A stretch of DNA of 64,000 bases from Acidobacteriota bacterium. Lineage in GTDB: Bacteria > Acidobacteriota > Blastocatellia > Pyrinomonadales > Pyrinomonadaceae. The notes beneath the pieces were generated by a model that saw nothing but the letters and a program-made list of their open reading frames with translations, made no database searches and was not told the origin of the DNA. The position numbers and the translations under genes were made by a program. Below, in pieces: positions 1 to 64,000 of this stretch. Numbering within the stretch: the stretch's first letter is position 1; the number at the start of each line of letters is the position of its first letter. Location: the NCBI GenBank assembly GCA_019639175.1, contig JAHBSK010000003.1, forward strand, positions 248,001 through 312,000. Direction: 5' to 3'.

Positions 1-2
1 TG

Positions 3-224
3 ACAAATGTCCTGAACCCAAAGACCGTTACCGGCGCGCCGATAGACTGGATACTCGGCGGCAACCCGCTGCTCGAAAGCGTCTGGTTCTTTGGCAACGG
101 AATGGTCTGTTTCAAGACAAGCTACGATTTTTTCATGATCGCGCTGAACGGACAGAAGGACGTGGAAAAAATGATCCGCGAGATAAAGGGGCTTCTGCCC
201 GAAACGGTCTCTTCCCAGCTTTGA
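3..224 (+). CDS. C-terminal fragment of an unidentified protein
   Basis: An open frame runs in from the left edge and stops at TGA 222-224, giving the last 73 residues of a protein whose start lies outside the window. The fragment contains a hydrophobic/aromatic stretch (ESVWFFGNG, YDFFMIALNG) and a charged end (KDVEKMIREIKGLLPE). I do not recognise the family. Codon use resembles the following genes, so it is probably a real gene end rather than a chance frame. Confidence 0.6.
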   Translation, partial: TNVLNPKTVTGAPIDWILGGNPLLESVWFFGNGMVCFKTSYDFFMIALNGQKDVEKMIREIKGLLPETVSSQL

Positions 225-298
225 TCGCGGCACTTTATAACTGTCCGGCGCCTGCGTCTGCTTGCCGATGATCGCTTAAACGGTCTATCTTAGAGAAT

Positions 299-973
299 AT
301 GAGGCTTGTTTTCACTGCCTTTTTTGTGGTGCTTTTAATGTCCGCGGCCGCCATAGCGCAACCGGCGAACGGATCGCGGGACTCTGCTCCGCGCCCGCCA
401 ATTCCAAAAACGGTCTATCTGGATTCGGACGGCAACGAGATCTCAAATAACGAATTCGTTGATATCCGCATGGCAAATCCGAACTATCCTGACCGCACTC
501 TGCAACGCATCAGGCCGGACGGAACCATCGAATTTCGCCTGCAAAAGATCGGGCAGGAAGGAATGCAGGTTCAGGATTTCACCGTCAGGACCGTTGAAGG
601 CAAGGAGATCTCTTACGAACAGCTTCGCGGAAAGGTGGTGGTGCTGAATTTCTGGTTCATCGGCTGTCCGATATGCCGGGCGATGACCCCGAACCTGAAC
701 GAATTTGCCGCCCGATATGCGGACAATAATGATGTGGTCTTTTTGGCGATGACCGAAGACCCGGCGGCGGATGTAAAAAAATATCTTGCCAACAACAAAT
801 TTGATTATGCGCAGGCAGCAGATGCCCGCGACGTGCTGAAAACCTTTGCCATATCGGGTTATCCGAAAAATGTCGTGATAAGCAAAACCGGCGAGATAGT
901 ATATTGGCGAACGACCATCAAGGCTTGGGACAAATTCGCATCCGTCGTTCAGGCGGAGCTTGATAAACAATAA
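299..973 (+). CDS. Exported thioredoxin-like (TlpA/ResA) protein
   Basis: A 224-residue protein with a signal peptide at residues 1-20 (hydrophobic core ending AIAQ), a linker of about 70 residues, then a thioredoxin fold from about residue 90. The redox motif is C123-P-I-C126 in the context FWFIGCPIC, as in TlpA/ResA/peroxiredoxin-like proteins. It probably reduces or exchanges disulfides outside the cytoplasm, perhaps in cytochrome or envelope protein maturation. Its stop is three bases before purE, so it appears to lead that gene run. The substrate cannot be told from sequence. Confidence 0.85.
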   Translation: MRLVFTAFFVVLLMSAAAIAQPANGSRDSAPRPPIPKTVYLDSDGNEISNNEFVDIRMANPNYPDRTLQRIRPDGTIEFRLQKIGQEGMQVQDFTVRTVEGKEISYEQLRGKVVVLNFWFIGCPICRAMTPNLNEFAARYADNNDVVFLAMTEDPAADVKKYLANNKFDYAQAADARDVLKTFAISGYPKNVVISKTGEIVYWRTTIKAWDKFASVVQAELDKQ

Positions 974-976
974 ACA

Positions 977-1462
977 ATGGCGAAAAAGCCTATAGTTTCG
1001 ATCATAATGGGCAGCAAAAGCGACTGGCCGACGATGGAGCATGCTTCGCTGATGCTTAACGAATTTGGCGTCCAGCACGAGACAGAGATCGTCTCAGCAC
1101 ACCGCACACCAGATCTGCTGTTTGAATTTGCAAAGTCCGCTGAGGAACGCGGCATTGAGGTGATAATCGCCGGTGCCGGCGGCGCGGCGCATCTGCCCGG
1201 AATGTGCGCCTCGCAAACCGTTCTGCCCGTACTCGGCGTCCCGGTCGAAAGCCGCGCGCTGAAAGGCCTTGATTCTTTGCTGTCGATCGCGCAAATGCCC
1301 GCCGGCGTTCCCGTCGGAACGCTTGCCATCGGCGAAGCCGGAGCAAAGAACGCCGCGTTGCTTGCTATTTCAATTTTGGCAAACTCGCGGCCCGCGCTTA
1401 GAAAGAAACTTCATGACTTCCGCCAAAACCAAACCGATACGGTTTTGAATACCAGACTTTAA
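977..1462 (+). CDS. purE: N5-carboxyaminoimidazole ribonucleotide mutase PurE
   Basis: A 161-residue protein of the normal length for class I PurE, which moves the carboxyl group of N5-CAIR to C4 to make CAIR in purine synthesis. The N-terminal GSKSDWPTM motif (residues 12-20) and the SAHRTP motif with the catalytic histidine (H42) are intact, as is the [10 protein letters not shown] loop. Its partner purK lies 0.9 kb downstream, separated by two unrelated small genes. The next gene starts immediately after its stop codon, suggesting a single transcript. Confidence 0.95.
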
Positions 1463-1921
1463 ATGAGTAATTTAAAGACCTTTTGGGAAAGATTTGTAAC
1501 AGAAAATCCGGTGTATGCGGAGCATGAGATGCCCTTCACGGATTATTTTTGCGACAACAAAAAAGATGCAGATGAATGTGCGGATCTGGTTGTAGAGGAC
1601 ATCAAGCGGGCGACGACGTCTTCGGTTTGGGCGATAGAAAAGTTTGGCGAAAAGATGCCGGCGGTTGGTGATCTGAGCATCGTTACAAATTGGGACGGCG
1701 AACCGAAAGCTGTTATCGAAGTGACGAAAGTTGAGGTGGTCAAATTCAGAGACGTTACCGCCGAATATGCTTTTACCGAAGGAGAAGGCGACAAGAGCCT
1801 GCAATTTTGGCGCGACGTTCATTGGGAATTTTACAAACGCGAGATGCAGCCGCACGGCGAACACCCGACCGAAGAAATGCAGGTAGTTTGCGAATACTTC
1901 ACCACTATCTGGCACGGTTAG
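1463..1921 (+). CDS. ASCH domain protein
   Basis: A 152-residue cytoplasmic protein that reads as a single ASCH domain (EVxYF/ASC-1 homology fold). Typical features are an N-terminal WERF helix, a G-DLSIVTNWDGEPKAVIEVT strand region and a C-terminal WRDVHWEFYKRE segment. ASCH proteins are thought to bind RNA or nucleotides, and some hydrolyse N4-acetylcytidine; this subfamily is uncharacterised as far as I know. It begins directly after the purE stop, so it is likely cotranscribed. No signal peptide or membrane segment is visible. Confidence 0.8.
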   Translation: MSNLKTFWERFVTENPVYAEHEMPFTDYFCDNKKDADECADLVVEDIKRATTSSVWAIEKFGEKMPAVGDLSIVTNWDGEPKAVIEVTKVEVVKFRDVTAEYAFTEGEGDKSLQFWRDVHWEFYKREMQPHGEHPTEEMQVVCEYFTTIWHG

Positions 1922-1930
1922 CGTAAACAA

Positions 1931-2347
1931 ATGGAACTTATTTTCACCGTAAAAAGGGACAAACAGACTGTATTTGAATATTTGACGCAGCCGTACAAAT
2001 TCGTCTCCGTGCATCCTTTGATATACAAAATGACCGATCTTGGCGGCGGATATTATAAGGTCTATGAGCAAGTAAAATTCGGGTCTGTTCCTTACAAGTT
2101 TACTTACAAGGCAAATATCGTTTCGCAGCAAAATGATGAAGTAACGATAAATGCGTCGGTCGCCGGCATAACAAAGATCACTATGCACTTCTATCTCAGA
2201 TCGTCAGAGGCCGGAACCGCAATAACAGAACACATATCAATAAACTCATTGCTTCCGATCAAACGCTTTATGCATAACCTGTTCAAAGAACAGCACGGCC
2301 AACTCTTCAAAAACATCGAAGGGAAAGAGGAGGAAATAAAAGAATGA
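1931..2347 (+). CDS. SRPBCC (START-like) family protein
   Basis: A 138-residue protein with the pattern of the SRPBCC/polyketide cyclase-like helix-grip fold: a strand-helix start (MELIFTVKRDKQTVFEYL), a run of alternating hydrophobic strands, and a long C-terminal helix (MHNLFKEQHGQLFKNIEGKEEE). Such proteins bind hydrophobic ligands in a deep pocket, and the ligand here is unknown. It sits nine bases after the ASCH gene and before purK. There is no evidence linking it to purine synthesis beyond position. Confidence 0.65.
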   Translation: MELIFTVKRDKQTVFEYLTQPYKFVSVHPLIYKMTDLGGGYYKVYEQVKFGSVPYKFTYKANIVSQQNDEVTINASVAGITKITMHFYLRSSEAGTAITEHISINSLLPIKRFMHNLFKEQHGQLFKNIEGKEEEIKE

Positions 2348-2392
2348 AATGGGAACCCTTACAAGCTTACATACCGTAAGTTGCTGTAAAGA

Positions 2393-3592
<1,200 letters not shown>

Positions 3593-3601
3593 ACTCGACC
3601 T

Positions 3602-4102
3602 ATGGCCGAGAATTTAGTATTTTCGCAAACATCTGACCGGAAGATCCTCTATGCTGAGCTGCTTCCGCAGGTCAAAGCCCTTGTTGAGGGTGAGCCTGAC
3701 CTTAGTGCAAATCTTGCAAATATCGCGGCGGCATTAAAAGAAGTTTTTGGCTTTTTCTGGATCGGGTTTTATATACGAAAGGGCGGGCAGCTTGTGCTTG
3801 GGCCGTTTCAGGGTCCGGTCGCGTGTACCCGCATCGGCTTTGACAAAGGCGTCTGCGGCCACGCATATACGACCGGAGAGACCGTGATCGTCCCCAATGT
3901 AGATGAATTTCCGGGACACATTGCGTGCAGTTCTGCGTCGCGGTCAGAGATAGTTCTCCCGATCTTTATGCCCGACGGAGAGGTTTTCGGCGTTCTGGAT
4001 GTGGACAGTAAAGATCTTTCAGACTTTTCCGAAATAGACGCTGCGGGGCTTGGGCAGATAGTAAATATCGTGGAAAGCCTGTTGCGGGCCGACACTCTAT
4101 GA
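3602..4102 (+). CDS. msrC: Free methionine-(R)-sulfoxide reductase (GAF type)
   Basis: A 166-residue single GAF domain protein. It carries the three cysteines that mark the fRMsr family: C75 in VACTRI, C85 in GVCGHA and C109 in HIACSS, with the conserved FPGHIAC and SEIVLPI segments. The family reduces free methionine-R-sulfoxide using a disulfide relay, in contrast to ordinary GAF sensors, which lack these cysteines. It follows purK by nine bases. A peptide methionine-S-sulfoxide reductase is encoded about 40 kb away in this window. Confidence 0.9.
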   Translation: MAENLVFSQTSDRKILYAELLPQVKALVEGEPDLSANLANIAAALKEVFGFFWIGFYIRKGGQLVLGPFQGPVACTRIGFDKGVCGHAYTTGETVIVPNVDEFPGHIACSSASRSEIVLPIFMPDGEVFGVLDVDSKDLSDFSEIDAAGLGQIVNIVESLLRADTL

Positions 4103-4212
4103 CCTGACATGATGCGGTTTTTTTGCAGGCGAGAGATGATTTCAGGTCATATTATCAGATAGAATGATTATTTCGGCTTTTCTCACGCCGGTTTTAGCAT
4201 TTCTGAACATAT

Positions 4213-5292
4213 ATGACACCTGTAGAACATCCGTTGTGGGTATGGCTGTTATTCTTCGGCATCGTGCTTGGCGCTCTGATAGTTGATATCGGCTTTGTCA
4301 ATCGTCACGCCCATGTCCCCACACGAAAAGAAACATTTTCCTGGGCGGTCGTCTGGGTATCGCTGGCGCTTGGTTTCAATGTTTTTCTCTATTTTCAGGT
4401 AGGCAATCATTATCAGGACTGGGGCTTGGCGACCGAACAGGCAAAACTTTTCCTGATGGGTTATCTGATAGAGCTCTCGCTGTCGGTCGATAATCTCTTT
4501 ATCTTTCTTTTGATCTTTGGCTATTTCCGGGTTCCAAAGCAGTATCAGCACAGAGTGCTTTTTTGGGGCATAATGGGCGCGCTTGTAATGCGCATGATAA
4601 TGATATTTGCCGGTGCCGAACTGGTCGAAAGGTTTCACTGGATCATTTATATCTTCGGCGCGTTCCTTATCTATACCGGCCTGAAGATGTTCGGCAGCAC
4701 GGACGATGATTTTGACCCGGGCGATTCGGGTATCGTCAGGTTCACGACACGCTATGTACCGATCACAAAAACGTACGAAGAGGACAAATTCTTTGTAAGA
4801 AAGAACGGCGTGCTGACCGGGACGATGCTGTTCCTCGTTTTGGTTGTGGTCGAATTTACCGATCTTATCTTCGCGGTCGATTCCATACCGGCGATCTTTG
4901 GCATAACCACGGACAGGTTCATTGTCTATACCTCAAACATATTCGCCATTCTCGGCCTCAGAACGTTCTTCTTTTTGCTGGCGGATATTGCGGACCGTTT
5001 TCATTATCTGAAGGTCGGCCTGGCTTTCATCCTGACATTCATCGGCGTTAAAATGCTTCTGCCGATGCTGGCGGGCGGCTATGTCATGGCCTTTGGCGAA
5101 TCAGGCGTGGTCGGCGACTTTGTCAGGCGTTTTCTTGCGCACGAGTTCAAGGAGGAAATGATAAACATTTCCCTGGGTGTCGTCGTCCTGGCAATCGTTT
5201 TGTCGATCATAGCCTCGCTTCTTTTCCCGAGCCATAAGGAAGAAGCCGCTGCCGTCCCGGACATTGAACCCGAGGCCGTCGAAAAGGAATGA
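4213..5292 (+). CDS. TerC/Alx family integral membrane protein
   Basis: A 359-residue polytopic membrane protein with about eight hydrophobic segments. It has the two hallmark TerC acidic membrane motifs: ELSLSVDNLF (about residues 87-96) and FAVDSIPAIFGITTD later in the chain. TerC/Alx proteins are linked to manganese export, metal loading of exoenzymes and tellurite resistance. The C-terminus ends in a short acidic tail. It has its own 110-base upstream gap and is followed nine bases later by a FecR-domain protein, which may be cotranscribed. Confidence 0.88.
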   Translation: MTPVEHPLWVWLLFFGIVLGALIVDIGFVNRHAHVPTRKETFSWAVVWVSLALGFNVFLYFQVGNHYQDWGLATEQAKLFLMGYLIELSLSVDNLFIFLLIFGYFRVPKQYQHRVLFWGIMGALVMRMIMIFAGAELVERFHWIIYIFGAFLIYTGLKMFGSTDDDFDPGDSGIVRFTTRYVPITKTYEEDKFFVRKNGVLTGTMLFLVLVVVEFTDLIFAVDSIPAIFGITTDRFIVYTSNIFAILGLRTFFFLLADIADRFHYLKVGLAFILTFIGVKMLLPMLAGGYVMAFGESGVVGDFVRRFLAHEFKEEMINISLGVVVLAIVLSIIASLLFPSHKEEAAAVPDIEPEAVEKE

Positions 5293-5301
5293 CATTGCCC
5301 A

Positions 5302-6543
5302 ATGAGCAATAATCAATACAGCAAATTCTACGTTGACTGGTGGCGCATCCGTAAAAGCACCATCATCGGCCTCATAGTGCTTGCTGTTCTGCTTATCGGG
5401 CTTTACTTCGGCGGTAAATGGGCCATTCAGAATGCCTGGTTCTCGTCTGACGAACTGGGCGACATTCCAAAAGATGCGGCACGGATAATCTCCTTTGAGG
5501 GCGATGTTCGGATAACACGAACGTCCACGCGCGAGACCGTTGTTGTGACAAAACAGATGTATGCCGCCGCCGGTGACACTATCCAGACACAGGCTGACGG
5601 ACGCGCGACAATTCAGATGATCGACGGTTCCATCTATACCGTCCGTCCGAACAGTTCCATTGTCATACGTGATAATTCTTCCATTTTCGGCGGCAGAAAT
5701 GTCCGCGTCGCCCTGGACGACGGCCAACTCAACGTCCGCACGGACAACAACCCCGAAAACGGCCAAAATATCGTTGAGATGTACGATACCGAGGCAAAAC
5801 TGCGTCCCTCGACCGACGCCAGCTTTAACGCCGACCAGCGGACGCGCGGCAGCGAGATAAGGATCAGCCGCGGAAGCGTTGAAACCACCGTCGGCGGCGA
5901 AAGCACAACCATCAGCGAAAATGAATTTGCGGCGATCAACAAGGGGCGAATATCTTCTCGCGAAAACCTGATAAACCCGCCGCGCACGGTTCTTCCGGCA
6001 AACGCCTCGCAGATAGTGGATAACAGCGGACGCGGTGTAGGCGTTTCATTTAGCTGGCAGCCGGACGAATCAGGCAGTATGGTCTCTTATCACCTTCAGG
6101 TGGCGCGGACGGCCTATTTCGGCTCTGATTCCATCCTGGTTGACCGTGCCGGCATATCGGGCCGCTCGTTCCGGCTGACGGCTTTGGTGCCGGGAACGTA
6201 CCATTGGCGGCTGAAAGGCACGGCTCGGTCGGGCCAAACCTCTGAATGGAGCGAACCCGCAAGGTTCAATGTCGTCCGCTCGACTTCCAGTGCGAACATA
6301 ACCGTGTCAAACTGGAAAGTGGAACGTCTTGGCGGCAATGTTTTCCTTGTTTCGGGTCAGACGCTGCCCGGTTTGGTCATCAGATACCAGGGACGCGAAC
6401 TGTATGCCGCCAGCGACGGCACATTTACGTTTCAGGTCTCGACGCCGCAGTCCGAGCTTGCGATAGAAGCGGCTGATGACAGCGGCAATCGGGCAGGATT
6501 TGTTCTCTCTCTCCGCACGGCGCGTGTTGTGCGGCGGTTTTAA
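5302..6543 (+). CDS. Membrane-anchored FecR domain protein
   Basis: A 413-residue protein with an N-terminal cytoplasmic tail, one membrane segment at about residues 19-37, and a FecR-like domain at about 60-165 (the GDTIQTQADGRATIQMIDGS pattern). A fibronectin-III-like region follows (SFSWQPDESGS, YHLQVARTAYF, YHWRLKGTARSG). It lacks a nearby ECF sigma factor or TonB receptor, so it is unlikely to be a classical iron-citrate anti-sigma protein. In Acidobacteriota such proteins are common and uncharacterised. Probably an envelope sensor or scaffold. Confidence 0.75.
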   Translation: MSNNQYSKFYVDWWRIRKSTIIGLIVLAVLLIGLYFGGKWAIQNAWFSSDELGDIPKDAARIISFEGDVRITRTSTRETVVVTKQMYAAAGDTIQTQADGRATIQMIDGSIYTVRPNSSIVIRDNSSIFGGRNVRVALDDGQLNVRTDNNPENGQNIVEMYDTEAKLRPSTDASFNADQRTRGSEIRISRGSVETTVGGESTTISENEFAAINKGRISSRENLINPPRTVLPANASQIVDNSGRGVGVSFSWQPDESGSMVSYHLQVARTAYFGSDSILVDRAGISGRSFRLTALVPGTYHWRLKGTARSGQTSEWSEPARFNVVRSTSSANITVSNWKVERLGGNVFLVSGQTLPGLVIRYQGRELYAASDGTFTFQVSTPQSELAIEAADDSGNRAGFVLSLRTARVVRRF

Positions 6544-6560
6544 CAGCAGGTTTTGTAACT

Positions 6561-7517
6561 GTGGGCGCGCATCATTCACACAGCCATTCTCACGATCACT
6601 CACCTCGTTCCGGCAAAGGGCTGTTCAGGTTAAAGCTGGCGCTGGCGTTGACCTTCTGTTATATGCTGGCGGAGGCGGTCGGCGGCTGGCTTACCAATTC
6701 GCTCGCCCTGCTGGCAGACGCCGGCCACATGCTGACCGACGTTGCGGCGCTTACGCTGACGCTGTTCGCCTTTTGGTTCGCCAGGCGTCCCGCCACATCC
6801 CGCAAGACATACGGTTATTACCGCATAGAGATACTTGCAGCTTTTGTTAACGGCATCGCCCTCGTCCTTTTGTCGCTCTGGATAATTTATGAGGCCATTG
6901 AGCGCCTGCGCGAACCCGACGGCGTCCTCGGTCTGCAAATGACGCTGATAGCGACCGGCGGCCTGGTGATAAACATCATCGCGGCGTGGCTGCTCCATTC
7001 CGAACATCAGCACAATCTGAATATGCGCGGAGCATGGCTGCACGTAATGGGCGACCTTCTCGGCTCGGTGGCGGCAATGATCGCGGGCATTTTTATAGTC
7101 GCTTTCGGCGCGATGTGGGCCGATCCGGCGTGCAGCATCCTTATCAGCCTGATAATCATTTACGGAGCGTGGCGGCTTATTCTGGATTCGGTCAATGTCC
7201 TTTTGGAAGGAACCCCGGCGCATATCGATGTCAGCGCCGTCACGTCTTCCATAATGAACACGTCGGGCGTGACCGGCGTTCACGACCTGCATATATGGAC
7301 GATCTCATCAGGGATCGATGCCCTCTCGGCCCACATCACTCACGATGATTCCGTAACGCACCCTGCTCTGCTCGCCCGCGTCAGGGAAAGGCTGCATGAT
7401 GAGTTCGGCATTGACCACCTCACCATTCAGATAGAATCGACAAACGAAACGGCGGAGGCTCTTTACGTTTGCGAGACCGGGGCAAATTGTTTTGAGGTAA
7501 CTTCACCACAACACTGA
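6561..7517 (+). CDS. Cation diffusion facilitator (CzcD/ZitB-like) metal exporter
   Basis: A 318-residue protein starting at GTG 6561. The N-terminus is histidine-rich (HHSHSHSHDH at residues 4-13), a metal-binding tail typical of zinc exporters. Six membrane segments follow. The second contains D53-A-G-H56-M-L-T-D60, the intramembrane zinc site, with a matching HVMGDLLGS in the fifth. The cytoplasmic C-terminal domain ends about residue 300. It should export zinc or similar divalent ions by proton antiport. It starts 17 bases after the FecR gene. Confidence 0.92.
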   Translation: MGAHHSHSHSHDHSPRSGKGLFRLKLALALTFCYMLAEAVGGWLTNSLALLADAGHMLTDVAALTLTLFAFWFARRPATSRKTYGYYRIEILAAFVNGIALVLLSLWIIYEAIERLREPDGVLGLQMTLIATGGLVINIIAAWLLHSEHQHNLNMRGAWLHVMGDLLGSVAAMIAGIFIVAFGAMWADPACSILISLIIIYGAWRLILDSVNVLLEGTPAHIDVSAVTSSIMNTSGVTGVHDLHIWTISSGIDALSAHITHDDSVTHPALLARVRERLHDEFGIDHLTIQIESTNETAEALYVCETGANCFEVTSPQH

Positions 7518-7543
7518 GTCAAGATCCGACTCATACCGGCGGC

Positions 7544-8812
7544 ATGATCCAAACCCAACTGAAATATGGAAGGTCCGAAATACCGTTCACATACGATCCT
7601 GAACGGTTTGCGGTTTTGGGCCATGACAGCGACGCTCCGGGCCTTGCTGACATCGAGGTCGGCAATGCGCTGGATATGCCTCTCGGCTCGCCGCGGATCG
7701 AGGATATTGTCGGCACGGATGAGACCGTCCTGATCGTCGTGCCTGACGCGACGCGCCGGACAGCCGCCGGACAGATCGTGAATCTTCTGGTGCGGCGCCT
7801 GATAGCGGCGGGAACGCTGCCTTTCAATATAAGCATTATCTTTGCCACCGGCATTCACCGCGCCGTCACACCTCAGGAAAAAAGTGAGATACTTACGCCG
7901 TTCATTTTTCAAAGGATAAAGACGCTTGACCATTCTGCCAGAGATCTGGCACGCACGGTTCGCTGCGGCGAGACCTCCGCCGGATTACCTGTGGAACTGA
8001 ACCGCGCATTGCTGGAACACGATCATATTTTCACGGTCGGCGGCATCGGCTTTCATTATTTTGCAGGTTTTACAGGCGGCAGAAAGCTTATATGTCCCGG
8101 CCTTGCATCTGCCCGGACGATCTCTGCGACGCATCGCCTTGCTTTTGACTTTGACAAAAAGACACGCGCCGAAGGCTGCTCTCCGGGACGGCTTGCGGGA
8201 AATCCCGTTCACGAAGCATTTGTCGAAGCCGCATCAAAGGTGAATGTGGCTTTCTCGATAAATACCATCGTCAACAAAGCCGGTGAGGCTGCGGAGATCT
8301 TTTGCGGCGATCCGATAATTGCTCATGAGGCAGCTTGCGAGCATTTCGCGTCAACCCGAACTTTTGCCATTGGGGAAAAATACGATGTGGTCATCGCCGA
8401 TTGCGGCGGTTTTCCGTACGACATCAATGTCATACAGGCACAGAAATCACTCGATGCCGCCGCGCGGCTGTGCAAACCGAACGGGACACTTATCCTTGCC
8501 GCCGAATGCGCTGACGGCACCGGCAGAGATGATCTTTTGAAATGGTTCGATGCCGCCGACAGCCGCGAACTGACGGACAGGCTTGCGGAAAACTATCAGG
8601 TCAACGGCCAGACGGCGTGGAACATTTTGCGGACAGCCAAAAGTTTTGACGTCCGTATCATTACCGAACTTGATGACGCAGCCTGCCGCAAAATGCGCCT
8701 CACAAAATTCAGATCGGTCACAGATTCTTTGGCAGATGTCGCTTCCGACGCAAAAGGAGCGATCATCCGCTCAGCAGCAGGCCATCTTTTCGTGAACAGC
8801 GGGCAGGAATAA
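7544..8812 (+). CDS. LarA-like nickel-dependent racemase/epimerase
   Basis: A 422-residue protein of the LarA family (DUF2088), which uses a nickel-pincer nucleotide to racemise 2-hydroxy acids. Key residues match LarA with a nearly constant offset: D68 and R71 in PDATRR, H105 in ATGIHRAVT, H171 and K181 in HYFAGFTGGRK (the lysine that binds the cofactor), and H197. The substrate may be lactate or another hydroxy acid, since the family is diverse. No larB, larC or larE cofactor genes are seen in this window, so the pincer must be made elsewhere. Confidence 0.88.
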   Translation: MIQTQLKYGRSEIPFTYDPERFAVLGHDSDAPGLADIEVGNALDMPLGSPRIEDIVGTDETVLIVVPDATRRTAAGQIVNLLVRRLIAAGTLPFNISIIFATGIHRAVTPQEKSEILTPFIFQRIKTLDHSARDLARTVRCGETSAGLPVELNRALLEHDHIFTVGGIGFHYFAGFTGGRKLICPGLASARTISATHRLAFDFDKKTRAEGCSPGRLAGNPVHEAFVEAASKVNVAFSINTIVNKAGEAAEIFCGDPIIAHEAACEHFASTRTFAIGEKYDVVIADCGGFPYDINVIQAQKSLDAAARLCKPNGTLILAAECADGTGRDDLLKWFDAADSRELTDRLAENYQVNGQTAWNILRTAKSFDVRIITELDDAACRKMRLTKFRSVTDSLADVASDAKGAIIRSAAGHLFVNSGQE

Positions 8813-8862
8813 AGGCCGCCATTTCAGGCAGCCTTCGTTCGTCATCAAATGTCGTCGGTCTT

Positions 8863-9393
8863 TTAGCTTACGGCAAACGTCCTTGCCATTCTGTCGGCAT
8901 TATGCCGCACGGAACGGAGTTTGTCCCTTAAGCCCGTAAAACGCATAATATACACCGAATTGCCCGACCGCAGAAAATAGAAGCGGCCCGCCATTGGCCG
9001 TCCGGCACGGACAAATTCAAAATTGAAGACCGATCCGTTCAATTTGCCCGAAATGCTTTCTTCCTTTCCCGCCACATAGCCGGGCATGAATTTGAGCTTT
9101 TGCTCCTCATCGCGAAGGACATCCGCCATCGGCACTGACGATGCGACACTTATCTTGCGGACCTCAAGATGGGCATCCCTGCGGTCAACATAAACATATT
9201 CGACATTCGCATTGGTTGCCGTGGGTTTTGCCGTCATCTTCCATCTCGCATCCGGGACCTCAAATGAGTATTCGACGTTCGGATCGGAAAAGGTCGTCGT
9301 TTCCTGTGCCGCCGCCGGTATCACAAAAAGCATCACAAAAGCCGCCGCAATAACAGCAGACCGCACGGTTCGTATGTGGTTAAAGATCGGCAT
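8863..9393 (-). CDS. Secreted protein of unknown function
   Basis: A 176-residue protein with a clear signal peptide (hydrophobic segment at about 14-28, ending AAAQ). The mature part reads as alternating strands (FSDPNVEYSFEVPDARWKM, GRPMAGRFYFLRSGNSVYIMRF), resembling PsbP/MOG1-like or other small periplasmic beta-sheet proteins, but I cannot assign a family. It is transcribed opposite to its neighbours and stands alone, so it probably has its own promoter in the 9394-9612 gap. Confidence 0.7.
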   Translation of the reverse strand: MPIFNHIRTVRSAVIAAAFVMLFVIPAAAQETTTFSDPNVEYSFEVPDARWKMTAKPTATNANVEYVYVDRRDAHLEVRKISVASSVPMADVLRDEEQKLKFMPGYVAGKEESISGKLNGSVFNFEFVRAGRPMAGRFYFLRSGNSVYIMRFTGLRDKLRSVRHNADRMARTFAVS

Positions 9394-9612
9394 AATGATT
9401 AAATAATATCTAAATGGACGTGAAAAATCGAATATAGGATGCTTTCAACACCCCGCCTGTTGCATATATCCTTTGCCTCGCTGCATATACTGCTGCCGCA
9501 TTAATTTACCGCTTTGGTGATTTCCGTCGCCCAAATCCTCTCTGAATGCATCTAAGTATCATCCCCTTTTTATTCTGTCCCGCGTAAAGGGCAGCACTTT
9601 TGAGGTAATAGT

Positions 9613-11574
9613 ATGGCGGCGGATCTTATCACAAAAATATATGCTTCGGCATTATCCCTTCTTCTTGTTCTTCCATCTGCAGCTCTTGGGTTTGACACTC
9701 TGAAAACAAGCCGGACACAGCTTTCGGCCGATCAAAAATCACTGCATTTGCTGAACAGGATCACTTACGGGCCGCGTCCGGCGGACATTGAACGCATCAG
9801 ACGCATCGGAACCGCAAGATTTCTTGAAGAACAGTTGAATGCGTCCGCGATTGACGATACTGCCGCCGAAAAAAGGGTCGCAGGCCTGGAAATATTCAAA
9901 ATGGACAACGGCGAGGTGCTGGCAAAATATCCTCAGCCAAACGCGTTACTGAGGGCGTCAGGCGAACTGAACAACTTTCCGCAGCCGAACGCTGCCGAAA
10001 ACGGCCAAACAGCCGCTGACCTCCGCGAACGACGCGAAAAGCTTCGTAAACTATACGAGGAGAACGGCCTTCGGCTGCCGGCCCGCATTCAACCCCAGAT
10101 CACTGCAAACCGCGTTCTGCGGGCCGCATATTCTGAAAGGCAGCTTCAGGAAGTGATGGTCGATTTTTGGCAAAATCACTTTAATGTATTTGCAGGCAAA
10201 GGTGTTGTCCGCTGGTATCTTGCCGGCTATGAAAGAGATGTGCTGCGAAAACACGCCCTGGGAAATTTCAGCGAAATGCTCAAGGCAACTGCCAAACATC
10301 CGGCAATGCTCTTTTATCTGGACAATTTTCAGTCGGTCGCACCGAACAATGTGCAGCCGCGAGGAGCACAGGGCCGTCTTGCCGAAGCTGTCAAAAACGG
10401 CACACTGACACCGCAGATGCGTGAACGCATCAAAAGGAATCAGGGCATAACCGATGCCCAACTGGAAGAACGCATAAGCAGGATCAGGCAAACATTAAAA
10501 CAGGCAGAACAGCGTCCGCAGCGTGGTTTGAATGAAAATTATGCCCGCGAACTGATGGAACTGCACACGCTTGGCGTTGACGGCGGCTATACTCAGGACG
10601 ACATTGTTGAGGTCGCAAAAGCCTTTTCCGGCTGGACGATAGCCGATCCGCGAGGAACGAGAAAGATCGCTGAGATTGGCGAGAAGGTAAAAACGGCTGA
10701 CGGTTCTATGCCCGAGCGACGCGTTTGGCAGAGACGGCCTGCGGCACAGCTTCCCGCCGACAGCGGCGAATTTTATTTCAATGAAAGACAGCACCACAAA
10801 GGCCCGATAATGCTTTTCGGGCAAAAGATACAGGAAGGCGGCGAACGCGACGGTTTGAAGGTATTGGAAATACTCGCCTCACATCCATCGACCGCCAAAT
10901 TCATCGCCAGAAAGCTGGCGGTCAAATTTGTGAATGACACTCCGAAACAGGAGCTTGTCGATCGCGTTGCCGCAGCTTTTCTCAGCTCAAAAGGCGATAT
11001 AAAGGCAACGCTTAGAACTCTTTTCACCGACAGGGAATTCTATGCTACGGAAAATTACCGTGCCAAGATAAAGACGCCGTTTGAATTGGCGATAAGTTCT
11101 GTCCGTGCCGTCGGCGCCGAAACAAATGTCGGGCCGCAGTTCATCTCTCTGCTCAACAAACTGGGCGAAACGCCGTACGGCTATCAGGCCCCGACCGGTT
11201 ATCCTGACACGGCGGAAGATTGGGTAAACACCGGTGCGTTGCTGGAAAGAATGAATTTTGCGATTGCCATATCCGGCAACCGCATTCGCGGCACGCGCGT
11301 GAACCTAAGTTCTTACGCCGGAATGTCGGACAGCTCTTTGCTGGATATCGCTGTGGTAAAACTGCTCGGCGGAGAGATCTCTCCCGCAACCAAAGACTCT
11401 ATACTCAGGCAAATGGAACAGCCGCTGCCCGAAGTAAGCATCCCTGACGGCAATGATGCTGACGAACCGATGGTGCGCCCAATGCGTACCCAACAGCAAC
11501 GGAATGTCGAACCGCCAAAAGCTTTTAAGGTTGTGAGTCTGGTATTGGGTTCGCCGGATTTTCAGAGGCAATGA
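9613..11574 (+). CDS. Exported DUF1800 family protein
   Basis: A 653-residue protein with an N-terminal signal sequence (SALSLLLVLPSAALG) and the DUF1800 signature. Diagnostic segments are HLLNRITYGPRPADIERI near the N-terminus and NYARELMELHTLGVDGGYT followed by VAKAFSGW in the middle. DUF1800 genes usually sit next to a DUF1501 (sulfatase-like, Tat-exported) gene. Here the downstream neighbour is a convergent rhomboid gene and no DUF1501 partner is present. A weak GAGGT site precedes the ATG. Function unknown. Confidence 0.85.
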   Translation: MAADLITKIYASALSLLLVLPSAALGFDTLKTSRTQLSADQKSLHLLNRITYGPRPADIERIRRIGTARFLEEQLNASAIDDTAAEKRVAGLEIFKMDNGEVLAKYPQPNALLRASGELNNFPQPNAAENGQTAADLRERREKLRKLYEENGLRLPARIQPQITANRVLRAAYSERQLQEVMVDFWQNHFNVFAGKGVVRWYLAGYERDVLRKHALGNFSEMLKATAKHPAMLFYLDNFQSVAPNNVQPRGAQGRLAEAVKNGTLTPQMRERIKRNQGITDAQLEERISRIRQTLKQAEQRPQRGLNENYARELMELHTLGVDGGYTQDDIVEVAKAFSGWTIADPRGTRKIAEIGEKVKTADGSMPERRVWQRRPAAQLPADSGEFYFNERQHHKGPIMLFGQKIQEGGERDGLKVLEILASHPSTAKFIARKLAVKFVNDTPKQELVDRVAAAFLSSKGDIKATLRTLFTDREFYATENYRAKIKTPFELAISSVRAVGAETNVGPQFISLLNKLGETPYGYQAPTGYPDTAEDWVNTGALLERMNFAIAISGNRIRGTRVNLSSYAGMSDSSLLDIAVVKLLGGEISPATKDSILRQMEQPLPEVSIPDGNDADEPMVRPMRTQQQRNVEPPKAFKVVSLVLGSPDFQRQ

Positions 11575-11591
11575 TACGGGAAAAGGCAGGG

Positions 11592-12299
11592 CTAGATCGT
11601 CCTGCCTAAAGAAAATAATTTGACCAGAATGACACCTGCGAAAAAGCCGCCGATATGTGCCGCATATGCAACGCCGCCGGTTCCGGCCTCGGTCATAAAT
11701 CCAAGCAGCATCTGATAGCCGATCCAGATGCCCACCGCGACAAACGCCGGAACGGTCGTCAGAAAATTAAAGATGATCGCACGCACTTTCCGCTGGGGAA
11801 AGAGAACCAGATAACCGCCCATGACACCCGAGATCGCGCCTGATGCACCGAGCATCGGGATGATCGAATCGGTATCCATCACCACCTGCGCAAGTGCGGC
11901 AAAGATGCCGCACATCAGGTAAAACAATGCAAATCTGATGTGTCCCATCAGATTTTCCAGATTATCGCCGAAGATCCACAGGAACAGCATATTCCCCGCA
12001 ATATGCGCGATGCTGCCGTGCATGAACATCGAACTGATAAAATTGAAATAGACGGAAAGTGACGTGGGATAATGCTGTATCGCCGCGGTTTGGCCTGCCG
12101 AATCGCGTATCACCTGTACACCGGTCAGATCAATGCCGCTTGTCACCTCTTGCGGCACCAGCGAATATGCGTATGAAAACGCATCGTTGCTGCCCAACTG
12201 CTGTAAAAAGACAAAGACCAGTATGTTCAACCCGATAAAAAGATAGTTCACCACCGGAACGATCTTTATGTCAGAATTGTCATCGCCTATTGGGAACAT
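11592..12299 (-). CDS. Rhomboid family intramembrane serine protease
   Basis: A 235-residue protein with six membrane segments. The catalytic dyad is complete: S153 in G-A-S-G (residues 151-154) and H215 in AYAAHIGGFFAG. The oxyanion and loop residues HGSIAHIAGN (H94, H99, N103) are also present. It should cleave single-pass membrane proteins within the bilayer. It converges with the DUF1800 gene, with a short hairpin (GGCAGG/CCTGCC at 11585-11606) across the 3' end, and lies 12 bases downstream of the Uma2 gene. Confidence 0.9.
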   Translation of the reverse strand: MFPIGDDNSDIKIVPVVNYLFIGLNILVFVFLQQLGSNDAFSYAYSLVPQEVTSGIDLTGVQVIRDSAGQTAAIQHYPTSLSVYFNFISSMFMHGSIAHIAGNMLFLWIFGDNLENLMGHIRFALFYLMCGIFAALAQVVMDTDSIIPMLGASGAISGVMGGYLVLFPQRKVRAIIFNFLTTVPAFVAVGIWIGYQMLLGFMTEAGTGGVAYAAHIGGFFAGVILVKLFSLGRTI

Positions 12300-12311
12300 T
12301 TATAACTCGCT

Positions 12312-12908
12312 CTATTCTATGCCGAGGGCGTCGTCAACACTTAGCCTCAGATCGGGCAATATCTCGGAAACCACGGTCTCTCCTCGACGAAATACCTTGA
12401 CAACCGCAAAACTGTAATCACGGGGGTGACAGTGCAGTTCTATGGTCGCATTCTGTAGATTAACAAGCCAAACTTCAGGTATAGCAGCGGTGGCATACAG
12501 AGGAATTTTGCGGTTTCGGTCGTAGTCGAGCGTTGAATCGGACACCTCGATCACAATAAGCGCATCTTCTGCCAACGGCGCTTTTCCCCGATAAAAATCC
12601 GAACGCCTTTTCAGCAATGCAAGGTCAGGTATCGGTTCATTATACTCATCCAGCCAGATCGGGTCCTGGACAGAAAAAGTAACGCTTTTCCCTAAAAGGT
12701 CTCGCAAGGTTTCCGCCAGTGATTTGACAACTGACGCATGGGCATTTCCTATCGGCATAGATTCTATTAATTCTCCGTCGATGATCTCGGCTCTTTCGAC
12801 ATTCCTCAACAACCCGAGACCGATCATCGTATAATAATCGTCCACACTGAACCGCAAGCGTTTTGGCCTGACATTGACTGGCATTTCCTGATAGTTTACC
12901 TGCATCAC
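12312..12908 (-). CDS. Uma2 family (DUF820) putative endonuclease
   Basis: A 198-residue protein of the Uma2 family, a PD-(D/E)xK-like nuclease fold expanded in cyanobacteria and some other phyla. Recognisable parts are FSVDDYYTMIGLGLL, the AEIIDGELIESMPIG segment, PDLALLKRR and VIEVSDSTLDYDRNRKIPLYA, which carry the acidic and lysine residues of the fold. Its biological role is unknown. It precedes the rhomboid gene on the same strand and may be cotranscribed with it. Confidence 0.85.
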   Translation of the reverse strand: MMQVNYQEMPVNVRPKRLRFSVDDYYTMIGLGLLRNVERAEIIDGELIESMPIGNAHASVVKSLAETLRDLLGKSVTFSVQDPIWLDEYNEPIPDLALLKRRSDFYRGKAPLAEDALIVIEVSDSTLDYDRNRKIPLYATAAIPEVWLVNLQNATIELHCHPRDYSFAVVKVFRRGETVVSEILPDLRLSVDDALGIE

Positions 12909-12929
12909 ACTTTTATATTACTGCTAATT

Positions 12930-14342
12930 TCACCCAATTCCAACATCTTCTTTTACCTGCAAAAGCTCGTATCCCTCGCTGCGGGCAACGAATGTTGCGG
13001 CGGTTATGTCGCCGACGACATTGAGCGTTGTACGGCACATATCGAGGATGCGGTCAACGCCCAAAATGATCGCGATCAGCGCCGGGTCGATGCCGATCAT
13101 GAACAGGATTCCGATAATGAACGGAATAGAACCTGACGGAACTCCGGCAGTTCCGATGCCGCCGAGAATTGCAAGATAAACGACCATTAGCTGAAGCCCG
13201 ATCGTTAGATCTACACCTGCAAGCTGTGCCAAAAACAATACCGTTACGCCTTCATATAATGCGGTGCCGTTTTGATTGGCAGTTGCTCCAACCGTAAGGA
13301 CAAAGCTGTTTATCTCTTTGGGAACACCCAGATTTTCATGAGAAACACGCAGGGCGGTCGGCAGGGTCGCGTTTGACGACGATGTCGAAAATGCCGTCAA
13401 AATGACCGTCTGAACCCGTTTGAAAAAATCCAGCGGGTTGAGTTTTGACAAAAAGTAGATCGACAACGAATACACACCGAAGAAATGCAGGCTAAGCCCC
13501 AACAGAACGGTAACAACGAACCAGCCCAGAGAATAAAGCAATTCCAGGCCAAATTGGGCAATGTTGTTGAACAGCAGACACGCCACGGCATACGGCGCAA
13601 ATTTCATCACGATGTCAATGATCTTTGCCGTTATGGCAAAAAGCGAATCCATCACGTTTACGAACGGTTCCGATACCTGAGCAGGCAGCAGCGTAATGGC
13701 GACGCCGATTATCAACGCAAAGAACATTATGTGCAGCATGTTCGGACTGGCGGCTGAAATGGAGTTAAAAACGTTGCTCGGGACAATGGTTTTAACGGCC
13801 TGCATCAACGCGGTGTCCGCTTTGGCGGTTTCGGCGGCTTTTTGCTGAGCTTCGGTGGCGGCGGTGCCCTGGCTGCTGAATTCGGCCTTTAATTCGGCGG
13901 CTGTGGATTCACTTATTCTTTTGCCCGGCTCTATCCAATTTGCCAGCCCTAGCCCGATCACGACCGAAATGCCGGAAATGACCAGAGTGTAGGCAAATGA
14001 TTTGAAACCGATCCGACCGAGCTTTCTTATATCGCCGATGCCCGCAACTCCGACTACCAATGATGAAAATACCAGCGGAACCACGATCATCAACAGCAGG
14101 TTAAGGAAAAGCTGGCCTATCGGACGTGTAAAATTTTCAACCACCCAGACAACCCACGGGTCTTTTCCGCCCATTGTCCAATTTACGGCCAAACCTGCAA
14201 AGATACCCGTAAGCAGGCCAATTATGATCTTGGTATGCAGCGGCATTCCCTTGGGCTTGTCCGGTGTATCGTCATCCAGGTCGGTGGTCAGTTCGCGTTC
14301 GTAGCCGTCTTCGGGCAATTGCTCTTTATCGTTTTCGCTCAT
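12930..14342 (-). CDS. Dicarboxylate/amino acid:cation symporter (DAACS/GltP type)
   Basis: A 470-residue membrane protein with the sodium:dicarboxylate symporter fold. Visible features are the serine-rich re-entrant loop (AFSTSSSNATLPTALRV) and the downstream NQNGTALYEG motif that binds sodium and substrate, then the second hairpin GIGTAGVPSGSIPF and the DRILDMCRTTLNVVGD segment. It probably imports glutamate, aspartate or C4-dicarboxylates. The N-terminus has an acidic cytoplasmic tail of about 35 residues. It stands alone on the minus strand. Confidence 0.93.
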   Translation of the reverse strand: MSENDKEQLPEDGYERELTTDLDDDTPDKPKGMPLHTKIIIGLLTGIFAGLAVNWTMGGKDPWVVWVVENFTRPIGQLFLNLLLMIVVPLVFSSLVVGVAGIGDIRKLGRIGFKSFAYTLVISGISVVIGLGLANWIEPGKRISESTAAELKAEFSSQGTAATEAQQKAAETAKADTALMQAVKTIVPSNVFNSISAASPNMLHIMFFALIIGVAITLLPAQVSEPFVNVMDSLFAITAKIIDIVMKFAPYAVACLLFNNIAQFGLELLYSLGWFVVTVLLGLSLHFFGVYSLSIYFLSKLNPLDFFKRVQTVILTAFSTSSSNATLPTALRVSHENLGVPKEINSFVLTVGATANQNGTALYEGVTVLFLAQLAGVDLTIGLQLMVVYLAILGGIGTAGVPSGSIPFIIGILFMIGIDPALIAIILGVDRILDMCRTTLNVVGDITAATFVARSEGYELLQVKEDVGIG

Positions 14343-14624
14343 GTTTTTCTATTCGGTCAAAACTTGGTCTGTCCTGAAAAACACGTATTCACAGCTTTTG
14401 AAAGGCGGACGCGGGATCCGAACCGTAAATACATCAGGATAAATATTTGGTTCTGAGAGTTTAGCAGATAAATGCCATTTTGAATATCGCCGCACATATA
14501 CTGTTCGTGATTTTGAACTCCGCCTGCAAAGCGTTGTATTTTCAAGACATCGCCGCTAACCCGTTCTTTTTCTATTTTGGTATGATTAACATATCGTTAT
14601 TTAGAACACATCCATAAGATCAAA

Positions 14625-16049
14625 ATGTACAGCTCAATCCATTTCGAATCAGCAGGCAGAAAGACAACGTCTGCGTCCAGTCCAGAGGTGATACAGGCCC
14701 TTCGCGATATAGTCGGCGAGGAGAATGTCATTGTCGATCCCGAAAAGGTCGAGCCTTACGGCGCCGATGCGGTAAAGGAAAAATTTCCGCCGGAAGCGGT
14801 CGTTTTTCCCGCCACGACCGCTGAAATGGCGGCGATAATCAAGATTGCCAACGAGCATCTTTTTCCGATAACGGCTCGCGGCGGCGGTGTCGGCTATACG
14901 GGCGGAGCCGTTCCGATAGACGGCGGCATCGTCATCGGCACCGACCGGATGAAAAAGATCATCGAACTGAATGTTGATGACCTCTACATCACATGCCAGC
15001 CCGGCCTGACGACATATGAAGTGCAGCAGGCAGCGGCAGAACTCGGCCTGATGTTCGCGCCCGATCCGGCAAGCTATAAGGAAAGCTACATCGGCGGCAA
15101 CATCGCCGAGAACGCGGGCGGAATGCGAACGCCGAAATACGGCGTGACGAAACATCATGTCCTCGGCCTTGAGGTCGTGACCGGCACGGGCGAGGTCATC
15201 CGCACCGGCGGCAAAACGGTAAAGAATGTCGTCGGATTTGACCTGACCGGCCTGATGAACGGCAGCGAAGGAATGCTCGGCATCATCACCGAAGCAACGC
15301 TGAAGCTGCTGCCGATGCCCGAAGCGACATCGACCGTTCGTGCCAATTTTCATTCGATGGAAGCCGCCTGCAAGGTGCTGACAAAATTCACGCCGCACGG
15401 CATTTTGCCGATGGCGATGGAGGTCATCGACAAATTTTGCGTCGCTGCCGTTGAGGAAAATTTCGCATTCGGCCTCTCACCAGAAGCCGAAGCGATCATT
15501 CTGGTCGCCGTTGACGGCTCACACGAAGAGGTCGAGCGGCAGGCAAAACTGGTCGAGCAAATTATCACTGAAAACGGCGGTTTCGACGTGCTTCGTGCCC
15601 GTTCCGCCGAAGAGGAAAACAAGCTCTGGGACGTTCGCCGTGCGATAAGCCCAAGCCTGATGAAGTACGGCACATTGAAGATAAACGAGGACGTTGTCGT
15701 TCCGCGTTCGCGCGTTCCCGAACTCGTCGCCCGCATCGAGGAGATCGGCAAAAAGCACAACACCTTCGTTGCCAATTTTGGCCACGCAGGCGACGGCAAC
15801 ATCCACGTCAATTTCGTCATCGACCGCGAAGACCCCGAACAGATCGCCCGCGCCCGCCAATGCGTCGCCGAAACCTTTCGCCTCTCGGTCGAACTTGGCG
15901 GCACCATCTCCGGCGAACACGGCATCGGTTACGTAAAAGCCGCCTACATGGACTATGCCGTCGACCCCGCAACCCTCGAAATAATGAAAAATATCAAACG
16001 CGTCTTCGACCCCAACGGCATCCTCAACCCGGGTAAGATGTTTGTTTAG
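14625..16049 (+). CDS. FAD-linked oxidase, GlcD/D-2-hydroxyacid dehydrogenase type
   Basis: A 474-residue flavoprotein with an N-terminal FAD-binding PCMH domain (TARGGGVGYTGGAVPIDGG, then GGNIAENAGGMRTPKYGVT) and a C-terminal FAD-oxidase domain ending in FDPNGILNPGKMFV. Conserved metal/substrate histidines appear in NFGHAGDGNIHVN and SGEHGIGYVK. It should oxidise glycolate, D-lactate or another 2-hydroxy acid. No glcE/glcF subunits are adjacent. A diverged copy of its 3' end appears at 16856-16906, beyond a toxin-antitoxin pair and a repeat element. Confidence 0.9.
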   Translation: MYSSIHFESAGRKTTSASSPEVIQALRDIVGEENVIVDPEKVEPYGADAVKEKFPPEAVVFPATTAEMAAIIKIANEHLFPITARGGGVGYTGGAVPIDGGIVIGTDRMKKIIELNVDDLYITCQPGLTTYEVQQAAAELGLMFAPDPASYKESYIGGNIAENAGGMRTPKYGVTKHHVLGLEVVTGTGEVIRTGGKTVKNVVGFDLTGLMNGSEGMLGIITEATLKLLPMPEATSTVRANFHSMEAACKVLTKFTPHGILPMAMEVIDKFCVAAVEENFAFGLSPEAEAIILVAVDGSHEEVERQAKLVEQIITENGGFDVLRARSAEEENKLWDVRRAISPSLMKYGTLKINEDVVVPRSRVPELVARIEEIGKKHNTFVANFGHAGDGNIHVNFVIDREDPEQIARARQCVAETFRLSVELGGTISGEHGIGYVKAAYMDYAVDPATLEIMKNIKRVFDPNGILNPGKMFV

Positions 16050-16070
16050 GTAGAGTATTTCTGTGATAAA

Positions 16071-16295
16071 ATGAATAATGTTATGCAAACGACCACAGAA
16101 TTAGATCCTGATATTGCCCGTCACATCTTGGCAAATGCTTCGCAAAAAGGATTGCCGGTAGATATTTATCTAAAAAACATCATAGATGAGGATAGCCGGC
16201 TAGTGGCAATGTCCGAGGCCATGAAGGATGAGCTTTTTCTTGCCGATCTGAGAGATGTTGCTGAGGACTTCAAACACATAGACACTGAGCAATGA
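16071..16295 (+). CDS. Putative antitoxin of the adjacent MazF/PemK toxin
   Basis: A 74-residue, mostly acidic helical protein (ELDPDIARHILANASQKGLPVDIYLKNII). It overlaps the following toxin gene by four bases (ATGA). Size, position and charge fit the antitoxin half of a type II module, although I do not recognise a named antitoxin family. The role is inferred almost entirely from the neighbour. ATG 16083 is an alternative in-frame start. Confidence 0.65.
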   Translation: MNNVMQTTTELDPDIARHILANASQKGLPVDIYLKNIIDEDSRLVAMSEAMKDELFLADLRDVAEDFKHIDTEQ

Positions 16296-16645
16296 ATATT
16301 GAGCGTTGGGAAATCTGGCGGGCCGATCTTGATCCCGTAATTGGCTCAGAGCAGGGCAAAACGCGGCCGGTTTTGATATTTAGTTTAACCACACTGAATC
16401 AGATACTTCCCGTCGTAAACGTACTTCCGATAACCTCACGTAAACAAGGCCGCAGCATATACCCGAATGAAACGCTTATACCGATAAACACCGCAGGCCT
16501 GACATCCGATTCCATTGTTTTGTGTTACCAGATACGCACTCTCGACAAACAACGGCTAACCACAAGATTCGGACAAATAGAAGACAAACTTTTGCAAGAC
16601 CAGATCCTGGCTTCCCTGAAATTCCAACTCGCAATGGAATCCTGA
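16292..16645 (+). CDS. PemK/MazF family toxin (mRNA interferase)
   Basis: A 117-residue protein with the MazF/PemK signature: an N-terminal RWEIWRADLDPVIGSEQGKTRPVLIFS segment containing the GSEQGKTRPV catalytic loop, then NVLPITSR and a C-terminal TRFGQIEDKLL helix. These enzymes cut mRNA at short sequences and are neutralised by their antitoxin. It is translationally coupled to the upstream small gene. The module lies between the glcD gene and a copy of the glcD 3' end, which suggests acquisition. Confidence 0.88.
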   Translation: MNIERWEIWRADLDPVIGSEQGKTRPVLIFSLTTLNQILPVVNVLPITSRKQGRSIYPNETLIPINTAGLTSDSIVLCYQIRTLDKQRLTTRFGQIEDKLLQDQILASLKFQLAMES

Positions 16646-16655
16646 CAAGGAATAT

Positions 16656-16856
16656 TTAACCCGAATCACGCATTAGAAACACCACGGCGAAAGTCTGAAC
16701 CGATCTAACAGTTACTAGTCATGCAGTTTACAGTTATTAGTTTTTTCAACTGACAACTAAAAACTGACTCACTATTAACTGTTAGAAACAAAAATGATCC
16801 GCCTGATCTGCTGCATTTTGGACTTTGGGGTTCTCTAATGCAGAGTTTGGTTTTAA
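16656..16856. repeat. MITE-like inverted-repeat element, copy A
   Basis: About 200 bp bounded by imperfect inverted termini (CGCATTAG near the left end, CTAATGCA near the right). It has an inner hairpin with arms at about 16706-16720 and 16772-16786 (CTAACAGTTACTAGT against ACTATTAACTGTTAG). It is strongly similar along its whole length to the element at 45772-45971. It has no coding capacity. The two copies are seen directly; calling it non-autonomous and mobile is inference. Confidence 0.8.
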
Positions 16857-16906
16857 TGATCTTCGACCCCAACAGCATCCTTGATCCCGGAAAAATGTTT
16901 GTTTGA
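16856..16906 (+). pseudogene. Duplicated 3' end of the glcD-type gene
   Basis: This short stretch reads M-IFDPNSILDPGKMFV-stop and matches the last 16 codons of the oxidase ending at 16049 (VFDPNGILNPGKMFV), with about ten base differences in 48. Nothing of the rest of the gene precedes it; the repeat element abuts it instead. It is either the remnant of a diverged paralogue or a junction left by insertion of the toxin module. Confidence 0.75.
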
Positions 16907-16944
16907 AATGAATTGATAGTATAATTATTTTCGAGGCAGAAGAT

Positions 16945-17199
16945 ATGTCAACGACAGTAGAACAGATCTATTCAAAGACGATCCTGCCGCTGGCTGATAG
17001 TGAGAAACTGGAGATCGCGTCTAAGATCCTCGCCGAGGTGACGAAGAAAGGCCGCAACGGAGAGCTTCGGCGAAAAGGCGGAGATATATCCAAATTTTTT
17101 GGAATGTACAAAGGCAACCACCCTGACGGTTCCGACAATGAAAAGATCGACGCTGATCTGGCCCGCGCTTATGCTGATACGCACAAGGACGAAGATTGA
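16945..17199 (+). CDS. Putative antitoxin upstream of a broken PIN toxin
   Basis: An 84-residue charged protein (MSTTVEQIYSKTILPLADSEKLEIASKIL at the start, acidic helical C-terminus ending HKDED). The length, the composition and the ATG of a PIN-like reading frame overlapping its stop codon all fit an antitoxin of a VapBC-like pair. A TATAAT hexamer lies at 16920-16925. The family is not recognised, and its partner is truncated (see 17199-17252). Confidence 0.6.
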   Translation: MSTTVEQIYSKTILPLADSEKLEIASKILAEVTKKGRNGELRRKGGDISKFFGMYKGNHPDGSDNEKIDADLARAYADTHKDED

Positions 17200-17252
17200 T
17201 GTTAATTGACACTTCCGGGTTCTTTTGTCTTCATGACTTTGACTTGTTTTGA
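17199..17252 (+). pseudogene. Truncated PIN-domain (VapC-like) toxin remnant
   Basis: The ATG at 17199 overlaps the stop of the upstream antitoxin-like gene (TGATG). The frame reads MLIDTSGFFCLHDFDLF-stop. The first 13 residues match the N-terminal strand of PIN-domain ribonucleases, including the first metal-binding aspartate (LIDTSG). The rest of the domain, about 110 residues, is missing, and no continuation is obvious in the following 230 bases. I read it as an inactivated toxin. Confidence 0.65.
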
Positions 17253-17480
17253 ACTATTCTCCGGCATTTAGACCAGGCAGGCTGTCCTTTTGCTCAAGTG
17301 ACACTTCTACCCTCCAAATAACCCAGGCCATTAAACACGTCTCGACCCAACAGTGATCTAACGGCACACCATCCTGCTTGCCACTCTGTTCGGTAATGGT
17401 CTTCTATTATTGAAACTTTGCGGCGGGATGTTTAGTATAACCTCACGATATTTCACATTAGACAGGCATCTTTTTCCGAT

Positions 17481-17978
17481 ATGAAACTTTTGATCGTGAT
17501 CTTTTTATCTGCTCTTTTCTTTGTGGGCGGAACGTCTGAGGTGTTTTCCCAAAACAAGCTGATCATCCTCGTCCGTCATGCTGAAAAGGCGGATGACAGC
17601 CAGGACACCGAGCTTTCCGCTGAAGGAAAGGCACGGGCTGAGAGGCTGGTAAAGGCGATAGGCAAATATCGGCCGGGAGCCTTTTATTCAACAAATTACA
17701 AACGCACCCGCGATACGATCGGGCCGTTGGCGGCAAAGCGCAAAAAGCAGATTCAGACCTACGATCCGCGTCAAACACAGGGCCTGATGGACGAGATAAT
17801 GAAAAGCGAAACAAAGCGCTTTGTCATTGCGGGCCATTCAAACACCGTTCCGGGCCTTGCAAATCTTTTCGGAAAAAAGGAATTGTTCAAAAATCTTGAT
17901 GAGTCGGAATACGGCGTCATTTGGTTTATCCGCATAAAAAACGGTAAAGTTGCAAAGGTCGAGATCTTGGATTATTAG
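17481..17978 (+). CDS. Exported histidine phosphatase (SixA/phosphoglycerate mutase-like)
   Basis: A 165-residue protein with a signal peptide (about residues 1-24) and the histidine phosphatase fold. The phosphate pocket is V-R32-H33-A-E-K, with R75 in the YKRTRDT segment and the second catalytic histidine H119 in IAGHSNTVP. The compact size fits SixA-like members. The substrate is unknown; an exported location argues against a phosphohistidine signalling role and for phosphomonoester cleavage outside the cytoplasm. Confidence 0.85.
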   Translation: MKLLIVIFLSALFFVGGTSEVFSQNKLIILVRHAEKADDSQDTELSAEGKARAERLVKAIGKYRPGAFYSTNYKRTRDTIGPLAAKRKKQIQTYDPRQTQGLMDEIMKSETKRFVIAGHSNTVPGLANLFGKKELFKNLDESEYGVIWFIRIKNGKVAKVEILDY

Positions 17979-17980
17979 GT

Positions 17981-18137
17981 TCTGTTGACATTATAAATGT
18001 TGGCAGTTTTTTTCGAACGCGGATCGAGCTGATCCGGCGGATGGAAGCGGATATGAAATTCCAGATCCGCTCTGATCTGCCCTATCCGCTTGATCCGCGT
18101 TAAAAAAAAAGTGTCAAAAGTCGAAAATGTCAACATA
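17981..18137. repeat. Long imperfect palindrome with GCGGATC motifs
   Basis: About 157 bp between genes folds back on itself. TGTTGACATT (17983-17992) is answered by AATGTCAACA (18126-18135), then T-runs by A-runs, then AACGCGGATC (18017-18026) by GATCCGCGTT (18092-18101). The centre holds several further GATCCG/GCGGAT copies. Such GCGGATC palindromes occur as dispersed repeats in diverse bacteria. No coding capacity is visible. Confidence 0.75.
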
Positions 18138-18223
18138 GCCTAAACGTTCTTTTTTATCGTCTTACTGTTTTTTATGCGGAGAGCGTTACTGACCGTTCTC
18201 TTAGAACACGTTACGAAAAATAA

Positions 18224-19372
18224 ATGAAAAAACATTTGAAACCGGTATTCTTTTTGGCTGCAGCAATGGTTCTTGCCGTGGCTTCAACCTCATTTGCCCA
18301 GACACGTCCCGCGAATCAAACCGCGCCCGGTGTTGAAGTCTTTTGGACGGAGCTTCAAAAACTCTGCGGCAAGTCGTTTGAAGGCCAGGTTGCCTCAGCA
18401 CCTGAGAACGATTCATTGAGAGGCCAAAAACTCTTGATGCACGTCCGCCAGTGTCAGGAAAACCGCATAAAGATACCGTTTGTCGTGGGCGATAATTTGT
18501 CGCGAACATGGATCCTGACAAAAAAAGGCGACCGCATCGAGCTTCGCCACGACCATCGGAAAGAGGACGGCACCGATGACCGCGTCACAATGTATGGCGG
18601 CTGGACGACCAGCACCGGGTCGGCGACGCGGCAGATGTTTCCTGCCGATGCCGAAACGGTCAAAACGCTTCCGGGCGCCGGGACAAATGTCTGGTGGATA
18701 GACCTCGTGCCGGGCGAACACTATACATACAGCGTCCGCCGCGTGGAAAGAGATCAGCCGATCAGCGTAAAGTTTGATATTTCAAAAGAGGTCGAGTCAC
18801 CGCCGGCTCCGTGGGGCTGGACAGATTCCGGTGTTGATGATTTTTGGAAAGAGCTTAACAAGCTCTGCGGCAAAGCATTTGCCGGTGTGGTCGCCGCCGA
18901 TACGTCGAACAGTCCCGATTTTGCCGGAAAGCCGCTGGTGATGCACGTCCGCTCTTGCGAAAAGGACCGCATCCGCATACCGTTCTTTGTCGGCGACGAC
19001 CGCTCGCGGACGTGGGTTCTGACGCGTAAAGGCGACCGGCTTCAGCTAAAACACGATCACCGCCACGAGGACGGCACGCCTGACAAGGTAACGATGTACG
19101 GCGGCTGGTCAACCAACTCGGGCGAGGCAATAAGGCAATTTTTCCCGGCCGATCAGGAAACCGTTTATGTGGTTGAGGCTCCTGCGGGCAATGCCCCGAC
19201 CGCAGCCGGAAATATCTGGTGGATCGAGCTTGTACCGGGAAGCCATTATTCATACAATTTGCGACGACTTGGCCGCGAACCTTCGCCCGAGGTCGGACGG
19301 CTTTTCACGGTCAGATTTGACCTGACAAAAGAGGTTCCTGCGCCGCCTGCTCCGTGGGGCTGGAAAGATTGA
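18224..19372 (+). CDS. Secreted protein with two tandem copies of an unknown domain
   Basis: A 382-residue protein with a signal peptide (ends SFAQ near residue 26). The mature chain is an internal duplication: residues about 33-190 and about 205-380 share FWxELxKLCGK, LxMHVRxC, RIxIPFxVGDxxSRTWxLTxKGDRxxLxHDHRxEDGTxDxVTMYGGW, RQxFPADxET and WWIxLVPGxHYxY. Each copy has paired cysteines that could form a disulfide. Both end in PPAPWGW. I do not recognise the domain; the two copies differ enough to be old. Confidence 0.75.
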   Translation: MKKHLKPVFFLAAAMVLAVASTSFAQTRPANQTAPGVEVFWTELQKLCGKSFEGQVASAPENDSLRGQKLLMHVRQCQENRIKIPFVVGDNLSRTWILTKKGDRIELRHDHRKEDGTDDRVTMYGGWTTSTGSATRQMFPADAETVKTLPGAGTNVWWIDLVPGEHYTYSVRRVERDQPISVKFDISKEVESPPAPWGWTDSGVDDFWKELNKLCGKAFAGVVAADTSNSPDFAGKPLVMHVRSCEKDRIRIPFFVGDDRSRTWVLTRKGDRLQLKHDHRHEDGTPDKVTMYGGWSTNSGEAIRQFFPADQETVYVVEAPAGNAPTAAGNIWWIELVPGSHYSYNLRRLGREPSPEVGRLFTVRFDLTKEVPAPPAPWGWKD

Positions 19373-19410
19373 CCTCGATTTCGGCAGCATGAATGCGCTA
19401 TCCTTGAAAT

Positions 19411-20172
19411 ATGATGAAACTCAAGTTCCTTCATATTCCTGCGGCAATAGCTGTCTTTATTTTGCTCGGTGCCGGCACTGCTTCGGCTCAGACTGCCGGA
19501 GGCGCCTCCACATCTCCCGCCGCCAAAAAAGCAACGAAAAAGCCTACAAAAACGACACGGAAACCGGCTCCGAAAACAAAGACGAAAACTCCCGCATCAC
19601 CACGCAAAACAACCACAACGCCGAGCCGAACCGCGCAACCGGCAGTGTCCAGAGATGCGGTCTATTATTTCGATCACGCGATGTATGGCTGCGGCGCGAA
19701 CGACCTTGACTGCAAGATCGAAAATTTTACAAAAGCAATAAACCTAAGCCCGAGGCTTCCGGCTCCTTATTTCAATCGGGCAGTTGTTTACTACCAAAAG
19801 AAATTCTATAACTCGGCGGTCGCCGATTATACAAAGGTTATCGAACTGGACGAGCAGAACGCCTTTGCGGCATATAACAACCGCGCCTGGACGTTTTGCC
19901 AAATGGGCCTCTTTGACAAAGCTCTGGACGACGCCGAACGCGCTCTTGAGTTAAAGCCCGATTACCCGGAAGCGTTGGACACGCGCGGCACCGCCTATAT
20001 GGGCAAAGGCGAATACCGGCTCGCGTTGGACGATTTTAATAAAGCTATCAGGCTGGCGCCGTCAAATCCTGAACTGTACCGAAGCCGGGCGGCACTTTAC
20101 AGAAAGACCGGTAAGGCGGCATTGGCACAGGCCGATGAAAGAAAGCTTGTGGAACTTGGCGGAAAATTTTAA
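19411..20172 (+). CDS. Exported tetratricopeptide repeat protein
   Basis: A 253-residue protein with a signal peptide (ends SAQT), then a low-complexity Lys/Thr/Pro-rich linker at about residues 35-80. Four or so TPR units follow (NRAVVYYQKKFYNSAVADYTKVIELD, NRAWTFCQMGLFDKALDDAERALELKPDYPEA, TRGTAYMGKGEYRLALDDFNKAIRLAP and a last partial unit). TPRs act as protein-protein scaffolds. The basic linker may contact the envelope or cell wall. It starts 38 bases after the duplicated-domain gene. Confidence 0.85.
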   Translation: MMKLKFLHIPAAIAVFILLGAGTASAQTAGGASTSPAAKKATKKPTKTTRKPAPKTKTKTPASPRKTTTTPSRTAQPAVSRDAVYYFDHAMYGCGANDLDCKIENFTKAINLSPRLPAPYFNRAVVYYQKKFYNSAVADYTKVIELDEQNAFAAYNNRAWTFCQMGLFDKALDDAERALELKPDYPEALDTRGTAYMGKGEYRLALDDFNKAIRLAPSNPELYRSRAALYRKTGKAALAQADERKLVELGGKF

Positions 20173-20177
20173 CCGAA

Positions 20178-21017
20178 ATGCTGTATCAAACATTCGCACC
20201 ACCGCCTCAGCTTGCTCCGTACGTAAGATTCTTTTGGGCGCTTGAGGATGAGGCCGATGGCGAATTCATTCACCGGTCGATAGCGGATTGCTGCGTCGAA
20301 ATGGTGTTTCATTATCGCGGCGTGTTTGATGAAATAGACCGGAACGGAATAACAGCGGCCTCGCCGCTTGCAAATATTCAGGCGCAGTCAACGCTTTACC
20401 GAAGATACGTCACGCGGCAAACCTTCGGGATCTTTGGCGTATATATGTACCCCGTTGCCTTGCCGCATCTTTTTTCGGTTCCGGCGTCAGAACTGACGAA
20501 CGTCTCGCCCGATCTTGTCTCCGCATTCGGACGCGATGGCCGACTGCTTCAGGAAAGGATGCTTGAGGCGGCTGACAACCTGACACGCGTCGCCGTCGCC
20601 AGCGAATTTCTGCTCTCAAAACTCTCTTCACAGAAACATGGCCTGCCACACATCCATCACGCGGCGCTCAGCATTCTGCGCTCGAACGGCACGGCCTCAG
20701 TTTCGGAACTTGCACAAACACACGGCCTTTCCCGACGGCAATTCGAACGTAAATTCAAGGAGTTCGCCGGACTTTCGCCAAAGCTCTATTCACGCATCGC
20801 CCGGTTTCAGGCGGCAACGCAATTCAAATTTGCCGGCTGCCGCGACCTGGCCGAGATCGCATATTCGTGCGGCTATTACGACCAGAGCCATTTTTCCAAC
20901 GAGTTTCGCGAATTTTCAGGCTACACGCCGGCCCAATATTTTTTGAATGAAGCCGAAGGAACACAGTATATAAACTCTGAAGAGATGTCGCATTTTTCCA
21001 ATACACCGGGCGGTTAA
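20178..21017 (+). CDS. AraC family transcriptional regulator
   Basis: A 279-residue protein with an N-terminal DUF6597-like sensor region (QTFAPPPQLAPYVRFFWALE) and a C-terminal AraC DNA-binding domain at about residues 165-255. The two helix-turn-helix units are visible: VSELAQTHGLSRRQFERKFKEFAGLSPKLYSRIARF and LAEIAYSCGYYDQSHFSNEFREFSGYTPAQY. It probably controls the two small enzyme-like genes that follow on the same strand, but this is only positional inference. Confidence 0.9.
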   Translation: MLYQTFAPPPQLAPYVRFFWALEDEADGEFIHRSIADCCVEMVFHYRGVFDEIDRNGITAASPLANIQAQSTLYRRYVTRQTFGIFGVYMYPVALPHLFSVPASELTNVSPDLVSAFGRDGRLLQERMLEAADNLTRVAVASEFLLSKLSSQKHGLPHIHHAALSILRSNGTASVSELAQTHGLSRRQFERKFKEFAGLSPKLYSRIARFQAATQFKFAGCRDLAEIAYSCGYYDQSHFSNEFREFSGYTPAQYFLNEAEGTQYINSEEMSHFSNTPGG

Positions 21018-21074
21018 CAAGGTTAGCATCAGAACATCCCGGGCGAAATATCACAAGATCTCCGCTCCGAAGGA

Positions 21075-21500
21075 ATGGTTATGAACTACGTGTCAGACAA
21101 GACCGCTGCCGATATGACCGCCGACGAAAAGGCGGTCTTTGAGGTCTCAGAAATGTGGGCAAAGGCAATGATCGGGAACGATGCCGAAGCCATCGGCTCT
21201 TTTATGGCCGATGACTGGCAGATGGTCTCAAAATTCGGCGTTACCGACAAACCCGGTTTTCTTGCCTTTATCGCTTCGGGCGACCTTATGCATTCCGCAA
21301 TGGATCTGCGTGAATTGGCCACTGTCACCGTTCGCGGCGATACGGCAATTTTCATCGGACGCGTGACGAACACCGCAAATTATCGCGGACAAACGTTCGA
21401 AGCCGATGAATGGACGACCGACGTGTTTGTCAGGAGAGGCGACACGTGGAAATGCGTTCTGACACACATCACCGACGCGGTGGAACGTCCGGGAAAATAA
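21075..21500 (+). CDS. NTF2-like (SnoaL/DUF4440) protein
   Basis: A 141-residue protein with the NTF2-like cone fold pattern: an N-terminal helix (EMWAKAMIGNDAEAIGSFMADDWQMVS), a strand with FLAFIASGDL, then a curved sheet ending VRRGDTWKCVLTHIT. Members include small hydrolases, isomerases and ligand-binding proteins. No catalytic residues point to one reaction. An AAGGAATGGTT stretch upstream supports the ATG at 21075. It is followed 22 bases later by a VOC protein. Confidence 0.78.
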   Translation: MVMNYVSDKTAADMTADEKAVFEVSEMWAKAMIGNDAEAIGSFMADDWQMVSKFGVTDKPGFLAFIASGDLMHSAMDLRELATVTVRGDTAIFIGRVTNTANYRGQTFEADEWTTDVFVRRGDTWKCVLTHITDAVERPGK

Positions 21501-21522
21501 TGATCGCAAGGAGTTAATATTT

Positions 21523-21897
21523 ATGAGCACACCAGAACACTATTCACCCGTAATGCCGTATTATATCGTGCCGGACACGGCGGGTTTCATTGCATTTATC
21601 ACCAACGTTTTCAATGCCAAAGAAATGCTGACAGTGCCGAGTGAGGACGGGTCGCTGATGCATGGCGAATATTCCATCAACGGCGGAACGATAATGTTCG
21701 GCCAGGCAAGCGAAGAATGGAAAAGCTGTACCTGCGGCGTTTTTGTCCTGACGGAAGATGTTGACGCCACATATAAGCTCGGGCTGGAGAACGGAGCGGC
21801 CGGAAATCAGGAACCCGGCGACCGCGGTTACGGGCGATCTGCCGGGTTCATAGATAAGTGGGGAAATCAATGGTGGATCAATTCCCCGGATATGTAA
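21523..21897 (+). CDS. VOC (glyoxalase/bleomycin-resistance fold) protein
   Basis: A 124-residue protein of the vicinal-oxygen-chelate superfamily, closest in pattern to PhnB-like proteins: PYYIVPDTAGFIAFITNVFNAKE, then HGEYSINGGTIMFGQ, VFVLTEDVDATYKLGLENGA and a terminal GFIDKWGNQWWI. An AAGGAG ribosome site precedes the ATG. Function unknown; the AraC-NTF2-VOC arrangement is a common small stress or detoxification layout. Confidence 0.85.
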   Translation: MSTPEHYSPVMPYYIVPDTAGFIAFITNVFNAKEMLTVPSEDGSLMHGEYSINGGTIMFGQASEEWKSCTCGVFVLTEDVDATYKLGLENGAAGNQEPGDRGYGRSAGFIDKWGNQWWINSPDM

Positions 21898-21906
21898 CTA
21901 TCAGAG

Positions 21907-22974
21907 CTATTTCTGCTCGGTCTTGGCAAAATAACCGTTCCGATGGGTAAGCTTGATCTTCTGCTTTTTCATATCGGCGTTGACAAGCCTTACCTCTATC
22001 GTCCGGTAAGAACCGTCGCGGGCGCGATTGGTCGGCTCGTATGCCAGCAGATATTGCGAACGCATCTCTTCCTGTATCTGCCTGAAGGCCGCTCTCAGTT
22101 CTCCCTCGTCCTTTGGAAAATATGCCCGGCCGCCTGTGCGGTCGGATATTTTATTAAGAGCGCCTTTGTCCACGTTGAAACGAAAATTGTCGCCAATGCC
22201 TATTGAATAAATTACTGCCTCAGCCTTTAACGCAGCATTCACGGCGTCATCCAGCTTTTTCTTGCCCGACGTATTATCACCATCGGAAAGCAGTATGATC
22301 GCACGTCGCGTGCGTTCCGGCGCGGGGCCGAGTATCTCCTCAGATGTGACCCAGATAGCGTCCCAGATAGCGGTTGAGCCTTGCAGTATCTGATTGTCCG
22401 AGGATATCGGCGGAGTTCCCAAGATCACATTTCCACCGATGTATCCCGCCGGCGGAGTGAATTTGACCCTTTCTATCGCTCTGCGAAGCCGGGTCATATT
22501 GTTGGTCATTCCCTGTTCCAGAGTTGCCTCGCCCGTAAACGAAACAACAGCCACCTCATCACGGTCAGGCCGTATGACAGAATCGAGGAACGTTATCGCC
22601 GCCGCTTTTTCCTCGGGCAAAGTGCGCTGCTGGGAAACGCTTGTATCAATAAGAATGGTCAGGCTCAGCGGCAGATCGACCTGTCTGGAAAAATCGATTA
22701 TTTCCTGCAGCTCGCCGTTCTCAAAGACCTGTATGTCGCTTGAGGCCATGTCCAAAAGCAGCCTGCGGTCCTTGTCCTGAGCGGTAAACAGGACATTCAC
22801 CGCCTCGGTATCGATCTTCAAGACCTCGTCATCCTCTTCGATCGGCGGCGTCGGTTCAGGTATGGCGGTCTGCGAATTTACGCTGTGAGTCCCGGCAAAC
22901 TCCGTCCCGAACAATGAGAGAGCCAGCATTGCCCCAACGGCAAATAAGATCACCAAATTCCTGTGTTTCAACAT
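21907..22974 (-). CDS. Secreted VWA-domain protein (acidobacterial VWFA-related type), paralogue 1
   Basis: A 355-residue protein when started at ATG 22974, which has a GAGGT site seven bases upstream and gives a signal peptide straight away (MLKHRNLVILFAVGAML); a longer upstream frame exists but is less likely. After a Pro/Glu linker comes a strand domain (FTAQDKDRRLLLDMASSDIQVFENGELQEI), then a von Willebrand A domain with the MIDAS motif DTSVS and later LLSDGDNTSG. This matches the VWFA-related family abundant in Acidobacteriota. It lies next to a paralogue on the same strand. Confidence 0.88.
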   Translation of the reverse strand: MLKHRNLVILFAVGAMLALSLFGTEFAGTHSVNSQTAIPEPTPPIEEDDEVLKIDTEAVNVLFTAQDKDRRLLLDMASSDIQVFENGELQEIIDFSRQVDLPLSLTILIDTSVSQQRTLPEEKAAAITFLDSVIRPDRDEVAVVSFTGEATLEQGMTNNMTRLRRAIERVKFTPPAGYIGGNVILGTPPISSDNQILQGSTAIWDAIWVTSEEILGPAPERTRRAIILLSDGDNTSGKKKLDDAVNAALKAEAVIYSIGIGDNFRFNVDKGALNKISDRTGGRAYFPKDEGELRAAFRQIQEEMRSQYLLAYEPTNRARDGSYRTIEVRLVNADMKKQKIKLTHRNGYFAKTEQK

Positions 22975-23016
22975 TTCAATACCTCTTTTCCTTGTAGGAG
23001 ATCGCACACAGGCAAC

Positions 23017-24003
23017 CTATTTCAGGCTGTCCTGGATCGCTCGATAACTCTTCTTTGTGCGAATGTTGTATCCCTTTGTTTTGCTTTTATCCGTAAAGCG
23101 AACCTCGATCTTGCGTTCCCTGCCGTCGTAGTTCTGATTGGCCGGACGATAAGTGACAATGTATTGTCCGCGCAGTTCTTCGGAGATGCGTTTGAACGCC
23201 CGTTCAAGCTCCAGCATGTCTCCGGTAAAGAAAGCCTGGCCGCCGGTTTCCTCACATAGCCGCGTCAGATATTTGTCGCCCTTATCCTTGACCGTTCCTG
23301 CTTCAACACCGGGAACCGACCCGAGAAACCCTGCTTTCGTCGAAATGCCAAAGATCGTGGTCTCTGTCCGTTGGGCAATGTCTATCGCATCGGCGATGGT
23401 CGCTCTGCTGAAAGTATCGTCCCCGTCTGTTATCAGAACTATCACACGCCTGCCCGGAACATTTCTTAATTTTTCATCTGAAAATGTCCATATCGCATCA
23501 TAAAGAGCTGTCTGAGAACCGGTCTTTTTTACCGTTTCCACCGAACGGTCAAGCAGGTCGAGCTTGTCGGTAAAATCCTGATGAAGCAGGACCTCATTAT
23601 CAAAGGTCATGAACGCCGCCTGGTCTTTTCTCAGGCGCGTCACCGTGTAGATAAAATTCTTTGCCGCTTCTTTTGAGAATTTCAATTTTCCGGCAGTTGA
23701 CGGTGAAGTGTCCATCAGAACGCCGACAAACACCGGCGGATTGGTCTGCTCATCGCTGAAGAAAGTTATCTCCTGTTCGACACCGTCTTCCAGAATGATG
23801 AAATCGCCGCGTGTCAATCCGGACACAAGCTCATTCTTTTTTCTTGTGACCGTAACGGGCAGCCGCACCTCAAAGGTCTTGACCGGTTGGCTGACGTCAT
23901 CAGGCGGCGGAGTGGGTAACGCCTGCTGGCCGTAGGCCGGGCCGACAAGAACGAAAAACAGTCCCGCCAGAAACAAATTGGTTAAAAGAAATGATCTCCT
24001 CAT
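23017..24003 (-). CDS. Secreted VWA-domain protein, paralogue 2
   Basis: A 328-residue protein with a signal peptide (ends AYGQ) and the same layout as the downstream gene: a short beta domain (LVSGLTRGDFIILEDGVEQEI) followed by a VWA domain with MIDAS residues DTSPS and LITDGDDTFS. Both end in a similar region (SEELRGQYIVTYRPANQNYDGRERKIEVRF). The pair probably arose by tandem duplication and is likely one operon, 42 bases apart. The family function is unknown; VWA domains bind metal-dependent protein ligands. Confidence 0.88.
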   Translation of the reverse strand: MRRSFLLTNLFLAGLFFVLVGPAYGQQALPTPPPDDVSQPVKTFEVRLPVTVTRKKNELVSGLTRGDFIILEDGVEQEITFFSDEQTNPPVFVGVLMDTSPSTAGKLKFSKEAAKNFIYTVTRLRKDQAAFMTFDNEVLLHQDFTDKLDLLDRSVETVKKTGSQTALYDAIWTFSDEKLRNVPGRRVIVLITDGDDTFSRATIADAIDIAQRTETTIFGISTKAGFLGSVPGVEAGTVKDKGDKYLTRLCEETGGQAFFTGDMLELERAFKRISEELRGQYIVTYRPANQNYDGRERKIEVRFTDKSKTKGYNIRTKKSYRAIQDSLK

Positions 24004-24143
24004 AATTCAGTTGATGTGATCGACATTGGATCAGGTTTTGGATGCCGAAAAGCCACGTTTTGTTGTCTTTTCTAAAATGAAAAGTATAGCAAATATCGCC
24101 CTTTGAGGCATAAAGCATTATAATTAAAGGAATTTTTGCGAAT

Positions 24144-25559
24144 ATGGCCGTTTTTTATCAGATGGCTGCTTTCGCGGCTTCTGACCTGACCAATATGGAC
24201 CCGAACATTTTTAGAGAATACGACATCCGCGGTATCGTCGGCACACAACTGACCGACGAAACAGTTGCAACGCTTGCACGCGCCTTGGGCACCTTTTACC
24301 GAAAGAACGATGCTAAGAAGATCGTGATCGGCTATGATGCCCGCGAAAGTTCGCCGCGTTTTTGCGAACTGATGAAAAATGGGCTGAACGCCAGCGGCTG
24401 CGACGTTCTGCTTATCGGCATGGTCCCGACGCCGATGCTCTATCACGCTGTTTATACGATGGAAGTTGACGGCGGCGTGATGATAACCGGCTCTCACAAT
24501 CCGCCCGACCACAACGGATTCAAGATATGCCTCGGCAAAGGAACGCTTTTCGGCGCGCAGATACAGGAAATAAAACAGATCGCCTTCGCGGGCGAATTTG
24601 CCGAAGGAACAGGCTCCGTTTCAGAGGAAAATCATCTGAACGCCTATTGCCTTGACGTCGTTTCGAACATAAAAATGGGCGACAGAAAGCTGAAGGTCGT
24701 CGTTGACAGCGGCAACGGCATGGGCGGCGTCACCGGCATCCCGATCTTTCAGGTTTTGGGCATAAATATGATCGAATTGTTCTCAAAACCCGATTCGACC
24801 TTTCCAAATCATCATCCCGATCCGACCGTCGTGGAAAATCTTCAGCATCTTATCCGCTCGGTGCGTGAATTTGAGGCCGATTTCGGCATCGCATTTGACG
24901 GCGACGGCGACCGCATCGGCGTCGTTGATGAAAATGGCCGCATCATCTGGGGCGATGAGCTTATGGTGCTGCTTTCGCGCGCGGTGCTGAGAGAAAAGCC
25001 CGGTTCGACCATCATCGCCGAGGTAAAATGCTCGCAGCGTCTTTTTGACGACATCAAGGCAAAAGGCGGCAAGGCCGTGATGTGGAAGGCCGGACATTCG
25101 CTCATCAAGGCAAAGATGAAAGAGACCGGAGCGGCACTTGCAGGCGAAATGAGCGGCCACATTTTCTTCGCCGACCGCTATTTCGGATTTGACGACGCTG
25201 CCTATGCCGGAGCGCGCCTGATGGAACTGATGTCAAAGACCGAAGGGCCGCTTTCGGCTTTGCTTTCAGACCTGCCCGAAACATTCTCAACGCCCGAGCT
25301 TCGCGTTGACTGCTCTGACGAAAAGAAATTTGAGGTCGTCCGCCGCGTTGCTGATGAATTTTCAAAAACGCACGAAGTGCTGACCATAGACGGCGCGAGG
25401 ATCTTGTTTGAAAAAGGCTGGGGCCTCGTCCGCGCGTCGAACACACAGGCGATACTTGTTCTGCGTTTTGAGGCCGAGACCGAAGATGACCTTATCGAGA
25501 TACAGCAAACGGTCGAAGCAAAGGTCACTGCCCTCATTGCCTCGACCGCCGCTGCTTGA
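24144..25559 (+). CDS. Phosphomannomutase/phosphoglucomutase
   Basis: A 471-residue alpha-D-phosphohexomutase. The phosphoserine loop is G-V-M-I-T-G-S117-H-N-P-P, the metal loop is FDGDGDRIGVVD, the sugar-binding loop is GEMSGH, and the C-terminal phosphate-binding loop is VRASNTQAIL. It interconverts hexose 1- and 6-phosphates for nucleotide sugar synthesis. An AAAGGA site supports ATG 24144; ATG 24195 (MDPNIFREYDIRG) is a plausible shorter start that matches the family's usual N-terminus. Confidence 0.92.
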   Translation: MAVFYQMAAFAASDLTNMDPNIFREYDIRGIVGTQLTDETVATLARALGTFYRKNDAKKIVIGYDARESSPRFCELMKNGLNASGCDVLLIGMVPTPMLYHAVYTMEVDGGVMITGSHNPPDHNGFKICLGKGTLFGAQIQEIKQIAFAGEFAEGTGSVSEENHLNAYCLDVVSNIKMGDRKLKVVVDSGNGMGGVTGIPIFQVLGINMIELFSKPDSTFPNHHPDPTVVENLQHLIRSVREFEADFGIAFDGDGDRIGVVDENGRIIWGDELMVLLSRAVLREKPGSTIIAEVKCSQRLFDDIKAKGGKAVMWKAGHSLIKAKMKETGAALAGEMSGHIFFADRYFGFDDAAYAGARLMELMSKTEGPLSALLSDLPETFSTPELRVDCSDEKKFEVVRRVADEFSKTHEVLTIDGARILFEKGWGLVRASNTQAILVLRFEAETEDDLIEIQQTVEAKVTALIASTAAA

Positions 25560-25580
25560 TGCGCAAATAGGACTATCCGC

Positions 25581-26999
25581 TTAGGGGAAAATACCGAGTT
25601 CCATATAGCTGACGGCTATCTTGTCGATCGAATTGACGAAAGCGGCCGTGCGCATATTGTCCAGTCCGTATTGCCGTGCCGTTTCGTGTATCTGGGCATT
25701 GGCGGAGATCATCGTTTCTTCCAATCCTGAGTAAACAAGGTCAGATTCATCAGCGCCGCGCGCGGCCATGCTTCTTTCTTCCGGCGTCAGCGGACGCCCT
25801 GTTTCCTTTTCGACGAGCGTCAGGATGCGGTCGTAGGCGGACTGCTCAAAGCGTTTTTCGATCCTGCCAAACCTTACACGCGAAAGATTTTTCAGCCATT
25901 CAAAATACGAAACCGTAACACCGCCGGCATTTATGTAAAGGTCGGGGACTATCAAAATGCCTTTTTGCAAAAGAATGTCCTCAGCGGCTGCGGTCACAGG
26001 CCCGTTTGCCGCTTCAACGATCATCTTGGCGTTGATGCGCGGAGCATTGTCGCTGGTTATCTGATTTTCCAGAGCAGCGGGAATCAGGATGTCGCATTCC
26101 ATCTCCAGCCCGGCTTCACGGTTTTCCAGATCCGCCGCTCCTGCAAAACCGAGTATCGAACCTGTCTCTTTTCTGTGGGCCATCAAATCTTCGAGGTCGA
26201 TACCGTCGGGCTTTGAGATGGCTCCTTCGTATTCGGAAACGCCAACCAATATCGCCCCGTCTTCGATAAAGAATTTAGCAGCGTGATAACCAACATTCCC
26301 AAGTCCCTGCACGACGAATTTCTTGCCTTCGAGGCCGAGAGGCAGCCCGAGCTTTTTCATATCGTCCGGGTCGTTGCAAATCTCGCGCGTTCCGTAGAAA
26401 ACACCTAATCCGGTGGCTTCCTTGCGGCCGCGGATTCCGCCCTGCCCTACCGATTTTCCGGTAACACAGCCAAGCGCGTCTATCTGTTCGGGATGAAACG
26501 CCTGATATGTATCGGCGATCCACGCCATTTCACGCGGCCCCGAACCGTAATCGGGCGCCGGAACGTCCAACGCCGGCCCGATGAAATTCTTTTTGATAAG
26601 CTCCGCCGTGTAGCGGCGCGTTATGCGCTCGAGCTGTTCGACCGAATAGTTCTTTACATTGACCTTGATAGCTCCCTTGGCGCCGCCGAACGGAACATCG
26701 ACTATCGCGCATTTATAGGTCATCAGCGTAGCAAGCGCCACTACTTCGTCCTCATTGGCATCGTCAGAATATCTGATGCCGCCTTTGACAGGCAGTTTAT
26801 GGTGGCTGTGCTGTGCCCGCCAGGCCTTTATGACCTCATAGCCGTTTTCGGTGCGGATCGGGAACTGCATTGAATAAACGGCGTTGCAAACGCGTATTTG
26901 ATTAAGCAGGCCTTCTGGATGCTTTGTAACCGCCGCCGCCTTGTTAAAATAATGATCAACACTGGCCAGAAATTTCCGGCCGTCGTCATTCGAGCTCAT
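25581..26999 (-). CDS. Glu/Leu/Phe/Val-type glutamate dehydrogenase
   Basis: A 472-residue NAD(P)-dependent amino acid dehydrogenase, most like glutamate dehydrogenase. Substrate-binding KGGIRYSDD (K72) and the catalytic-lysine motif PFGGAKGAI (K108) are intact, followed by the Rossmann loop [15 protein letters not shown] and the conserved [12 protein letters not shown] segment. A strong AGGAGA ribosome site precedes the start. It links 2-oxoglutarate and ammonia metabolism. It converges with the phosphohexomutase gene, 21 bases apart. Confidence 0.93.
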
Positions 27000-27185
27000 T
27001 TGAATCTCTCCTGAAAATCTTTTATGTATTCACAGAAAATAAGGTCATTTTCTTTACTTATTAGAACATAACTGATGATAATCGGCGAACGGGAAGGGCC
27101 GTGATACATCCTTTGGGCAAAAGTCGCGTATGAAGTGGCGGCGTTCTGTGTTTACACACGCCGATCTTATGAAGGAGTTCTATTT

Positions 27186-27677
27186 ATGAGGCAATACATA
27201 AACGCATTTTTATTCGCAGGAGCGGTTATTTTTGGAGCGGGAACCGTTTCCGTTTTCGCCCAGCAGGCGGACGTAACGGGCTATTGGAAGAACGGCAGCG
27301 TCGGAGCCGTTCAATATCAAAACAGGACGACAGGGGCGACAAAACCCGGCCGCGGCAGCCTTTTTTCATACAAATTTCTGCCGAACGGAACCTACGAGTT
27401 CATCGGGTACATGGAAACGACAATGTATAACTGCACGTCCACGCTTTTTAACGAAATAAAGGGCAAATACCGCGTCGAAGGCTCCAGTATTCACCTGACA
27501 CCATCGCGTGACTTTTGGAAGAATACAAACTCCTGCGCCGCCAGCGGCAATAAACAGCGAACCCAGACACCAAAAAAGAAAACCGTCACCTTTGAACTTC
27601 GCCGCGACGAATACGGCAACGGCCTCATCTGCATCGAGGACGGCGGCGAAACGTGTTACAGAAAAGAGGAGGAATGA
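27186..27677 (+). CDS. Small secreted protein of unknown function
   Basis: Started at ATG 27186 because of an AAGGAG site just upstream, which gives 163 residues beginning with a signal peptide (INAFLFAGAVIFGAG, cleaved near VFAQ). The mature part reads VTGYWKNGSVGAVQYQN, then a KFLPNGTYEFIGYMETTMYNC segment and two more cysteines (NSCAAS, ETCYRKEEE), suggesting a small disulfide-containing beta barrel resembling lipocalin-like secreted proteins. No family assigned. Confidence 0.7.
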   Translation: MRQYINAFLFAGAVIFGAGTVSVFAQQADVTGYWKNGSVGAVQYQNRTTGATKPGRGSLFSYKFLPNGTYEFIGYMETTMYNCTSTLFNEIKGKYRVEGSSIHLTPSRDFWKNTNSCAASGNKQRTQTPKKKTVTFELRRDEYGNGLICIEDGGETCYRKEEE

Positions 27678-27796
27678 AAAGGTAGTCTCCCATGTGCCAC
27701 GCGAAAAGGACTACGGTAGGTCACCAACCACAGCCCTTTTATCAGTTCGTAAAAAAACAATGACATAAATCTTGAACCTGAGAATTGCCATGAAAC

Positions 27797-27825
27797 TTTC
27801 ATTCGTTTTTTGCCTTCTTTTTGTT
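27797..27825. repeat. 29-bp direct repeat, left copy
   Basis: This stretch is identical over 29 bases to 29276-29304 inside the lepA 3' end, and similarity extends a few bases further on each side. Here it lies in non-coding DNA downstream of the AAA ATPase gene. The two copies bracket that AT-rich gene, as expected if a segment was inserted at or duplicated from the lepA end. Confidence 0.85.
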
Positions 27826-27869
27826 GTTTGAGTTTACACTAAATGATCAGTTGTATAATCACAACTCAT

Positions 27870-29099
27870 TCACCAAAGCAAGGCCTCATTATCATCGTCC
27901 AAATGGCGGAGAATGAACTGACCAAACATAGGGACGGCAAACCTATATTTCCCGTGTCTATTTCTATAAACAAGACCTGCCTCCATTAGGGAGTTCAATA
28001 TTGCGGAAACCCTGCTATTAGTAAAAGGCCGATTTGAACTGTGATGTGATCCGGTCACGATCTCCTGAACAGTAAATTCAGGGTTAGGCATTCGTGCCAC
28101 TATTTTCAGTACATCCCGCTGCCTATCTGTCACGCGAGCCCAACGCCCTGAAAAAAAATCAGCGTCCAGTTTCCTAACGATCTCATCTACTGGAATGCTT
28201 GTAACTTGACCTGCTTCTGCATGTTGCTGTACCCACCTATCATAAACTTCCTTGCATATAAACTGAATGAAATAAGGGTATCCGCCTGATACCTCACATA
28301 TCGTCGAAATCGAATTTTCATCAAATCTTACAGGACAATTATTTTTTTCAATAGGTACTTTGATCGCTTGCTTCGTTTCGGAGTCTTCCAATCGATCAAG
28401 AAATACCACACGAAACATGCGTTCCGAGTAGGTCCGAGCTTCGACTAGTTTGGGCAATAGGGTCGGAAGGCCTGTAAGGGCGAGCATCATTCTAAATTCC
28501 TTTCTTTGCAGTGACTGGAATACATCAAGAAGAGTAGAAAGTGGGTACTGATCTTTCTCGGCATTATCAGCAAGATTCTGCGCCTCATCATATGCAAAGA
28601 TAATCCCTTTTTTACCGAGCTGATTAACCAATGACCATACAATCTCCAATACTGTTTTTAGTTTATCAGCAACAAGTCCCGGCGTTTCATTATAAATTTT
28701 TACGAGTTTTGCGTAGTTCCAGTTAATTTTAGATTCTTCCCCTATTGTAAAGCCTACCTTTTTATCCTGCACTGATTGTGAGATTCCTGATGTCACCACT
28801 GATAAATCTGTAAGTAGTCTTATTGCTAAATTATCTTCACTAACACTTACTGTTTCTGAAAGATCCGTTCCAACCCACAACCATCCTTCGGAAATTGCCA
28901 TAGGCTTAAAGGTTTCCAATAAAACAGTTTTTCCAACACCTCGTAATCCAGTCAAAATTAAGTTTTCAAGCACCACATCTTGATCTAAAAGACGCTTGAA
29001 TTCTGCCTTATCATTTGTTCTTCCAGCTAGATGGGGAGGCATATGGCCGGCACCGGGTCTAAACGGATTGGTGAAAATCGGTTCATTTGCTTTTGTCAT
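27870..29099 (-). CDS. AAA ATPase with C-terminal winged helix (Orc1/STAND-like)
   Basis: A 409-residue protein when started at ATG 29099, which has GGAAGGA immediately upstream; a GTG 21 bases earlier has no such site. Residues 51-58 form the Walker A loop (GLRGVGKT) and 166-172 the Walker B (IIFAYDE). A lid and sensor region follow, and a winged helix-turn-helix lies at about 320-400 (VTDRQRDVLKIVARM, SRVSAILNSLMEAGLVYRNRHGKYRF). The gene is visibly richer in A and T than its neighbours and is bracketed by a lepA-derived repeat, so it was probably acquired. Role unknown. Confidence 0.82.
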   Translation of the reverse strand: MTKANEPIFTNPFRPGAGHMPPHLAGRTNDKAEFKRLLDQDVVLENLILTGLRGVGKTVLLETFKPMAISEGWLWVGTDLSETVSVSEDNLAIRLLTDLSVVTSGISQSVQDKKVGFTIGEESKINWNYAKLVKIYNETPGLVADKLKTVLEIVWSLVNQLGKKGIIFAYDEAQNLADNAEKDQYPLSTLLDVFQSLQRKEFRMMLALTGLPTLLPKLVEARTYSERMFRVVFLDRLEDSETKQAIKVPIEKNNCPVRFDENSISTICEVSGGYPYFIQFICKEVYDRWVQQHAEAGQVTSIPVDEIVRKLDADFFSGRWARVTDRQRDVLKIVARMPNPEFTVQEIVTGSHHSSNRPFTNSRVSAILNSLMEAGLVYRNRHGKYRFAVPMFGQFILRHLDDDNEALLW

Positions 29100-29209
29100 A
29101 AAATCCTTCCAAATAATCACATATGGACACCTTTTAATATAAAAACATACTAAACTATAACAATATAATCAACTATAATTTCATATCTCTTTGTTATCTA
29201 ATGTGAATA

Positions 29210-31012
29210 TCAACTTTCATTCACCTTCAGCACGGCCAGAAAGGCTTCCTGCGGTATCTCTACGCGGCCTACTTTTTTCATTCGTTTTTTGCCTTCTTTT
29301 TGTTTTTCGAGCAGTTTGCGTTTGCGCGAGATGTCGCCGCCGTAGCATTTTGCGATGACGTTTTTGCCCATGGCTTTTACGGTTTCGCGAGCGATGACCT
29401 TGTTGCCGATGGCGGCCTGGATGGCGACCTCGAACATCTGCCTCGGTATCAGTTCCTTCATCTTTGCTGTAAGCAGACGGCCCTTCGCGGTGGCCGTGTC
29501 GCTGTGCAGGATCAGCGAAAGGGCATCGACCGGTTCACCGGAAACGAGTATGTCCAGTTTTACAAGTTTGCTTTCCTTATAGCCGGACAGATGATAATCG
29601 AGCGAGGCATAACCGCGCGAAACGCTCTTCAGACGGTCGTAAAAATCCAGCACGATCTCATTTAGCGGCAGTTCGTAAACAAGCATTACGCGGTCTTTGG
29701 TCACGTATTCAAATTTTTTTTGCACGCCGCGTTTTTCATCGAGCAGCGGCAATATGCCGCCGAGAAAATTGTCGCTAGTCAGGATCGTCGCTTCGATGAA
29801 CGGCTCCTCGATCTTCGAAATGCGGCCCGTATCCGGCATCTTTGACGGCGAATCGATCTCTGCGACCTCGCCGTCCGTTGTGGTCACGCGGTAACGCACG
29901 CCCGGCGCGGTCGTTATCAGGTCGAGGTTAAATTCGCGTTCCAGCCTTTCCTGGATTATCTCCATGTGCAGCAGGCCGAGGAAACCGCAGCGAAATCCGA
30001 ACCCAAGCGCGGTCGAACTTTCCGGTTCGTAAAAGAACGAAGCGTCGTTGAGCCGGAGCTTGTCCATTGCGTCCCGCAGGTCTTCATATTGCGCCGAATC
30101 CGTCGGGTAAAGTCCGGCAAAGACCATCGGCTTTACTTCCTGAAATCCGGGAAAAGGAGTTTCCACGGGCCGTGCAGCTTCAGTTATCGTGTCGCCGATC
30201 TGAACGTCCGCAACCGTTTTGATGGAAGCGGTCAAAAAGCCGACCTCGCCCGGCCCAAGTTCGTTTATCGGGGTCGGGCGCGGCCGGTTCACACCGATCG
30301 TCTCGATCAGATATTCGCGGCCTGTGTTGAAAAACTTTATCTTGGTGCCCTTTTTTATCGTGCCGTCTATCACGCGGAACAGCACGATCACGCCGCGATA
30401 GCTGTCATACCAACTGTCGAAAATAAGGGCTTTTAGCGGAGCATTTCGGTCGCCTTTAGGCGGCGGGACCTTTTCGATTATCGCTTCGACAATGTCGTCC
30501 ACACCGATGCCCGTTTTGCCGGAGGCAAGAACGGCCTCGCTGGCGTCAAGCCCGATGATGTTCTCTATCTGATCCCTGATGCGGTCTGGTTCGGCGGACG
30601 GCAGATCGATCTTGTTCAGGACGGGAACGAGTTCCAGGTCGTTCTCAAGCGCAAGATATGTGTTCGCCAGCGTCTGCGCCTCAACGCCCTGCGACGCATC
30701 AACTACCAACAGCGCTCCTTCACAGGCGGACAGCGAACGCGAGACCTCATAGGTAAAATCCACGTGACCGGGCGTGTCTATCAGGTTCAGAACATACTGT
30801 TTTCCGTCCCTGGCCGTATAGTCCAGCCGGACGGCGTGCGATTTGATGGTAATGCCGCGCTCGCGTTCGAGGTCCATGTTGTCCAATAGCTGATCTTCCA
30901 TCTCACGTTCGGTGACCGCACCCGTGAGCTGAAGTATCCTGTCGGCCAATGTGGACTTGCCATGGTCGATGTGAGCGATGATTGAAAAATTTCTGATCAG
31001 TTCCAGATCCAT
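29210..31012 (-). CDS. lepA: Elongation factor 4 (LepA)
   Basis: The start at ATG 31012 gives the normal 600 residues beginning [21 protein letters not shown]; the upstream in-frame extension is not family-like. The G1 loop AHIDHGKST, the switch DTPGHVDF and NKIDLP are intact, then domain II, the LepA-specific domain and the C-terminal [17 protein letters not shown] tail. LepA is a translational GTPase that back-translocates or rescues ribosomes. Part of its 3' end is duplicated beyond the downstream AAA gene. Confidence 0.96.
29276..29304. repeat. 29-bp direct repeat, right copy (inside lepA)
   Basis: This is the resident copy, encoding part of the basic [10 protein letters not shown] tail of LepA. 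It is identical to 27797-27825 on the far side of the AAA ATPase gene. The spacing between copies is about 1.48 kb. Confidence 0.85.
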
Positions 31013-31101
31013 ATTGCTGAATAACGAACGAAAATTGTAACAAAACCACAGAAAGCCTGCATTTGGGCAAAGCAATATAGGCACATGTGACCAAAATTAC
31101 A

Positions 31102-31130
31102 TTGTCTTAAATAGCTTGTCTTGTTATACT
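31102..31130 (+). promoter_or_regulatory. Sigma-70-type promoter for the ytxH operon
   Basis: TTGTCT at 31102-31107 and TATACT at 31125-31130 are separated by 17 bases, close to the vegetative consensus. Transcription would begin near 31137, about 55 bases before the ATG of the YtxH-domain gene. No competing gene lies on this strand. Confidence 0.6.
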
Positions 31131-31191
31131 TTAAAGTCCCTGGTTATTGATATTTTACTAATTGGCACTTTTTTGCGTATAGGAGAAATTT

Positions 31192-31626
31192 ATGAGAAAC
31201 GATTACGATAGAAGCGAAGCGAACGCAACGACAAAATTAACATATTTACTTATCGGCGGCGGCATCGGGGCCGTCATCGCTCTTCTCTTTGCCCCAAAAT
31301 CGGGCGTTGAGCTTCGCGGCGACATTGCCGACGCGACCCGTAAAGGGATAGAAAAGGGACGTGAGACCGCTGCTCATCTGCAGGATGTGGCCGAAGAATA
31401 TTACGAGGTTTCCCGCGAAAAGGCGAGCGAGCTTTATCATACAGCTCAGGAAAAGGCTGAGGAGTTTGGCGAAAAGGCAAAGGCCGCAGCGGCACGTTCC
31501 GCAAACCCTTTTACGGCGGCTGTCGAAGCCGGTAAGGAAGCCTATGCCGCCGAAAAAAAGAAGAATGAGGCAAAGGCGATCTCAGAGGGCCGTCCCGCTT
31601 ATCCGGTAAAAGAAGAGAATAAATAG
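31192..31626 (+). CDS. YtxH domain protein
   Basis: A 144-residue protein with a strong ribosome site (AGGAGAAATTT). One membrane helix near residues 15-35 contains the YtxH signature YLLIGGGIGAVIALLFAPKSGVELR. A long charged, alanine-rich coiled coil follows (ETAAHLQDVAEEYYEVSREKASELYHTAQEKAEEFGEKAKAAAARS). YtxH proteins are linked to general stress responses but have no defined activity. The next gene starts three bases after its stop. Confidence 0.88.
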   Translation: MRNDYDRSEANATTKLTYLLIGGGIGAVIALLFAPKSGVELRGDIADATRKGIEKGRETAAHLQDVAEEYYEVSREKASELYHTAQEKAEEFGEKAKAAAARSANPFTAAVEAGKEAYAAEKKKNEAKAISEGRPAYPVKEENK

Positions 31627-31629
31627 TCT

Positions 31630-32169
31630 ATGAATGCTAATGAGCCGCAATTCTGGATGATGATCGCCTCGATCATCATCGCGGTATGTTTTATTGCAAT
31701 GGCAGTCGCTATGATCGCCATTGCGATAATAGTTCGCCGCGTTATCGGCACGGTCAACCGCCTTGAGGAAAAGGTCGAACCGCTGATAGCTAAAGTGAAC
31801 GCGATCGGCGTCCAAAGCCAGGAGATCTCGGTGCATTTTACCGAGGTTTCGTCAAATCTTTCGACCGCGACGAAATACCTTGCGGAATCGACAGAATTGA
31901 TACGCGAGGAGGTTTCCGACCTGCGGCAGCTTGTCGGTTCGACCGCTCTGGTCGCCCGCGACAAGGTCGAAATGGTCAGCGACACCATTGACCGCACGCA
32001 CACGCAGGTGGTCGATACGACCGAGTTTGTCCAGCGCAAGATCGTCGAACCCGCACGCGAGATAGCGGCGGTAATGGCCGGCATCAAAAAAGGGCTTGAG
32101 GTGCTGTTCGCTCCGGCCCCGAAGCAAATAGACCGCGTCTATGTTGAGGACGAACTCTTTATCGGTTAG
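31630..32169 (+). CDS. Membrane-anchored coiled-coil protein (DUF948-like)
   Basis: A 179-residue protein with one long N-terminal membrane helix (MMIASIIIAVCFIAMAVAMIAIAIIVRRV) and a following amphipathic helical stretch (NRLEEKVEPLIAKVNAIGVQSQEISVHFTEVSSNLS). This resembles the DUF948 proteins often paired with YtxH. Three bases separate it from the ytxH gene, so it is almost certainly in the same operon. It ends in a stem-loop terminator 30 bases downstream. Confidence 0.75.
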   Translation: MNANEPQFWMMIASIIIAVCFIAMAVAMIAIAIIVRRVIGTVNRLEEKVEPLIAKVNAIGVQSQEISVHFTEVSSNLSTATKYLAESTELIREEVSDLRQLVGSTALVARDKVEMVSDTIDRTHTQVVDTTEFVQRKIVEPAREIAAVMAGIKKGLEVLFAPAPKQIDRVYVEDELFIG

Positions 32170-32200
32170 GCGGCAGGTATTTGCAACGCACTTTTGAATG

Positions 32201-32229
32201 GCGTGTGGGAATCATCCCGCACGCTTTTT
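32201..32229 (+). terminator. Intrinsic terminator of the ytxH operon
   Basis: GCGTGTGGG (32201-32209) and CCCGCACGC (32216-32224) form a nine-pair stem with one G-U pair and a six-base loop, followed directly by five T. It lies 31 bases after the stop of the coiled-coil gene. Confidence 0.85.
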
Positions 32230-32249
32230 CTTTATGCTGCGAACGGCCA

Positions 32250-33266
32250 TCATGCACTGCCGTTTTGCAGTTTTGGATCGGCCTTTATCTCATGTCCGTT
32301 CTTCCCGTTGCCTATTGTTTTGCCGATCTTGTCCGACGCGTTATAGATGCTCCGCAGCGGCAGGATATTGAAGAGCTTCCAGTCGCCGACGGCGGCAAGG
32401 CCTGCTGACGCGATGCATCCGCACTGTGAGCAGTCCGGTGTGCCGCCAAATTGGCACGGCGTGACGCGGCTGGTCAGGTCGGCGGTCAGATTCAGCGTGG
32501 TTCGGGCAAAGATGCAATCATCGGGCGAGCTTGGAGGTTTTTGATAACCTTTCAGCACCGCGTTCGGCATTACCAGTTTTGGAAACTGTTTGCGAAGCAC
32601 AGCCAGTTCGTCAAGCAGTTTTTCCCTTACGTCCGGCAATAGTATCTCTTCGGCAACGGCCCCGATCTGCGGCGTGAAAAGGCTTATCCAGATCTTTTTC
32701 ACCTCTGGCCGGGCCGACCAAAATCCTAAAAACTCCTCGTAATATCCTTCACGAACGGCGGTCTGCGATGTGACAGTGCAGTGAACCGTTATCGACTGGC
32801 CCTGTATGTTGCGAAGGATGCGCTCGTATGTCGCGGGTTTGCGGCGGGCGTCGTGTTCAGGTTGCAGGCCGTCTATCGAGACGACGATATACAGGCCCTT
32901 GATCTTGTTCCACGCTTTCGGTATCTCTCTGACCGCGCTTGTCACCAGTTGGACGGCAACGCCCATTTCGCTGAGCTTTGGCAGCAATATGTCGAGTTCG
33001 CGAAACCGGACAAGCGGCTCTCCGCCGACGATGGAAAGGTGCAGCGGCTTATGTTCTTTTACGAGGTCAAGGACCCGTTCTATCAGGTTGTCGCCCTTGA
33101 AATCCGCCAGTTCACGCAAAAGCCCGTTGCCCTGTAAATGTTCAGGCTCGTAGGCATAACAGCCGGGACAGCGAAGCGGACATTCGCGGGTGATCTCTAT
33201 CGACATTGACGGATACCCGCCTGTCAATATCTTTCCCCACGCTTTAAATACATCAAGTTTGTTCAC
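32250..33266 (-). CDS. Radical SAM protein with C-terminal cysteine cluster
   Basis: A 338-residue protein started at GTG 33266 after a GAGGGG site. The 4Fe-4S motif is C29-P-L-R-C33-P-G-C36, followed by the SIVGGEPLVRF segment typical of the radical SAM barrel. The C-terminal third holds CIFART, TPCQFGGTPDCSQCGC, a SPASM-like set that could bind a second cluster. The reaction is unknown. It is the first gene downstream of a cobalamin riboswitch on the same strand, so its expression should respond to B12. Confidence 0.85.
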   Translation of the reverse strand: MNKLDVFKAWGKILTGGYPSMSIEITRECPLRCPGCYAYEPEHLQGNGLLRELADFKGDNLIERVLDLVKEHKPLHLSIVGGEPLVRFRELDILLPKLSEMGVAVQLVTSAVREIPKAWNKIKGLYIVVSIDGLQPEHDARRKPATYERILRNIQGQSITVHCTVTSQTAVREGYYEEFLGFWSARPEVKKIWISLFTPQIGAVAEEILLPDVREKLLDELAVLRKQFPKLVMPNAVLKGYQKPPSSPDDCIFARTTLNLTADLTSRVTPCQFGGTPDCSQCGCIASAGLAAVGDWKLFNILPLRSIYNASDKIGKTIGNGKNGHEIKADPKLQNGSA

Positions 33267-33551
33267 AATAACCCCTCAATTACAAAAACCATCATCCCTG
33301 CATGGCGGATGGACGCAAAAAAAAGAAACCTGTCGCTGCGTCAATTCAAAGTGTCCGAAAGAACAGCCGAGACCGCCTGTTGGAATTTGCTTTAACTCCT
33401 TTTTGATCAAAAGCATTCGCCATGACCTTCCTGATGCGGGCGTGAATGGGCGGGTAAGGGGAAAGGATGAACATGTATGCCGGCCGGTGTCTCTATGGAA
33501 CACCCGGCCAAAAAAGCACACACCAGATCTGACCAACCGCTTCAGTTCGCG
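33267..33551 (-). other. Untranslated leader between riboswitch and radical SAM gene
   Basis: About 285 bases with no convincing gene. It contains a stable stem (GGCCGGGTGT against ACACCGGCC, about 33482-33511 read on the minus strand) preceded, not followed, by a T-run, so it is not a standard terminator in this direction. It may form part of the riboswitch expression platform. Confidence 0.4.
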
Positions 33552-33715
33552 AAAGCATCGTCAATTCGGATCGGGCCGGTATCCTGACTTGTAACTATTT
33601 TCTCCTGTCCTTCCCGCGTTTACGCAGTGAACTTACTCTTGGAGAAACAAGGATCGTTACTTACAGTTGCGCGACAGTTCGTGATTTACACACGATTCCC
33701 TTTTAATTTGCGTTA
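33552..33715 (-). promoter_or_regulatory. Cobalamin (adenosylcobalamin) riboswitch
   Basis: Read on the minus strand, the conserved parts appear in order: AAAGGGAAT at the 5' side, GCGCAACTGTAAGTAA, a TTCACTG element (for GCCACTG), GCGGGAAGG, and the B12 box AAGTCAGGATACC. Spacing is normal for the class. The coordinates of the closing stem are approximate. A leader of about 285 bases separates it from the radical SAM start codon. Binding of cobalamin normally lowers expression of the downstream gene. Confidence 0.9.
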
Positions 33716-33803
33716 AGCAAAACCCTTGCCGTTTCGATAAGAAATAACTTATTAAAGAACTTAAATTGAACTATAACAGATAGGGCCGGATTTAAAGAAC
33801 CAA

Positions 33804-33837
33804 AAAGCAAAAAAGGACGGGAACCGAGGTTCCCGCC
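33804..33837 (-). terminator. Intrinsic terminator of the Spy/CpxP-like gene
   Basis: On the minus strand GGGAACC-TC-GGTTCCC (33819-33834) forms a perfect seven-pair stem followed by GTCC and a run of T (A-run at 33805-33814). It lies about 40 bases beyond the stop of the upstream minus-strand gene. Confidence 0.85.
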
Positions 33838-33874
33838 TAAAATGAAGAAGATTTGCTTTTGTTTGTCCGAAGGA

Positions 33875-34447
33875 TCAGTTGGCGGGCTTGGCCTCACCAG
33901 CCTCTTTCCGCTGTTTCATCTGTTCGCGACGCTGTTTCATCAGCTCCTGCCGCTTTTCCATGCGTTCCTTCATCTGCTGGTTGCGGGTTTCGATCTGCTG
34001 TTTCTGCTCCGGCGTCAGAATAGCGTCAACCTGTGCTTTGAAAGTTTCCATCTGAACACGCTGCTGGTCGTGAATGGCCTGGACACGCTGTTTCTGGTCT
34101 TCCGTAATGGTTCCTGCACGGCGGGCCTGCATAATTGTCTTCATTTCTTCACGGATGGACTGATCCTGACCGTAAGCCTGGCGAAGGGCCTTGATCTGCT
34201 CTTTTTGAGCATCGGTCAATTCAATACCGCGAAGATGGCCCATTCCCTTGCCGCCGCGAAATCCGCGATGTCCGAATTTACCGCGTTTGCCCTTGCCGCC
34301 GCGATGAAATCCCTGTCCCGCCTTTTTCTCGGCCCTTTTTGCCGATTTTTCGCCATCTGTCGTGGTTTGTGCCGAAGCCGCCACCGTGAACGAACCCGCC
34401 AAAAGAGCGGCTGCCGCAAACGTAAAGAATTTATTTTTTGATAGCAT
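33875..34447 (-). CDS. Spy/CpxP-like periplasmic protein
   Basis: A 190-residue exported protein (signal peptide ends ASAQ). After a Gly/Lys/His-rich stretch (GFHRGGKGKRGKFGHRGFRGGKG), the helical part contains the LTxxQ motif twice: ELTDAQKEQIKALR and ILTPEQKQQIE. The rest is very rich in Gln, Arg and Met (QQMKERMEKRQELMKQRREQMKQRK). Spy/CpxP proteins are ATP-independent envelope chaperones and stress sensors; the basic Gly/His region could bind metal. Own terminator downstream. Confidence 0.82.
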   Translation of the reverse strand: MLSKNKFFTFAAAALLAGSFTVAASAQTTTDGEKSAKRAEKKAGQGFHRGGKGKRGKFGHRGFRGGKGMGHLRGIELTDAQKEQIKALRQAYGQDQSIREEMKTIMQARRAGTITEDQKQRVQAIHDQQRVQMETFKAQVDAILTPEQKQQIETRNQQMKERMEKRQELMKQRREQMKQRKEAGEAKPAN

Positions 34448-34662
34448 AATTTTTTTTACCTCTTACTTACTTTTTACATTGTCGGCATATCGCCCACACA
34501 TACCTTTGACGCGCTTTCTTCTGTAATAGCCGAAAGATCTTGTAAAGAAATGTAAGCTGATGTAGGCCCCGCCGCCTGCCGAACCGTCCGGCGGTGTTGA
34601 ACCCATAGCCCTAACAGGCTAAAATGCTGAACTTATACGCTTATTACTTAAGCGGGCAAAAC

Positions 34663-36591
34663 ATGAGATTTTTATCTGAGATAAATTCACCGGCGGACCT
34701 TAGACAATTAAAGGTGGAAGATCTGCAGGAAGTTGCGGATGAGGTGCGTCAGTTCATCATCGACACGTGTTCACGCGTTGGCGGCCACACCGGCGCCTCG
34801 CTCGGAGCGGTCGAGCTGGCCGTTGCAATGCATTATGTTTTTGACACGCCAAGTGACCGGCTTGTCTGGGACGTAGGCCATCAGGCTTATGCACACAAGA
34901 TATTGACAGGCCGCCGCGACCAGCTTCACACGATCAAGCAGTACAACGGCCTTTCCGGTTTTCTCCGCCGTGATGAATCCGAATACGACACGTTCGGCGC
35001 CGGACACGCGTCAACGTCGCTCTCCGCCGCGTTGGGCATGGCGGTCGCCCGCGACCAGAAGGGCGAGGATTTCAACGTCGTCGCGCTGATAGGCGATTCA
35101 TCGCTCGCCGGCGGCATGGCGATGGAAGCGATCAATCAGGCGGGCCATCTTAAATCAAGGATGATCGTCGTCCTGAATGACAATGAGATGTCGATAGCTC
35201 CGGCGGTCGGCGCCCTGAGCCGCTATCTGAACCGCATCAAAGAAGCTCAGAGCTATCACCACATAAAAGAAGAGATCGGCGACGCGCTTGAGAGCGTTCC
35301 CGGCATCGGCGGTTCGCTCCGCCGTGCAGCCAAATCTGTTAAGGACGCCATTGCCGCTGCGGTTCTTCCCGGGGCTTTGGTCAGCGAACTCGGATTTAAA
35401 TACATCGGCTACGTGGACGGCCACAATGTCCCGATGCTTGTCCGGGCGTTGGAAGAAGCGAAAAAGATAGACGACGGCCCTGTCATCGTTCATGCCCTGA
35501 CAACAAAAGGCAAGGGATTTCCGAACCCGGAAAAGAATTATTACGCATATCACGCGACCGGCCCGTTCGACCCCAAGACAGGTTTGCCGTACAAATCAGG
35601 CAAGGTCGCTCCGCCGACATACACACAGGTCTTTGGCGAGACGATGTGCGAACTGATGGAAAAAGATGCATCCATAGTCGCCATAACCGCCGCAATGCCG
35701 GACGGAACCGGCGTTGACAAGATCCTCGAAAAATTTCCGAAACGGGCATTCGATGTCGGCATTGCCGAACAGCACGCCGTGACGTTCTGTGCCGGAATGG
35801 CATGTGAAGGCATAAAACCCGTGGCGGCGATCTATTCAACGTTCCTGCAGCGCGGCTTCGATCAGGTAATTCATGACGTCTGCCTGCAAAATCTGAATGT
35901 GACGTTCGCAATGGATCGCGCCGGCATAGTCGGAGCCGACGGCCCGACGCATCACGGGCTTTTGGACATTGCCTATCTTCGCGGCTATCCGAACATGGTG
36001 CTGATGGCGCCGAAAGACGAGGCCGAGATGCGCGACATGATGCTGACTTCCATCGAACATCCCGGCCCGGCCGCTTTGCGATACCCGCGCGGCAACGGCT
36101 ATGGCGTTGACATCAGCAACGCTCCTGAAAAGATCGAGGTCGGACGCGGAGAGGTTCTCCGCGAAGGCGAAGATGTCGCGCTTGTCGCCTTTGGTTCAAT
36201 GGTGCGGCCCTCGCTCGAAGCGGCGCTCGGGCTGGAGGCGGAAGGCATCGACCCGACGGTGGTCAATGCCCGTTTTGTAAAACCTCTGGATGAGGAGCTG
36301 ATCGTCGAAATAGCAAAGACACACCGCCTTATCATCACGGTCGAGGAAGCCTATCTTGCCGGCGGTTTCGGCTCCGCTGTGATGGAACTGCTGGAGGCCA
36401 ACGGGCTTTTGGACGATGTCAGAGTGGTCAGAATGGGTGTGCCGGACAGGATAGTAACTCACGGCGACGCGCCGATACTGCTTGCAAAATATGGCCTTGA
36501 CCCCGACGGCATTTATCAGCAAACGCTCAATTCGCTGAAGGAACTTCCGGCCCGCAAGGTTGCCGGAAAGCCGCTGAGAGCCGTAAAATAA
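34663..36591 (+). CDS. dxs: 1-deoxy-D-xylulose-5-phosphate synthase
   Basis: Started at ATG 34663 (MRFLSEINSPADLRQL), the usual DXS beginning; an ATG 39 bases upstream is also in frame. The 642-residue enzyme joins pyruvate and glyceraldehyde 3-phosphate in the MEP isoprenoid pathway. The histidine VGHQAYAHKILTGRR, the loop LNDNEMSIAPAVGAL and the transketolase pyrimidine domain (GIAEQHAVTFCAGMA) are present. The thiamine diphosphate motif reads G144-D145-S146 with N172, instead of the usual GDG; variants at this third position are known to me in other DXS proteins. Confidence 0.94.
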   Translation: MRFLSEINSPADLRQLKVEDLQEVADEVRQFIIDTCSRVGGHTGASLGAVELAVAMHYVFDTPSDRLVWDVGHQAYAHKILTGRRDQLHTIKQYNGLSGFLRRDESEYDTFGAGHASTSLSAALGMAVARDQKGEDFNVVALIGDSSLAGGMAMEAINQAGHLKSRMIVVLNDNEMSIAPAVGALSRYLNRIKEAQSYHHIKEEIGDALESVPGIGGSLRRAAKSVKDAIAAAVLPGALVSELGFKYIGYVDGHNVPMLVRALEEAKKIDDGPVIVHALTTKGKGFPNPEKNYYAYHATGPFDPKTGLPYKSGKVAPPTYTQVFGETMCELMEKDASIVAITAAMPDGTGVDKILEKFPKRAFDVGIAEQHAVTFCAGMACEGIKPVAAIYSTFLQRGFDQVIHDVCLQNLNVTFAMDRAGIVGADGPTHHGLLDIAYLRGYPNMVLMAPKDEAEMRDMMLTSIEHPGPAALRYPRGNGYGVDISNAPEKIEVGRGEVLREGEDVALVAFGSMVRPSLEAALGLEAEGIDPTVVNARFVKPLDEELIVEIAKTHRLIITVEEAYLAGGFGSAVMELLEANGLLDDVRVVRMGVPDRIVTHGDAPILLAKYGLDPDGIYQQTLNSLKELPARKVAGKPLRAVK

Positions 36592-36638
36592 CATTTCATC
36601 ACTGATATTTATTTAGGGAATTGATCTAAACAAATTTA

Positions 36639-37457
36639 ATGGCCAAAGAAAAAAAATCTCAGAGCGGAATGCCGCTTGCGCTTATCGTTATTGTTTTGCT
36701 GGTGGTCGTTATCAGCGGCGTGTGGTTGTATAACTCGTCCTCCACAACGACCACACCGGCCGCGAATCAGGCAAATCAGGCGAAACCGACCGCTGTGAAC
36801 ATTCCGCCCGGAGCCTCGCTCGGCGTCAACATGATAGGTTCGCCCGACGCGGCGGTGACGATAGAGGAATTTGCCGATTATCAGTGCGGAGCATGCGCCA
36901 GCGTGCATCCGGTGCTGAAGGAGCTTCAGGGAGTCTATGCGGGAAACAAGAATTTTCGCTTTGTTTTCCGCCACTATCCGCTTGGTATTGCGGGGCATGA
37001 CAAATCCTTCGAGGCGTCGGTGGCAACTGAAGCAGCCGGTTTGCAGGGTAAATTCTGGCAGATGCAGGACAAGCTCTTTACTAATCAGCAGGCGTGGACA
37101 TCAAACCCGAATTATCGTCAGATGTGGGTCGAGTACGCCGGTGCGGTCGGTATGGATGTTGAGAGATTCAAGACCGACATTGCAGGTATCCAAACAAAAG
37201 AGCGTGTCGAACAGGACATGCAGCGTGGACGGGCAATGGCCATCTCCTCAACACCGACCGTGCTGATAAACGGCAATCCTGTTCCGTTCAATCAACTGAA
37301 CATCACAACGCTGCGTCAGCTTGTTGACGCTGAGATACAAAAGGCAACTGCTGCGAAGGCAGCGAGCGATACTGTAGCCCAACCGGCATCAAATGCCAAT
37401 TCCGGTTCAGCCTCTAATTCAGCATCCAATTCTAATGCCGCATCCAACGCAAAATGA
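36639..37457 (+). CDS. DsbA-family thiol oxidoreductase, membrane-anchored
   Basis: A 272-residue protein with a single N-terminal membrane anchor at about residues 12-31, a Thr/Asn/Gln linker, and a DsbA-type thioredoxin domain. The active site is C83-G-A-C86 (DYQCGACASVH) and the cis-proline loop is ISSTPTVLINGNPV. The C-terminus is a low-complexity Ala/Ser/Asn tail. It should form disulfides in exported proteins. Its stop overlaps the start of a VKOR gene by four bases, its probable reoxidation partner. Confidence 0.92.
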   Translation: MAKEKKSQSGMPLALIVIVLLVVVISGVWLYNSSSTTTTPAANQANQAKPTAVNIPPGASLGVNMIGSPDAAVTIEEFADYQCGACASVHPVLKELQGVYAGNKNFRFVFRHYPLGIAGHDKSFEASVATEAAGLQGKFWQMQDKLFTNQQAWTSNPNYRQMWVEYAGAVGMDVERFKTDIAGIQTKERVEQDMQRGRAMAISSTPTVLINGNPVPFNQLNITTLRQLVDAEIQKATAAKAASDTVAQPASNANSGSASNSASNSNAASNAK

Positions 37458-37900
37458 ACGATGACATCACAGCCGAAGACGATGGCCAAAGCGGGATAAA
37501 AAAACTCCCGCTTGCTGCGGCCGTCGTGGCTCTTATCGGCTTGGTTGATGCGGTCTATCTGACCGTGAAACATCTTCGCAATGAGGTAGTGCCGTGCAGT
37601 CTGGTCGAAGGCTGTGAAAAAGTGTTGTCGAGCGCTTACGCTGAGATAGGCGGCATTCCGATAGCCGCGTTCGGGGCTGTCGCATATTTCCTTGCCTTTT
37701 CCTTAGCGGTGCTTGCGGCATACGGCAACCGGCTGACGTGGACGCTCTTCCGCGTTCAGGCCGCGCTGATGGCGGCATATACCTTGTGGCTTTTGTACCT
37801 TCAGGCTTTCGTCATCGGAGCCTTTTGCCAGTTCTGCCTTATCTCAGCCGCGACCAGCCTGACCTTGTTCATTTTCGCTCTGTTTGTAAAGATCAGGTAA
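37454..37900 (+). CDS. Vitamin K epoxide reductase (VKOR) family protein
   Basis: A 148-residue four-helix membrane protein. The loop cysteine pair C48/C54 (PCSLVEGCEKVLSS) and the quinone-site pair C125-Q-F-C128 are all present, with the conserved serine in VLSSAY. Bacterial VKOR replaces DsbB: it passes electrons from DsbA to quinone. The four-base overlap with the DsbA gene makes the functional pairing very likely. Confidence 0.92.
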   Translation: MNDDITAEDDGQSGIKKLPLAAAVVALIGLVDAVYLTVKHLRNEVVPCSLVEGCEKVLSSAYAEIGGIPIAAFGAVAYFLAFSLAVLAAYGNRLTWTLFRVQAALMAAYTLWLLYLQAFVIGAFCQFCLISAATSLTLFIFALFVKIR

Positions 37901-37970
37901 GATGGACGCCACTAGGTCTCGACGAAGTACGTCAATGGATCAAAACATAAGGGCTTTGACACGGCCAGTG

Positions 37971-37979
37971 TGCTATAAT
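37971..37979 (+). promoter_or_regulatory. Extended -10 promoter of the aldolase gene
   Basis: TGCTATAAT is a perfect -10 hexamer with the TGn extension. A TTGACA lies 12 bases upstream of it (37956-37961), too close to act as a -35 with this hexamer, so recognition probably depends on the extended -10. The start codon lies 68 bases downstream. Confidence 0.5.
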
Positions 37980-38047
37980 TCCAGCAACTCGTAGCTGCGA
38001 TCAACTAATATATACACAAATATCACGATCATTTCAGGAGACGATCA

Positions 38048-39124
38048 ATGGCAATTGATTTCAGTAAAATACAGGAGCTTCTTGGCGACGAGGCCGAGTC
38101 TCTCTTGGGACATGTTTCTAACACCATACCCAAAGACAGCCTTTATCTGCCGGGCGGAGATTTTGTTGACCGCGTAGTTTCACAATCAGACCGGACACCG
38201 GCCGTTTTGCGGAGTATGCAGACGCTGTTTGACAACGGCCGCCTTGCCGGAACCGGCTATCTTTCCATTCTTCCGGTCGATCAGGGCATCGAGCATTCGG
38301 CGGGCGCAAGCTTTGCCCCAAATCCGCAGTATTTCGACCCGGAAAATATTGTAAAACTTGCTATCGAGGGCGGATGCAACGCGGTTGCGTCAACCTACGG
38401 CGTGCTTGGTTCAGTGGCAAGAAAATATGCTCACAAGATACCTTTCGTCGTAAAGATAAATCATAACGAATTACTGACCTATCCGAACGCCTTCGATCAG
38501 GTGATGTTCGGAACCATCGAACAGGCACGAAATATGGGAGCGGTCGCCGTCGGCGCCACGATCTATTTCGGCTCGGACAACGCAACGCGGCAGATAACCG
38601 AGGTTTCCGAGGCATTTGCCTACGCTCACGAACTCGGCATGGCAACTATCCTCTGGTGCTATCTGCGAAATTCCAAATTCAAGACCGCCGAAGGCGATAT
38701 GCACACCGCCGCCGACCTGACCGGACAGGCAAATCACCTCGGCGTGACCATTCAGGCAGACATAATCAAGCAAAAGCTGCCCGAACGCAACGGCGGCTAC
38801 AACATACTCAATACCGAAAGCAGCTACGGAAAGACGAACCCGAAAATATACTCTGACCTGACGACCGACAATCCCATTGACCTTGTCCGCTATCAGGTCG
38901 CGAACTGCTATATGGGCCGCGCCGGCCTGATAAACTCCGGCGGCGAATCAAAAGGCTCCGGCGACCTTGCCGATGCCGTCCGCACTGCGGTCGTCAATAA
39001 ACGCGGCGGCGGAACCGGCCTTATCTCCGGCCGAAAAGCATTCCAACGCCCCATGAACGAAGGCGTAGAACTGCTCAACGCAATTCAGGATGTTTATCTT
39101 TCAAAAGATGTGACAGTAGCGTAA
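38048..39124 (+). CDS. Class I fructose-bisphosphate aldolase (DhnA/FbaB type)
   Basis: A 358-residue Schiff-base aldolase of the bacterial/archaeal DhnA type, with a good ribosome site (AGGAG). Key parts are the [12 protein letters not shown] motif, [10 protein letters not shown] with a candidate Schiff-base lysine, GATIYFGSD, and the C-terminal [28 protein letters not shown] phosphate-binding segment. It cleaves fructose 1,6-bisphosphate in glycolysis or makes it in gluconeogenesis. The stop lies inside the left arm of a palindromic repeat. Confidence 0.92.
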
Positions 39125-39214
39125 AAGTTTGGAGTCCCACCTTTAGGTGGCTGTACACTGCAATGAAACGTCAGTTGGCAATGCAAGCCGGCTAAAGCCG
39201 GGACTCCGAACTTT
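39124..39214. repeat. 91-bp palindromic element with 15-bp termini
   Basis: The ends AAAGTTTGGAGTCCC (39124-39138) and GGGACTCCGAACTTT (39200-39214) are inverted repeats with one mismatch. Inside are two small stems (CCACCTTTAGGTGG and GCCGGCTAAAGCCGG). It begins on the last base of the aldolase stop codon. This resembles dispersed GGAGTCCC palindromes seen in other bacteria; no coding capacity. Confidence 0.75.
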
Positions 39215-39315
39215 AATTATCTAACCGAATAGCTTCGATGGATCGTTTCTATCCATTGCGGTGTTTTTATAAAGCCTGAATCTTGATTAGGAAGCATTTA
39301 TTATTGAATGCCTTT

Positions 39316-39993
39316 CTATCCCAGATCATACATCCCGGTTAGAAAAGGATTGGTCTGTCTTTCACGCCCTATGGTCGTGTCGGGGCCGTGGCCGGAATAT
39401 ACGGTAAGGCCGTCGCCGAGCGGAAGTATCTTGTTGTTGATGGAATCGATAAGCTGCTCGTAGCTGCCGCCGGGCAGGTCGGTTCGCCCAATGGAACCCG
39501 CAAACAGGCAATCGCCCGCGAACACGGCCTGTTCCTTCATTTCCGCAAAAATGACGTGGCCCGGCGTGTGGCCGGGGCAATGCAGCACCTTGAATACAAG
39601 CTCGCCGACCGCGTATTCCTCGCCGTCCGTCCAGTACCGCGTTATCGGCGGCGGAACATCGTAGTCCAGCCCCAAAGCCGAAAGCTGCTCCGGCGGCAGG
39701 CCCATCCGCAAAGGCTGCTGCGGCAAATTTTGATAGAGCACGTCATCGTCTGCGTGCAGAATTATCTCAGCATCGGGAAACTCCCGCTTCAACGCCCCTA
39801 CGCCGCCGATGTGGTCAAGATGAGCATGTGTAAGCGTTATCGCTTGCAGGTCATAGCCGTTCGAACGTATGTATTCAACCAGCTCCGGCGAATCCTCGCC
39901 CGGATCGATACAAACGGCCTTTCCGGTCTTTTCACAGGCAACGACCCGCGTATTTTGCTGAAACAGCGACAGAATGAATGTTTCTATAATCAT
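39316..39993 (-). CDS. MBL-fold hydrolase (glyoxalase II-like)
   Basis: A 225-residue metallo-beta-lactamase fold protein. The metal motif is T-H56-A-H58-L-D60-H61, followed by the CPGHTPGHVIF and FAGDCLFAGSIGRTDL segments found in glyoxalase II-like and persulfide dioxygenase-like enzymes. The C-terminal SGHGPDTTIGRER provides the last ligand. It likely hydrolyses a thioester such as S-lactoylglutathione or a related thiol ester. The start overlaps the upstream gene by four bases. Confidence 0.9.
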   Translation of the reverse strand: MIIETFILSLFQQNTRVVACEKTGKAVCIDPGEDSPELVEYIRSNGYDLQAITLTHAHLDHIGGVGALKREFPDAEIILHADDDVLYQNLPQQPLRMGLPPEQLSALGLDYDVPPPITRYWTDGEEYAVGELVFKVLHCPGHTPGHVIFAEMKEQAVFAGDCLFAGSIGRTDLPGGSYEQLIDSINNKILPLGDGLTVYSGHGPDTTIGRERQTNPFLTGMYDLG

Positions 39994-40277
39994 TTATCAG
40001 AAAATTGCTCCATGTGCGAAAAAAAATCGAAATCTTTTTCCATTCGTCGTTTTAAAATAATAGAGATCGCATTACGGTATGTTTCGGCGGTCGGAATTCC
40101 GGTAAAACATGGTGTCTCGATCTCAGAAAGGCTGAGATAGCTGACCAGACAGCTGAGCAGCATCCATAGAAGGGTCTCTTCTTCTGTCCCGATCGGGTTG
40201 TGCTTCAGGATGCTCTCGCGATCGGCGGCTATGCCGTCGCAGATGCGTTTGAATTCCAGCTCGGTTATCCTGGCCAT
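39990..40277 (-). CDS. Small conserved-looking protein of unknown function
   Basis: A 95-residue helical protein (LEFKRICDGIAADRESILKHN, then LLWMLLSCLVSYLSL). It overlaps the MBL hydrolase by four bases, so translation is probably coupled. I see no known domain. The coupling argues that it is real. Confidence 0.65.
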   Translation of the reverse strand: MARITELEFKRICDGIAADRESILKHNPIGTEEETLLWMLLSCLVSYLSLSEIETPCFTGIPTAETYRNAISIILKRRMEKDFDFFSHMEQFSDK

Positions 40278-40336
40278 ATATTGAAATTACAACATATTGT
40301 GTCCGCATCGGCCAATGACCGAAAATAGGACACCTT

Positions 40337-40355
40337 CGGTCAAAGCGATTGACCG
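40337..40355. promoter_or_regulatory. Dyad likely to bind a sigma-54 activator
   Basis: CGGTCAA-AGCGA-TTGACCG is a perfect inverted repeat with seven-base arms. It sits at about -139 to -121 relative to the predicted start of the structured RNA, the usual place for an enhancer-binding protein site. A second looser dyad (GTGTCC at 40299-40304, GGACAC at 40328-40333) lies just upstream. Confidence 0.55.
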
Positions 40356-40449
40356 TTGTATGAAATAAATACATACAGCAAACGGCGGCTTTTTCCGTCA
40401 AAACCCGTAAGTTGTTATATTTACACGGCCTGACATAATAATATGGTTA

Positions 40450-40465
40450 TGGCACACCCTTTGCT
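40450..40465 (+). promoter_or_regulatory. Sigma-54 (-24/-12) promoter
   Basis: TGGCACACCCTTTGCT matches the sigma-54 consensus with the strict GG-N10-GC spacing (GG at 40451-40452, GC at 40463-40464). Predicted transcription start is at about 40476. No protein gene follows on this strand; a structured, ATG-free region does. The match and spacing are seen directly; sigma factor use is inferred. Confidence 0.75.
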
Positions 40466-40475
40466 TAAGAAATTG

Positions 40476-40828
40476 CGTATCGGAAGGTACGGTTTTGAAA
40501 ATTTTTAAGGTCAACTGAAGGGCGGTTCGGAGTTTGAGCCGTCAATAGCGGTATTTGACCTCGGCCTCATCAGGCCGGCACAGTTTTGAGAAGAGGCCTA
40601 GATTGCTTGGGGGAAAATCTTCGAGTGTGGGCACGAAGACTAGATCGGGTCTCTTCTCAAATTAAATTTTTTGATCTTTGAAAACGAAAATTCGGCAAGC
40701 TTCTTGTCTAATCGTTATAGGGTGAACATTAATCTACGATAATCTTCCACACCTTCAAATAAAGCTTTCGAAATTTTGTTTTCATTGAAGAATCGGGGTC
40801 GTCTCAATCAGGCGATCCCGATTTTTTT
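40476..40828 (+). ncRNA. Candidate sigma-54-dependent structured RNA, family unknown
   Basis: About 350 bases from the predicted start to an intrinsic terminator, with no ATG in the + strand. Stems visible by eye, in order: CGTATC-GGAA-GGTACG starting at +1 (GNRA-type loop); AGGTCAA (40508-40514) with TTGACCT (40555-40561), enclosing GGCGGTTC/GAGCCGTC (40521-40543); CGGCCT-CATC-AGGCCG (40562-40577); and an 11-pair stem TTTGAGAAGAG/CTCTTCTCAAA (40585-40595, 40651-40661) enclosing TCTTCG/CGAAGA (40618-40639). GGA appears in the loops of the first two hairpins and in the TGGGGGAAAA stretch. The last 25 bases run antisense to the end of the acetyltransferase gene. Confidence 0.7.
40791..40828 (+). 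terminator. Intrinsic terminator of the structured RNA
   Basis: AATCGGGGTCG (40791-40801) pairs with CGATCCCGATT (40813-40823) over 11 pairs including one G-U, followed by seven T. In the opposite direction there is no T-run, so it serves the + strand only. Confidence 0.88.
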
Positions 40829-41265
40829 GTCTGTTCGTACAGTAGATAGTATGTTTCTTTCATCCCGAGCTTTTCATAAACCTTTTTTGCATGCTCATTG
40901 TCCTTTTCAACATAAAGACGAAAACCGCAGACATTTTCTTTTTCGGCCTTTTCCCTGACAAACCCGTATAGCTTTGAGTAAATGTGCCTGCCGCGAGCCT
41001 CCGGCCGGATGTAAACGCTCTGTATCCACCAGAACCAGCCGTTTCGCCAATCGCTCCATTCGTATGTGACCATCAGGCCGCCGGATATTTGGCCACCCTG
41101 TTCGGCAACAACGTAAAATCCTTTGCCCGGATCATCAAATACCGCCCTTACGCCTTTTGCCAGCGTGTCGCGGTCCAGCATTTTCCCTTCGGTCTCCATT
41201 GCCATCGCCTGGTTAAAATCGACCAGAGCCTCGGCGTCGTTCTCGGTTGCGGTCCTTATGTTCAT
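40804..41265 (-). CDS. GNAT family N-acetyltransferase
   Basis: A 153-residue GNAT protein: N-terminal IRTATENDAEALVDFNQAM, central WIQSVYIRPEARGRHIYSKLYGFV (the acetyl-CoA pyrophosphate loop, here PEARGRHI in place of the usual Q/RxxGxG/A), and FRLYVEKDNEHAKKVYEKLGM at the end. It acetylates an unknown amine. The coding end is overlapped on the other strand by the terminator of the structured RNA. Confidence 0.88.
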   Translation of the reverse strand: MNIRTATENDAEALVDFNQAMAMETEGKMLDRDTLAKGVRAVFDDPGKGFYVVAEQGGQISGGLMVTYEWSDWRNGWFWWIQSVYIRPEARGRHIYSKLYGFVREKAEKENVCGFRLYVEKDNEHAKKVYEKLGMKETYYLLYEQTKKSGSPD

Positions 41266-41335
41266 AGGCTTGCCTTGACGAACCCGTTAGGGCTAACTAT
41301 CCTAGAATGTTTTGCCCTGAGGCGGGTTTGTCTTT

Positions 41336-42295
41336 ATGGATCTACGGATACTTTATCACGGAAACTGCTTTGACGGTGTTTCCTCTGCGGCCATTTTCAC
41401 CAAGTTTTATCGTGCAGTGATCGACGCGGAAGCCGTTATCGGCTACACGCCGACGATGCATCGGGCAGGCAACGCCTTTGACCGCGATCAGCTTGACGGC
41501 AAGGTTAACGCCATCGTTGATTTCAAGTATTGCGCCGACGACCGCCTGACGTGGTGGTTCGATCATCATCAGTCGGCATTTTTGACCAAAGAGGACGAAG
41601 AGCATTTTCTTGCCGATACTTCCGGCAAAAAGTTTCTTGACGCCAACTGTGCCTCAAACGCCAAATTCCTCGCCCGCATCGCAAAAGAGAAATTCGGCTG
41701 GGAAGACGATTCGCTGGCTGAGCTTATCGAATGGGCGCACATCATCGACGGAGCGTTTTACGAATCGGCGGCACAGTGTGTTGAGCTGCGTTCCTCGGCG
41801 TTAAAGCTGATGCAGCTTATCGAAGGTGAAAAAGACCCTGCTTTTATCGAAAAGATCATTCTGATGATGACGGAAATGTCCCTGGACGAGATCATCGAAC
41901 AACCGGAAATAAAGGAACGCCTTGACCCGATACTCGAACAGCATTGGAAAACGGTCGAGACGATCCGCGAACGGTCAAATTATTCCCGCGGCGTCGTCAC
42001 GTTTGACCTGGTCGGCACCGGCATCGAGGGATATAACAAATTTATCCCGTATTATTTCTTTCCCGAAACAACCTACAACGTCTCGGTCAGCCAAAGTTCT
42101 TTCCGCACCAAAATATCCGTCGGGTCAAACCCGTGGGCACCGCGTCCGCGAACGCACAACATCGCCGAAATATGCGAACGCTACGGCGGCGGCGGCCACG
42201 CCGTTGTCGGCGCCATCTCGCTCCCCCGCGACGCCGTCGAAGAAGGCCGCAAATACATGGCCGAGATCGTCGAAGAGATCAGCTTCCCTGATTAG
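41336..42295 (+). CDS. DHH family phosphoesterase
   Basis: A 319-residue protein with the DHH metal motif (WWFDHHQSAFL), an N-terminal YHGNCFDGVSSAAIF motif, and the C-terminal DHHA1 substrate motif YGGGGHAVVGAISL. The family includes oligoribonucleases, cyclic dinucleotide phosphodiesterases and 3'-phosphoadenosine phosphatases. The H-x-N-C-F-D-G form of the first motif is a known variant of the usual HxDxDG. The substrate is undetermined. It stands alone. Confidence 0.87.
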   Translation: MDLRILYHGNCFDGVSSAAIFTKFYRAVIDAEAVIGYTPTMHRAGNAFDRDQLDGKVNAIVDFKYCADDRLTWWFDHHQSAFLTKEDEEHFLADTSGKKFLDANCASNAKFLARIAKEKFGWEDDSLAELIEWAHIIDGAFYESAAQCVELRSSALKLMQLIEGEKDPAFIEKIILMMTEMSLDEIIEQPEIKERLDPILEQHWKTVETIRERSNYSRGVVTFDLVGTGIEGYNKFIPYYFFPETTYNVSVSQSSFRTKISVGSNPWAPRPRTHNIAEICERYGGGGHAVVGAISLPRDAVEEGRKYMAEIVEEISFPD

Positions 42296-42460
42296 TTAGG
42301 TAATGAGAACTCTTTGGGCGGCTTGCCGCTTCGCAGTGCGGAAAGGCTTTGCCTTTCCGGCGGCTCGCCATAAGAACATTTGGCGGCTCTGCCGCCGTTT
42401 GATGAATGAGTGAGGTCAGCGGGAAAAGAGAACCACCTCCCGGCTAAAGCCGTAGAGGCC

Positions 42461-42589
42461 GTCTGAAAAGTTGGATCATATCTGTGTATTTCAGTTTTAG
42501 GTCTGTGTATTCTGTGGTATTTCCTTATGTTTGCAGGACATAAACCACAGAACTCACAGAATAAAGACACAGAAAATGACTTTTCAGAC
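42461..42589. repeat. 129-bp palindromic element with CACAGA motifs
   Basis: Perfect 11-base inverted ends GTCTGAAAAGT (42461-42471) and ACTTTTCAGAC (42579-42589). The interior continues as an imperfect fold: GTCTGTGTATTCTGTGGT is answered by ACCACAGAACTCACAGA. Similar CACAGAG/CTCTGTG sequences flank the repeat at 45.7-46.0 kb. No coding capacity. Confidence 0.75.
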
Positions 42590-42689
42590 ATCCTCAGCTT
42601 TGTGCGCGCAAACGCGTCGGCTTTCCATGTTGAGGAGCCGTCCGCCCGCTTCACGAGCAGGCGGCTCTGACCGGCATCAACAGCTTCAT

Positions 42690-42734
42690 ACTCAAGACTC
42701 AGGACTCAAGACTCAGGACTCAAGACTCCAGACT
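42690..42734. repeat. Short tandem repeat, 14-bp unit, about 3 copies
   Basis: The unit ACTCAAGACTCAGG is repeated about three times and ends at the stop codon of the minus-strand gene. The short unit with no spacers excludes a CRISPR array. Confidence 0.8.
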
Positions 42735-43313
42735 CTACTTCGTGAACACATAGGTCGTAGTCATGGCGCCGCGAGGAGATTGGTTCTCGCGTTTGACGAT
42801 GAGGGTTTTGCCGTCGGCTGAGAGGTTCCATTCCTCGGTCGTGGTCATGGTGTTATCGCCCATCGGGCCGCTTATCGTCCGCGACTGGCTAAGGCTTAGC
42901 TTTGCGCCGTCCTGTTTTGCCTTTAGCTTTAGGGGCATCGCTCCCATCGGCGTATCCTGTTGGACCGTGGTTTCTTTGCCGTCCAGCGTGTAGGTATAGG
43001 ACGTGTCGCCGCCGATAAAACCACCGCCCAGGCCGGTCGGTCTCCCGCCGCCCGCACCCATTCTTCCGCCGCTGCCGGGACGTGCGGTTGTCCCTTCGGA
43101 CGGAGTGCCGCGTTTTGTCTGCGTTTCGACCGACAGTTTGCCGTCCTTTTGCGTAACGGTCATCGTTATCGACTCGATGCCGGCGCTCGCTCGGCCAAGA
43201 TCGGATCTTTCCTTATCGAGCGTCCATTTTCCCGAAAAATCAGCTTTTCCCTGTGCCGCCGCGATGCCGCATACGGCAAAAACGAACATTGCCAGAACAA
43301 TGATCCTTGTCAT
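42735..43313 (-). CDS. Secreted protein, lipocalin-like, unknown function
   Basis: Started at ATG 43313, which has GGAGG eight bases upstream and gives a signal peptide at once (MTRIIVLAMFVFAVCGIAAAQ); the longer frame upstream is not credible. The 192-residue protein contains ADFSGKWTLDKERSDL, a strand-rich body with a Gly/Arg-rich loop (RPGSGGRMGAGGGRPTGLGGG), and TEEWNLSADGKTLIVKRE. The FSGKWTLD...DGKTL pattern recurs in secreted acidobacterial proteins. No known activity. Confidence 0.72.
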   Translation of the reverse strand: MTRIIVLAMFVFAVCGIAAAQGKADFSGKWTLDKERSDLGRASAGIESITMTVTQKDGKLSVETQTKRGTPSEGTTARPGSGGRMGAGGGRPTGLGGGFIGGDTSYTYTLDGKETTVQQDTPMGAMPLKLKAKQDGAKLSLSQSRTISGPMGDNTMTTTEEWNLSADGKTLIVKRENQSPRGAMTTTYVFTK

Positions 43314-43528
43314 TGTGTAAACCTCCAAAAAATAAATATCAGAACAGGCATTTAGACGCCTTTCGCCGTTAAAAAGTTTGGCGTTAAATAGCTTTATTTT
43401 CGCCGCCTTCGCCGATTTCTGGAAAACCCCGCCAATTCGTTCTATCTCATCACGAAACAAAGAGTTAAACACGAACACAACAGGCCGGAAAAACAGCGCC
43501 TGTAAGGGAAGAATTTGAGAAGAAGGCA

Positions 43529-44329
43529 ATGAGTCTAAATCCGATCCACGAAAATCTCAACACATCCTTTGTAGATCTTGACGCACTGGTGCGATATCTG
43601 CGGTCAATGCAGTTCGTCGGACGTGTCAGTATCGAGCTTTGCGCCTATGAGGCAGAGATAATCTTTACTCCGCTGAACACGCTGCAGGCGCTGGAACGCG
43701 ACCTGCACAGCGGAGCCGTGACCAAGGGCAAAGAGGCGTTTCAACGCATATTGGAGCGAGTTCGCAGCTCTCATGGCCGCATTGGGGTCTATCGGAGCGC
43801 GGAGCGAACCGGCTGGCCCGTTCGACGCGAGGCGTTCGTTGAAAGCAGCATCGCGGCCGAGGCCGAAAGAATTGCCCGCTCGCCGGGAGATTCGCCCGCT
43901 TATCACCTGATCGCCGCAAAAGAAGCAAGACAAAAGGAAACCATCAGCATTGCCGACTCCGAGCATCTGCTTTCAGAGATACTGACGACGATGAACGTTT
44001 CGCTGGCAAAGGCGAACCTGAATTTCGCCGCTGCGTTTCACAACGCCTGCTTACAGCTCGAACGTGCATATCCGTTTTTGACGGATCGGGAAGAACCGGT
44101 CGTTTTTCACGGCGAATCGGCTTCGGTAAGGGTCAACGCCGATCCGGCAGAGTTTGCCGAGGCAGTCTGCAAAGCGATAGGAAAGGTTTTCAATCGACTG
44201 GCAGAAAGGCCGAGCCTGGCAAAGGTCCACGTCTATACAAAACACCGGATACTTTATCTTATAAAAACACGGCGGCGGCAATATGAACGCCACGGCATCT
44301 ATCTGCCGCTAAAACGAGCGGTCGAATAA
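43529..44329 (+). CDS. Cytoplasmic protein of unknown function
   Basis: A 266-residue soluble protein with an AAGAAGG site before its ATG. Its N-terminal part (LDALVRYLRSMQFVGRVSIELCAYEAEIIFTPLNTLQALERDLHSG) resembles a small alpha/beta sensor, and the remainder is helical with a final KVHVYTKHRILYLIKTRRRQYERHGIYLPLKR. I do not recognise a family. It is divergent from the lipocalin-like gene, with a 215-base shared promoter region. Confidence 0.7.
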   Translation: MSLNPIHENLNTSFVDLDALVRYLRSMQFVGRVSIELCAYEAEIIFTPLNTLQALERDLHSGAVTKGKEAFQRILERVRSSHGRIGVYRSAERTGWPVRREAFVESSIAAEAERIARSPGDSPAYHLIAAKEARQKETISIADSEHLLSEILTTMNVSLAKANLNFAAAFHNACLQLERAYPFLTDREEPVVFHGESASVRVNADPAEFAEAVCKAIGKVFNRLAERPSLAKVHVYTKHRILYLIKTRRRQYERHGIYLPLKRAVE

Positions 44330-44337
44330 TGCTGACG

Positions 44338-44877
44338 TTATCGCTTTAGGCGGTCAGCGAATTTTTGGCGAAACTTTGCCACCTTTGGCGCAACGACCGC
44401 TGCACAATACGGCTGGCCCGGATTGTTAAGGAAATATTCCTGATGATAATCCTCGGCCGGCCAAAATTTTTCAAACGGCGTTATTTCCGTCACCAACGGA
44501 TCGTCATATATGCCCACCTCGCTGACCTCACGAAAAACCTCTTCAGCAACACGCTTTTGTTCGTCATCGTGATAAAAAATGGCCGAGCGGTATTGTGTCC
44601 CAATGTCGTTGCCCTGCCGGTTCAGCGTCGTCGGGTCGTGAACCGAAAAGAAAACGCGCAGAACGTCGGCAAAGCTGATCGCGTCAGGGTCGAACCTTAT
44701 CTGCGCAACTTCGGCATGGCCGGTCGTTCCGTCGCACACCTCGCGATACGTCGGGGCTTCCTTATGTCCGCCGCTGTAGCCTGAGACAACATCCTCAACG
44801 CCTTTCAGATCGTCAAAAACCGCCTCAACACACCAAAAACATCCCGCGCCCAGCGTCGCCGTTTCCAAGTTTGCCAT
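44338..44877 (-). CDS. msrA: Peptide methionine-(S)-sulfoxide reductase MsrA
   Basis: Started at ATG 44877 to give 179 residues beginning MANLETATLGAGCFWC; upstream in-frame sequence is not conserved-looking. The catalytic cysteine is C13 in GCFWC. The conserved SGYSGGHKEAPTYREVCDGTTGHAEV and the VHDPTTLNRQGNDIGTQYRSAIF segments are complete. It repairs oxidised methionine in proteins. It is near the methionine salvage genes but has its own spacing of about 115 bases. Confidence 0.95.
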   Translation of the reverse strand: MANLETATLGAGCFWCVEAVFDDLKGVEDVVSGYSGGHKEAPTYREVCDGTTGHAEVAQIRFDPDAISFADVLRVFFSVHDPTTLNRQGNDIGTQYRSAIFYHDDEQKRVAEEVFREVSEVGIYDDPLVTEITPFEKFWPAEDYHQEYFLNNPGQPYCAAVVAPKVAKFRQKFADRLKR

Positions 44878-44992
44878 AGCATCAATTTTACCAGACCGGT
44901 GTTCTATATTCACGTGCGACGCGATGGCTCTATGGGACGAATAGGACGGATAAGACAAATAGACTTCTAGTCAGAAGGTCAACACATCTGAT

Positions 44993-45694
44993 CTATAATT
45001 CCTGCCCATCGAAAGATGTTGCGGCCTTGTGGCCGTGGTCCGGCATATTGCCGGTTTCGCCGGAGCGGATCATCAGAAGTGTTTTCATGCCGGCATCGGC
45101 GGCGGCGTCAAGCTCTTCCGGAACATCTGAGACGAACATTATTTCCGAGGCATCAAGCGCAAGTTCTTCGGCTATTTTGCGGTAGCTTTCGCTTTCGCGT
45201 TTGTGGCCGGTGTTGGTGTCAAAATAGCGGTCGATATAGCGTGTCAGGTCGCCCTGATCGGAATATTTGAATATCATCTGCTGGGCAAGCACGCTGCCGG
45301 AAGAATAAATGGCGACGGTTCTTTTCTCTTCCTTCCATTTTTTTAAAGCGTCCGCCACATCAGGATATACGGTGGAAACGAGATCTCCTGATGCGTAACC
45401 GGCCTGCCAGATCATCCCCTGAATTGCCTTGAGCGGAGTCGATTTTCGGTCATTGTCTATCAGAAATACCAGATAATCAGAAACGGAATTGGCGGCGTCA
45501 GGCTTAAATTCGCCCGTGTATTCGCTGTCGGCCTCGCGTTCTTTTTCAAGCTGGGCTATCTCAAATTTCAGGTCATTCAAGTTCTGCTGCACAAACCCCG
45601 CCATGCGTGCGCGCGCGTAAGGAAATAGTGTGTTGTGAACGAAATCTATCGGCGTTGTCGTGCCTTCGATGTCGAGGAGTATAGCCTTTACCAT
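44993..45694 (-). CDS. mtnC: Enolase-phosphatase (acireductone synthase) MtnC
   Basis: A 233-residue HAD phosphatase with the MtnC-type first motif LLDIEGTTTPIDFVHNTLFPYAR (D8, E10), IYSSGSVLAQQMIFKYSD as motif II, and the ESESYRKIAEEL and MFVSDVPEELDAA segments. In methionine salvage it enolises and dephosphorylates diketo-methylthiopentyl phosphate to the acireductone used by MtnD. Its neighbour across a repeat element is mtnD on the same strand. Confidence 0.95.
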   Translation of the reverse strand: MVKAILLDIEGTTTPIDFVHNTLFPYARARMAGFVQQNLNDLKFEIAQLEKEREADSEYTGEFKPDAANSVSDYLVFLIDNDRKSTPLKAIQGMIWQAGYASGDLVSTVYPDVADALKKWKEEKRTVAIYSSGSVLAQQMIFKYSDQGDLTRYIDRYFDTNTGHKRESESYRKIAEELALDASEIMFVSDVPEELDAAADAGMKTLLMIRSGETGNMPDHGHKAATSFDGQEL

Positions 45695-45771
45695 AATAAT
45701 TTAGACGCAGAGGACACAGAGAAAGAACAGACAGAAACATTGCCGATAGGGAATGGGCTTGAAGGAGTGTA

Positions 45772-45971
45772 TTAAACCTGAATTACGCATTAGAAACGCC
45801 CCGACGAAAGCCTGAACCGATCTAACAGTTAATAGTCATGCAGTTTACAGTTATTAGTTTTTTCTTCAACTGACAACTCAAAACTGACTCACTATTAACT
45901 GTTAGAAACCAAAATAGATCCGCCTGATCTGCTGCATTTTGGGCTTAGGGCTAATGCGGAATCTAGGTTAA
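45772..45971. repeat. MITE-like inverted-repeat element, copy B
   Basis: About 200 bp with imperfect inverted termini of about 20 bases (TTAAACCTGAATTACGCATT at the left, answered at the right by CTAATGCGGAATCTAGGTTA). It has a perfect 15-base inner hairpin (CTAACAGTTAATAGT at 45822-45836 with ACTATTAACTGTTAG at 45891-45905). It matches copy A at 16656-16856 along its length. It sits between CACAGAG- and CTCTGTG-type sequences (45705-45722 and about 45972-45992), as if inserted into an older palindrome. Confidence 0.82.
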
Positions 45972-46006
45972 ACCTCTGTGCCCTCTGTGGCAAGATCACA
46001 CTTAGA

Positions 46007-46564
46007 TCACGCTGCTGAGGAGATATAGGAAACACCGAAACACAACGGCTGAAAGCCCGCATCGACACCAGAATTTGTATAATGCGGCGTCCATCCCGAC
46101 ACATCCTGAAAGAGCCTGATGGCCCTGACCGTTTTGTCACCGCAAAGGTTGAACCAGTGCTTTGTGCCTTTTGGAACGCGGATCAGATCGCCCGAACGCA
46201 TCTCAACGGAAACGACATCGCCGCCTTCCGGTGCGATGTGGAACAGGCCGTGGCCTTTTACGATAAAGCGGACCTCGTCCTCATCGTGCCAGTGTTCCTT
46301 GTTGAATTTGTCGAGCATCACGTCAAGGCCCGGCGTTTCCGGCGTTATGTTTATAACATCCGCCGTAACATAACCGCCCTTTGCCTTTAACTCCTCGATC
46401 TCAGCCGAATAGAAATCAAGTATCTCTTCGTCAGAAGCATCCTCGCCTATCTGGCTGATGTTGTCCCACCGCTCATAATCTATCCCGATACCGCCCAGAT
46501 ATGCAGCTATCTCCGCCGGATCGGTAAACCTCAGACCCCTGTTTGGTACATCTACTATTGCCAT
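46007..46564 (-). CDS. mtnD: Acireductone dioxygenase MtnD
   Basis: A 185-residue cupin. The metal ligands are present: H91 and H93 in EHWHDEDE, E97, and H136 in GTKHWFNL. It oxidises the acireductone made by MtnC to the 2-oxo acid precursor of methionine (with iron) or to an off-pathway product (with nickel). It lies between mtnC and the tRNA gene on the minus strand. Confidence 0.95.
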   Translation of the reverse strand: MAIVDVPNRGLRFTDPAEIAAYLGGIGIDYERWDNISQIGEDASDEEILDFYSAEIEELKAKGGYVTADVINITPETPGLDVMLDKFNKEHWHDEDEVRFIVKGHGLFHIAPEGGDVVSVEMRSGDLIRVPKGTKHWFNLCGDKTVRAIRLFQDVSGWTPHYTNSGVDAGFQPLCFGVSYISSAA

Positions 46565-46695
46565 ACGGATATAATAACGTTTCCGAGGTTATATTTTGAA
46601 GTGGAAAGAAGAAAAAGATCAATCACTATGCCTTATCACCCCGATCAGATCAGAGTGTTATTGATTCAGCGAACTTATGTTAATATTCCTTTCGT

Positions 46696-46768
46696 GCACC
46701 CGTAGCTCAGTGGATAGAGCTCTTGATTCGCATTCAGAAGGTCGCGGGTTCGAGTCCCGCCGGGTGCA
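46696..46768 (+). tRNA. tRNA with anticodon CGC (Ala by anticodon, Arg-like body)
   Basis: A complete cloverleaf with all invariant bases: acceptor GCACCCG/CGGGTGC, T8, D arm GCTC-AGTGGATA-GAGC, TTC-containing T arm GCGGG-TTCGAGT-CCCGC, and discriminator A. CCA is not encoded. The anticodon loop TTCGCAT gives CGC, which would read the alanine codon GCG. The body and A20 resemble tRNA-Arg, and pair 3-70 is A-U, not the G-U that alanyl-tRNA synthetase needs. The anticodon stem is weak (one C-A mismatch, one G-U). Confidence 0.8.
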
Positions 46769-46824
46769 TAAAACAATAGTGCAGATATCCTTGACTAAAT
46801 TACAGAAATTCTGTAGTTTAAAGG

Positions 46825-46839
46825 TGCGAATCAAGGCTC
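46825..46839 (-). repeat. Inverted copy of the tRNA anticodon arm in its 3' trailer
   Basis: TGCGAATCAAG (46825-46835) is the exact complement of 46722-46732 of the tRNA, and the match continues with GCTC against GAGC after one skipped base. The copy lies 57 bases beyond the tRNA and before its terminator, so both would be in the same primary transcript. Confidence 0.75.
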
Positions 46840-46883
46840 ATTCGCTCGAGTTTGCGGGTTTGAATGTGACCTTCTGATAAGAT

Positions 46884-46912
46884 CGGCGGCTGTAAAAGCC
46901 GCCTTTTCTTTT
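46884..46912 (+). terminator. Intrinsic terminator of the tRNA transcript
   Basis: GGCGGCT (46884-46890) and AGCCGCC (46897-46903) form a perfect seven-pair stem, followed by TTTTCTTTT. It lies 116 bases after the tRNA, leaving an unusually long trailer. Confidence 0.85.
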
Positions 46913-46934
46913 AACCTACACAAATGGCCGGGCA

Positions 46935-47558
46935 TTATTTTATCTGCCTTCCGAGAACCTCAAACAAAAACTCGAATATCTCAATATGCCTCCGAGCGTC
47001 GGCGACGGTTTCGCCCCAGGTGTAGAGGCCGTGGCGGCGGAGATAGACGCCGTGGATGCCTTTGTTCTCAAGCAGAACATTTTCGATGACGTGCGACAGA
47101 GCGATGTAGTCTTGCGAATTATCTACTATCGGAACGACCTCTTTGTGTTCGTGGGTCGTGATGCCGGACAGGCCTTTCAGCATCTCGTAGCCTTCGATCT
47201 CAATGGCTCCCTGTTCATAGAAATGATCTGAAAGAATGGTTCCCCAGACCGAATGCGTATGCAGTATCGACCGCGCCTTCGGCAAATGCCGGTAGATGCA
47301 AAGGTGTATGAGCGTTTCCGCCGACGGCTTGCCAAAACCCTGCAATATCTCGGCGTCGTCGTCCAGTTCCAGAAAGTTCGTCTCGTCCAGGTCGCCCTTG
47401 TTCATGCCGCTGGCGGTCACACATATTCGCAGCGGCTTGCGCGCCAGCAGCATGCTGAAATTGCCGCTGGTTCCCAAAACCCAGCCGCGACGGTAAAATT
47501 CCCGGCCGGCAAGCGCCAGCTCTTCGGGCGGACTCGGAACTCCGGTTTTTTCAGCCAT
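46935..47558 (-). CDS. mtnB: Methylthioribulose-1-phosphate dehydratase MtnB
   Basis: A 207-residue class II aldolase-like protein. The KPSAETLIH motif, the zinc-binding H100-T-H102 (SILHTHSVW) and a later RRHGLYTWG histidine are present. It dehydrates methylthioribulose 1-phosphate to the diketone used by MtnC. With mtnD and mtnC it forms the later half of methionine salvage; genes for the first steps (mtnA, MTA nucleosidase or phosphorylase) are not in this window. Confidence 0.94.
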   Translation of the reverse strand: MAEKTGVPSPPEELALAGREFYRRGWVLGTSGNFSMLLARKPLRICVTASGMNKGDLDETNFLELDDDAEILQGFGKPSAETLIHLCIYRHLPKARSILHTHSVWGTILSDHFYEQGAIEIEGYEMLKGLSGITTHEHKEVVPIVDNSQDYIALSHVIENVLLENKGIHGVYLRRHGLYTWGETVADARRHIEIFEFLFEVLGRQIK

Positions 47559-47567
47559 TACTTTATT

Positions 47568-49520
47568 TTAATCCTCATCATCTCTCAGCTTTTCAAGTAC
47601 CGAGAGGTCTTCCAGTGTGGTTACGTCGCCCGCTACGTCGGCTCCGGCGGCGACCTCGCGCAAGAGGCGGCGCATTATCTTGCCCGAACGCGTTTTCGGC
47701 AGAGCGTCGGTAAAGCGGATGTCGTCGGGTTTTGCCAATGCCCCGATCTCCTTCGCAACGTGGGCGCGAAGCTCATTCTTTAATGCCTCATCGCCTTTGC
47801 GTCCGCCCTCAAGCGTGACAAAAACCGATATGGCCTGGCCTTTCACCTCGTCGGGACGGCCGACAGCGGCGGCTTCGGCGACAGCTTCGTGCGAAACAAG
47901 CGCCGATTCCACCTCGGCCGTGCCGAGGCGGTGTCCGCTGACATTTATCACGTCATCGACGCGGCCCATTATCCAATAATAACCGCGTTCGTCGCGCCTT
48001 GCTCCGTCACCCGCAAAATAGCGGTTCGGTATCTCGGACCAATAGGTCTTTTTGTATCTTTCGTCATCGCCGTAAACCGTTCTGAGCATTGACGGCCACG
48101 GATGTTTCGCCACCAGATAACCGCCCTCGTTATCGCCTGCCGGTTCACCGCTTTTTGACACGATGTCGAGCAAAATGCCGGGCAGCGGACGCGTCGCCGT
48201 GCCGGGAACGGTTGGCGTCGCGCCGGGCAGCGGCGAGATCATTATCGCTCCGGTCTCGGTCTGCCACCACGTATCGACTATCGGGCATTTGCCCTTGCCG
48301 ATCACGTGGTGATACCACATCCACGCTTCGGGGTTTATCGGCTCGCCGACGGTGCCGAGCAGGCGCAGGCTTGAGATGTCATGTTTCAGAACGTGGCTCT
48401 CGCCCCAGCGGATGAATACGCGTATCGCCGTCGGCGCCGTGTAGAGAATATTGACCCTGTGCCGTTCAATGATGTCCCAAAAACGGTCGTAATCAGGATA
48501 GTTCGGCGCCCCTTCATACATCAGCACCGTCGCGCCGTTTGCAAGCGGGCCGTAAACCACATAACTGTGTCCCGTCACCCAGCCTATGTCCGCCGTACAC
48601 CAGTAAATGTCCTCATCACGAAGGTCAAAGACCATCTTGGTCGTGTACGCCGTCTGTGTCAGATAGCCGCCGGTCGTGTGCAAAATGCCCTTCGGTTTTC
48701 CGGTCGTGCCGGACGTGTAAAGAATGTAGAGCGGATGTTCCGAATCAAGCTCTTCCGCCGGACATTCCGTTTCAGCGGCCGCCATCAGTTCGTGCCACCA
48801 GTGGTCGCGGCCCGATGACATATTTATCTTTGTCCCGGTGCGTTTGAACACGATGACGGCTTCCACGTTCGGACAATTAGGCAGGGCGTTGTCTATCGTG
48901 TTCTTTAACGTGACCTCGGCCCCGCGGCGATAGCCGCCGTCCGCCGTCACGATCAGCTTTACCTTGCCGTCATTCACGCGGTCGGCAATGGCATCCGCCG
49001 AAAATCCGCCAAAGATGACCGTATGCGTTGCCCCGATGCGCGCACAGGCCAGCATCGCTATCGCAAGTTCCGGCACCATCGGCATATACAGAGCCACGCG
49101 GTCGCCTTTTTTGACGTTCTGCCCTTTCAGGACGTTGGCAAATTTGCAGACCTCGGCATAAAGCTGCTGATATGTAAGGGTGCGCTGTTCGCCCGGCTCG
49201 CCTTCCCAGATGATCGCGGCCTTGTTCCTTCGCCACGTTGTCAGATGCCTGTCCAGGCAGTTGTATGAAACGTTCAGCGTGCCGCCGACAAACCATTTGG
49301 CAAAAGGTTCGTTCCATTCCAGAACGGTATCCCATTTTTTGAACCAATCCAGGCTCTCTGCCTGTTTTGCCCAAAAGCCTTCGGGGTCGGCCTCGGCTTC
49401 TGCATAGAGCTTTTCATATTCCTCAAAGCTTTTGATATGGGCGTTTGCGGAAAATTCCTGTGACGGCGGAAAGACACGCGTCTCGTTCAAAACTGATTCG
49501 ATGGCTATAGGGTCTGACAT
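47568..49520 (-). CDS. acs: Acetyl-CoA synthetase (AMP-forming)
   Basis: Started at ATG 49520 to give 650 residues, the family norm, beginning [19 protein letters not shown]; the longer frame adds an unlikely 21-residue leader. The adenylate motif [18 protein letters not shown], the [16 protein letters not shown] segment and the C-terminal [14 protein letters not shown] lysine motif (the usual acetylation control site) are complete. It activates acetate to acetyl-CoA. It follows mtnB on the same strand nine bases upstream. Confidence 0.96.
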
Positions 49521-49681
49521 AATGAACCTAGTATAAATGATTCCCGCAAAAGGCGTAAAACCGGCAGCGTGAACGGAATACAATGTCCGTACTTTAAAAA
49601 TAGTCCGACAAAAGTGTAAACTTGCTAGCTAATCAGGTGCTGTTGTCACCGAACTCCCGGCCTCGATCCGGTAAAAACAAA

Positions 49682-51193
49682 ATGCCGCTGTTGGAAATGA
49701 AGAACATCGTCAAGGAATTCCCCGGTGTCCGGGCGCTTGACGGTGTCAGCTTTACGCTGGAGGCCGGAGAGTTTCACGCCCTTGTTGGCGAGAACGGCGC
49801 CGGCAAATCCACGCTGATGAAGGTCCTTTCCGGTGTTTATCCGGCGGGACAGTATTCCGGCGAAATATTGATAGACGGCAAAACAATGGAGTTTGCAGGC
49901 ATCCGCGATTCTGAGAAAGCAGGTGTCGCCATAATTTTTCAGGAACTGTCGCTGGTAAAGGAACTCACCGTAGGCGAGAACATCTTTCTTGGCCGCGAAC
50001 CCTCAACGCTCGGCGTCATCAACCATTCGGAGCTTTACCACCGGGCGGCAGATCTTCTCCGCGGCCTCAAACTGGACATCGACCCGCGCGTGCCTGTCGG
50101 CAGCCTCGGCATCGGGCGACAGCAGCTTGTCGAGATCGCAAAGGCCCTGTCACAAGACGCCAAGATACTTGTTCTGGATGAACCGACCGCAGCCCTGACC
50201 GACACCGAGGTCGAAACGCTTTACGGCATCCTCGAAGACCTAAGGTCACGCGGTGTCGGCATGATCTACATCTCGCACAAACTCGAAGAGGTCTTTCGGA
50301 TGAGCGACCGCATTACGGTACTGAGAGACGGAAAAACAGTGGGAACACACCGTGCCGCCGAGCTTACAAAAGACGCTGTTATCGCAAAGATGGTCGGGCG
50401 CGAGGTCGGCGACATATTTCCCGCTTCTCATCACGAATTCGGCGAAACGGCCGCCGCGTTTCGCAATATCACCGCATATTCGCCCGACGTTCCCGGAAAG
50501 AAACTGGTCGATGATGTTTCATTTCACGTCCGCAAAGGCGAGGTGCTGGGCATCGCCGGTCTGATGGGAGCAGGCCGCACAGAGCTTTTGATGACGATCT
50601 TTGGTTCGTGGAAAGGAAAATGGTCGGGAACTATTGAGGCCGGAGGCAAACAGATAAAGCTGTCGTCGCCTTCGGATGCGATACGCCACGGCATAGGTTT
50701 TGTGACCGAAGACAGAAAGCGTTTTGGGCTGATGCTGGACCATACGATCATCGACAACATGACGCTCGCCGCCCTAAAACGGGTATCGGGACAGTTCCTG
50801 ACCGACCGCTCACGCGAGGCTGCCGCCGCTTCTGTCCCGATGTCGTCGCTGCGTGTAAAAGCAGGTTCGCTGATGACGGTTGCCGGAACCCTTTCCGGCG
50901 GAAATCAGCAAAAGGTCGTTCTTGGTAAATGGCTGCTGACCGAACCAAAGGTCTTATTTCTCGACGAACCGACGCGCGGCATAGACGTTGGAGCAAAACA
51001 GGAGATCTATGCCGAGATCAACAAACTTGCACAGGACGGATTGGCTATAGTGCTGGTCTCTTCTGAACTGCCCGAAGTGCTCGGCCTGTCCGACCGCGTG
51101 CTTGTGCTTCACGAAGGCAAGGTCGCGGGCGAGTTCACACGCACCGAGGCAACACCCGAAAAACTGATGGCCGCCGCCACCGGACACCAATAA
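49682..51193 (+). CDS. Sugar ABC transporter ATP-binding protein (XylG/RbsA type)
   Basis: Started at ATG 49682 (503 residues); the TTG 60 bases earlier adds an unlike leader. Two ABC modules are fused, as in CUT2 sugar importers. The first has an intact Walker A GENGAGKST and signature-like IGRQQLVEIAKALS; the second has the typical degenerate loop GLMGAGRTELL with LSGGNQQKVVLGKWL. Xylose-type (XylG) similarity is suggested by GQYSGEILIDGK. The permease gene follows, but no periplasmic binding protein gene is adjacent. Confidence 0.9.
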   Translation: MPLLEMKNIVKEFPGVRALDGVSFTLEAGEFHALVGENGAGKSTLMKVLSGVYPAGQYSGEILIDGKTMEFAGIRDSEKAGVAIIFQELSLVKELTVGENIFLGREPSTLGVINHSELYHRAADLLRGLKLDIDPRVPVGSLGIGRQQLVEIAKALSQDAKILVLDEPTAALTDTEVETLYGILEDLRSRGVGMIYISHKLEEVFRMSDRITVLRDGKTVGTHRAAELTKDAVIAKMVGREVGDIFPASHHEFGETAAAFRNITAYSPDVPGKKLVDDVSFHVRKGEVLGIAGLMGAGRTELLMTIFGSWKGKWSGTIEAGGKQIKLSSPSDAIRHGIGFVTEDRKRFGLMLDHTIIDNMTLAALKRVSGQFLTDRSREAAAASVPMSSLRVKAGSLMTVAGTLSGGNQQKVVLGKWLLTEPKVLFLDEPTRGIDVGAKQEIYAEINKLAQDGLAIVLVSSELPEVLGLSDRVLVLHEGKVAGEFTRTEATPEKLMAAATGHQ

Positions 51194-51283
51194 CTGAACC
51201 GGTCAAACTGTGGTGGGCCGCATATATGTGATCGGGGTTTACCGGCCTTTCAAAAGACAAGGCGGTGCCGCTCCTGATCTCTG

Positions 51284-52435
51284 ATGAACGCAATGTCTGA
51301 AAACAAATCATCTTCTTTGAACACATCCAATCTGCGTGCATACATCATGATCGCAGTGCTGGCGCTGATCTGGGCCTATTTTCACTGGGCAACGGATTCC
51401 ATCTTCCTTACGCCGCGCAACCTCTCTAACCTGATGACGCAGATGTCTGTTACCGGCATACTCGCCGTCGGGATGCTGATGGTGATCGTTTCCGCCAACA
51501 TCGATCTTTCGGTCGGTTCGGTGATGGGACTTGCCGGCGGTATAGCGGCGTATTCGCTTGCCTCTTGGGAATTCAGCGTTCCTGTTGCCGTTGTCATCGC
51601 CGTCATGGTCGCCATGGCCATCGGCACTTTTCAGGGCATTTTGACGGCGTATATGAACATTCCGGCGTTCATCGTCACGCTCGGCGGCCTGCTGGCGTGG
51701 CGCGGCGCGGTCAAATGGCAGCTCGGCGGCAATACGGTCCCGATAGCGGAGGATCACTACAAATTCATCGGCCAGGGCAATCTGCCGATGTCCTACGGTT
51801 GGGCGCTTGCCGCCCTGGCGATCATATTCGTCATTTTCATGGTTTACCGCTCCGTTCGGTCGGCACGCAGCTACGGCCTGGGCGATGTCAATTACACGGC
51901 CGCCGCGCTGAAGGCGATCATCCCCATCGCGGCCATTGTCGCGTTCATGCTGGTGATGAACTCTTATCAGGGCGTGCCGATACCTGTGCTTATATTCGTT
52001 TCCGTCGCTCTGTTCGGTGCGTTTTTGACGACCTCGACAACATTTGGCCGCTATCTTTACGCCATCGGCGGCAATGCCGAGGCAGCACGCCTTTCCGGCA
52101 TCAATAACCGGCTCAACGTGGTAAAGGTCTTTGCCCTGCTCGGCGCTCTGACGGGCATCGCCGCCCTGATCTTCTCCGCCAGGGTCGGAGCAGCCTCTCC
52201 TGACGCCGGTGTGCTGAAAGAACTCGACGCCATCGCCGCATGCGTAATCGGCGGAGCGTCGCTGATGGGCGGCCGCGGAACCATCTTTGGCGCGTGCATA
52301 GGGGCGCTGATAATGGCGAGCCTCGACAACGGAATGTCACTCCTCAACGTCCGCGATTTCATGCAGGACATCATCAAGGGATCGATCCTCGTTGCCGCCG
52401 TCGGGCTGGATATGTTCGGAAGAAAACAGGGTTGA
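51284..52435 (+). CDS. Sugar ABC transporter permease (XylH type)
   Basis: A 383-residue membrane protein with about ten hydrophobic segments and the CUT2 permease pattern: VIVSANIDLSVGSVMGLAGG, IPAFIVTLGGLLAWRG, GRYLYAIGGNAEAARLSGIN and AACVIGGASLMGGRGTIFGA. The YRSVRSARSYGLGDVNYTAAALK insertion is typical of XylH. It pairs with the upstream ATPase. A hairpin (CCGGAGCGG/CCGCTCCGG, 52447-52474) and a terminator follow. Confidence 0.9.
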   Translation: MNAMSENKSSSLNTSNLRAYIMIAVLALIWAYFHWATDSIFLTPRNLSNLMTQMSVTGILAVGMLMVIVSANIDLSVGSVMGLAGGIAAYSLASWEFSVPVAVVIAVMVAMAIGTFQGILTAYMNIPAFIVTLGGLLAWRGAVKWQLGGNTVPIAEDHYKFIGQGNLPMSYGWALAALAIIFVIFMVYRSVRSARSYGLGDVNYTAAALKAIIPIAAIVAFMLVMNSYQGVPIPVLIFVSVALFGAFLTTSTTFGRYLYAIGGNAEAARLSGINNRLNVVKVFALLGALTGIAALIFSARVGAASPDAGVLKELDAIAACVIGGASLMGGRGTIFGACIGALIMASLDNGMSLLNVRDFMQDIIKGSILVAAVGLDMFGRKQG

Positions 52436-52502
52436 GAACAAAATAACCGGAGCGGTTACGATCATCCGCTCCGGCATAAATTGGTCTCACCAATTTCAAT
52501 AT

Positions 52503-52535
52503 GGCCGCAAACCCGCGCGGCCTTTGCTTTTATTT
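52503..52535 (+). terminator. Intrinsic terminator of the sugar transporter genes
   Basis: GGCCGC (52503-52508) pairs with GCGGCC (52517-52522), followed by TTTGCTTTTATTTT. It lies between the convergent permease and propeller genes. Confidence 0.7.
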
Positions 52536-53602
52536 TAATCGACCCAATCTGCAATAAAAAGATTTGTGTCGCCCGGGTTTGCCGCGTTGCGGTTTGACGC
52601 AAAGACGAGCTTTTTGCCGTCGGGCGAGAACATCGGGAAACCGTCGAACGTTTCGTTGAACGTTATCCGCTCAAGTCCCGTGCCGTCAACGTTGACGACG
52701 ACCAGATCAAAATTGGGCTGTCGCCGCTGGCCCGGCGTTTTCACGTCAAAATGGTCGGTCGAGAATATTATGCCTTTTCCGTCCGGCGTGAAGAACGGGG
52801 CAAAGCTGGCGGCGTTCAGGTCAGTGACCTGACGCTTGTTGCTGCCGTCCGCGTTCATCACCCATATCTCAAAAACGGCAGGCTCGATCATATCCTTTGC
52901 CAAAAGCTCTTTGTAACGGGCGATCTCGGCTTCGGTCTTTGGATAAAAGGCTCGATAGACGATCTGCTTGCCGTCCGGTGAAAAGAACGCTCCGCCGTTG
53001 TAGCCGAGTTCATCGGTCAGGCGTTTCACGTTCTTGCCGTTGATGTCCATCGTGTAGATATCAAGGTCGCCGTCGCGCGTCGATGTAAAGACGATGGTTT
53101 TGCCGTCGGGCGAAAGGGTCGCTTCGGCATCATAGGCATTGTTCTTTGTCAGGGCCTTTATCTTTGTGCCGTCGGCATTTGCGGTATAGATCTCGTATGT
53201 CGGATAGACAGGCCAAACGTAACCCTGCGAACGGTCGGGCGGCGTCGGGCATTCATCGCTCGCCCCGTGGGTCGATGAATACACGATCTTTTTGTCGCCG
53301 CGCAGAAAATATCCGCATGTGACGCGGCCCTTGCCGTTGGAAACCTGCCTGATGTCCGATCCGTCAATGTTCATCGTGTACATTCGGTCGCATCCGCTGC
53401 CGTCACGTTTTGACTGAAAGATCAGTTTTTTGCCGTCAAAGGAAAAATATGCTTCGGCGTTCTCTCCGCCAAAGGTCAGTTGTTTGATGTTCCTGAGCCG
53501 TCTTTCGCCCTCGACCGCCAACGAGTCAGCCTGCTGGGCAAAGGCGTTAAAGGCAAACACCGTCAAAATGATGAAAAACCCAAGTTTTGATCTTAGCTGC
53601 AT
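52535..53602 (-). CDS. Exported TolB-like (PD40) beta-propeller protein
   Basis: A 355-residue protein with a signal peptide (ends AFAQ) and about six WD40-like PD40 repeats, each with the pattern FSPDGKxxxFxSxRDG (AYFSFDGKKLIFQSKRDGS, ATLSPDGKTIVFTSTRDGD, AFFSPDGKQIVYRAFYP, PFFTPDGKGIIFSTDHFD, PMFSPDGKKLVFASNRNA). It resembles TolB and the propeller part of DPP4/tricorn-type proteins without a peptidase domain. Probably a periplasmic protein-binding scaffold; no tol-pal genes nearby. Confidence 0.87.
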   Translation of the reverse strand: MQLRSKLGFFIILTVFAFNAFAQQADSLAVEGERRLRNIKQLTFGGENAEAYFSFDGKKLIFQSKRDGSGCDRMYTMNIDGSDIRQVSNGKGRVTCGYFLRGDKKIVYSSTHGASDECPTPPDRSQGYVWPVYPTYEIYTANADGTKIKALTKNNAYDAEATLSPDGKTIVFTSTRDGDLDIYTMDINGKNVKRLTDELGYNGGAFFSPDGKQIVYRAFYPKTEAEIARYKELLAKDMIEPAVFEIWVMNADGSNKRQVTDLNAASFAPFFTPDGKGIIFSTDHFDVKTPGQRRQPNFDLVVVNVDGTGLERITFNETFDGFPMFSPDGKKLVFASNRNAANPGDTNLFIADWVD

Positions 53603-53668
53603 TTTTATGAGTTCCTTGAAAAAAAATAAACCTGTCAGAATACGACAAGTTTACCGAATAAGTTTGCT

Positions 53669-53714
53669 AAATGAAAATGGCTTTCAATAATAAATGAAAA
53701 TAACTTTCAACAAT
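53669..53714. repeat. 23-bp tandem duplication
   Basis: Two adjacent 23-bp copies (53669-53691 and 53692-53714) with three base differences, AT-rich, in the region upstream of the PD40 gene. It probably arose by slippage. Confidence 0.7.
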
Positions 53715-53750
53715 TTTTCTAATCTGTGGCTGTTCTATCTGAGATATTGC

Positions 53751-53820
53751 CACTAAGACGCGAGGACGCTAAGTTACGCAAAGTTTTTCTTAGCGATCCT
53801 TTGCGCCTTTGCGGCTGTTC
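53751..53820. repeat. Palindromic repeat of the CACTAAGACGC type
   Basis: Contains the perfect inverted pair CGCTAAG (53767-53773) and CTTAGCG (53789-53795), surrounded by ACGCAAAG- and TTTGCG-type words. Palindromes of this CACTAAGACGCxAAGACGCTAAG kind are dispersed in many bacterial genomes. It is non-coding and lies just beyond the end of the MBL gene. Confidence 0.65.
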
Positions 53821-53853
53821 TGTTTCTGCGATTACCGCATTTACTTTCCGCGA

Positions 53854-54810
53854 TCATTTGCGATAGGTTTCGATCCCGCCTTTTGATTCGAGGCCCAGTT
53901 TTCCGGCTGCGTGGGCGTGGTCGAGGTGGGCTATCGCCTCAGAGACCGCCAAAAAGCGGTGAACACCGTGATCGAACGAATCGGCAAAGAGCCTTGCTGC
54001 CAGTTCAAATGCGTTTATGCCGTCCTTCGGTACCAGCGAGATCACCTTTCGCTGCCGTTCATCTATCGAGCGGACGTAGCGGTTGAATATCTCCTCAAAA
54101 TCCGTGACCGGTTCACCGTGGCCGCCGTGGATCATCGTCGGGGCGGTCGCCCGGAGCTTTGCAAGGCTGACGAGAAATTCCGCAATAGAAGCAAAACGCC
54201 TTTCGGGATCTATCGGGTCGGGAGCGAGCATCGGGTTCGGCGTTATTCGCTTTAGAACACAATCTCCGCAATACAATGTGCGGTTTGACTCGCGGATGAA
54301 CGAACACGAACCAGGTGTGTGGCCCGGCGTGTGCAGAACGCGGAGCGAACCGCTCTCAAATTCGAGTTCCATATCGTCCGCAAGGCTGTTCAGGTCACTT
54401 TCTTCGAGGGCGTCGGTCAAGAGGCTCACTTCTTCATAAAGCGAATGCATCTCGGCAACGACACCTTCAGGAACGCCCGCTTTTAGTAAAAATCCGCGCT
54501 GTTGCTCCTGTGCCAGACGCCCGAAAAGATGTCCGGTTTCCCAATCATGCACATATATCTCAGCGTTCTTTGCGGCGTCGCGGACAGTTTTTGCAAGGCC
54601 GCAGTGATCTTCGTGAGCGTGGGTCAAAACTATCCGGCGTATGTCCGCAAAACTGACACCCTGAGCCGCCAGTCCGCTCCGCAGGGCCTCGACAGCCTCA
54701 GGCGTTTTGGGGCCGACGTCGATAAGCGTGAGCGGATCTTCGCGGACGAGATACACATTCACATCGCCTACATAGAACGGCGTCGGGACAGTAATGGGAA
54801 CAATATGCAT
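53854..54810 (-). CDS. MBL-fold metallo-hydrolase (long form)
   Basis: Started at ATG 54810 to give 318 residues beginning MHIVPITVPTPFYVGDVNVYLV; the 48-residue extension of the longest frame is basic and unlike the family. The metal motif is T-H64-A-H66-E-D68-H69, followed by LHTPGHTPGSCSFI and YCGDCVLKRITPNP. A C-terminal helical domain with a winged-helix-like region (NAFELAARLF, AIAHLDHAHAAGKL) follows, like LACTB2-type hydrolases. Substrate unknown. Confidence 0.86.
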   Translation of the reverse strand: MHIVPITVPTPFYVGDVNVYLVREDPLTLIDVGPKTPEAVEALRSGLAAQGVSFADIRRIVLTHAHEDHCGLAKTVRDAAKNAEIYVHDWETGHLFGRLAQEQQRGFLLKAGVPEGVVAEMHSLYEEVSLLTDALEESDLNSLADDMELEFESGSLRVLHTPGHTPGSCSFIRESNRTLYCGDCVLKRITPNPMLAPDPIDPERRFASIAEFLVSLAKLRATAPTMIHGGHGEPVTDFEEIFNRYVRSIDERQRKVISLVPKDGINAFELAARLFADSFDHGVHRFLAVSEAIAHLDHAHAAGKLGLESKGGIETYRK

Positions 54811-55214
54811 TGATTGCGATTTTCGTTTTTCGGCGGTGCGTTTGTCAAAAGCCGCCCGTTCAGGACGCCGCCGCCCGGACATTTCCGTCAATCGCCTTTG
54901 GGGTCCGAGCCGGCAAAAGATATGGCCGGGACGTTTTTCCAGAATGTTCGGCAAACCGAAAATACGTTTGCGAAGGCTTTCGCGCCAAAAGAAAATTTAA
55001 TAGTGAATTAACAATTTTGCTTGCCTTAAATGCGATTTTGCGATACAAACATCAAAGCATATCTTGCCGTTTTTGTTTACCGCCGATCTTACTGATCGGC
55101 GTTCGCGACCAGGGGATGAATGAGAGAGCATAGGTATTTCCTATTAGTATCACGCCATTTTTTACCTCGGCGAACAGCAAAAAGGCTCACGCATTTTAGA
55201 GGAGAATTAACTTG

Positions 55215-58200
55215 ATGAGAGGAGTTTCTTTACGATCTTCCGGCTGGCTTGCGAAGATCGCCGCCCTATCGCTTTTTGTCCTGCTTGGAGCGGTTTCAGC
55301 TTTTTCGCAGGCCCAGGCCGCAACAGCCGACCTGACCGGTTCCGTCATTGATCCCGGCGGATCGGTCGTTCCGGGAGCCACCATTTCGGCACGCAACATA
55401 AGTACCGGCATCTCGCGAACCGTCACTTCAGGAAGCGACGGCAGTTATCGCTTCATTGCCCTGCCGCCAGGCGAATATGAGATCTCGGCCGATGCCGCGA
55501 CCTTCAAAAAGGTTGTTATCTCACCGGTTCGGCTGACAGTTGGTCAGGTCGCAGAACTCCGTATAAATATGGAGATCGGCGCACAGGACGCAATTGTGAC
55601 CGTCACCGGAGATTCGATAGAACTGATAGAGACGACCAAGACCAACGTCTCGACAACGATAGATCAGGCACGAATAGAGAATCTTCCGATCAATGAAAGA
55701 AGCGCGACGGGATTTGCCCTGACCATTTCTACGGTTGGCCGTGATAATGGCCGCCCGATCGGGCCTGCTCCGACATCCGGCCTCAACATCGGCGGACAGC
55801 GCGGACGCTCAACACTGGTTCAGGTTGACGGTGCCGATTTTACGGACAATTCGATCAACGCCGCCCGCTCGACCGTTTCGCAGGAAGCGGTGCAGGAATA
55901 TCAGGTGGCGACAAACTCTTACGCACCGGAATTTGGCCGTGCCACCGGCGGCATCGTCAACGTTGTCACCAAACGCGGAACAAATGAGTTTCACGGCAAT
56001 GTTTTCGGATTTCTCCGTGACAAGAGCATACAGGCACGCAATGCCTTTGCCCCCATTGCCAATCCCGATTTTCGCCGCACACAGTGGGGAGCCACGTTTG
56101 GAGGCCCGATCGTAAAGGACAAGACGTTCTTCTTTGCGTCATACGAACGCCGTCAGCGTGACGAATCAGGTTTTTTCACAAGCGATCCGGCAGCCGGCCT
56201 CGGTTCATCGGTAACGCTCGGCGCTCCGATACTGCCGTTCACACAGACCTTTGGCGGTTTAACGACCGCACAGGCCGCTTTTGCAAACACTCTTATTTCC
56301 TCGGGAAATCCGACGTTCATAAATGCAGCGGTACAATATCTCTATCTGGCATCGAGCGGGACCTACACTGCTCTGACCGGGACAAATCCGCTGATCAGTG
56401 CCGGCGGAGCGATCCCGGCCGGAACTCAGGTCGGCCCTCGGTTCTTTATCAGCGGAGCACCCGTTCCCGCCGGAACGGTCGGCTCAAGCGGATTGCCTAT
56501 CGCCTTTCGTCCGCTGAACGATCTGCAGCGTGTCTTTCCTGTTACTGAAAGGACAAATTTCTTCTCGATACGCGGCGACCACAGCATCAATACGAACAAC
56601 CAGTTGACGCTGCGTTTTGGCTACAATCCGGGAACGATCACCGGCATTCAGGTCGAATCGCAGAACCAGTCGCTCGGACAGAACGATTTTTCGCGTACCG
56701 GCATTCAGGAACTCAAGGACTACTCGTTCTCGGCCGGCCTTAACTCCGCCATTGGCACGAGCATGGCAAATGAGTTCCGCTTCTCGTTCGGACAGCGCGA
56801 CACGACATTCAGATCGCAGAACGGCGAGGCAGTGGCATTTAACATTTCCGGCACGGCATTTATCGGACGCGAACTCTTTTCGCCGGTTGACCGCACGGAA
56901 CGCCGTTTTCAATTCGCTGATAACTTCAACTGGGTCGTCGGCAATCACACATTCAAATTTGGCGGCGATATAAACTTTATTAACATTCCTGCTGCTGTAT
57001 TTGAACTGAACTTTGCCGGACTGTTCAATTTCGGCCCGTTTGCGGCAGGAAATCTTAATGCGGCATTCGGCCAGCTTGGGGCACCCGATCTTACGCCGGT
57101 TCAGGCTTACGGACTGGGAATGCCTTCGACATATATCCAGGGCTTTGGCGATCCGGTCAGCTCCTTCGGCAACAAGCCGGTCGCATTTTTTGCACAGGAC
57201 ACATGGAAGCTGCATCCGCGTCTGACCATAAATTACGGCGTCCGTTATGACGTCGAGTTTACTGAAACGATCTCTCCTGTCGCTTTCAGCGATCCGCTTT
57301 CAGGCATCAGCCTGTCGGCTTCTGACCTGTTGGCAGCTCAGGATGCCATTGGCGTTCAGCAGGGCTTTCCGCGTGACACCAATAACTGGGCGCCGCGTTT
57401 CGGCTTTGCCTGGGACATAGGCGGCGACAGCAAGACGGTCGTTCGCGGCGCGGTCGGCCTTTTCTACGACCACCCGCTTCTGGCCGTTGCTTTCAACTCT
57501 GACATCGCGGACGCAGCCCAGCAGCAGCAGGCAGTTTTGACGGCAGGCAGCCCGGCATCAACCGCTTTGCTAAATGCTGCCCAGGTATTTCAGGGTACGG
57601 TTTGCGTTCCCGGCGCTCCGCAGACACCGGTCTGTGCGGCACAAGGCCCGACAGTGATGACGCCTGGTGTCGCTCCTTCGGCAAACTATCAGTTCGGCCG
57701 TCAGCGTTTTGACGATCAGACGTTCCCCGGTTTCGGTGCGGTGCTTCCGTTCACCTTGCCTGTTTCAAAGGATTTTGAATATGCCTATGCGACGCAGGCT
57801 AACCTGACCATCGAACGTCAATTAACCAAAGATATGTCGCTTTCGGTAGGTTATATCTACGTCGGTGCCAGACATCTGCCGCACCCGACCGATCTGAACA
57901 CCCCTGACACGGCGGCTCAGATAGAGAACTATCGCAGATGCTTTGGTGCTCTTCCGACCAACATTCAGGCTGTTTCGACGGTCAGCCCGACGGCGTGTAC
58001 CGCTCCGGGAACGTGGGTGAACGTCATCCCCGGAATGATCGCTTTGAACACCACAACGGGTGAAGGCGTGATCGCTCCGGCTATTGCAAACTTCTTCCGC
58101 CCGAATGCTCCTAACTACTTCCTAGCAAGTGCATTGTCCGGCGGAGCGGTATCAAAAGCAGTTTTGGACGGAGCTTTGGCTGCATCCAATACTCTTCGCG

Positions 58201-58979
58201 CACCGGGAACACTGACGCCGTTCGGTGCTGTCAATGCCCAGATCTCCGACGGCAACTCCAGCTATAACGCGATGAACGTTGAGCTGAAACGCCGCTTTGC
58301 GAACAACTTCATGTTCCAGTCGTCATACACTTGGTCACATTCGATAGACGACTCGTCCGATCTGCAAACGCTGCTGATCGCTCAGGACGTGAATCGTTTT
58401 AACCTCGAAAAGGCCAATTCACTTTTCGACCAGCGGCATCGCTTCGTATTTAGCGGAGTGCTTTCATCGCCGCTCAACTGGAGAGGTTCCGATTCCGGCT
58501 GGAAGCGTGTCTTTGCCGATTTCACGCTGGCACCGATCGTCGAGCTTTCATCCGGCAGGCCGTTCAACATAATCACTAACACTGATACGAACAACGACCA
58601 GGCATCACAGACTGACCGTCCGAGCGTCAACTCTGACGGATCGCTCTGTGTTCCCGGCCGGACAGGCTGTTCGACGCCCCTGATAACCGACGGACGTTTC
58701 TCCATCGGAAACTTGGGACGCAACCGCGGCCTCACCCACGGGTTCGCTTCGTTCGATCTTCGTCTGGCACGTGCCTTCCATTTCGGCGAACGGTTCAGGA
58801 TTGATGTGATCGCCGAAGGCTTTAACCTGTTCAACAGGTTCAATGAAGGATCGGCATCACCTTTCATTGAGGACGTGAATGCTGTCGGCCAGACACCGGG
58901 CGGCGGCAAGTATTACAGCCGCTCAACGGCCGCGTACGATTCACGCCAATTCCAGTTCGGCTTTAAGTTCAGCTTCTAA
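55215..58979 (+). CDS. Oar-like TonB-dependent receptor with carboxypeptidase-regulatory domain
   Basis: A 1254-residue outer-membrane protein; ATG 55215 follows a GGAG site (a TTG one codon earlier is possible). After the signal peptide, residues about 35-130 form a carboxypeptidase-regulatory beta-sandwich (LTGSVIDPGGSVVPGATISARN). Then comes a plug domain (RGRSTLVQVDGADFTDNSINA, GGIVNVVTKRGTNEFHGNVFGFLRD) and a long barrel ending in the aromatic strand QFQFGFKFSF. This architecture is massively expanded in Acidobacteriota and is thought to take up large polymers. Own terminator downstream. Confidence 0.92.
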   Translation: MRGVSLRSSGWLAKIAALSLFVLLGAVSAFSQAQAATADLTGSVIDPGGSVVPGATISARNISTGISRTVTSGSDGSYRFIALPPGEYEISADAATFKKVVISPVRLTVGQVAELRINMEIGAQDAIVTVTGDSIELIETTKTNVSTTIDQARIENLPINERSATGFALTISTVGRDNGRPIGPAPTSGLNIGGQRGRSTLVQVDGADFTDNSINAARSTVSQEAVQEYQVATNSYAPEFGRATGGIVNVVTKRGTNEFHGNVFGFLRDKSIQARNAFAPIANPDFRRTQWGATFGGPIVKDKTFFFASYERRQRDESGFFTSDPAAGLGSSVTLGAPILPFTQTFGGLTTAQAAFANTLISSGNPTFINAAVQYLYLASSGTYTALTGTNPLISAGGAIPAGTQVGPRFFISGAPVPAGTVGSSGLPIAFRPLNDLQRVFPVTERTNFFSIRGDHSINTNNQLTLRFGYNPGTITGIQVESQNQSLGQNDFSRTGIQELKDYSFSAGLNSAIGTSMANEFRFSFGQRDTTFRSQNGEAVAFNISGTAFIGRELFSPVDRTERRFQFADNFNWVVGNHTFKFGGDINFINIPAAVFELNFAGLFNFGPFAAGNLNAAFGQLGAPDLTPVQAYGLGMPSTYIQGFGDPVSSFGNKPVAFFAQDTWKLHPRLTINYGVRYDVEFTETISPVAFSDPLSGISLSASDLLAAQDAIGVQQGFPRDTNNWAPRFGFAWDIGGDSKTVVRGAVGLFYDHPLLAVAFNSDIADAAQQQQAVLTAGSPASTALLNAAQVFQGTVCVPGAPQTPVCAAQGPTVMTPGVAPSANYQFGRQRFDDQTFPGFGAVLPFTLPVSKDFEYAYATQANLTIERQLTKDMSLSVGYIYVGARHLPHPTDLNTPDTAAQIENYRRCFGALPTNIQAVSTVSPTACTAPGTWVNVIPGMIALNTTTGEGVIAPAIANFFRPNAPNYFLASALSGGAVSKAVLDGALAASNTLRAPGTLTPFGAVNAQISDGNSSYNAMNVELKRRFANNFMFQSSYTWSHSIDDSSDLQTLLIAQDVNRFNLEKANSLFDQRHRFVFSGVLSSPLNWRGSDSGWKRVFADFTLAPIVELSSGRPFNIITNTDTNNDQASQTDRPSVNSDGSLCVPGRTGCSTPLITDGRFSIGNLGRNRGLTHGFASFDLRLARAFHFGERFRIDVIAEGFNLFNRFNEGSASPFIEDVNAVGQTPGGGKYYSRSTAAYDSRQFQFGFKFSF

Positions 58980-59001
58980 GCCTGATCGATTCCTAATAAA
59001 T

Positions 59002-59036
59002 ACAGGGCAGTCTGAAAAAGGCGGCCCTGTTTTTTT
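59002..59036 (+). terminator. Intrinsic terminator of the TonB-receptor gene
   Basis: ACAGGGC (59002-59008) pairs with GCCCTGT (59024-59030), followed by T-rich sequence. It lies 23 bases after the stop of the receptor gene. Confidence 0.88.
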
Positions 59037-59335
59037 ATGCTATTTGGTCTCGGCCGTCATTAAAAACTCAGTTAAATGGCAGATCTGCTGCCTCGTCCTG
59101 CGGAAAAGATACTTCTTAAAAAAAGCAACCGGCAATGGTCAGTTGGTTATATCAAGTCTGCGGAGCAGACCCTTTATTTGCGAAGGACTTTTTACATACT
59201 CTCCTTTTGTCATATTCTCTTCGGTGTCCGGAGTTTACCTTTCTGCGGCCACAGACAAAACTTTTCGCGCAAATTTGCCCCGAAATGATGTAAAATCATC
59301 CGAAACCCATTTAACGTACCCAAACAACACTCAAT
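59037..59335. other. Intergenic region without recognised gene
   Basis: About 300 bases between the receptor terminator and dapF. A 70-codon frame (59076-59288) has no ribosome site and no recognisable features, so I do not call it. The dapF promoter must lie here, but no clear hexamer pair stands out. Confidence 0.5.
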
Positions 59336-60196
59336 ATGTCTTCCATACATTTCACCAAGTTTCACGGCTTTGAAAACGACTATATCGTTATAGAAAGATC
59401 CGCAATACCGGCTGATACCGACCTGTCGGAGTTGGCAAAGGCCATCTGTCACCGACACACCGGCGCCGGAGCAGACGGCATTGCGGTCATCGAGAAAAAA
59501 GATGGCGTGGACGCTGATTATTTCTGCGAGATCGTCAATCCTGACGGCAGCTACGCAGGTTTTTCCGGCAACGGCACTCGGTGCGCGGTCGCATATATCT
59601 ACAAGAACGGCTGGAATGGTAACGAGCTTAGGCTGGAAACCCGCAGCGGCATCAAGGATTTTACCCTGATCGAAAACGGCGGTAACGGCTGTTACTGGTT
59701 TGAGGCCGCGATCGGAAAACCGCTATTTTCCGGCAGCGAGGTCCCGATTGCTACGGACGAACCGACGGACACGGTGATCGACCTTCCGGTCAGGCTGGAT
59801 GACGGCGTTTTTCTGATGTCAGGCGTCAATGTGGGCAATCCCGTAGCGGTCGCGTTTGTCGGCGATTTTGATTTTGACTGGCGCAAATACGGCCGCGAGC
59901 TGGAAGTTCATCCTTTATTTCCCGAAAAGGCGAACATCGTTTTCATCAGGGTGATCGACCGCGAAAATATTGAGATACGCATCTGGGAACGCGCCGCAGG
60001 CGAAACAGCAGCGTCGGGAACGTGCGCAAGCGGCTCCGCCGTGCTGAGCGCCCTGACCGGACGAACCGAGCGCACCGTTTCGGTCATCAGTCCCGGCGGA
60101 ACGACCGAGATCCATTGGCGCGACGATGACGAGATACTGCTTACGGGCCGTGCCGACCTTTCCTATTCAGGCGTATGGCCGCTGTCAGCAAAGTGA
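59336..60196 (+). CDS. dapF: Diaminopimelate epimerase homologue with Ser/Ser active site
   Basis: A 286-residue two-lobed protein of the DapF fold: FTKFHGFENDYIVIE, NPDGSYAGFSGNGTRC, MSGVNVGNPVAVAFV and WERAAGETAASGTCASGSA. DapF converts LL- to meso-diaminopimelate using two cysteines, normally in CGNG and GETxACG. Here both positions are serine (S78 in FSGNG, S227 in AASGT). C83 and C230 are nearby but in other positions. It may be a serine-based epimerase, a different amino acid epimerase or an inactive paralogue. Confidence 0.8.
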   Translation: MSSIHFTKFHGFENDYIVIERSAIPADTDLSELAKAICHRHTGAGADGIAVIEKKDGVDADYFCEIVNPDGSYAGFSGNGTRCAVAYIYKNGWNGNELRLETRSGIKDFTLIENGGNGCYWFEAAIGKPLFSGSEVPIATDEPTDTVIDLPVRLDDGVFLMSGVNVGNPVAVAFVGDFDFDWRKYGRELEVHPLFPEKANIVFIRVIDRENIEIRIWERAAGETAASGTCASGSAVLSALTGRTERTVSVISPGGTTEIHWRDDDEILLTGRADLSYSGVWPLSAK

Positions 60197-60201
60197 CCTC
60201 A

Positions 60202-62112
60202 TTACCGAACCGGCGTCATCGAAAAATATGCGACTGCCGCGTCGTGGTCAGAGAACCTTTCGGGACGGTTCGTGTCGTTGCGATACGAATCGGGGTGATC
60301 CGCGTTGACGCGGGCGTAACCGAACCCGCTTATATGGTCACGCAGCGTCACTGAGATAAGAAAATGGTCAATGACCTGAGCATTGCCGTCATACGTATAT
60401 GAATACCGCTGTGACGCATCTATCACATCGACTAGGTTTATCAGGTCGGGTTCGACGATGTCCGGCGAAAAATTAAAGACGGCATCTTTTGCGGCTGGTT
60501 TGCCGGTGATGATGCCGAGCAGATCCAGCACGCCGTCATTGAACTGATACGCGTTCATGTCGCCCAAAACGATGATCCGTTCTTTCGGGTCGGCCTTTTG
60601 CCTTTCCTGCACGATCTTTGCCAGATATTCGGCCTGCAGCCGCTTTTTCATCCGAACATTGTCCCGCTGATTGGGGTCGTTATAACCGAGAAATGATTTC
60701 AGGTGATTGGCAAACACGGTCAGGCCAAAATCGCCTCCGGTATTTCTGGTCACAACGCGGATCATCAGCGGCGGACGGTCGTTAAGATGAACGCTCTCGC
60801 CCGTTCTCGGATGTTTGTATTTCTCGTCCTTGCCGAATTGTTTTACCTCAACGACCCTGAGTTTTGCGGTCTTTACAAGAAAACCGTTGTCGATGCCGCG
60901 TCCGTCATTTCCGTCCTCAAGGAACGCCTCATACTGCGGATCGGGCTTGCCGGAACTCACCGCATCGCGGTTTATCGCTTCTGCCAGCCGCTTCAATCCG
61001 GCGAGGTTCTCCGCCTCGGCAACACCGATGACATCGGGCAGCGTCAGCACGTCTCTGAAAGCAAGCGAGATCTTTTTCAGGCGTCCTGCAAATGCCTCTT
61101 TGGTGACGACAGGCTCTTTTATTTTCGGGTCGTCATGGTCGTCAAAAAAGTTCTCAAGATTTATGCTTGCGACCGAGATCTGCCCGGCTTTCGGCTCCGG
61201 CATCGGAACCGGTTTTATTGTCGATGACTGTTTGTGTTTGCTGTCGGCATCCACCAAAAGGGTAAAATTTCTGAACGCATAATGCATGACGCCGGTCAGG
61301 TCGGCGATCTCGGTGTTTGCCGCCGCTTCTATCGCCGTGCCGCCGATCTGGCCCAGGCTTTCGACGCGAATTTTTTGCGGATTTCCGTCAAATATCGGCA
61401 GGTTCGGGAAATTCTTTTGGAGTGCCTCTTTTTCGGTATCCTTCAAAAAAACAATGTCAAAAATATCAAGCCCAGGCTCGCGAAACGGCCTCGGAATGCC
61501 CTTCAGCACGCCAAAAAAAACGCCGTTCGATGCTGACCGCGACGTGGCGATGTCAACGCGGCCGCCTGTCGGGGCAACGACCGTCATCGCCGCAACATAG
61601 ACACGCATTCCCTCATACCGTTCAAGCTGGTCTATCTTGTTCGATTCAAAATGGCCCGGCGTAAGTTCCACCGGTTTTGGCAGCGGATTTCCGCCAGAGA
61701 TCACTTTGACGCTGTCGCGTCCGGCCTGCATCGAGATCTCGGTCAGCGGCAGCGTGTTCGGTTCGTTCCGCGGGCGATATTCCTCGACCGTTCCGGTAAC
61801 GGAAACCAGATTGCCGATGGCAGCTTCTTTCGGCGGCGCGGTGCGTGTAAAAACAAAAACGCCCTCAGACGTAAGCGGATCGTCGTCCGTCCGATCATCG
61901 GGTGTCTGGATAAAAAATCCGGTGCGGTGCAGTGCGGTGACAACGCCCTGAGCGCGAACCCGTTCACCCATGACGGACGACATATTGCTGCTGCCCTGAA
62001 TGGCGGAGATCGCCATCTCACGCTGCGCCGCGACGGCGAGGGCCGCTCCGACACAAACGACGGCCATAAGCGCGGCCCTGACGGCCATGTCACATATCTT
62101 TTTTGATCTCAT
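60202..62112 (-). CDS. Secreted ExeM/NucH-like endonuclease/exonuclease/phosphatase
   Basis: A 636-residue protein with a signal peptide (ends AVAAQ). The N-terminal part is an OB-like domain as in extracellular nucleases (SSVMGERVRAQGVVTALHRTGFFIQTPDDRTDDD, TSEGVFVFTR). The C-terminal half is an EEP nuclease domain: SINLENFF, GVAEAENLAGLKRL, FANHLKSFLG, IVLGDMNAYQF and a final SDHDAAVAYF. It likely degrades extracellular DNA. It begins directly after the stop of a second secreted nuclease gene on the same strand. Confidence 0.88.
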   Translation of the reverse strand: MRSKKICDMAVRAALMAVVCVGAALAVAAQREMAISAIQGSSNMSSVMGERVRAQGVVTALHRTGFFIQTPDDRTDDDPLTSEGVFVFTRTAPPKEAAIGNLVSVTGTVEEYRPRNEPNTLPLTEISMQAGRDSVKVISGGNPLPKPVELTPGHFESNKIDQLERYEGMRVYVAAMTVVAPTGGRVDIATSRSASNGVFFGVLKGIPRPFREPGLDIFDIVFLKDTEKEALQKNFPNLPIFDGNPQKIRVESLGQIGGTAIEAAANTEIADLTGVMHYAFRNFTLLVDADSKHKQSSTIKPVPMPEPKAGQISVASINLENFFDDHDDPKIKEPVVTKEAFAGRLKKISLAFRDVLTLPDVIGVAEAENLAGLKRLAEAINRDAVSSGKPDPQYEAFLEDGNDGRGIDNGFLVKTAKLRVVEVKQFGKDEKYKHPRTGESVHLNDRPPLMIRVVTRNTGGDFGLTVFANHLKSFLGYNDPNQRDNVRMKKRLQAEYLAKIVQERQKADPKERIIVLGDMNAYQFNDGVLDLLGIITGKPAAKDAVFNFSPDIVEPDLINLVDVIDASQRYSYTYDGNAQVIDHFLISVTLRDHISGFGYARVNADHPDSYRNDTNRPERFSDHDAAVAYFSMTPVR

Positions 62113-63831
62113 TTATTCTCTGTCCCGACGGCGTTCCATCAATTCCTGTGTGTTCTTGCCTACGTTCGTAAAGAAATCGTAACCGGTGAGGAGTTCGACC
62201 TCCTTGACCGTGACCCTAAAGCTGCGCCACGGAGCATTCGAGGCTATCGGGCCAAAATTCGGCACGATTATCCCCAGCGCCCGCGTGCCTTTATTGATTC
62301 GGCGGAGGTCGTCATCGCCATTGGGAATGACCAGTATTACCTTCCACGTATATTCCGGAACGACGATGTTCCCGTTGGCAATGGTGCCAAGCTGGCCGTG
62401 AACGCCGGAATAGATGTATATCTCATTTCCGGCGGCGGCCAGAGTGCGGATATATGTTTCAAATTTTTCCCACGGCCCCTGATTGTTCGGGCCGTATTGC
62501 GGAACCATGTTCGTCATCAGGAACGTCGCGGAGTTGTCGGCAATGCTACGCGTCCTGTCGCCCGAAGGACACATATGCCCTCGGTCATAGCCCGAACCGG
62601 AATAATCCGAATCCTCAACGCGATACCAGCCCGCCGGCAGATCGGGATCGGGACGATAATCGTCCTGACGGCTTGCGGTGCCGATCCAACTGCTGTCCAG
62701 CCGCCACGCAACCCAGTTCGCCGTCGCCCGCGAGCGGTTGTACGAGAGCGAATACTGCGGCTTGTGCATCAGGTAATTATTTTCATTCGCAACATCAGGC
62801 GTGGCGTTGCTCGGGTTGCCGAGCAGCAGCGGATCGTCATTTGGCAGCGGCGCGTTTATGGTCAGCGTGACCGAAACGTTCATCGACCGCATCTGTGCGT
62901 CCGAAGCAGTGGCGTTTACCACTCTGTTTCCGCCCGAAGCTTCGGCGGGAATGGTTGCCAGATAGGAAAAGATGTTATCGCCCGGAGCTGCATCGCCGTT
63001 CGTGCCGTCGTCAAAGAACTGCTGTCCCGCCGATCCGCCGATGGTCGAAAGGTCGCCGATGACGGTTATTCCGGTGCTTGGCGGTTCTGTCGCGGGGATG
63101 ACCGTTACGGTCAGCAGCGTCGTTCCGCCAGCCGAAACGGTCGTCGGATTTGCGTTCATCGCCGCAAAAAGCGTCTCGCCCGAACCGCTGCACGGAACCG
63201 GAGCGGATGAGGAGTTTCTCGGCGCCGACGGCACAAGCGTTTCAAAATCGGCGGAGTTATTGTCCGTGTCCTGACAGCCGCTTTCCTTTCTTGCCTTGCT
63301 GTTGTTATTGCCGGGAGCAGTCGCCGCCGTGCCTTCGACAAAGATATTCGTCGCCGTTCCCCAGCCGACAGAATCGATGATCGCGCCGATGTTCTGCGCT
63401 CCCTGCCGCAAGGCAAGGCCGCCGCCGTTCGCTCCCATTGAACACGCACATGCTGACGTGCTGTATATCCTGTCCGGCGTCACGCCGCCGTCATAAGAAT
63501 TTGACGCAACTAAGTAAAACCCGCCCGGCGGAATAATGGTGCTTGTCGTCCATTCGGTAAGCGGCCCGACATCATTTGTCCCGGCAGCCGAACGATAGAC
63601 GAGGCGAAAGCCGTTCAGGTCTATCGGCGCCGAACTTGTATTGTGTATCTCTACAAATTCATCATTGGCATCGTTGCCGCCTGCCTGAAACTGGCTGATG
63701 ACAAGGTGCGGCGAAACAAGAGCGGCCGATCTGTCTTCACGTGCGGTCTGTGCAAACGAGACGCCATCGCTGAAGTAAAAGGCCGTGGCGGCAATAAAAA
63801 GGCAAAATACGCCCGCAATATATCTGTTCAT
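62113..63831 (-). CDS. Secreted DNA/RNA non-specific endonuclease with lamin-tail domain
   Basis: Started at ATG 63831 after an AAGGAT site; 572 residues. A signal peptide (SFAQ) is followed by a lamin-tail domain at about residues 40-190 (VISQFQAGGNDANDEFVEIHNTSSAPIDLNGFRLVY). A beta region follows (about 215-330, Ig-like), then a NucA/NucB-type beta-beta-alpha nuclease with the D-R-G-H-M-C-P-S catalytic motif and downstream NMVPQYGPNNQGPWEKFE. Lamin-tail domains often anchor secreted nucleases and phosphatases. It is the first gene of a two-nuclease operon. Confidence 0.9.
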   Translation of the reverse strand: MNRYIAGVFCLFIAATAFYFSDGVSFAQTAREDRSAALVSPHLVISQFQAGGNDANDEFVEIHNTSSAPIDLNGFRLVYRSAAGTNDVGPLTEWTTSTIIPPGGFYLVASNSYDGGVTPDRIYSTSACACSMGANGGGLALRQGAQNIGAIIDSVGWGTATNIFVEGTAATAPGNNNSKARKESGCQDTDNNSADFETLVPSAPRNSSSAPVPCSGSGETLFAAMNANPTTVSAGGTTLLTVTVIPATEPPSTGITVIGDLSTIGGSAGQQFFDDGTNGDAAPGDNIFSYLATIPAEASGGNRVVNATASDAQMRSMNVSVTLTINAPLPNDDPLLLGNPSNATPDVANENNYLMHKPQYSLSYNRSRATANWVAWRLDSSWIGTASRQDDYRPDPDLPAGWYRVEDSDYSGSGYDRGHMCPSGDRTRSIADNSATFLMTNMVPQYGPNNQGPWEKFETYIRTLAAAGNEIYIYSGVHGQLGTIANGNIVVPEYTWKVILVIPNGDDDLRRINKGTRALGIIVPNFGPIASNAPWRSFRVTVKEVELLTGYDFFTNVGKNTQELMERRRDRE

Positions 63832-64000
63832 CAATATATCCTTATTATGGTGTCCAGCAAGAAATAATCTTAACGAGGTAATTTTACATTTGTATCACAT
63901 TTTGCGGGGTAAAGGAATGTTTTGGACGCCTTCTACGACAGAAGACGCCCTGCATCAAAATGCTTAAAAAGCAAAACTGCCGCCTTTTATTGAACAAATG

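Follow-up and report, generated by a model that had tools for sequence, protein, structure and literature searches.

A conserved structured RNA of one Pyrinomonadaceae genus as the probable output of a two-component/sigma-54 circuit

The window, that is, the whole 64,000-nucleotide stretch of acidobacterial DNA analysed here, carries at 40476-40830 what comparison of homologous loci indicates is a real structured non-coding RNA of about 350 nt. We consider it probable, at roughly 0.75, that this RNA founds a new regulatory family under signal control, which would be the output of a two-component/sigma-54 circuit. The first-pass annotation had proposed a regulated non-coding RNA that is driven by sigma-54 and has its own terminator, and the promoter box, the covarying stems and the terminator support that proposal. 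Features read from a single sequence are suggestive only, and the matter was decided by conservation. The locus comprised the following elements.

39990-40277, minus strand: flanking gene for a 95-residue protein without a family match, marking the conserved locus
40316-40332, plus strand: candidate distal activator site TGACCGAAAATAGGACA, from the EM motif, 17.5 bits
40337-40355, unstranded: dyad CGGTCAAAGCGATTGACCG of the first-pass annotation, present, not conserved, lying between both activator sites
40357-40373, plus strand: candidate proximal activator site TGTATGAAATAAATACA, from the EM motif, 93 bp upstream of the start of the -24 box
40450-40464, plus strand: sigma-54 -24/-12 box TGGCACACCCTTTGC, a strict match, in 17/17 homologous loci
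40476-40830, plus strand: predicted non-coding RNA, its start placed from the -12 element and its end from the terminator
40479-40521, plus strand: 5' purine-rich segment, ATCGGAAGG and GGTCAACTGAAGG, conserved in sequence, its hairpin lineage-specific
40522-40580, plus strand: variable 5' domain, with species-dependent length and hairpins (promoter-to-core distance 111-190)
40585-40661, plus strand: P1 core hairpin, a covarying stem of 14-16 bp
40605-40616, plus strand: P1 internal loop GCTTGGGGGnAA, nearly invariant
40618-40639, plus strand: P1 apical hairpin TCTTCGnGTGTGGGCACGAAGA, nearly invariant
40680-40783, plus strand: P2 domain, with a long-range stem of GAAAACGAAA (40680-40689) and TTTTGTTTTC (40774-40783), its pairing judged against shuffled arms
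40716-40744, plus strand: conserved loop sequence TATAGGGTGAACATTAATCTACGATAATC within P2, from homologue comparison
40787-40827, plus strand: intrinsic terminator, 18 pairs including G-U followed by a T-run, overlapping the end of the convergent GNAT gene
40804-41265, minus strand: GNAT acetyltransferase gene, the convergent flank, in 39/41 congeners with or without the RNA

The consensus -24/-12 box described in the first pass was confirmed as the sole strict sigma-54 match within the window, and TGGCAC-N5-TTGC was perfect upstream of the RNA in all 17 homologous loci. Since about 0.17 strict boxes would be expected in the window by chance (shuffled windows), the box on its own would be weak evidence. 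The intrinsic terminator likewise stood, now with 18 pairs when G-U is counted; its stem was kept between species and its sequence differed. The RNA loci inspected all adjoined the same convergent GNAT gene.

The RNA was present in 15 of 60 related genomes searched, all 15 belonging to the window's own genus. Extending the homologue search with R1, a covariance model of the core hairpin, placed it in 17 of 41 congeners (17 species of the same Pyrinomonadaceae genus) and in none of the class's other 121 genomes. When the exact pattern of the apical hairpin was scanned against 84,980 species, 16 records matched, and all those with a group in the title were Acidobacteria, including Pyrinomonadaceae and gp4; one was titled only 'bacterium'. 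Viral contigs, plasmids and phages that were searched gave no match, and an origin in a mobile element was rejected on that ground. A search of the window and 13 homologous loci with Rfam 15 found no family at gathering score over the RNA, and at lax thresholds every match fell far under its cut-off; the first-pass annotation, too, could not match the RNA to a known family. A relative of 6S RNA was considered and rejected, as no 6S model matched here and a separate 6S-like locus was found elsewhere in the genome (46 bits, just below the 46.4 cut-off). By membership, then, the RNA belongs to no known RNA family; it is a new family, and new in the phylum too. Acido-1 and Acido-Lenti-1 (RF01686, RF01687) are structured non-coding RNAs of Acidobacteria that were both submitted to Rfam (PMC2864571), and Rfam has no match to the RNA described here. 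Elsewhere in the window lie a cobalamin riboswitch (33557-33742, minus strand, 89 bits) and a tRNA-Ala with anticodon CGC (46695-46769, plus strand).

The strand 40475-40832 folded at -123.6 kcal/mol (z -5.8), with none of 100 shuffles as low; together with covariation in the P1 and P2 stems, this bears out a structured RNA. In conserved order, the RNA comprised the purine-rich 5' segment, then the variable domain, P1, P2 and the terminator. Compensatory base changes, the absence of which from homologues would have counted against the RNA, were found in number in these two stems. In P1, 96% of cells were paired and two-sided changes occurred at 9 pairs, giving a covariation score of 0.409 against 0.208 in shuffles (0/500 as high) that clearly exceeded every slid register; in the P2 stem 160 of 170 cells were paired, against at most 142 with shuffled arms. 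The six pairs of the P1 apical stem showed no variation across homologues, so covariation does not support this helix, and the frozen sequence suggests direct recognition instead. Conservation was concentrated in loops, and nearly invariant G-rich motifs (GGAAGG, GCUUGGGGGAAA, GUGUGGGCA and AGGGUGAAC) were carried on covarying stems. Across homologues the P2 loop sequence read TATAGGGTGAACATTAATCTAC and the 5' segment read ATCGGAAGG, thereafter about GGACAACTGAAGG. A first hairpin, CGTATC-GGAA-GGTACG, had been reported to begin at the predicted +1, and it does start there (40476), but its pairing was kept in the nearest relatives only; beyond them it was reduced to the kept sequence ATCGGAAGG. 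AGGGTGAAC was duplicated in tandem at two homologous loci (L006 and L007) and imperfectly at a third (L004). A pseudoknot of AGGGTG with a downstream CAC..CCT was tried and rejected, fitting some species and broken in others.

Upstream of the promoter, the dyad CGGTCAA-AGCGA-TTGACCG (40337-40355) is present and perfect as first reported. It recurred in the closest relative only, with one mismatch, and was gone in L003 and beyond. Relatives that keep the RNA retained the box throughout (17/17) and lost the dyad beyond the closest one. Unlike the 17-bp sites that flank it, the dyad is not conserved and is probably not the activator site it had been taken for. These flanking sites were recovered by an unsupervised EM search upstream of 14 non-redundant RNA promoters, with two sites per promoter by design. 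The resulting motif was 17 bp long, TGTATGGAAATCGAACA, and scored 507, compared with at most 242 in 12 shuffled sets; its two sites lay 41-44 bp apart in every species and scored 17.5 and 16.7 bits at the RNA promoter of the window. It is likely, from their conservation and spacing, that the two sites flanking the dyad are activator sites.

The genome encodes 13 strong sigma-54 activator genes and has 15 strict sigma-54 boxes. Motif sites at these boxes were scored from a permissive 6 bits, with at least 8 bits taken as convincing. Three of the 15 had such sites: those of the RNA, of an NtrC-family regulator gene (18.3 and 14.6 bits) and of a gene for a 71-residue membrane protein (12.9 and 11.6 bits); one further box had a single 7.1-bit match. 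All three promoters have a site at -92/-93. As the motif had been learnt from RNA promoters only, its match at the promoter of the regulator is independent of them, and this NtrC-family response regulator, whose gene lies elsewhere, is the likely activator of the RNA. In 15 of 19 species the regulator promoter had sites scoring 13 bits or more, which were missing in the other 4; random sequence had 16 per 400 kb. The regulator (500 aa, G000:C12:286217-287719) is made up of receiver, sigma-54 interaction and Fis-type domains and matched none of the named NCBIfam regulators at cut-off. Its gene is divergent from that of a hybrid PAS histidine kinase, an arrangement also seen in all six other species compared. 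Judging by its two motif sites, the membrane protein locus (L112, 1346-1783, on G000:C12; sigma-54 box TGGCACGTTCATTGC, protein beginning MAKEIVTIEGEEVVVRK) is probably controlled by this regulator as well, as a third target. Of the two roles suggested in the first pass, nitrogen or envelope control, its probable co-regulation hints weakly at the envelope.

Several further observations concern these promoters. Many regulator genes (upstream regions L147, L148, L149, L156, L157 and L160) had a second, very strong motif site of up to 22 bits, which lies on the opposite strand 19-59 bases ahead of the start codon. Several also had the box TGGCACG-N4-TTGA, oriented towards the divergent kinase gene on its own strand, and the two features may perhaps reflect negative feedback or divergent control. 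Many of the other strict sigma-54 boxes (L103, L105, L106, L108, L116 and L117) precede genes with signal-peptide-like starts, in line with a role of sigma-54 in the cell exterior.

The RNA and the regulator largely occurred together. A regulator orthologue was found in 20 of 41 congeners, comprising 16 of the 17 RNA-bearing genomes and four without the RNA; the RNA-bearing genome without an orthologue (G028) is 89% complete. In the four RNA-less genomes the assembly is incomplete, and the RNA locus is missing, truncated or at the end of a contig: the GNAT gene was not found in G006 and G062, was cut in G018, and in G005 is followed by only 88 bases of contig. Past the GNAT gene, G005 has a GC-rich repeat, GAACCCACCCGCTAACGCGAGG, at which its contig stops (L058, 1945-2032), so the RNA locus of G005 cannot be judged. 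Those RNA-less congeners that were inspected had the GNAT gene and lacked both the sigma-54 box and the RNA. RpoN itself was present in 39 of 41 congeners. In the RpoN tree all carriers formed one clade (support 95/88), and the joint occurrence of RNA and regulator therefore amounts to a single shared origin and is only supportive.

How the RNA acts, and whether it is non-coding at all, admitted several readings. It might be the mRNA of a small protein or a cis-acting leader, as GTG and TGA are enriched and AGGGTGAAC could begin a tiny GTG frame, but we regard this as improbable. The lack of any ATG from 40476 to the terminator, noted in the first pass, is true for this transcript (P about 0.02, shuffles); most homologues contain some ATG, and across them the triplet is depleted (28 observed against 50.6 expected, z -3.9). 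Spacings between conserved motifs differ by non-multiples of three, changes in the stems preserve pairing and not codons, and the terminator ends the RNA ahead of the convergent gene. A protein-coding role is thus unlikely; the GTG frame was itself rejected on the homologue sequences, its length not being conserved and no spaced ribosome-binding site preceding it. A sponge for CsrA, which the first-pass annotation had raised, can draw on GGA in several loops and 3-11 GGA per homologue. The RNA of the window, however, has three GGA, and its loops are not conserved as hairpins in the manner of the many GGA loops of CsrB/RsmZ. The CsrA family (PF02599) was absent here and in all but two of the congeners searched, with positive controls, which, barring an unrecognised CsrA, rules out such a sponge for this genome; with csrA also rare in the genus, we rejected the idea and give it hardly any credence. 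The two congeners that do encode CsrA are G005 (L018) and G023 (L019), the latter being the only RNA-bearing genome with CsrA.

This leaves two modes of action in trans. The RNA may be a protein-sequestering decoy with the logic of CsrB or 6S applied to a different protein, its repeated ribosome-binding-site-like motifs titrating a translational regulator. Each RNA has several like purine-rich motifs, one lineage carries a tandem duplication of AGGGUGAAC, as is common for binding sites, and both the apical hairpin and the internal loop are frozen, which suggests that shape and sequence are recognised; set against this, the motif copies per RNA are few and CsrA, the protein known for such motifs, is absent. 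The RNA may alternatively be a trans-acting base-pairing sRNA whose G-rich loops are seeds that pair, with help from Hfq, to C-rich stretches in several mRNAs in the manner of Qrr. Hfq is encoded by all 41 congeners, conservation sits mostly in loops, the circuit is LuxO-Qrr-like (PMC4878744) and the terminator here is U-tailed. Yet the conserved loops paired with the regulator's leader no better than chance, a pairing seed needs no such freezing as the apical stem shows in the lack of compensatory change, the purine-rich motifs resemble ribosome-binding sites and not their complements, and several homologues have short U-runs in the terminator. Feedback pairing to that leader was accordingly dropped (three conserved segments gave a mean z near 0). 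The ribosome-binding-site-like motifs, the frozen hairpin and the duplicated motif place the decoy slightly above base pairing, so we favour the decoy tentatively, at somewhat short of even odds, and hold pairing through Hfq to be a plausible competitor. The fuller proposal, of a decoy RNA outside the CsrA world that is made by a circuit dedicated to it, presents its motifs on a rigid scaffold, titrates a translational regulator and evolved independently in Acidobacteria, is speculative and rather doubtful.

From the structure, promoter, site motif, shared sites and joint occurrence observed, we infer a circuit that would run as follows. The cytosolic hybrid PAS histidine kinase probably phosphorylates the NtrC-family regulator (receiver, AAA+ and Fis-type helix-turn-helix), which would bind the two 17-bp sites about 41 bp apart, or four helical turns, whose starts lie 134 and 93 bp ahead of the -24 element. 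It would thereby drive the sigma-54 polymerase to make the untranslated RNA of about 350 nt, ended by its own terminator, would activate its own gene via the same sites, and probably also activates the gene of the 71-residue membrane protein. The RNA probably acts in trans, in the slightly preferred mode by titrating a protein that recognises ribosome-binding-site-like motifs and otherwise by Hfq-assisted pairing with mRNAs.

In LuxO-Qrr, an NtrC-family response regulator and sigma-54 direct the synthesis of a non-coding RNA (PMC4878744). The same pairing of NtrC-family response regulator and sigma-54 is predicted from sequence for the RNA described here, and this likeness, combined with the lack of family membership, led us to file it as a sigma-54, response-regulator-controlled regulatory RNA. 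Unlike Qrr of Vibrio, to which it has no sequence relation, it is a single, larger RNA of about 350 nt that contains two covarying domains and comes from another phylum; the kinase here is a cytosolic hybrid and the regulator seems to activate its own gene too. GlmY/GlmZ (under GlrR) and CrcZ (under CbrB) likewise combine a sigma-54 promoter and a response-regulator activator with a protein-titrating RNA, and the present RNA had no Rfam match to either. With the CsrB/RsmZ sponges it shares GGA-containing loops and, as predicted here, two-component control, but CsrA is missing, GGA loops are few and the conserved motifs differ from the CsrA hairpin motif.

Annotated RNA families in Acidobacteria are few: in the table of one review the phylum has 4 distinct sRNAs and Proteobacteria have 345 (PMC9029176). 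What is gained here is a structured RNA family together with its promoter, its likely activator, candidate sites of that activator and a small candidate regulon. The near-invariant motifs and the absence of CsrA make the protein or mRNA partner of the RNA specifically testable. The circuit would show the arrangement of LuxO-Qrr, from kinase to sigma-54 activator to RNA, in an unrelated phylum, and suggests that the little-studied Acidobacteria have a signal-controlled regulatory RNA of their own.

Follow-up and report, generated by a model that had tools for sequence, protein, structure and literature searches.

DapF, the diaminopimelate (DAP) epimerase, converts LL-DAP to meso-DAP by a 1,1-proton transfer between two faces of the substrate. 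Enzymologists still ask how a thiolate, which is a weak base, can remove a proton whose pKa is about 29; the textbook answer is a tuned pair of cysteines. The same fold has also given rise to racemases of histidine, O-ureidoserine and 2,4-diaminobutyrate. In Anabaena DapF the catalytic cysteines are situated right before the N-terminal ends of two helices, according to the available text of the structural report (PMC12039745), and in the DapF of Corynebacterium glutamicum, as far as the accessible part of the study goes, alanine at the equivalent substrate ligands nearly removes activity and a disulfide between the catalytic cysteines, formed under peroxide, gives an inactive enzyme (PMC5296763). 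Engineering a single cysteine to serine brought the DapF relative PddB to under 0.1% of its activity (available text of PMC8225329) and greatly lowered that of the histidine racemase HisR (available text of PMC11602996). Natural serines are known from the proline racemase superfamily, for which the portion of the report available to us describes a Ser/Cys 4-hydroxyproline epimerase, a Ser/Thr trans-3-hydroxyproline dehydratase and some clusters without one or both cysteines (PMC4113996); the initial annotation of the locus studied here, which had this superfamily tolerating serine at one of the two positions, was right and even understated the case. We found no published natural DapF with serine at both positions (Ser/Ser) in the open-licence literature.

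Here we describe such a protein, encoded in a window of 64,000 nucleotides from an acidobacterial genome of the Pyrinomonadaceae (GCA_019639175.1, contig JAHBSK010000003.1, positions 248,001 to 312,000).

Results

The window protein scored 191.5 bits against TIGR00652, the DapF equivalog model (cut-off 114.65), and PF01678 (143.9 bits) was its sole Pfam match at E up to 0.001, with no match in that search to the proline racemase family (PF05544). It reached 49.4 bits with NF038284, the model for bifunctional DapF/glutamate racemases, against a cut-off of 350. An AlphaFold2 model based on an alignment of 49 sequences (mean pLDDT 95, pTM 0.90) had Anabaena DapF (9mro) as its closest structure, with Z 37.3 and rmsd 1.9 over 273 aligned residues, a match that gives the window protein the two-domain DapF fold.

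The protein carries the motifs FSGNGTRC and GETAASGTC. An HMMER alignment sets S77 and S227 opposite the cysteines of CGNG and ACGTG in 9mro, an alignment to E. coli K-12 DapF pairs them with C73 and C217, and in the AlphaFold2 model they lie immediately N-terminal of helices 78-90 and 228-240. These sequence alignments and the helix boundaries of the model place S77 and S227 exactly at the positions of DapF's catalytic cysteines (Table 1). Two nearby cysteines, C83 and C230, were considered as catalytic residues and rejected on the same three grounds: C83 aligns with E. coli C79, an ordinary non-catalytic cysteine, and C230 with E. coli G220, and both fall within helices of the model, C83 in the first and C230 in the second. 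The initial annotation was thus correct that both catalytic cysteines have become serine, and its Ser/Ser observation survives the structure-based comparison that might have placed C83 and C230 at the catalytic positions; its numbers for S227, C83 and C230 hold as well, and only the first serine, given there as S78, has to be renumbered to residue 77. By fold, ligands and context the window protein is a DapF, and by its catalytic pair it is not, having S77 and S227 where the family has two cysteines; it is a Ser/Ser variant and not a canonical member.

Table 1 Features of the Ser/Ser dapF gene in the window.
Feature	Position	Strand	Basis
dapF, Ser/Ser variant, 286 aa, ATG start	59336..60196	+	ORF, TIGR00652, PF01678; start as in the 90% identical relative L004
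N14, DAP ligand (E. coli N11, Anabaena N13)	59375..59377	+	alignment; ligand list in available text of PMC12039745
N68, distal DAP ligand (E. coli N64, Anabaena N66)	59537..59539	+	alignment; available text of PMC12039745
S77, codon TCC, site of first catalytic cysteine (E. coli C73)	59564..59566	+	alignments, AlphaFold2 model
N168, distal DAP ligand (E. coli N157, Anabaena N164)	59837..59839	+	alignment; available text of PMC12039745
V170, His in the 40 non-divergent Cys/Cys rows, relaxed in Ser/Ser rows	59843..59845	+	alignment
N200, distal DAP ligand (E. coli N190, Anabaena N197)	59933..59935	+	alignment; available text of PMC12039745
E218-R219, distal DAP ligands (E. coli E208-R209, Anabaena E215-R216)	59987..59992	+	alignment; available text of PMC12039745
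S227, codon TCG, site of second catalytic cysteine (E. coli C217)	60014..60016	+	alignments, AlphaFold2 model

Elsewhere in the window, two adjacent nuclease genes occupy 60202-63834 (-); the product of one belongs to the endonuclease/exonuclease/phosphatase family, and that of the other has a lamin-tail domain together with a DNA/RNA non-specific endonuclease domain. At 55212-58979 (+) lies the gene of a large beta-barrel protein of the outer membrane that carries a carboxypeptidase regulatory-like domain.

All six DAP ligands listed in the available text of the Anabaena report (N14, N68, N168, N200, E218 and R219) are present in the window protein by the alignment, and the same set is complete in 87 of the 89 Ser/Ser sequences that we aligned, the exceptions being L148 and L150. 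The column of residue 170 behaves otherwise: histidine stands there in 40/40 Cys/Cys rows outside a divergent group but in only 48 of the 89 Ser/Ser rows, and the 41 losses cluster by lineage. A column-by-column comparison of the 89 Ser/Ser rows with 33 and 7 Cys/Cys rows revealed no new invariant ionisable residue that could substitute as base in the Ser/Ser class; K107 is commoner in Ser/Ser rows without being invariant (56 Lys and 21 Arg of 89).

Compared with the 90% identical L004, the window gene gave dN 0.061 and dS 0.833 (dN/dS about 0.07), so that dapF is under strong purifying selection; this value and the full set of ligands bear out the earlier statement that the gene is not decaying. 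Of the 89 Ser/Ser rows, 82 encode S77 by TCN and 7 by AGC, whereas 88 encode S227 by TCN and 1 by AGC; serine has been kept at both sites despite these shifts. No single base change connects the TCN and AGC boxes, hence each switch needs another residue in between, possibly cysteine, or two simultaneous changes.

The distribution of the pair was surveyed in 99 Acidobacteriota genomes that are 90% complete or more, this being the only phylum sampled systematically. A Ser/Ser DapF was present in 55 of them, alone in 52 and together with an extra divergent Cys/Cys homologue below the model cut-off in three; the remainder had only a Cys/Cys DapF (33 genomes), a Cys/Ser one (3), only the divergent Cys/Cys homologue (6) or none (2). 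None of the 99 had two copies over the cut-off. Counted by family, 27 were Ser/Ser, 19 Cys/Cys, 3 Cys/Ser, 1 mixed and 1 of the divergent type only. The 142 aligned DapF-family rows comprise 89 Ser/Ser, 49 Cys/Cys and 4 Cys/Ser sequences, with no Ser/Cys pair among them. Because the Ser/Ser pair is found in 89 of 142 rows and Ser77 never without Ser227, its occurrence is far beyond chance.

A homologue was found in 37 of 40 relatives searched, and all 34 in which both sites could be read were Ser/Ser; fragments in two more (G016 and G023) showed one site each, serine both times, and the homologue of G006 was left unread. The nearest named relatives are uncultured Acidobacteria, some of them labelled Pyrinomonadaceae. 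The Ser/Ser pair is therefore a lineage trait of much of the Acidobacteriota and not peculiar to the window's genome.

Three acidobacterial families contain a single-copy Cys/Ser DapF with serine at the second site only (L080, L134 and L155), and it is possible that these are evolutionary intermediates. The divergent Cys/Cys homologue below the model cut-off (L170-L177, from G103, G074, G093, G064, G084, G128, G050 and G120, and L167 from G112) mostly has the motifs FCSNGSRA and CCGTG, with Asp replacing the N68 ligand, and is the sole DapF-like gene in 6/99 genomes. A plasmid collection yielded 114 matching records, none above 60% identity among the best 20 of the 114; five of the six small stretches that were read are Cys/Cys and one is Cys/Ser. 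This collection includes the Cys/Ser DapF-like copy of Burkholderia stagnalis (L211, 301-1086), which lies on a 3.2 Mb replicon recorded as a plasmid.

Phylogenetic analysis was performed on the 142 rows left after dropping duplicate or fragment loci (L001-L003, L022, L032-L045, L051 and L064). With the two catalytic columns excluded from tree building, Ser/Ser takes at least four changes, two of them forced by well-supported branches. A single Ser/Ser clade was not rejected with all 142 rows (LG+G4, AU p 0.148) and was rejected (p 0.016) under a mixture model with 55 rows picked after the tree was seen. In the latter subset, joining L148 and L150 to the main Ser/Ser group was rejected (p 0.038) and joining the L053 group to it was not (p 0.66). 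L148 and L150 are placed among Cys/Cys and Cys/Ser rows, with which they have the motif GVExETL in common. Ser/Ser is likely to have arisen at least twice.

The L053 group, a separate set of Ser/Ser sequences, consists of L053, L077, L119 and L121. The planctomycete genome from which L053 comes (G133) encodes a canonical Cys/Cys DapF as well, and in the three acidobacterial genomes of the group (f26) the Ser/Ser copy accompanies the divergent Cys/Cys homologue. The Ser/Ser DapF of this group behaves as an accessory copy, for which another role is a serious possibility.

We then asked whether the window's genome (G000; 97.67% complete, 21 contigs) needs meso-DAP and could obtain it otherwise. 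A Pfam profile search found one PF01678 gene only, so that the second dapF for which the initial annotation had left room did not turn up in this assembly. Meso-DAP dehydrogenase was absent from 40 of 40 genomes, G000 included, while the positive control was detected in Corynebacterium and Bacteroides, and the dehydrogenase route was rejected on this count. A single stretch of contig C1 carries lysC (aspartokinase), an M20 deacylase gene, dapB, dapA, dapD, an aminotransferase gene and asd. DapD scores 293.4 bits (cut-off 204) and is over the cut-off in 34/40 genomes; the deacylase and the aminotransferase score below the specific DapE, DapC and DapL cut-offs, and the DapE and DapC steps are assigned by their position in the operon. 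The LL-DAP aminotransferase route gave matches, none over cut-off, which leaves the succinylase route as the supported one. Similar dap clusters occur in three other Ser/Ser genomes (G009, G025 and G027). In G000 dapF itself lies outside the dap operon.

Downstream, LysA of G000 scores 316.1 bits (cut-off 297.9), and LysA requires the D-centre of meso-DAP. The same protein (L168, 5081-6607) matches the ornithine/lysine decarboxylase model slightly better (335 bits, far under the cut-off of 700 of that model), and the LysA model matches it in two stretches, as if an insertion were present. MurE of G000 contains a DNPR motif, presumably the mark of a DAP-adding MurE. The aminoadipate route to lysine was rejected for G000, where LysX is below cut-off; of the 40 genomes, G028 and G030 alone have a LysX over cut-off. 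G000 makes LL-DAP and needs meso-DAP, the DapE and DapC assignments being weaker than the rest. Since the succinylase route ends at LL-DAP, some enzyme must make meso-DAP, and the Ser/Ser DapF is the only recognised candidate.

The two genomes with LysX over cut-off have neither LysA nor DapD over cut-off and retain a Ser/Ser DapF, and MurE of G028 has the DNPR motif; the retention fits a role in the cell wall. G028 (f5) has no over-cut-off DapB, DapD, LL-DAP aminotransferase, LysA or meso-DAP dehydrogenase despite its Ser/Ser DapF and DNPR MurE, and G034 and G038 (f3) combine an over-cut-off LysA and a Ser/Ser DapF with no DapB match and no DapD over cut-off.

An M20 deacylase gene adjoins or lies near Ser/Ser dapF at L077 (where it follows directly), L090, L113 and L114, and E. 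coli DapE is also a weak match at L061 and L111. As evidence this proximity is weak, because the L203 deacylase scores better as another M20 family.

Discussion

The window protein is probably a working DAP epimerase with serines at both acid/base positions, by a chemistry that is unexplained because engineered Cys-to-Ser changes nearly abolish the activity of relatives. On our best reading it is the organism's only DAP epimerase, supplying meso-DAP for peptidoglycan through MurE and for lysine through LysA. DAP would be bound as in an ordinary DapF, and the acid/base residues facing the substrate alpha carbon would be the serines at the N-termini of helices 2 and 4. The usual proton transfer would then take place in a closed, desolvated site, where a serine hydroxyl or alkoxide would act as base on one face, perhaps relayed by a bound water molecule, and the serine across from it would be the acid. 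Helix dipoles and hydrogen bonds to the alpha-carboxylate would assist the transfer. A possible gain would be immunity to the disulfide that inactivates oxidised Cys/Cys DapF.

Evidence against a working epimerase comes from genomes elsewhere in which Ser/Ser and Cys/Cys copies coexist, so that some Ser/Ser copies may have another function. The engineered Cys-to-Ser relatives weigh against it too, as do the lack in G028 of any DapB, DapD, DapL or dehydrogenase over cut-off beside its Ser/Ser DapF, the scores of the G000 deacylase and aminotransferase below the specific cut-offs, and an assembly of G000 that is 97.67% complete in 21 contigs. For the window protein we think it unlikely that it binds DAP without epimerising it and does another job, as a regulator or as an enzyme partner in the manner of E. 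coli DapF with RppH, an unrelated enzyme making meso-DAP. Such a role would accord with the near loss of activity in engineered Cys-to-Ser relatives (available text of PMC8225329 and PMC11602996), with the binding of RppH by E. coli DapF, as given in structure titles, and with the absence from 41/89 Ser/Ser rows of the histidine that is constant in the 40 Cys/Cys rows; however, the DAP ligands are all retained, the need for meso-DAP is complete in G000 and the genome has neither a second PF01678 gene nor a meso-DAP dehydrogenase. We know of no alternative epimerase for the step from LL-DAP to meso-DAP, and a non-homologous one in G000 is possible. The different role that the initial annotation had offered for this gene is opposed by a DAP pathway that needs an epimerase and by an unchanged substrate site.

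In favour of the idea that this protein of DapF fold racemises or epimerises another amino acid, or works as a lyase or dehydratase, are the accessory Ser/Ser copies that exist beside Cys/Cys ones and the dehydratase among the single-serine members of the proline racemase family (available text of PMC4113996). We consider this improbable, given that 87/89 Ser/Ser rows keep the ligands for the distal end of DAP and that the window protein is over the DapF equivalog cut-off. It is very improbable that LL-DAP is used directly in peptidoglycan and that the Ser/Ser protein is a relic or a minor enzyme: the open-licence literature gave no analysis of the wall diamino acid in this lineage that would speak to the contrary, but the over-cut-off LysA, as known for its family, needs the D-centre of meso-DAP, and a dN/dS of about 0.07 with a full ligand set is unlike a relic. 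An assembly or contamination artefact, which the predominance of metagenome assemblies among the relatives might suggest, has a negligible chance of being true and is refuted by recurrence of the pair in 89 rows from many families, including L063 and L136 from assemblies of 2 and 3 contigs (G034 and G118).

Taking the window protein as a working Ser/Ser epimerase, we may ask how far the case extends. The wider proposal, to which we give even odds, is that a thiol-free Ser/Ser DAP epimerase makes the meso-DAP of a large part of the phylum, with a chemistry undescribed for any DapF, and that it evolved from Cys/Cys ancestors two or more times, possibly by way of a Cys/Ser state that some single-copy lineages alive today still show. 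If a natural Ser/Ser DapF does perform this essential job, thiols are not required for it, many natural sequences, Cys/Ser ones included, are at hand for finding what replaces them, and many members of the phylum are predicted to be insensitive to cysteine-alkylating DapF inhibitors and to the Cys/Cys redox switch. If instead the Ser/Ser protein is inactive, an undiscovered route to meso-DAP exists.

Among known systems, the PhzF family shares the fold of the window protein but lacks the cysteine pair (Z about 26, 14-15% identity), PhzF being an isomerase that uses other residues. The Ser/Cys epimerase and the Ser/Thr dehydratase of the proline racemase superfamily, as far as the available text of the report describes them, share with the window protein a natural catalytic serine and the fold class, but belong to another family with other substrates, and the epimerase retains one cysteine (PMC4113996). 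DapF itself (TIGR00652; Anabaena 9mro, H. influenzae 1gqz, E. coli 4ijz) agrees with the window protein in fold, length, model score, DAP ligands and pathway need, and differs from it in having Cys/Cys for Ser/Ser and His for Val at 170. The C73S and C217S forms of H. influenzae DapF (2q9h, 2q9j) have the same fold with serine at one or the other catalytic site; these are single mutants made in the laboratory, whereas the window protein carries both serines, and carries them naturally.
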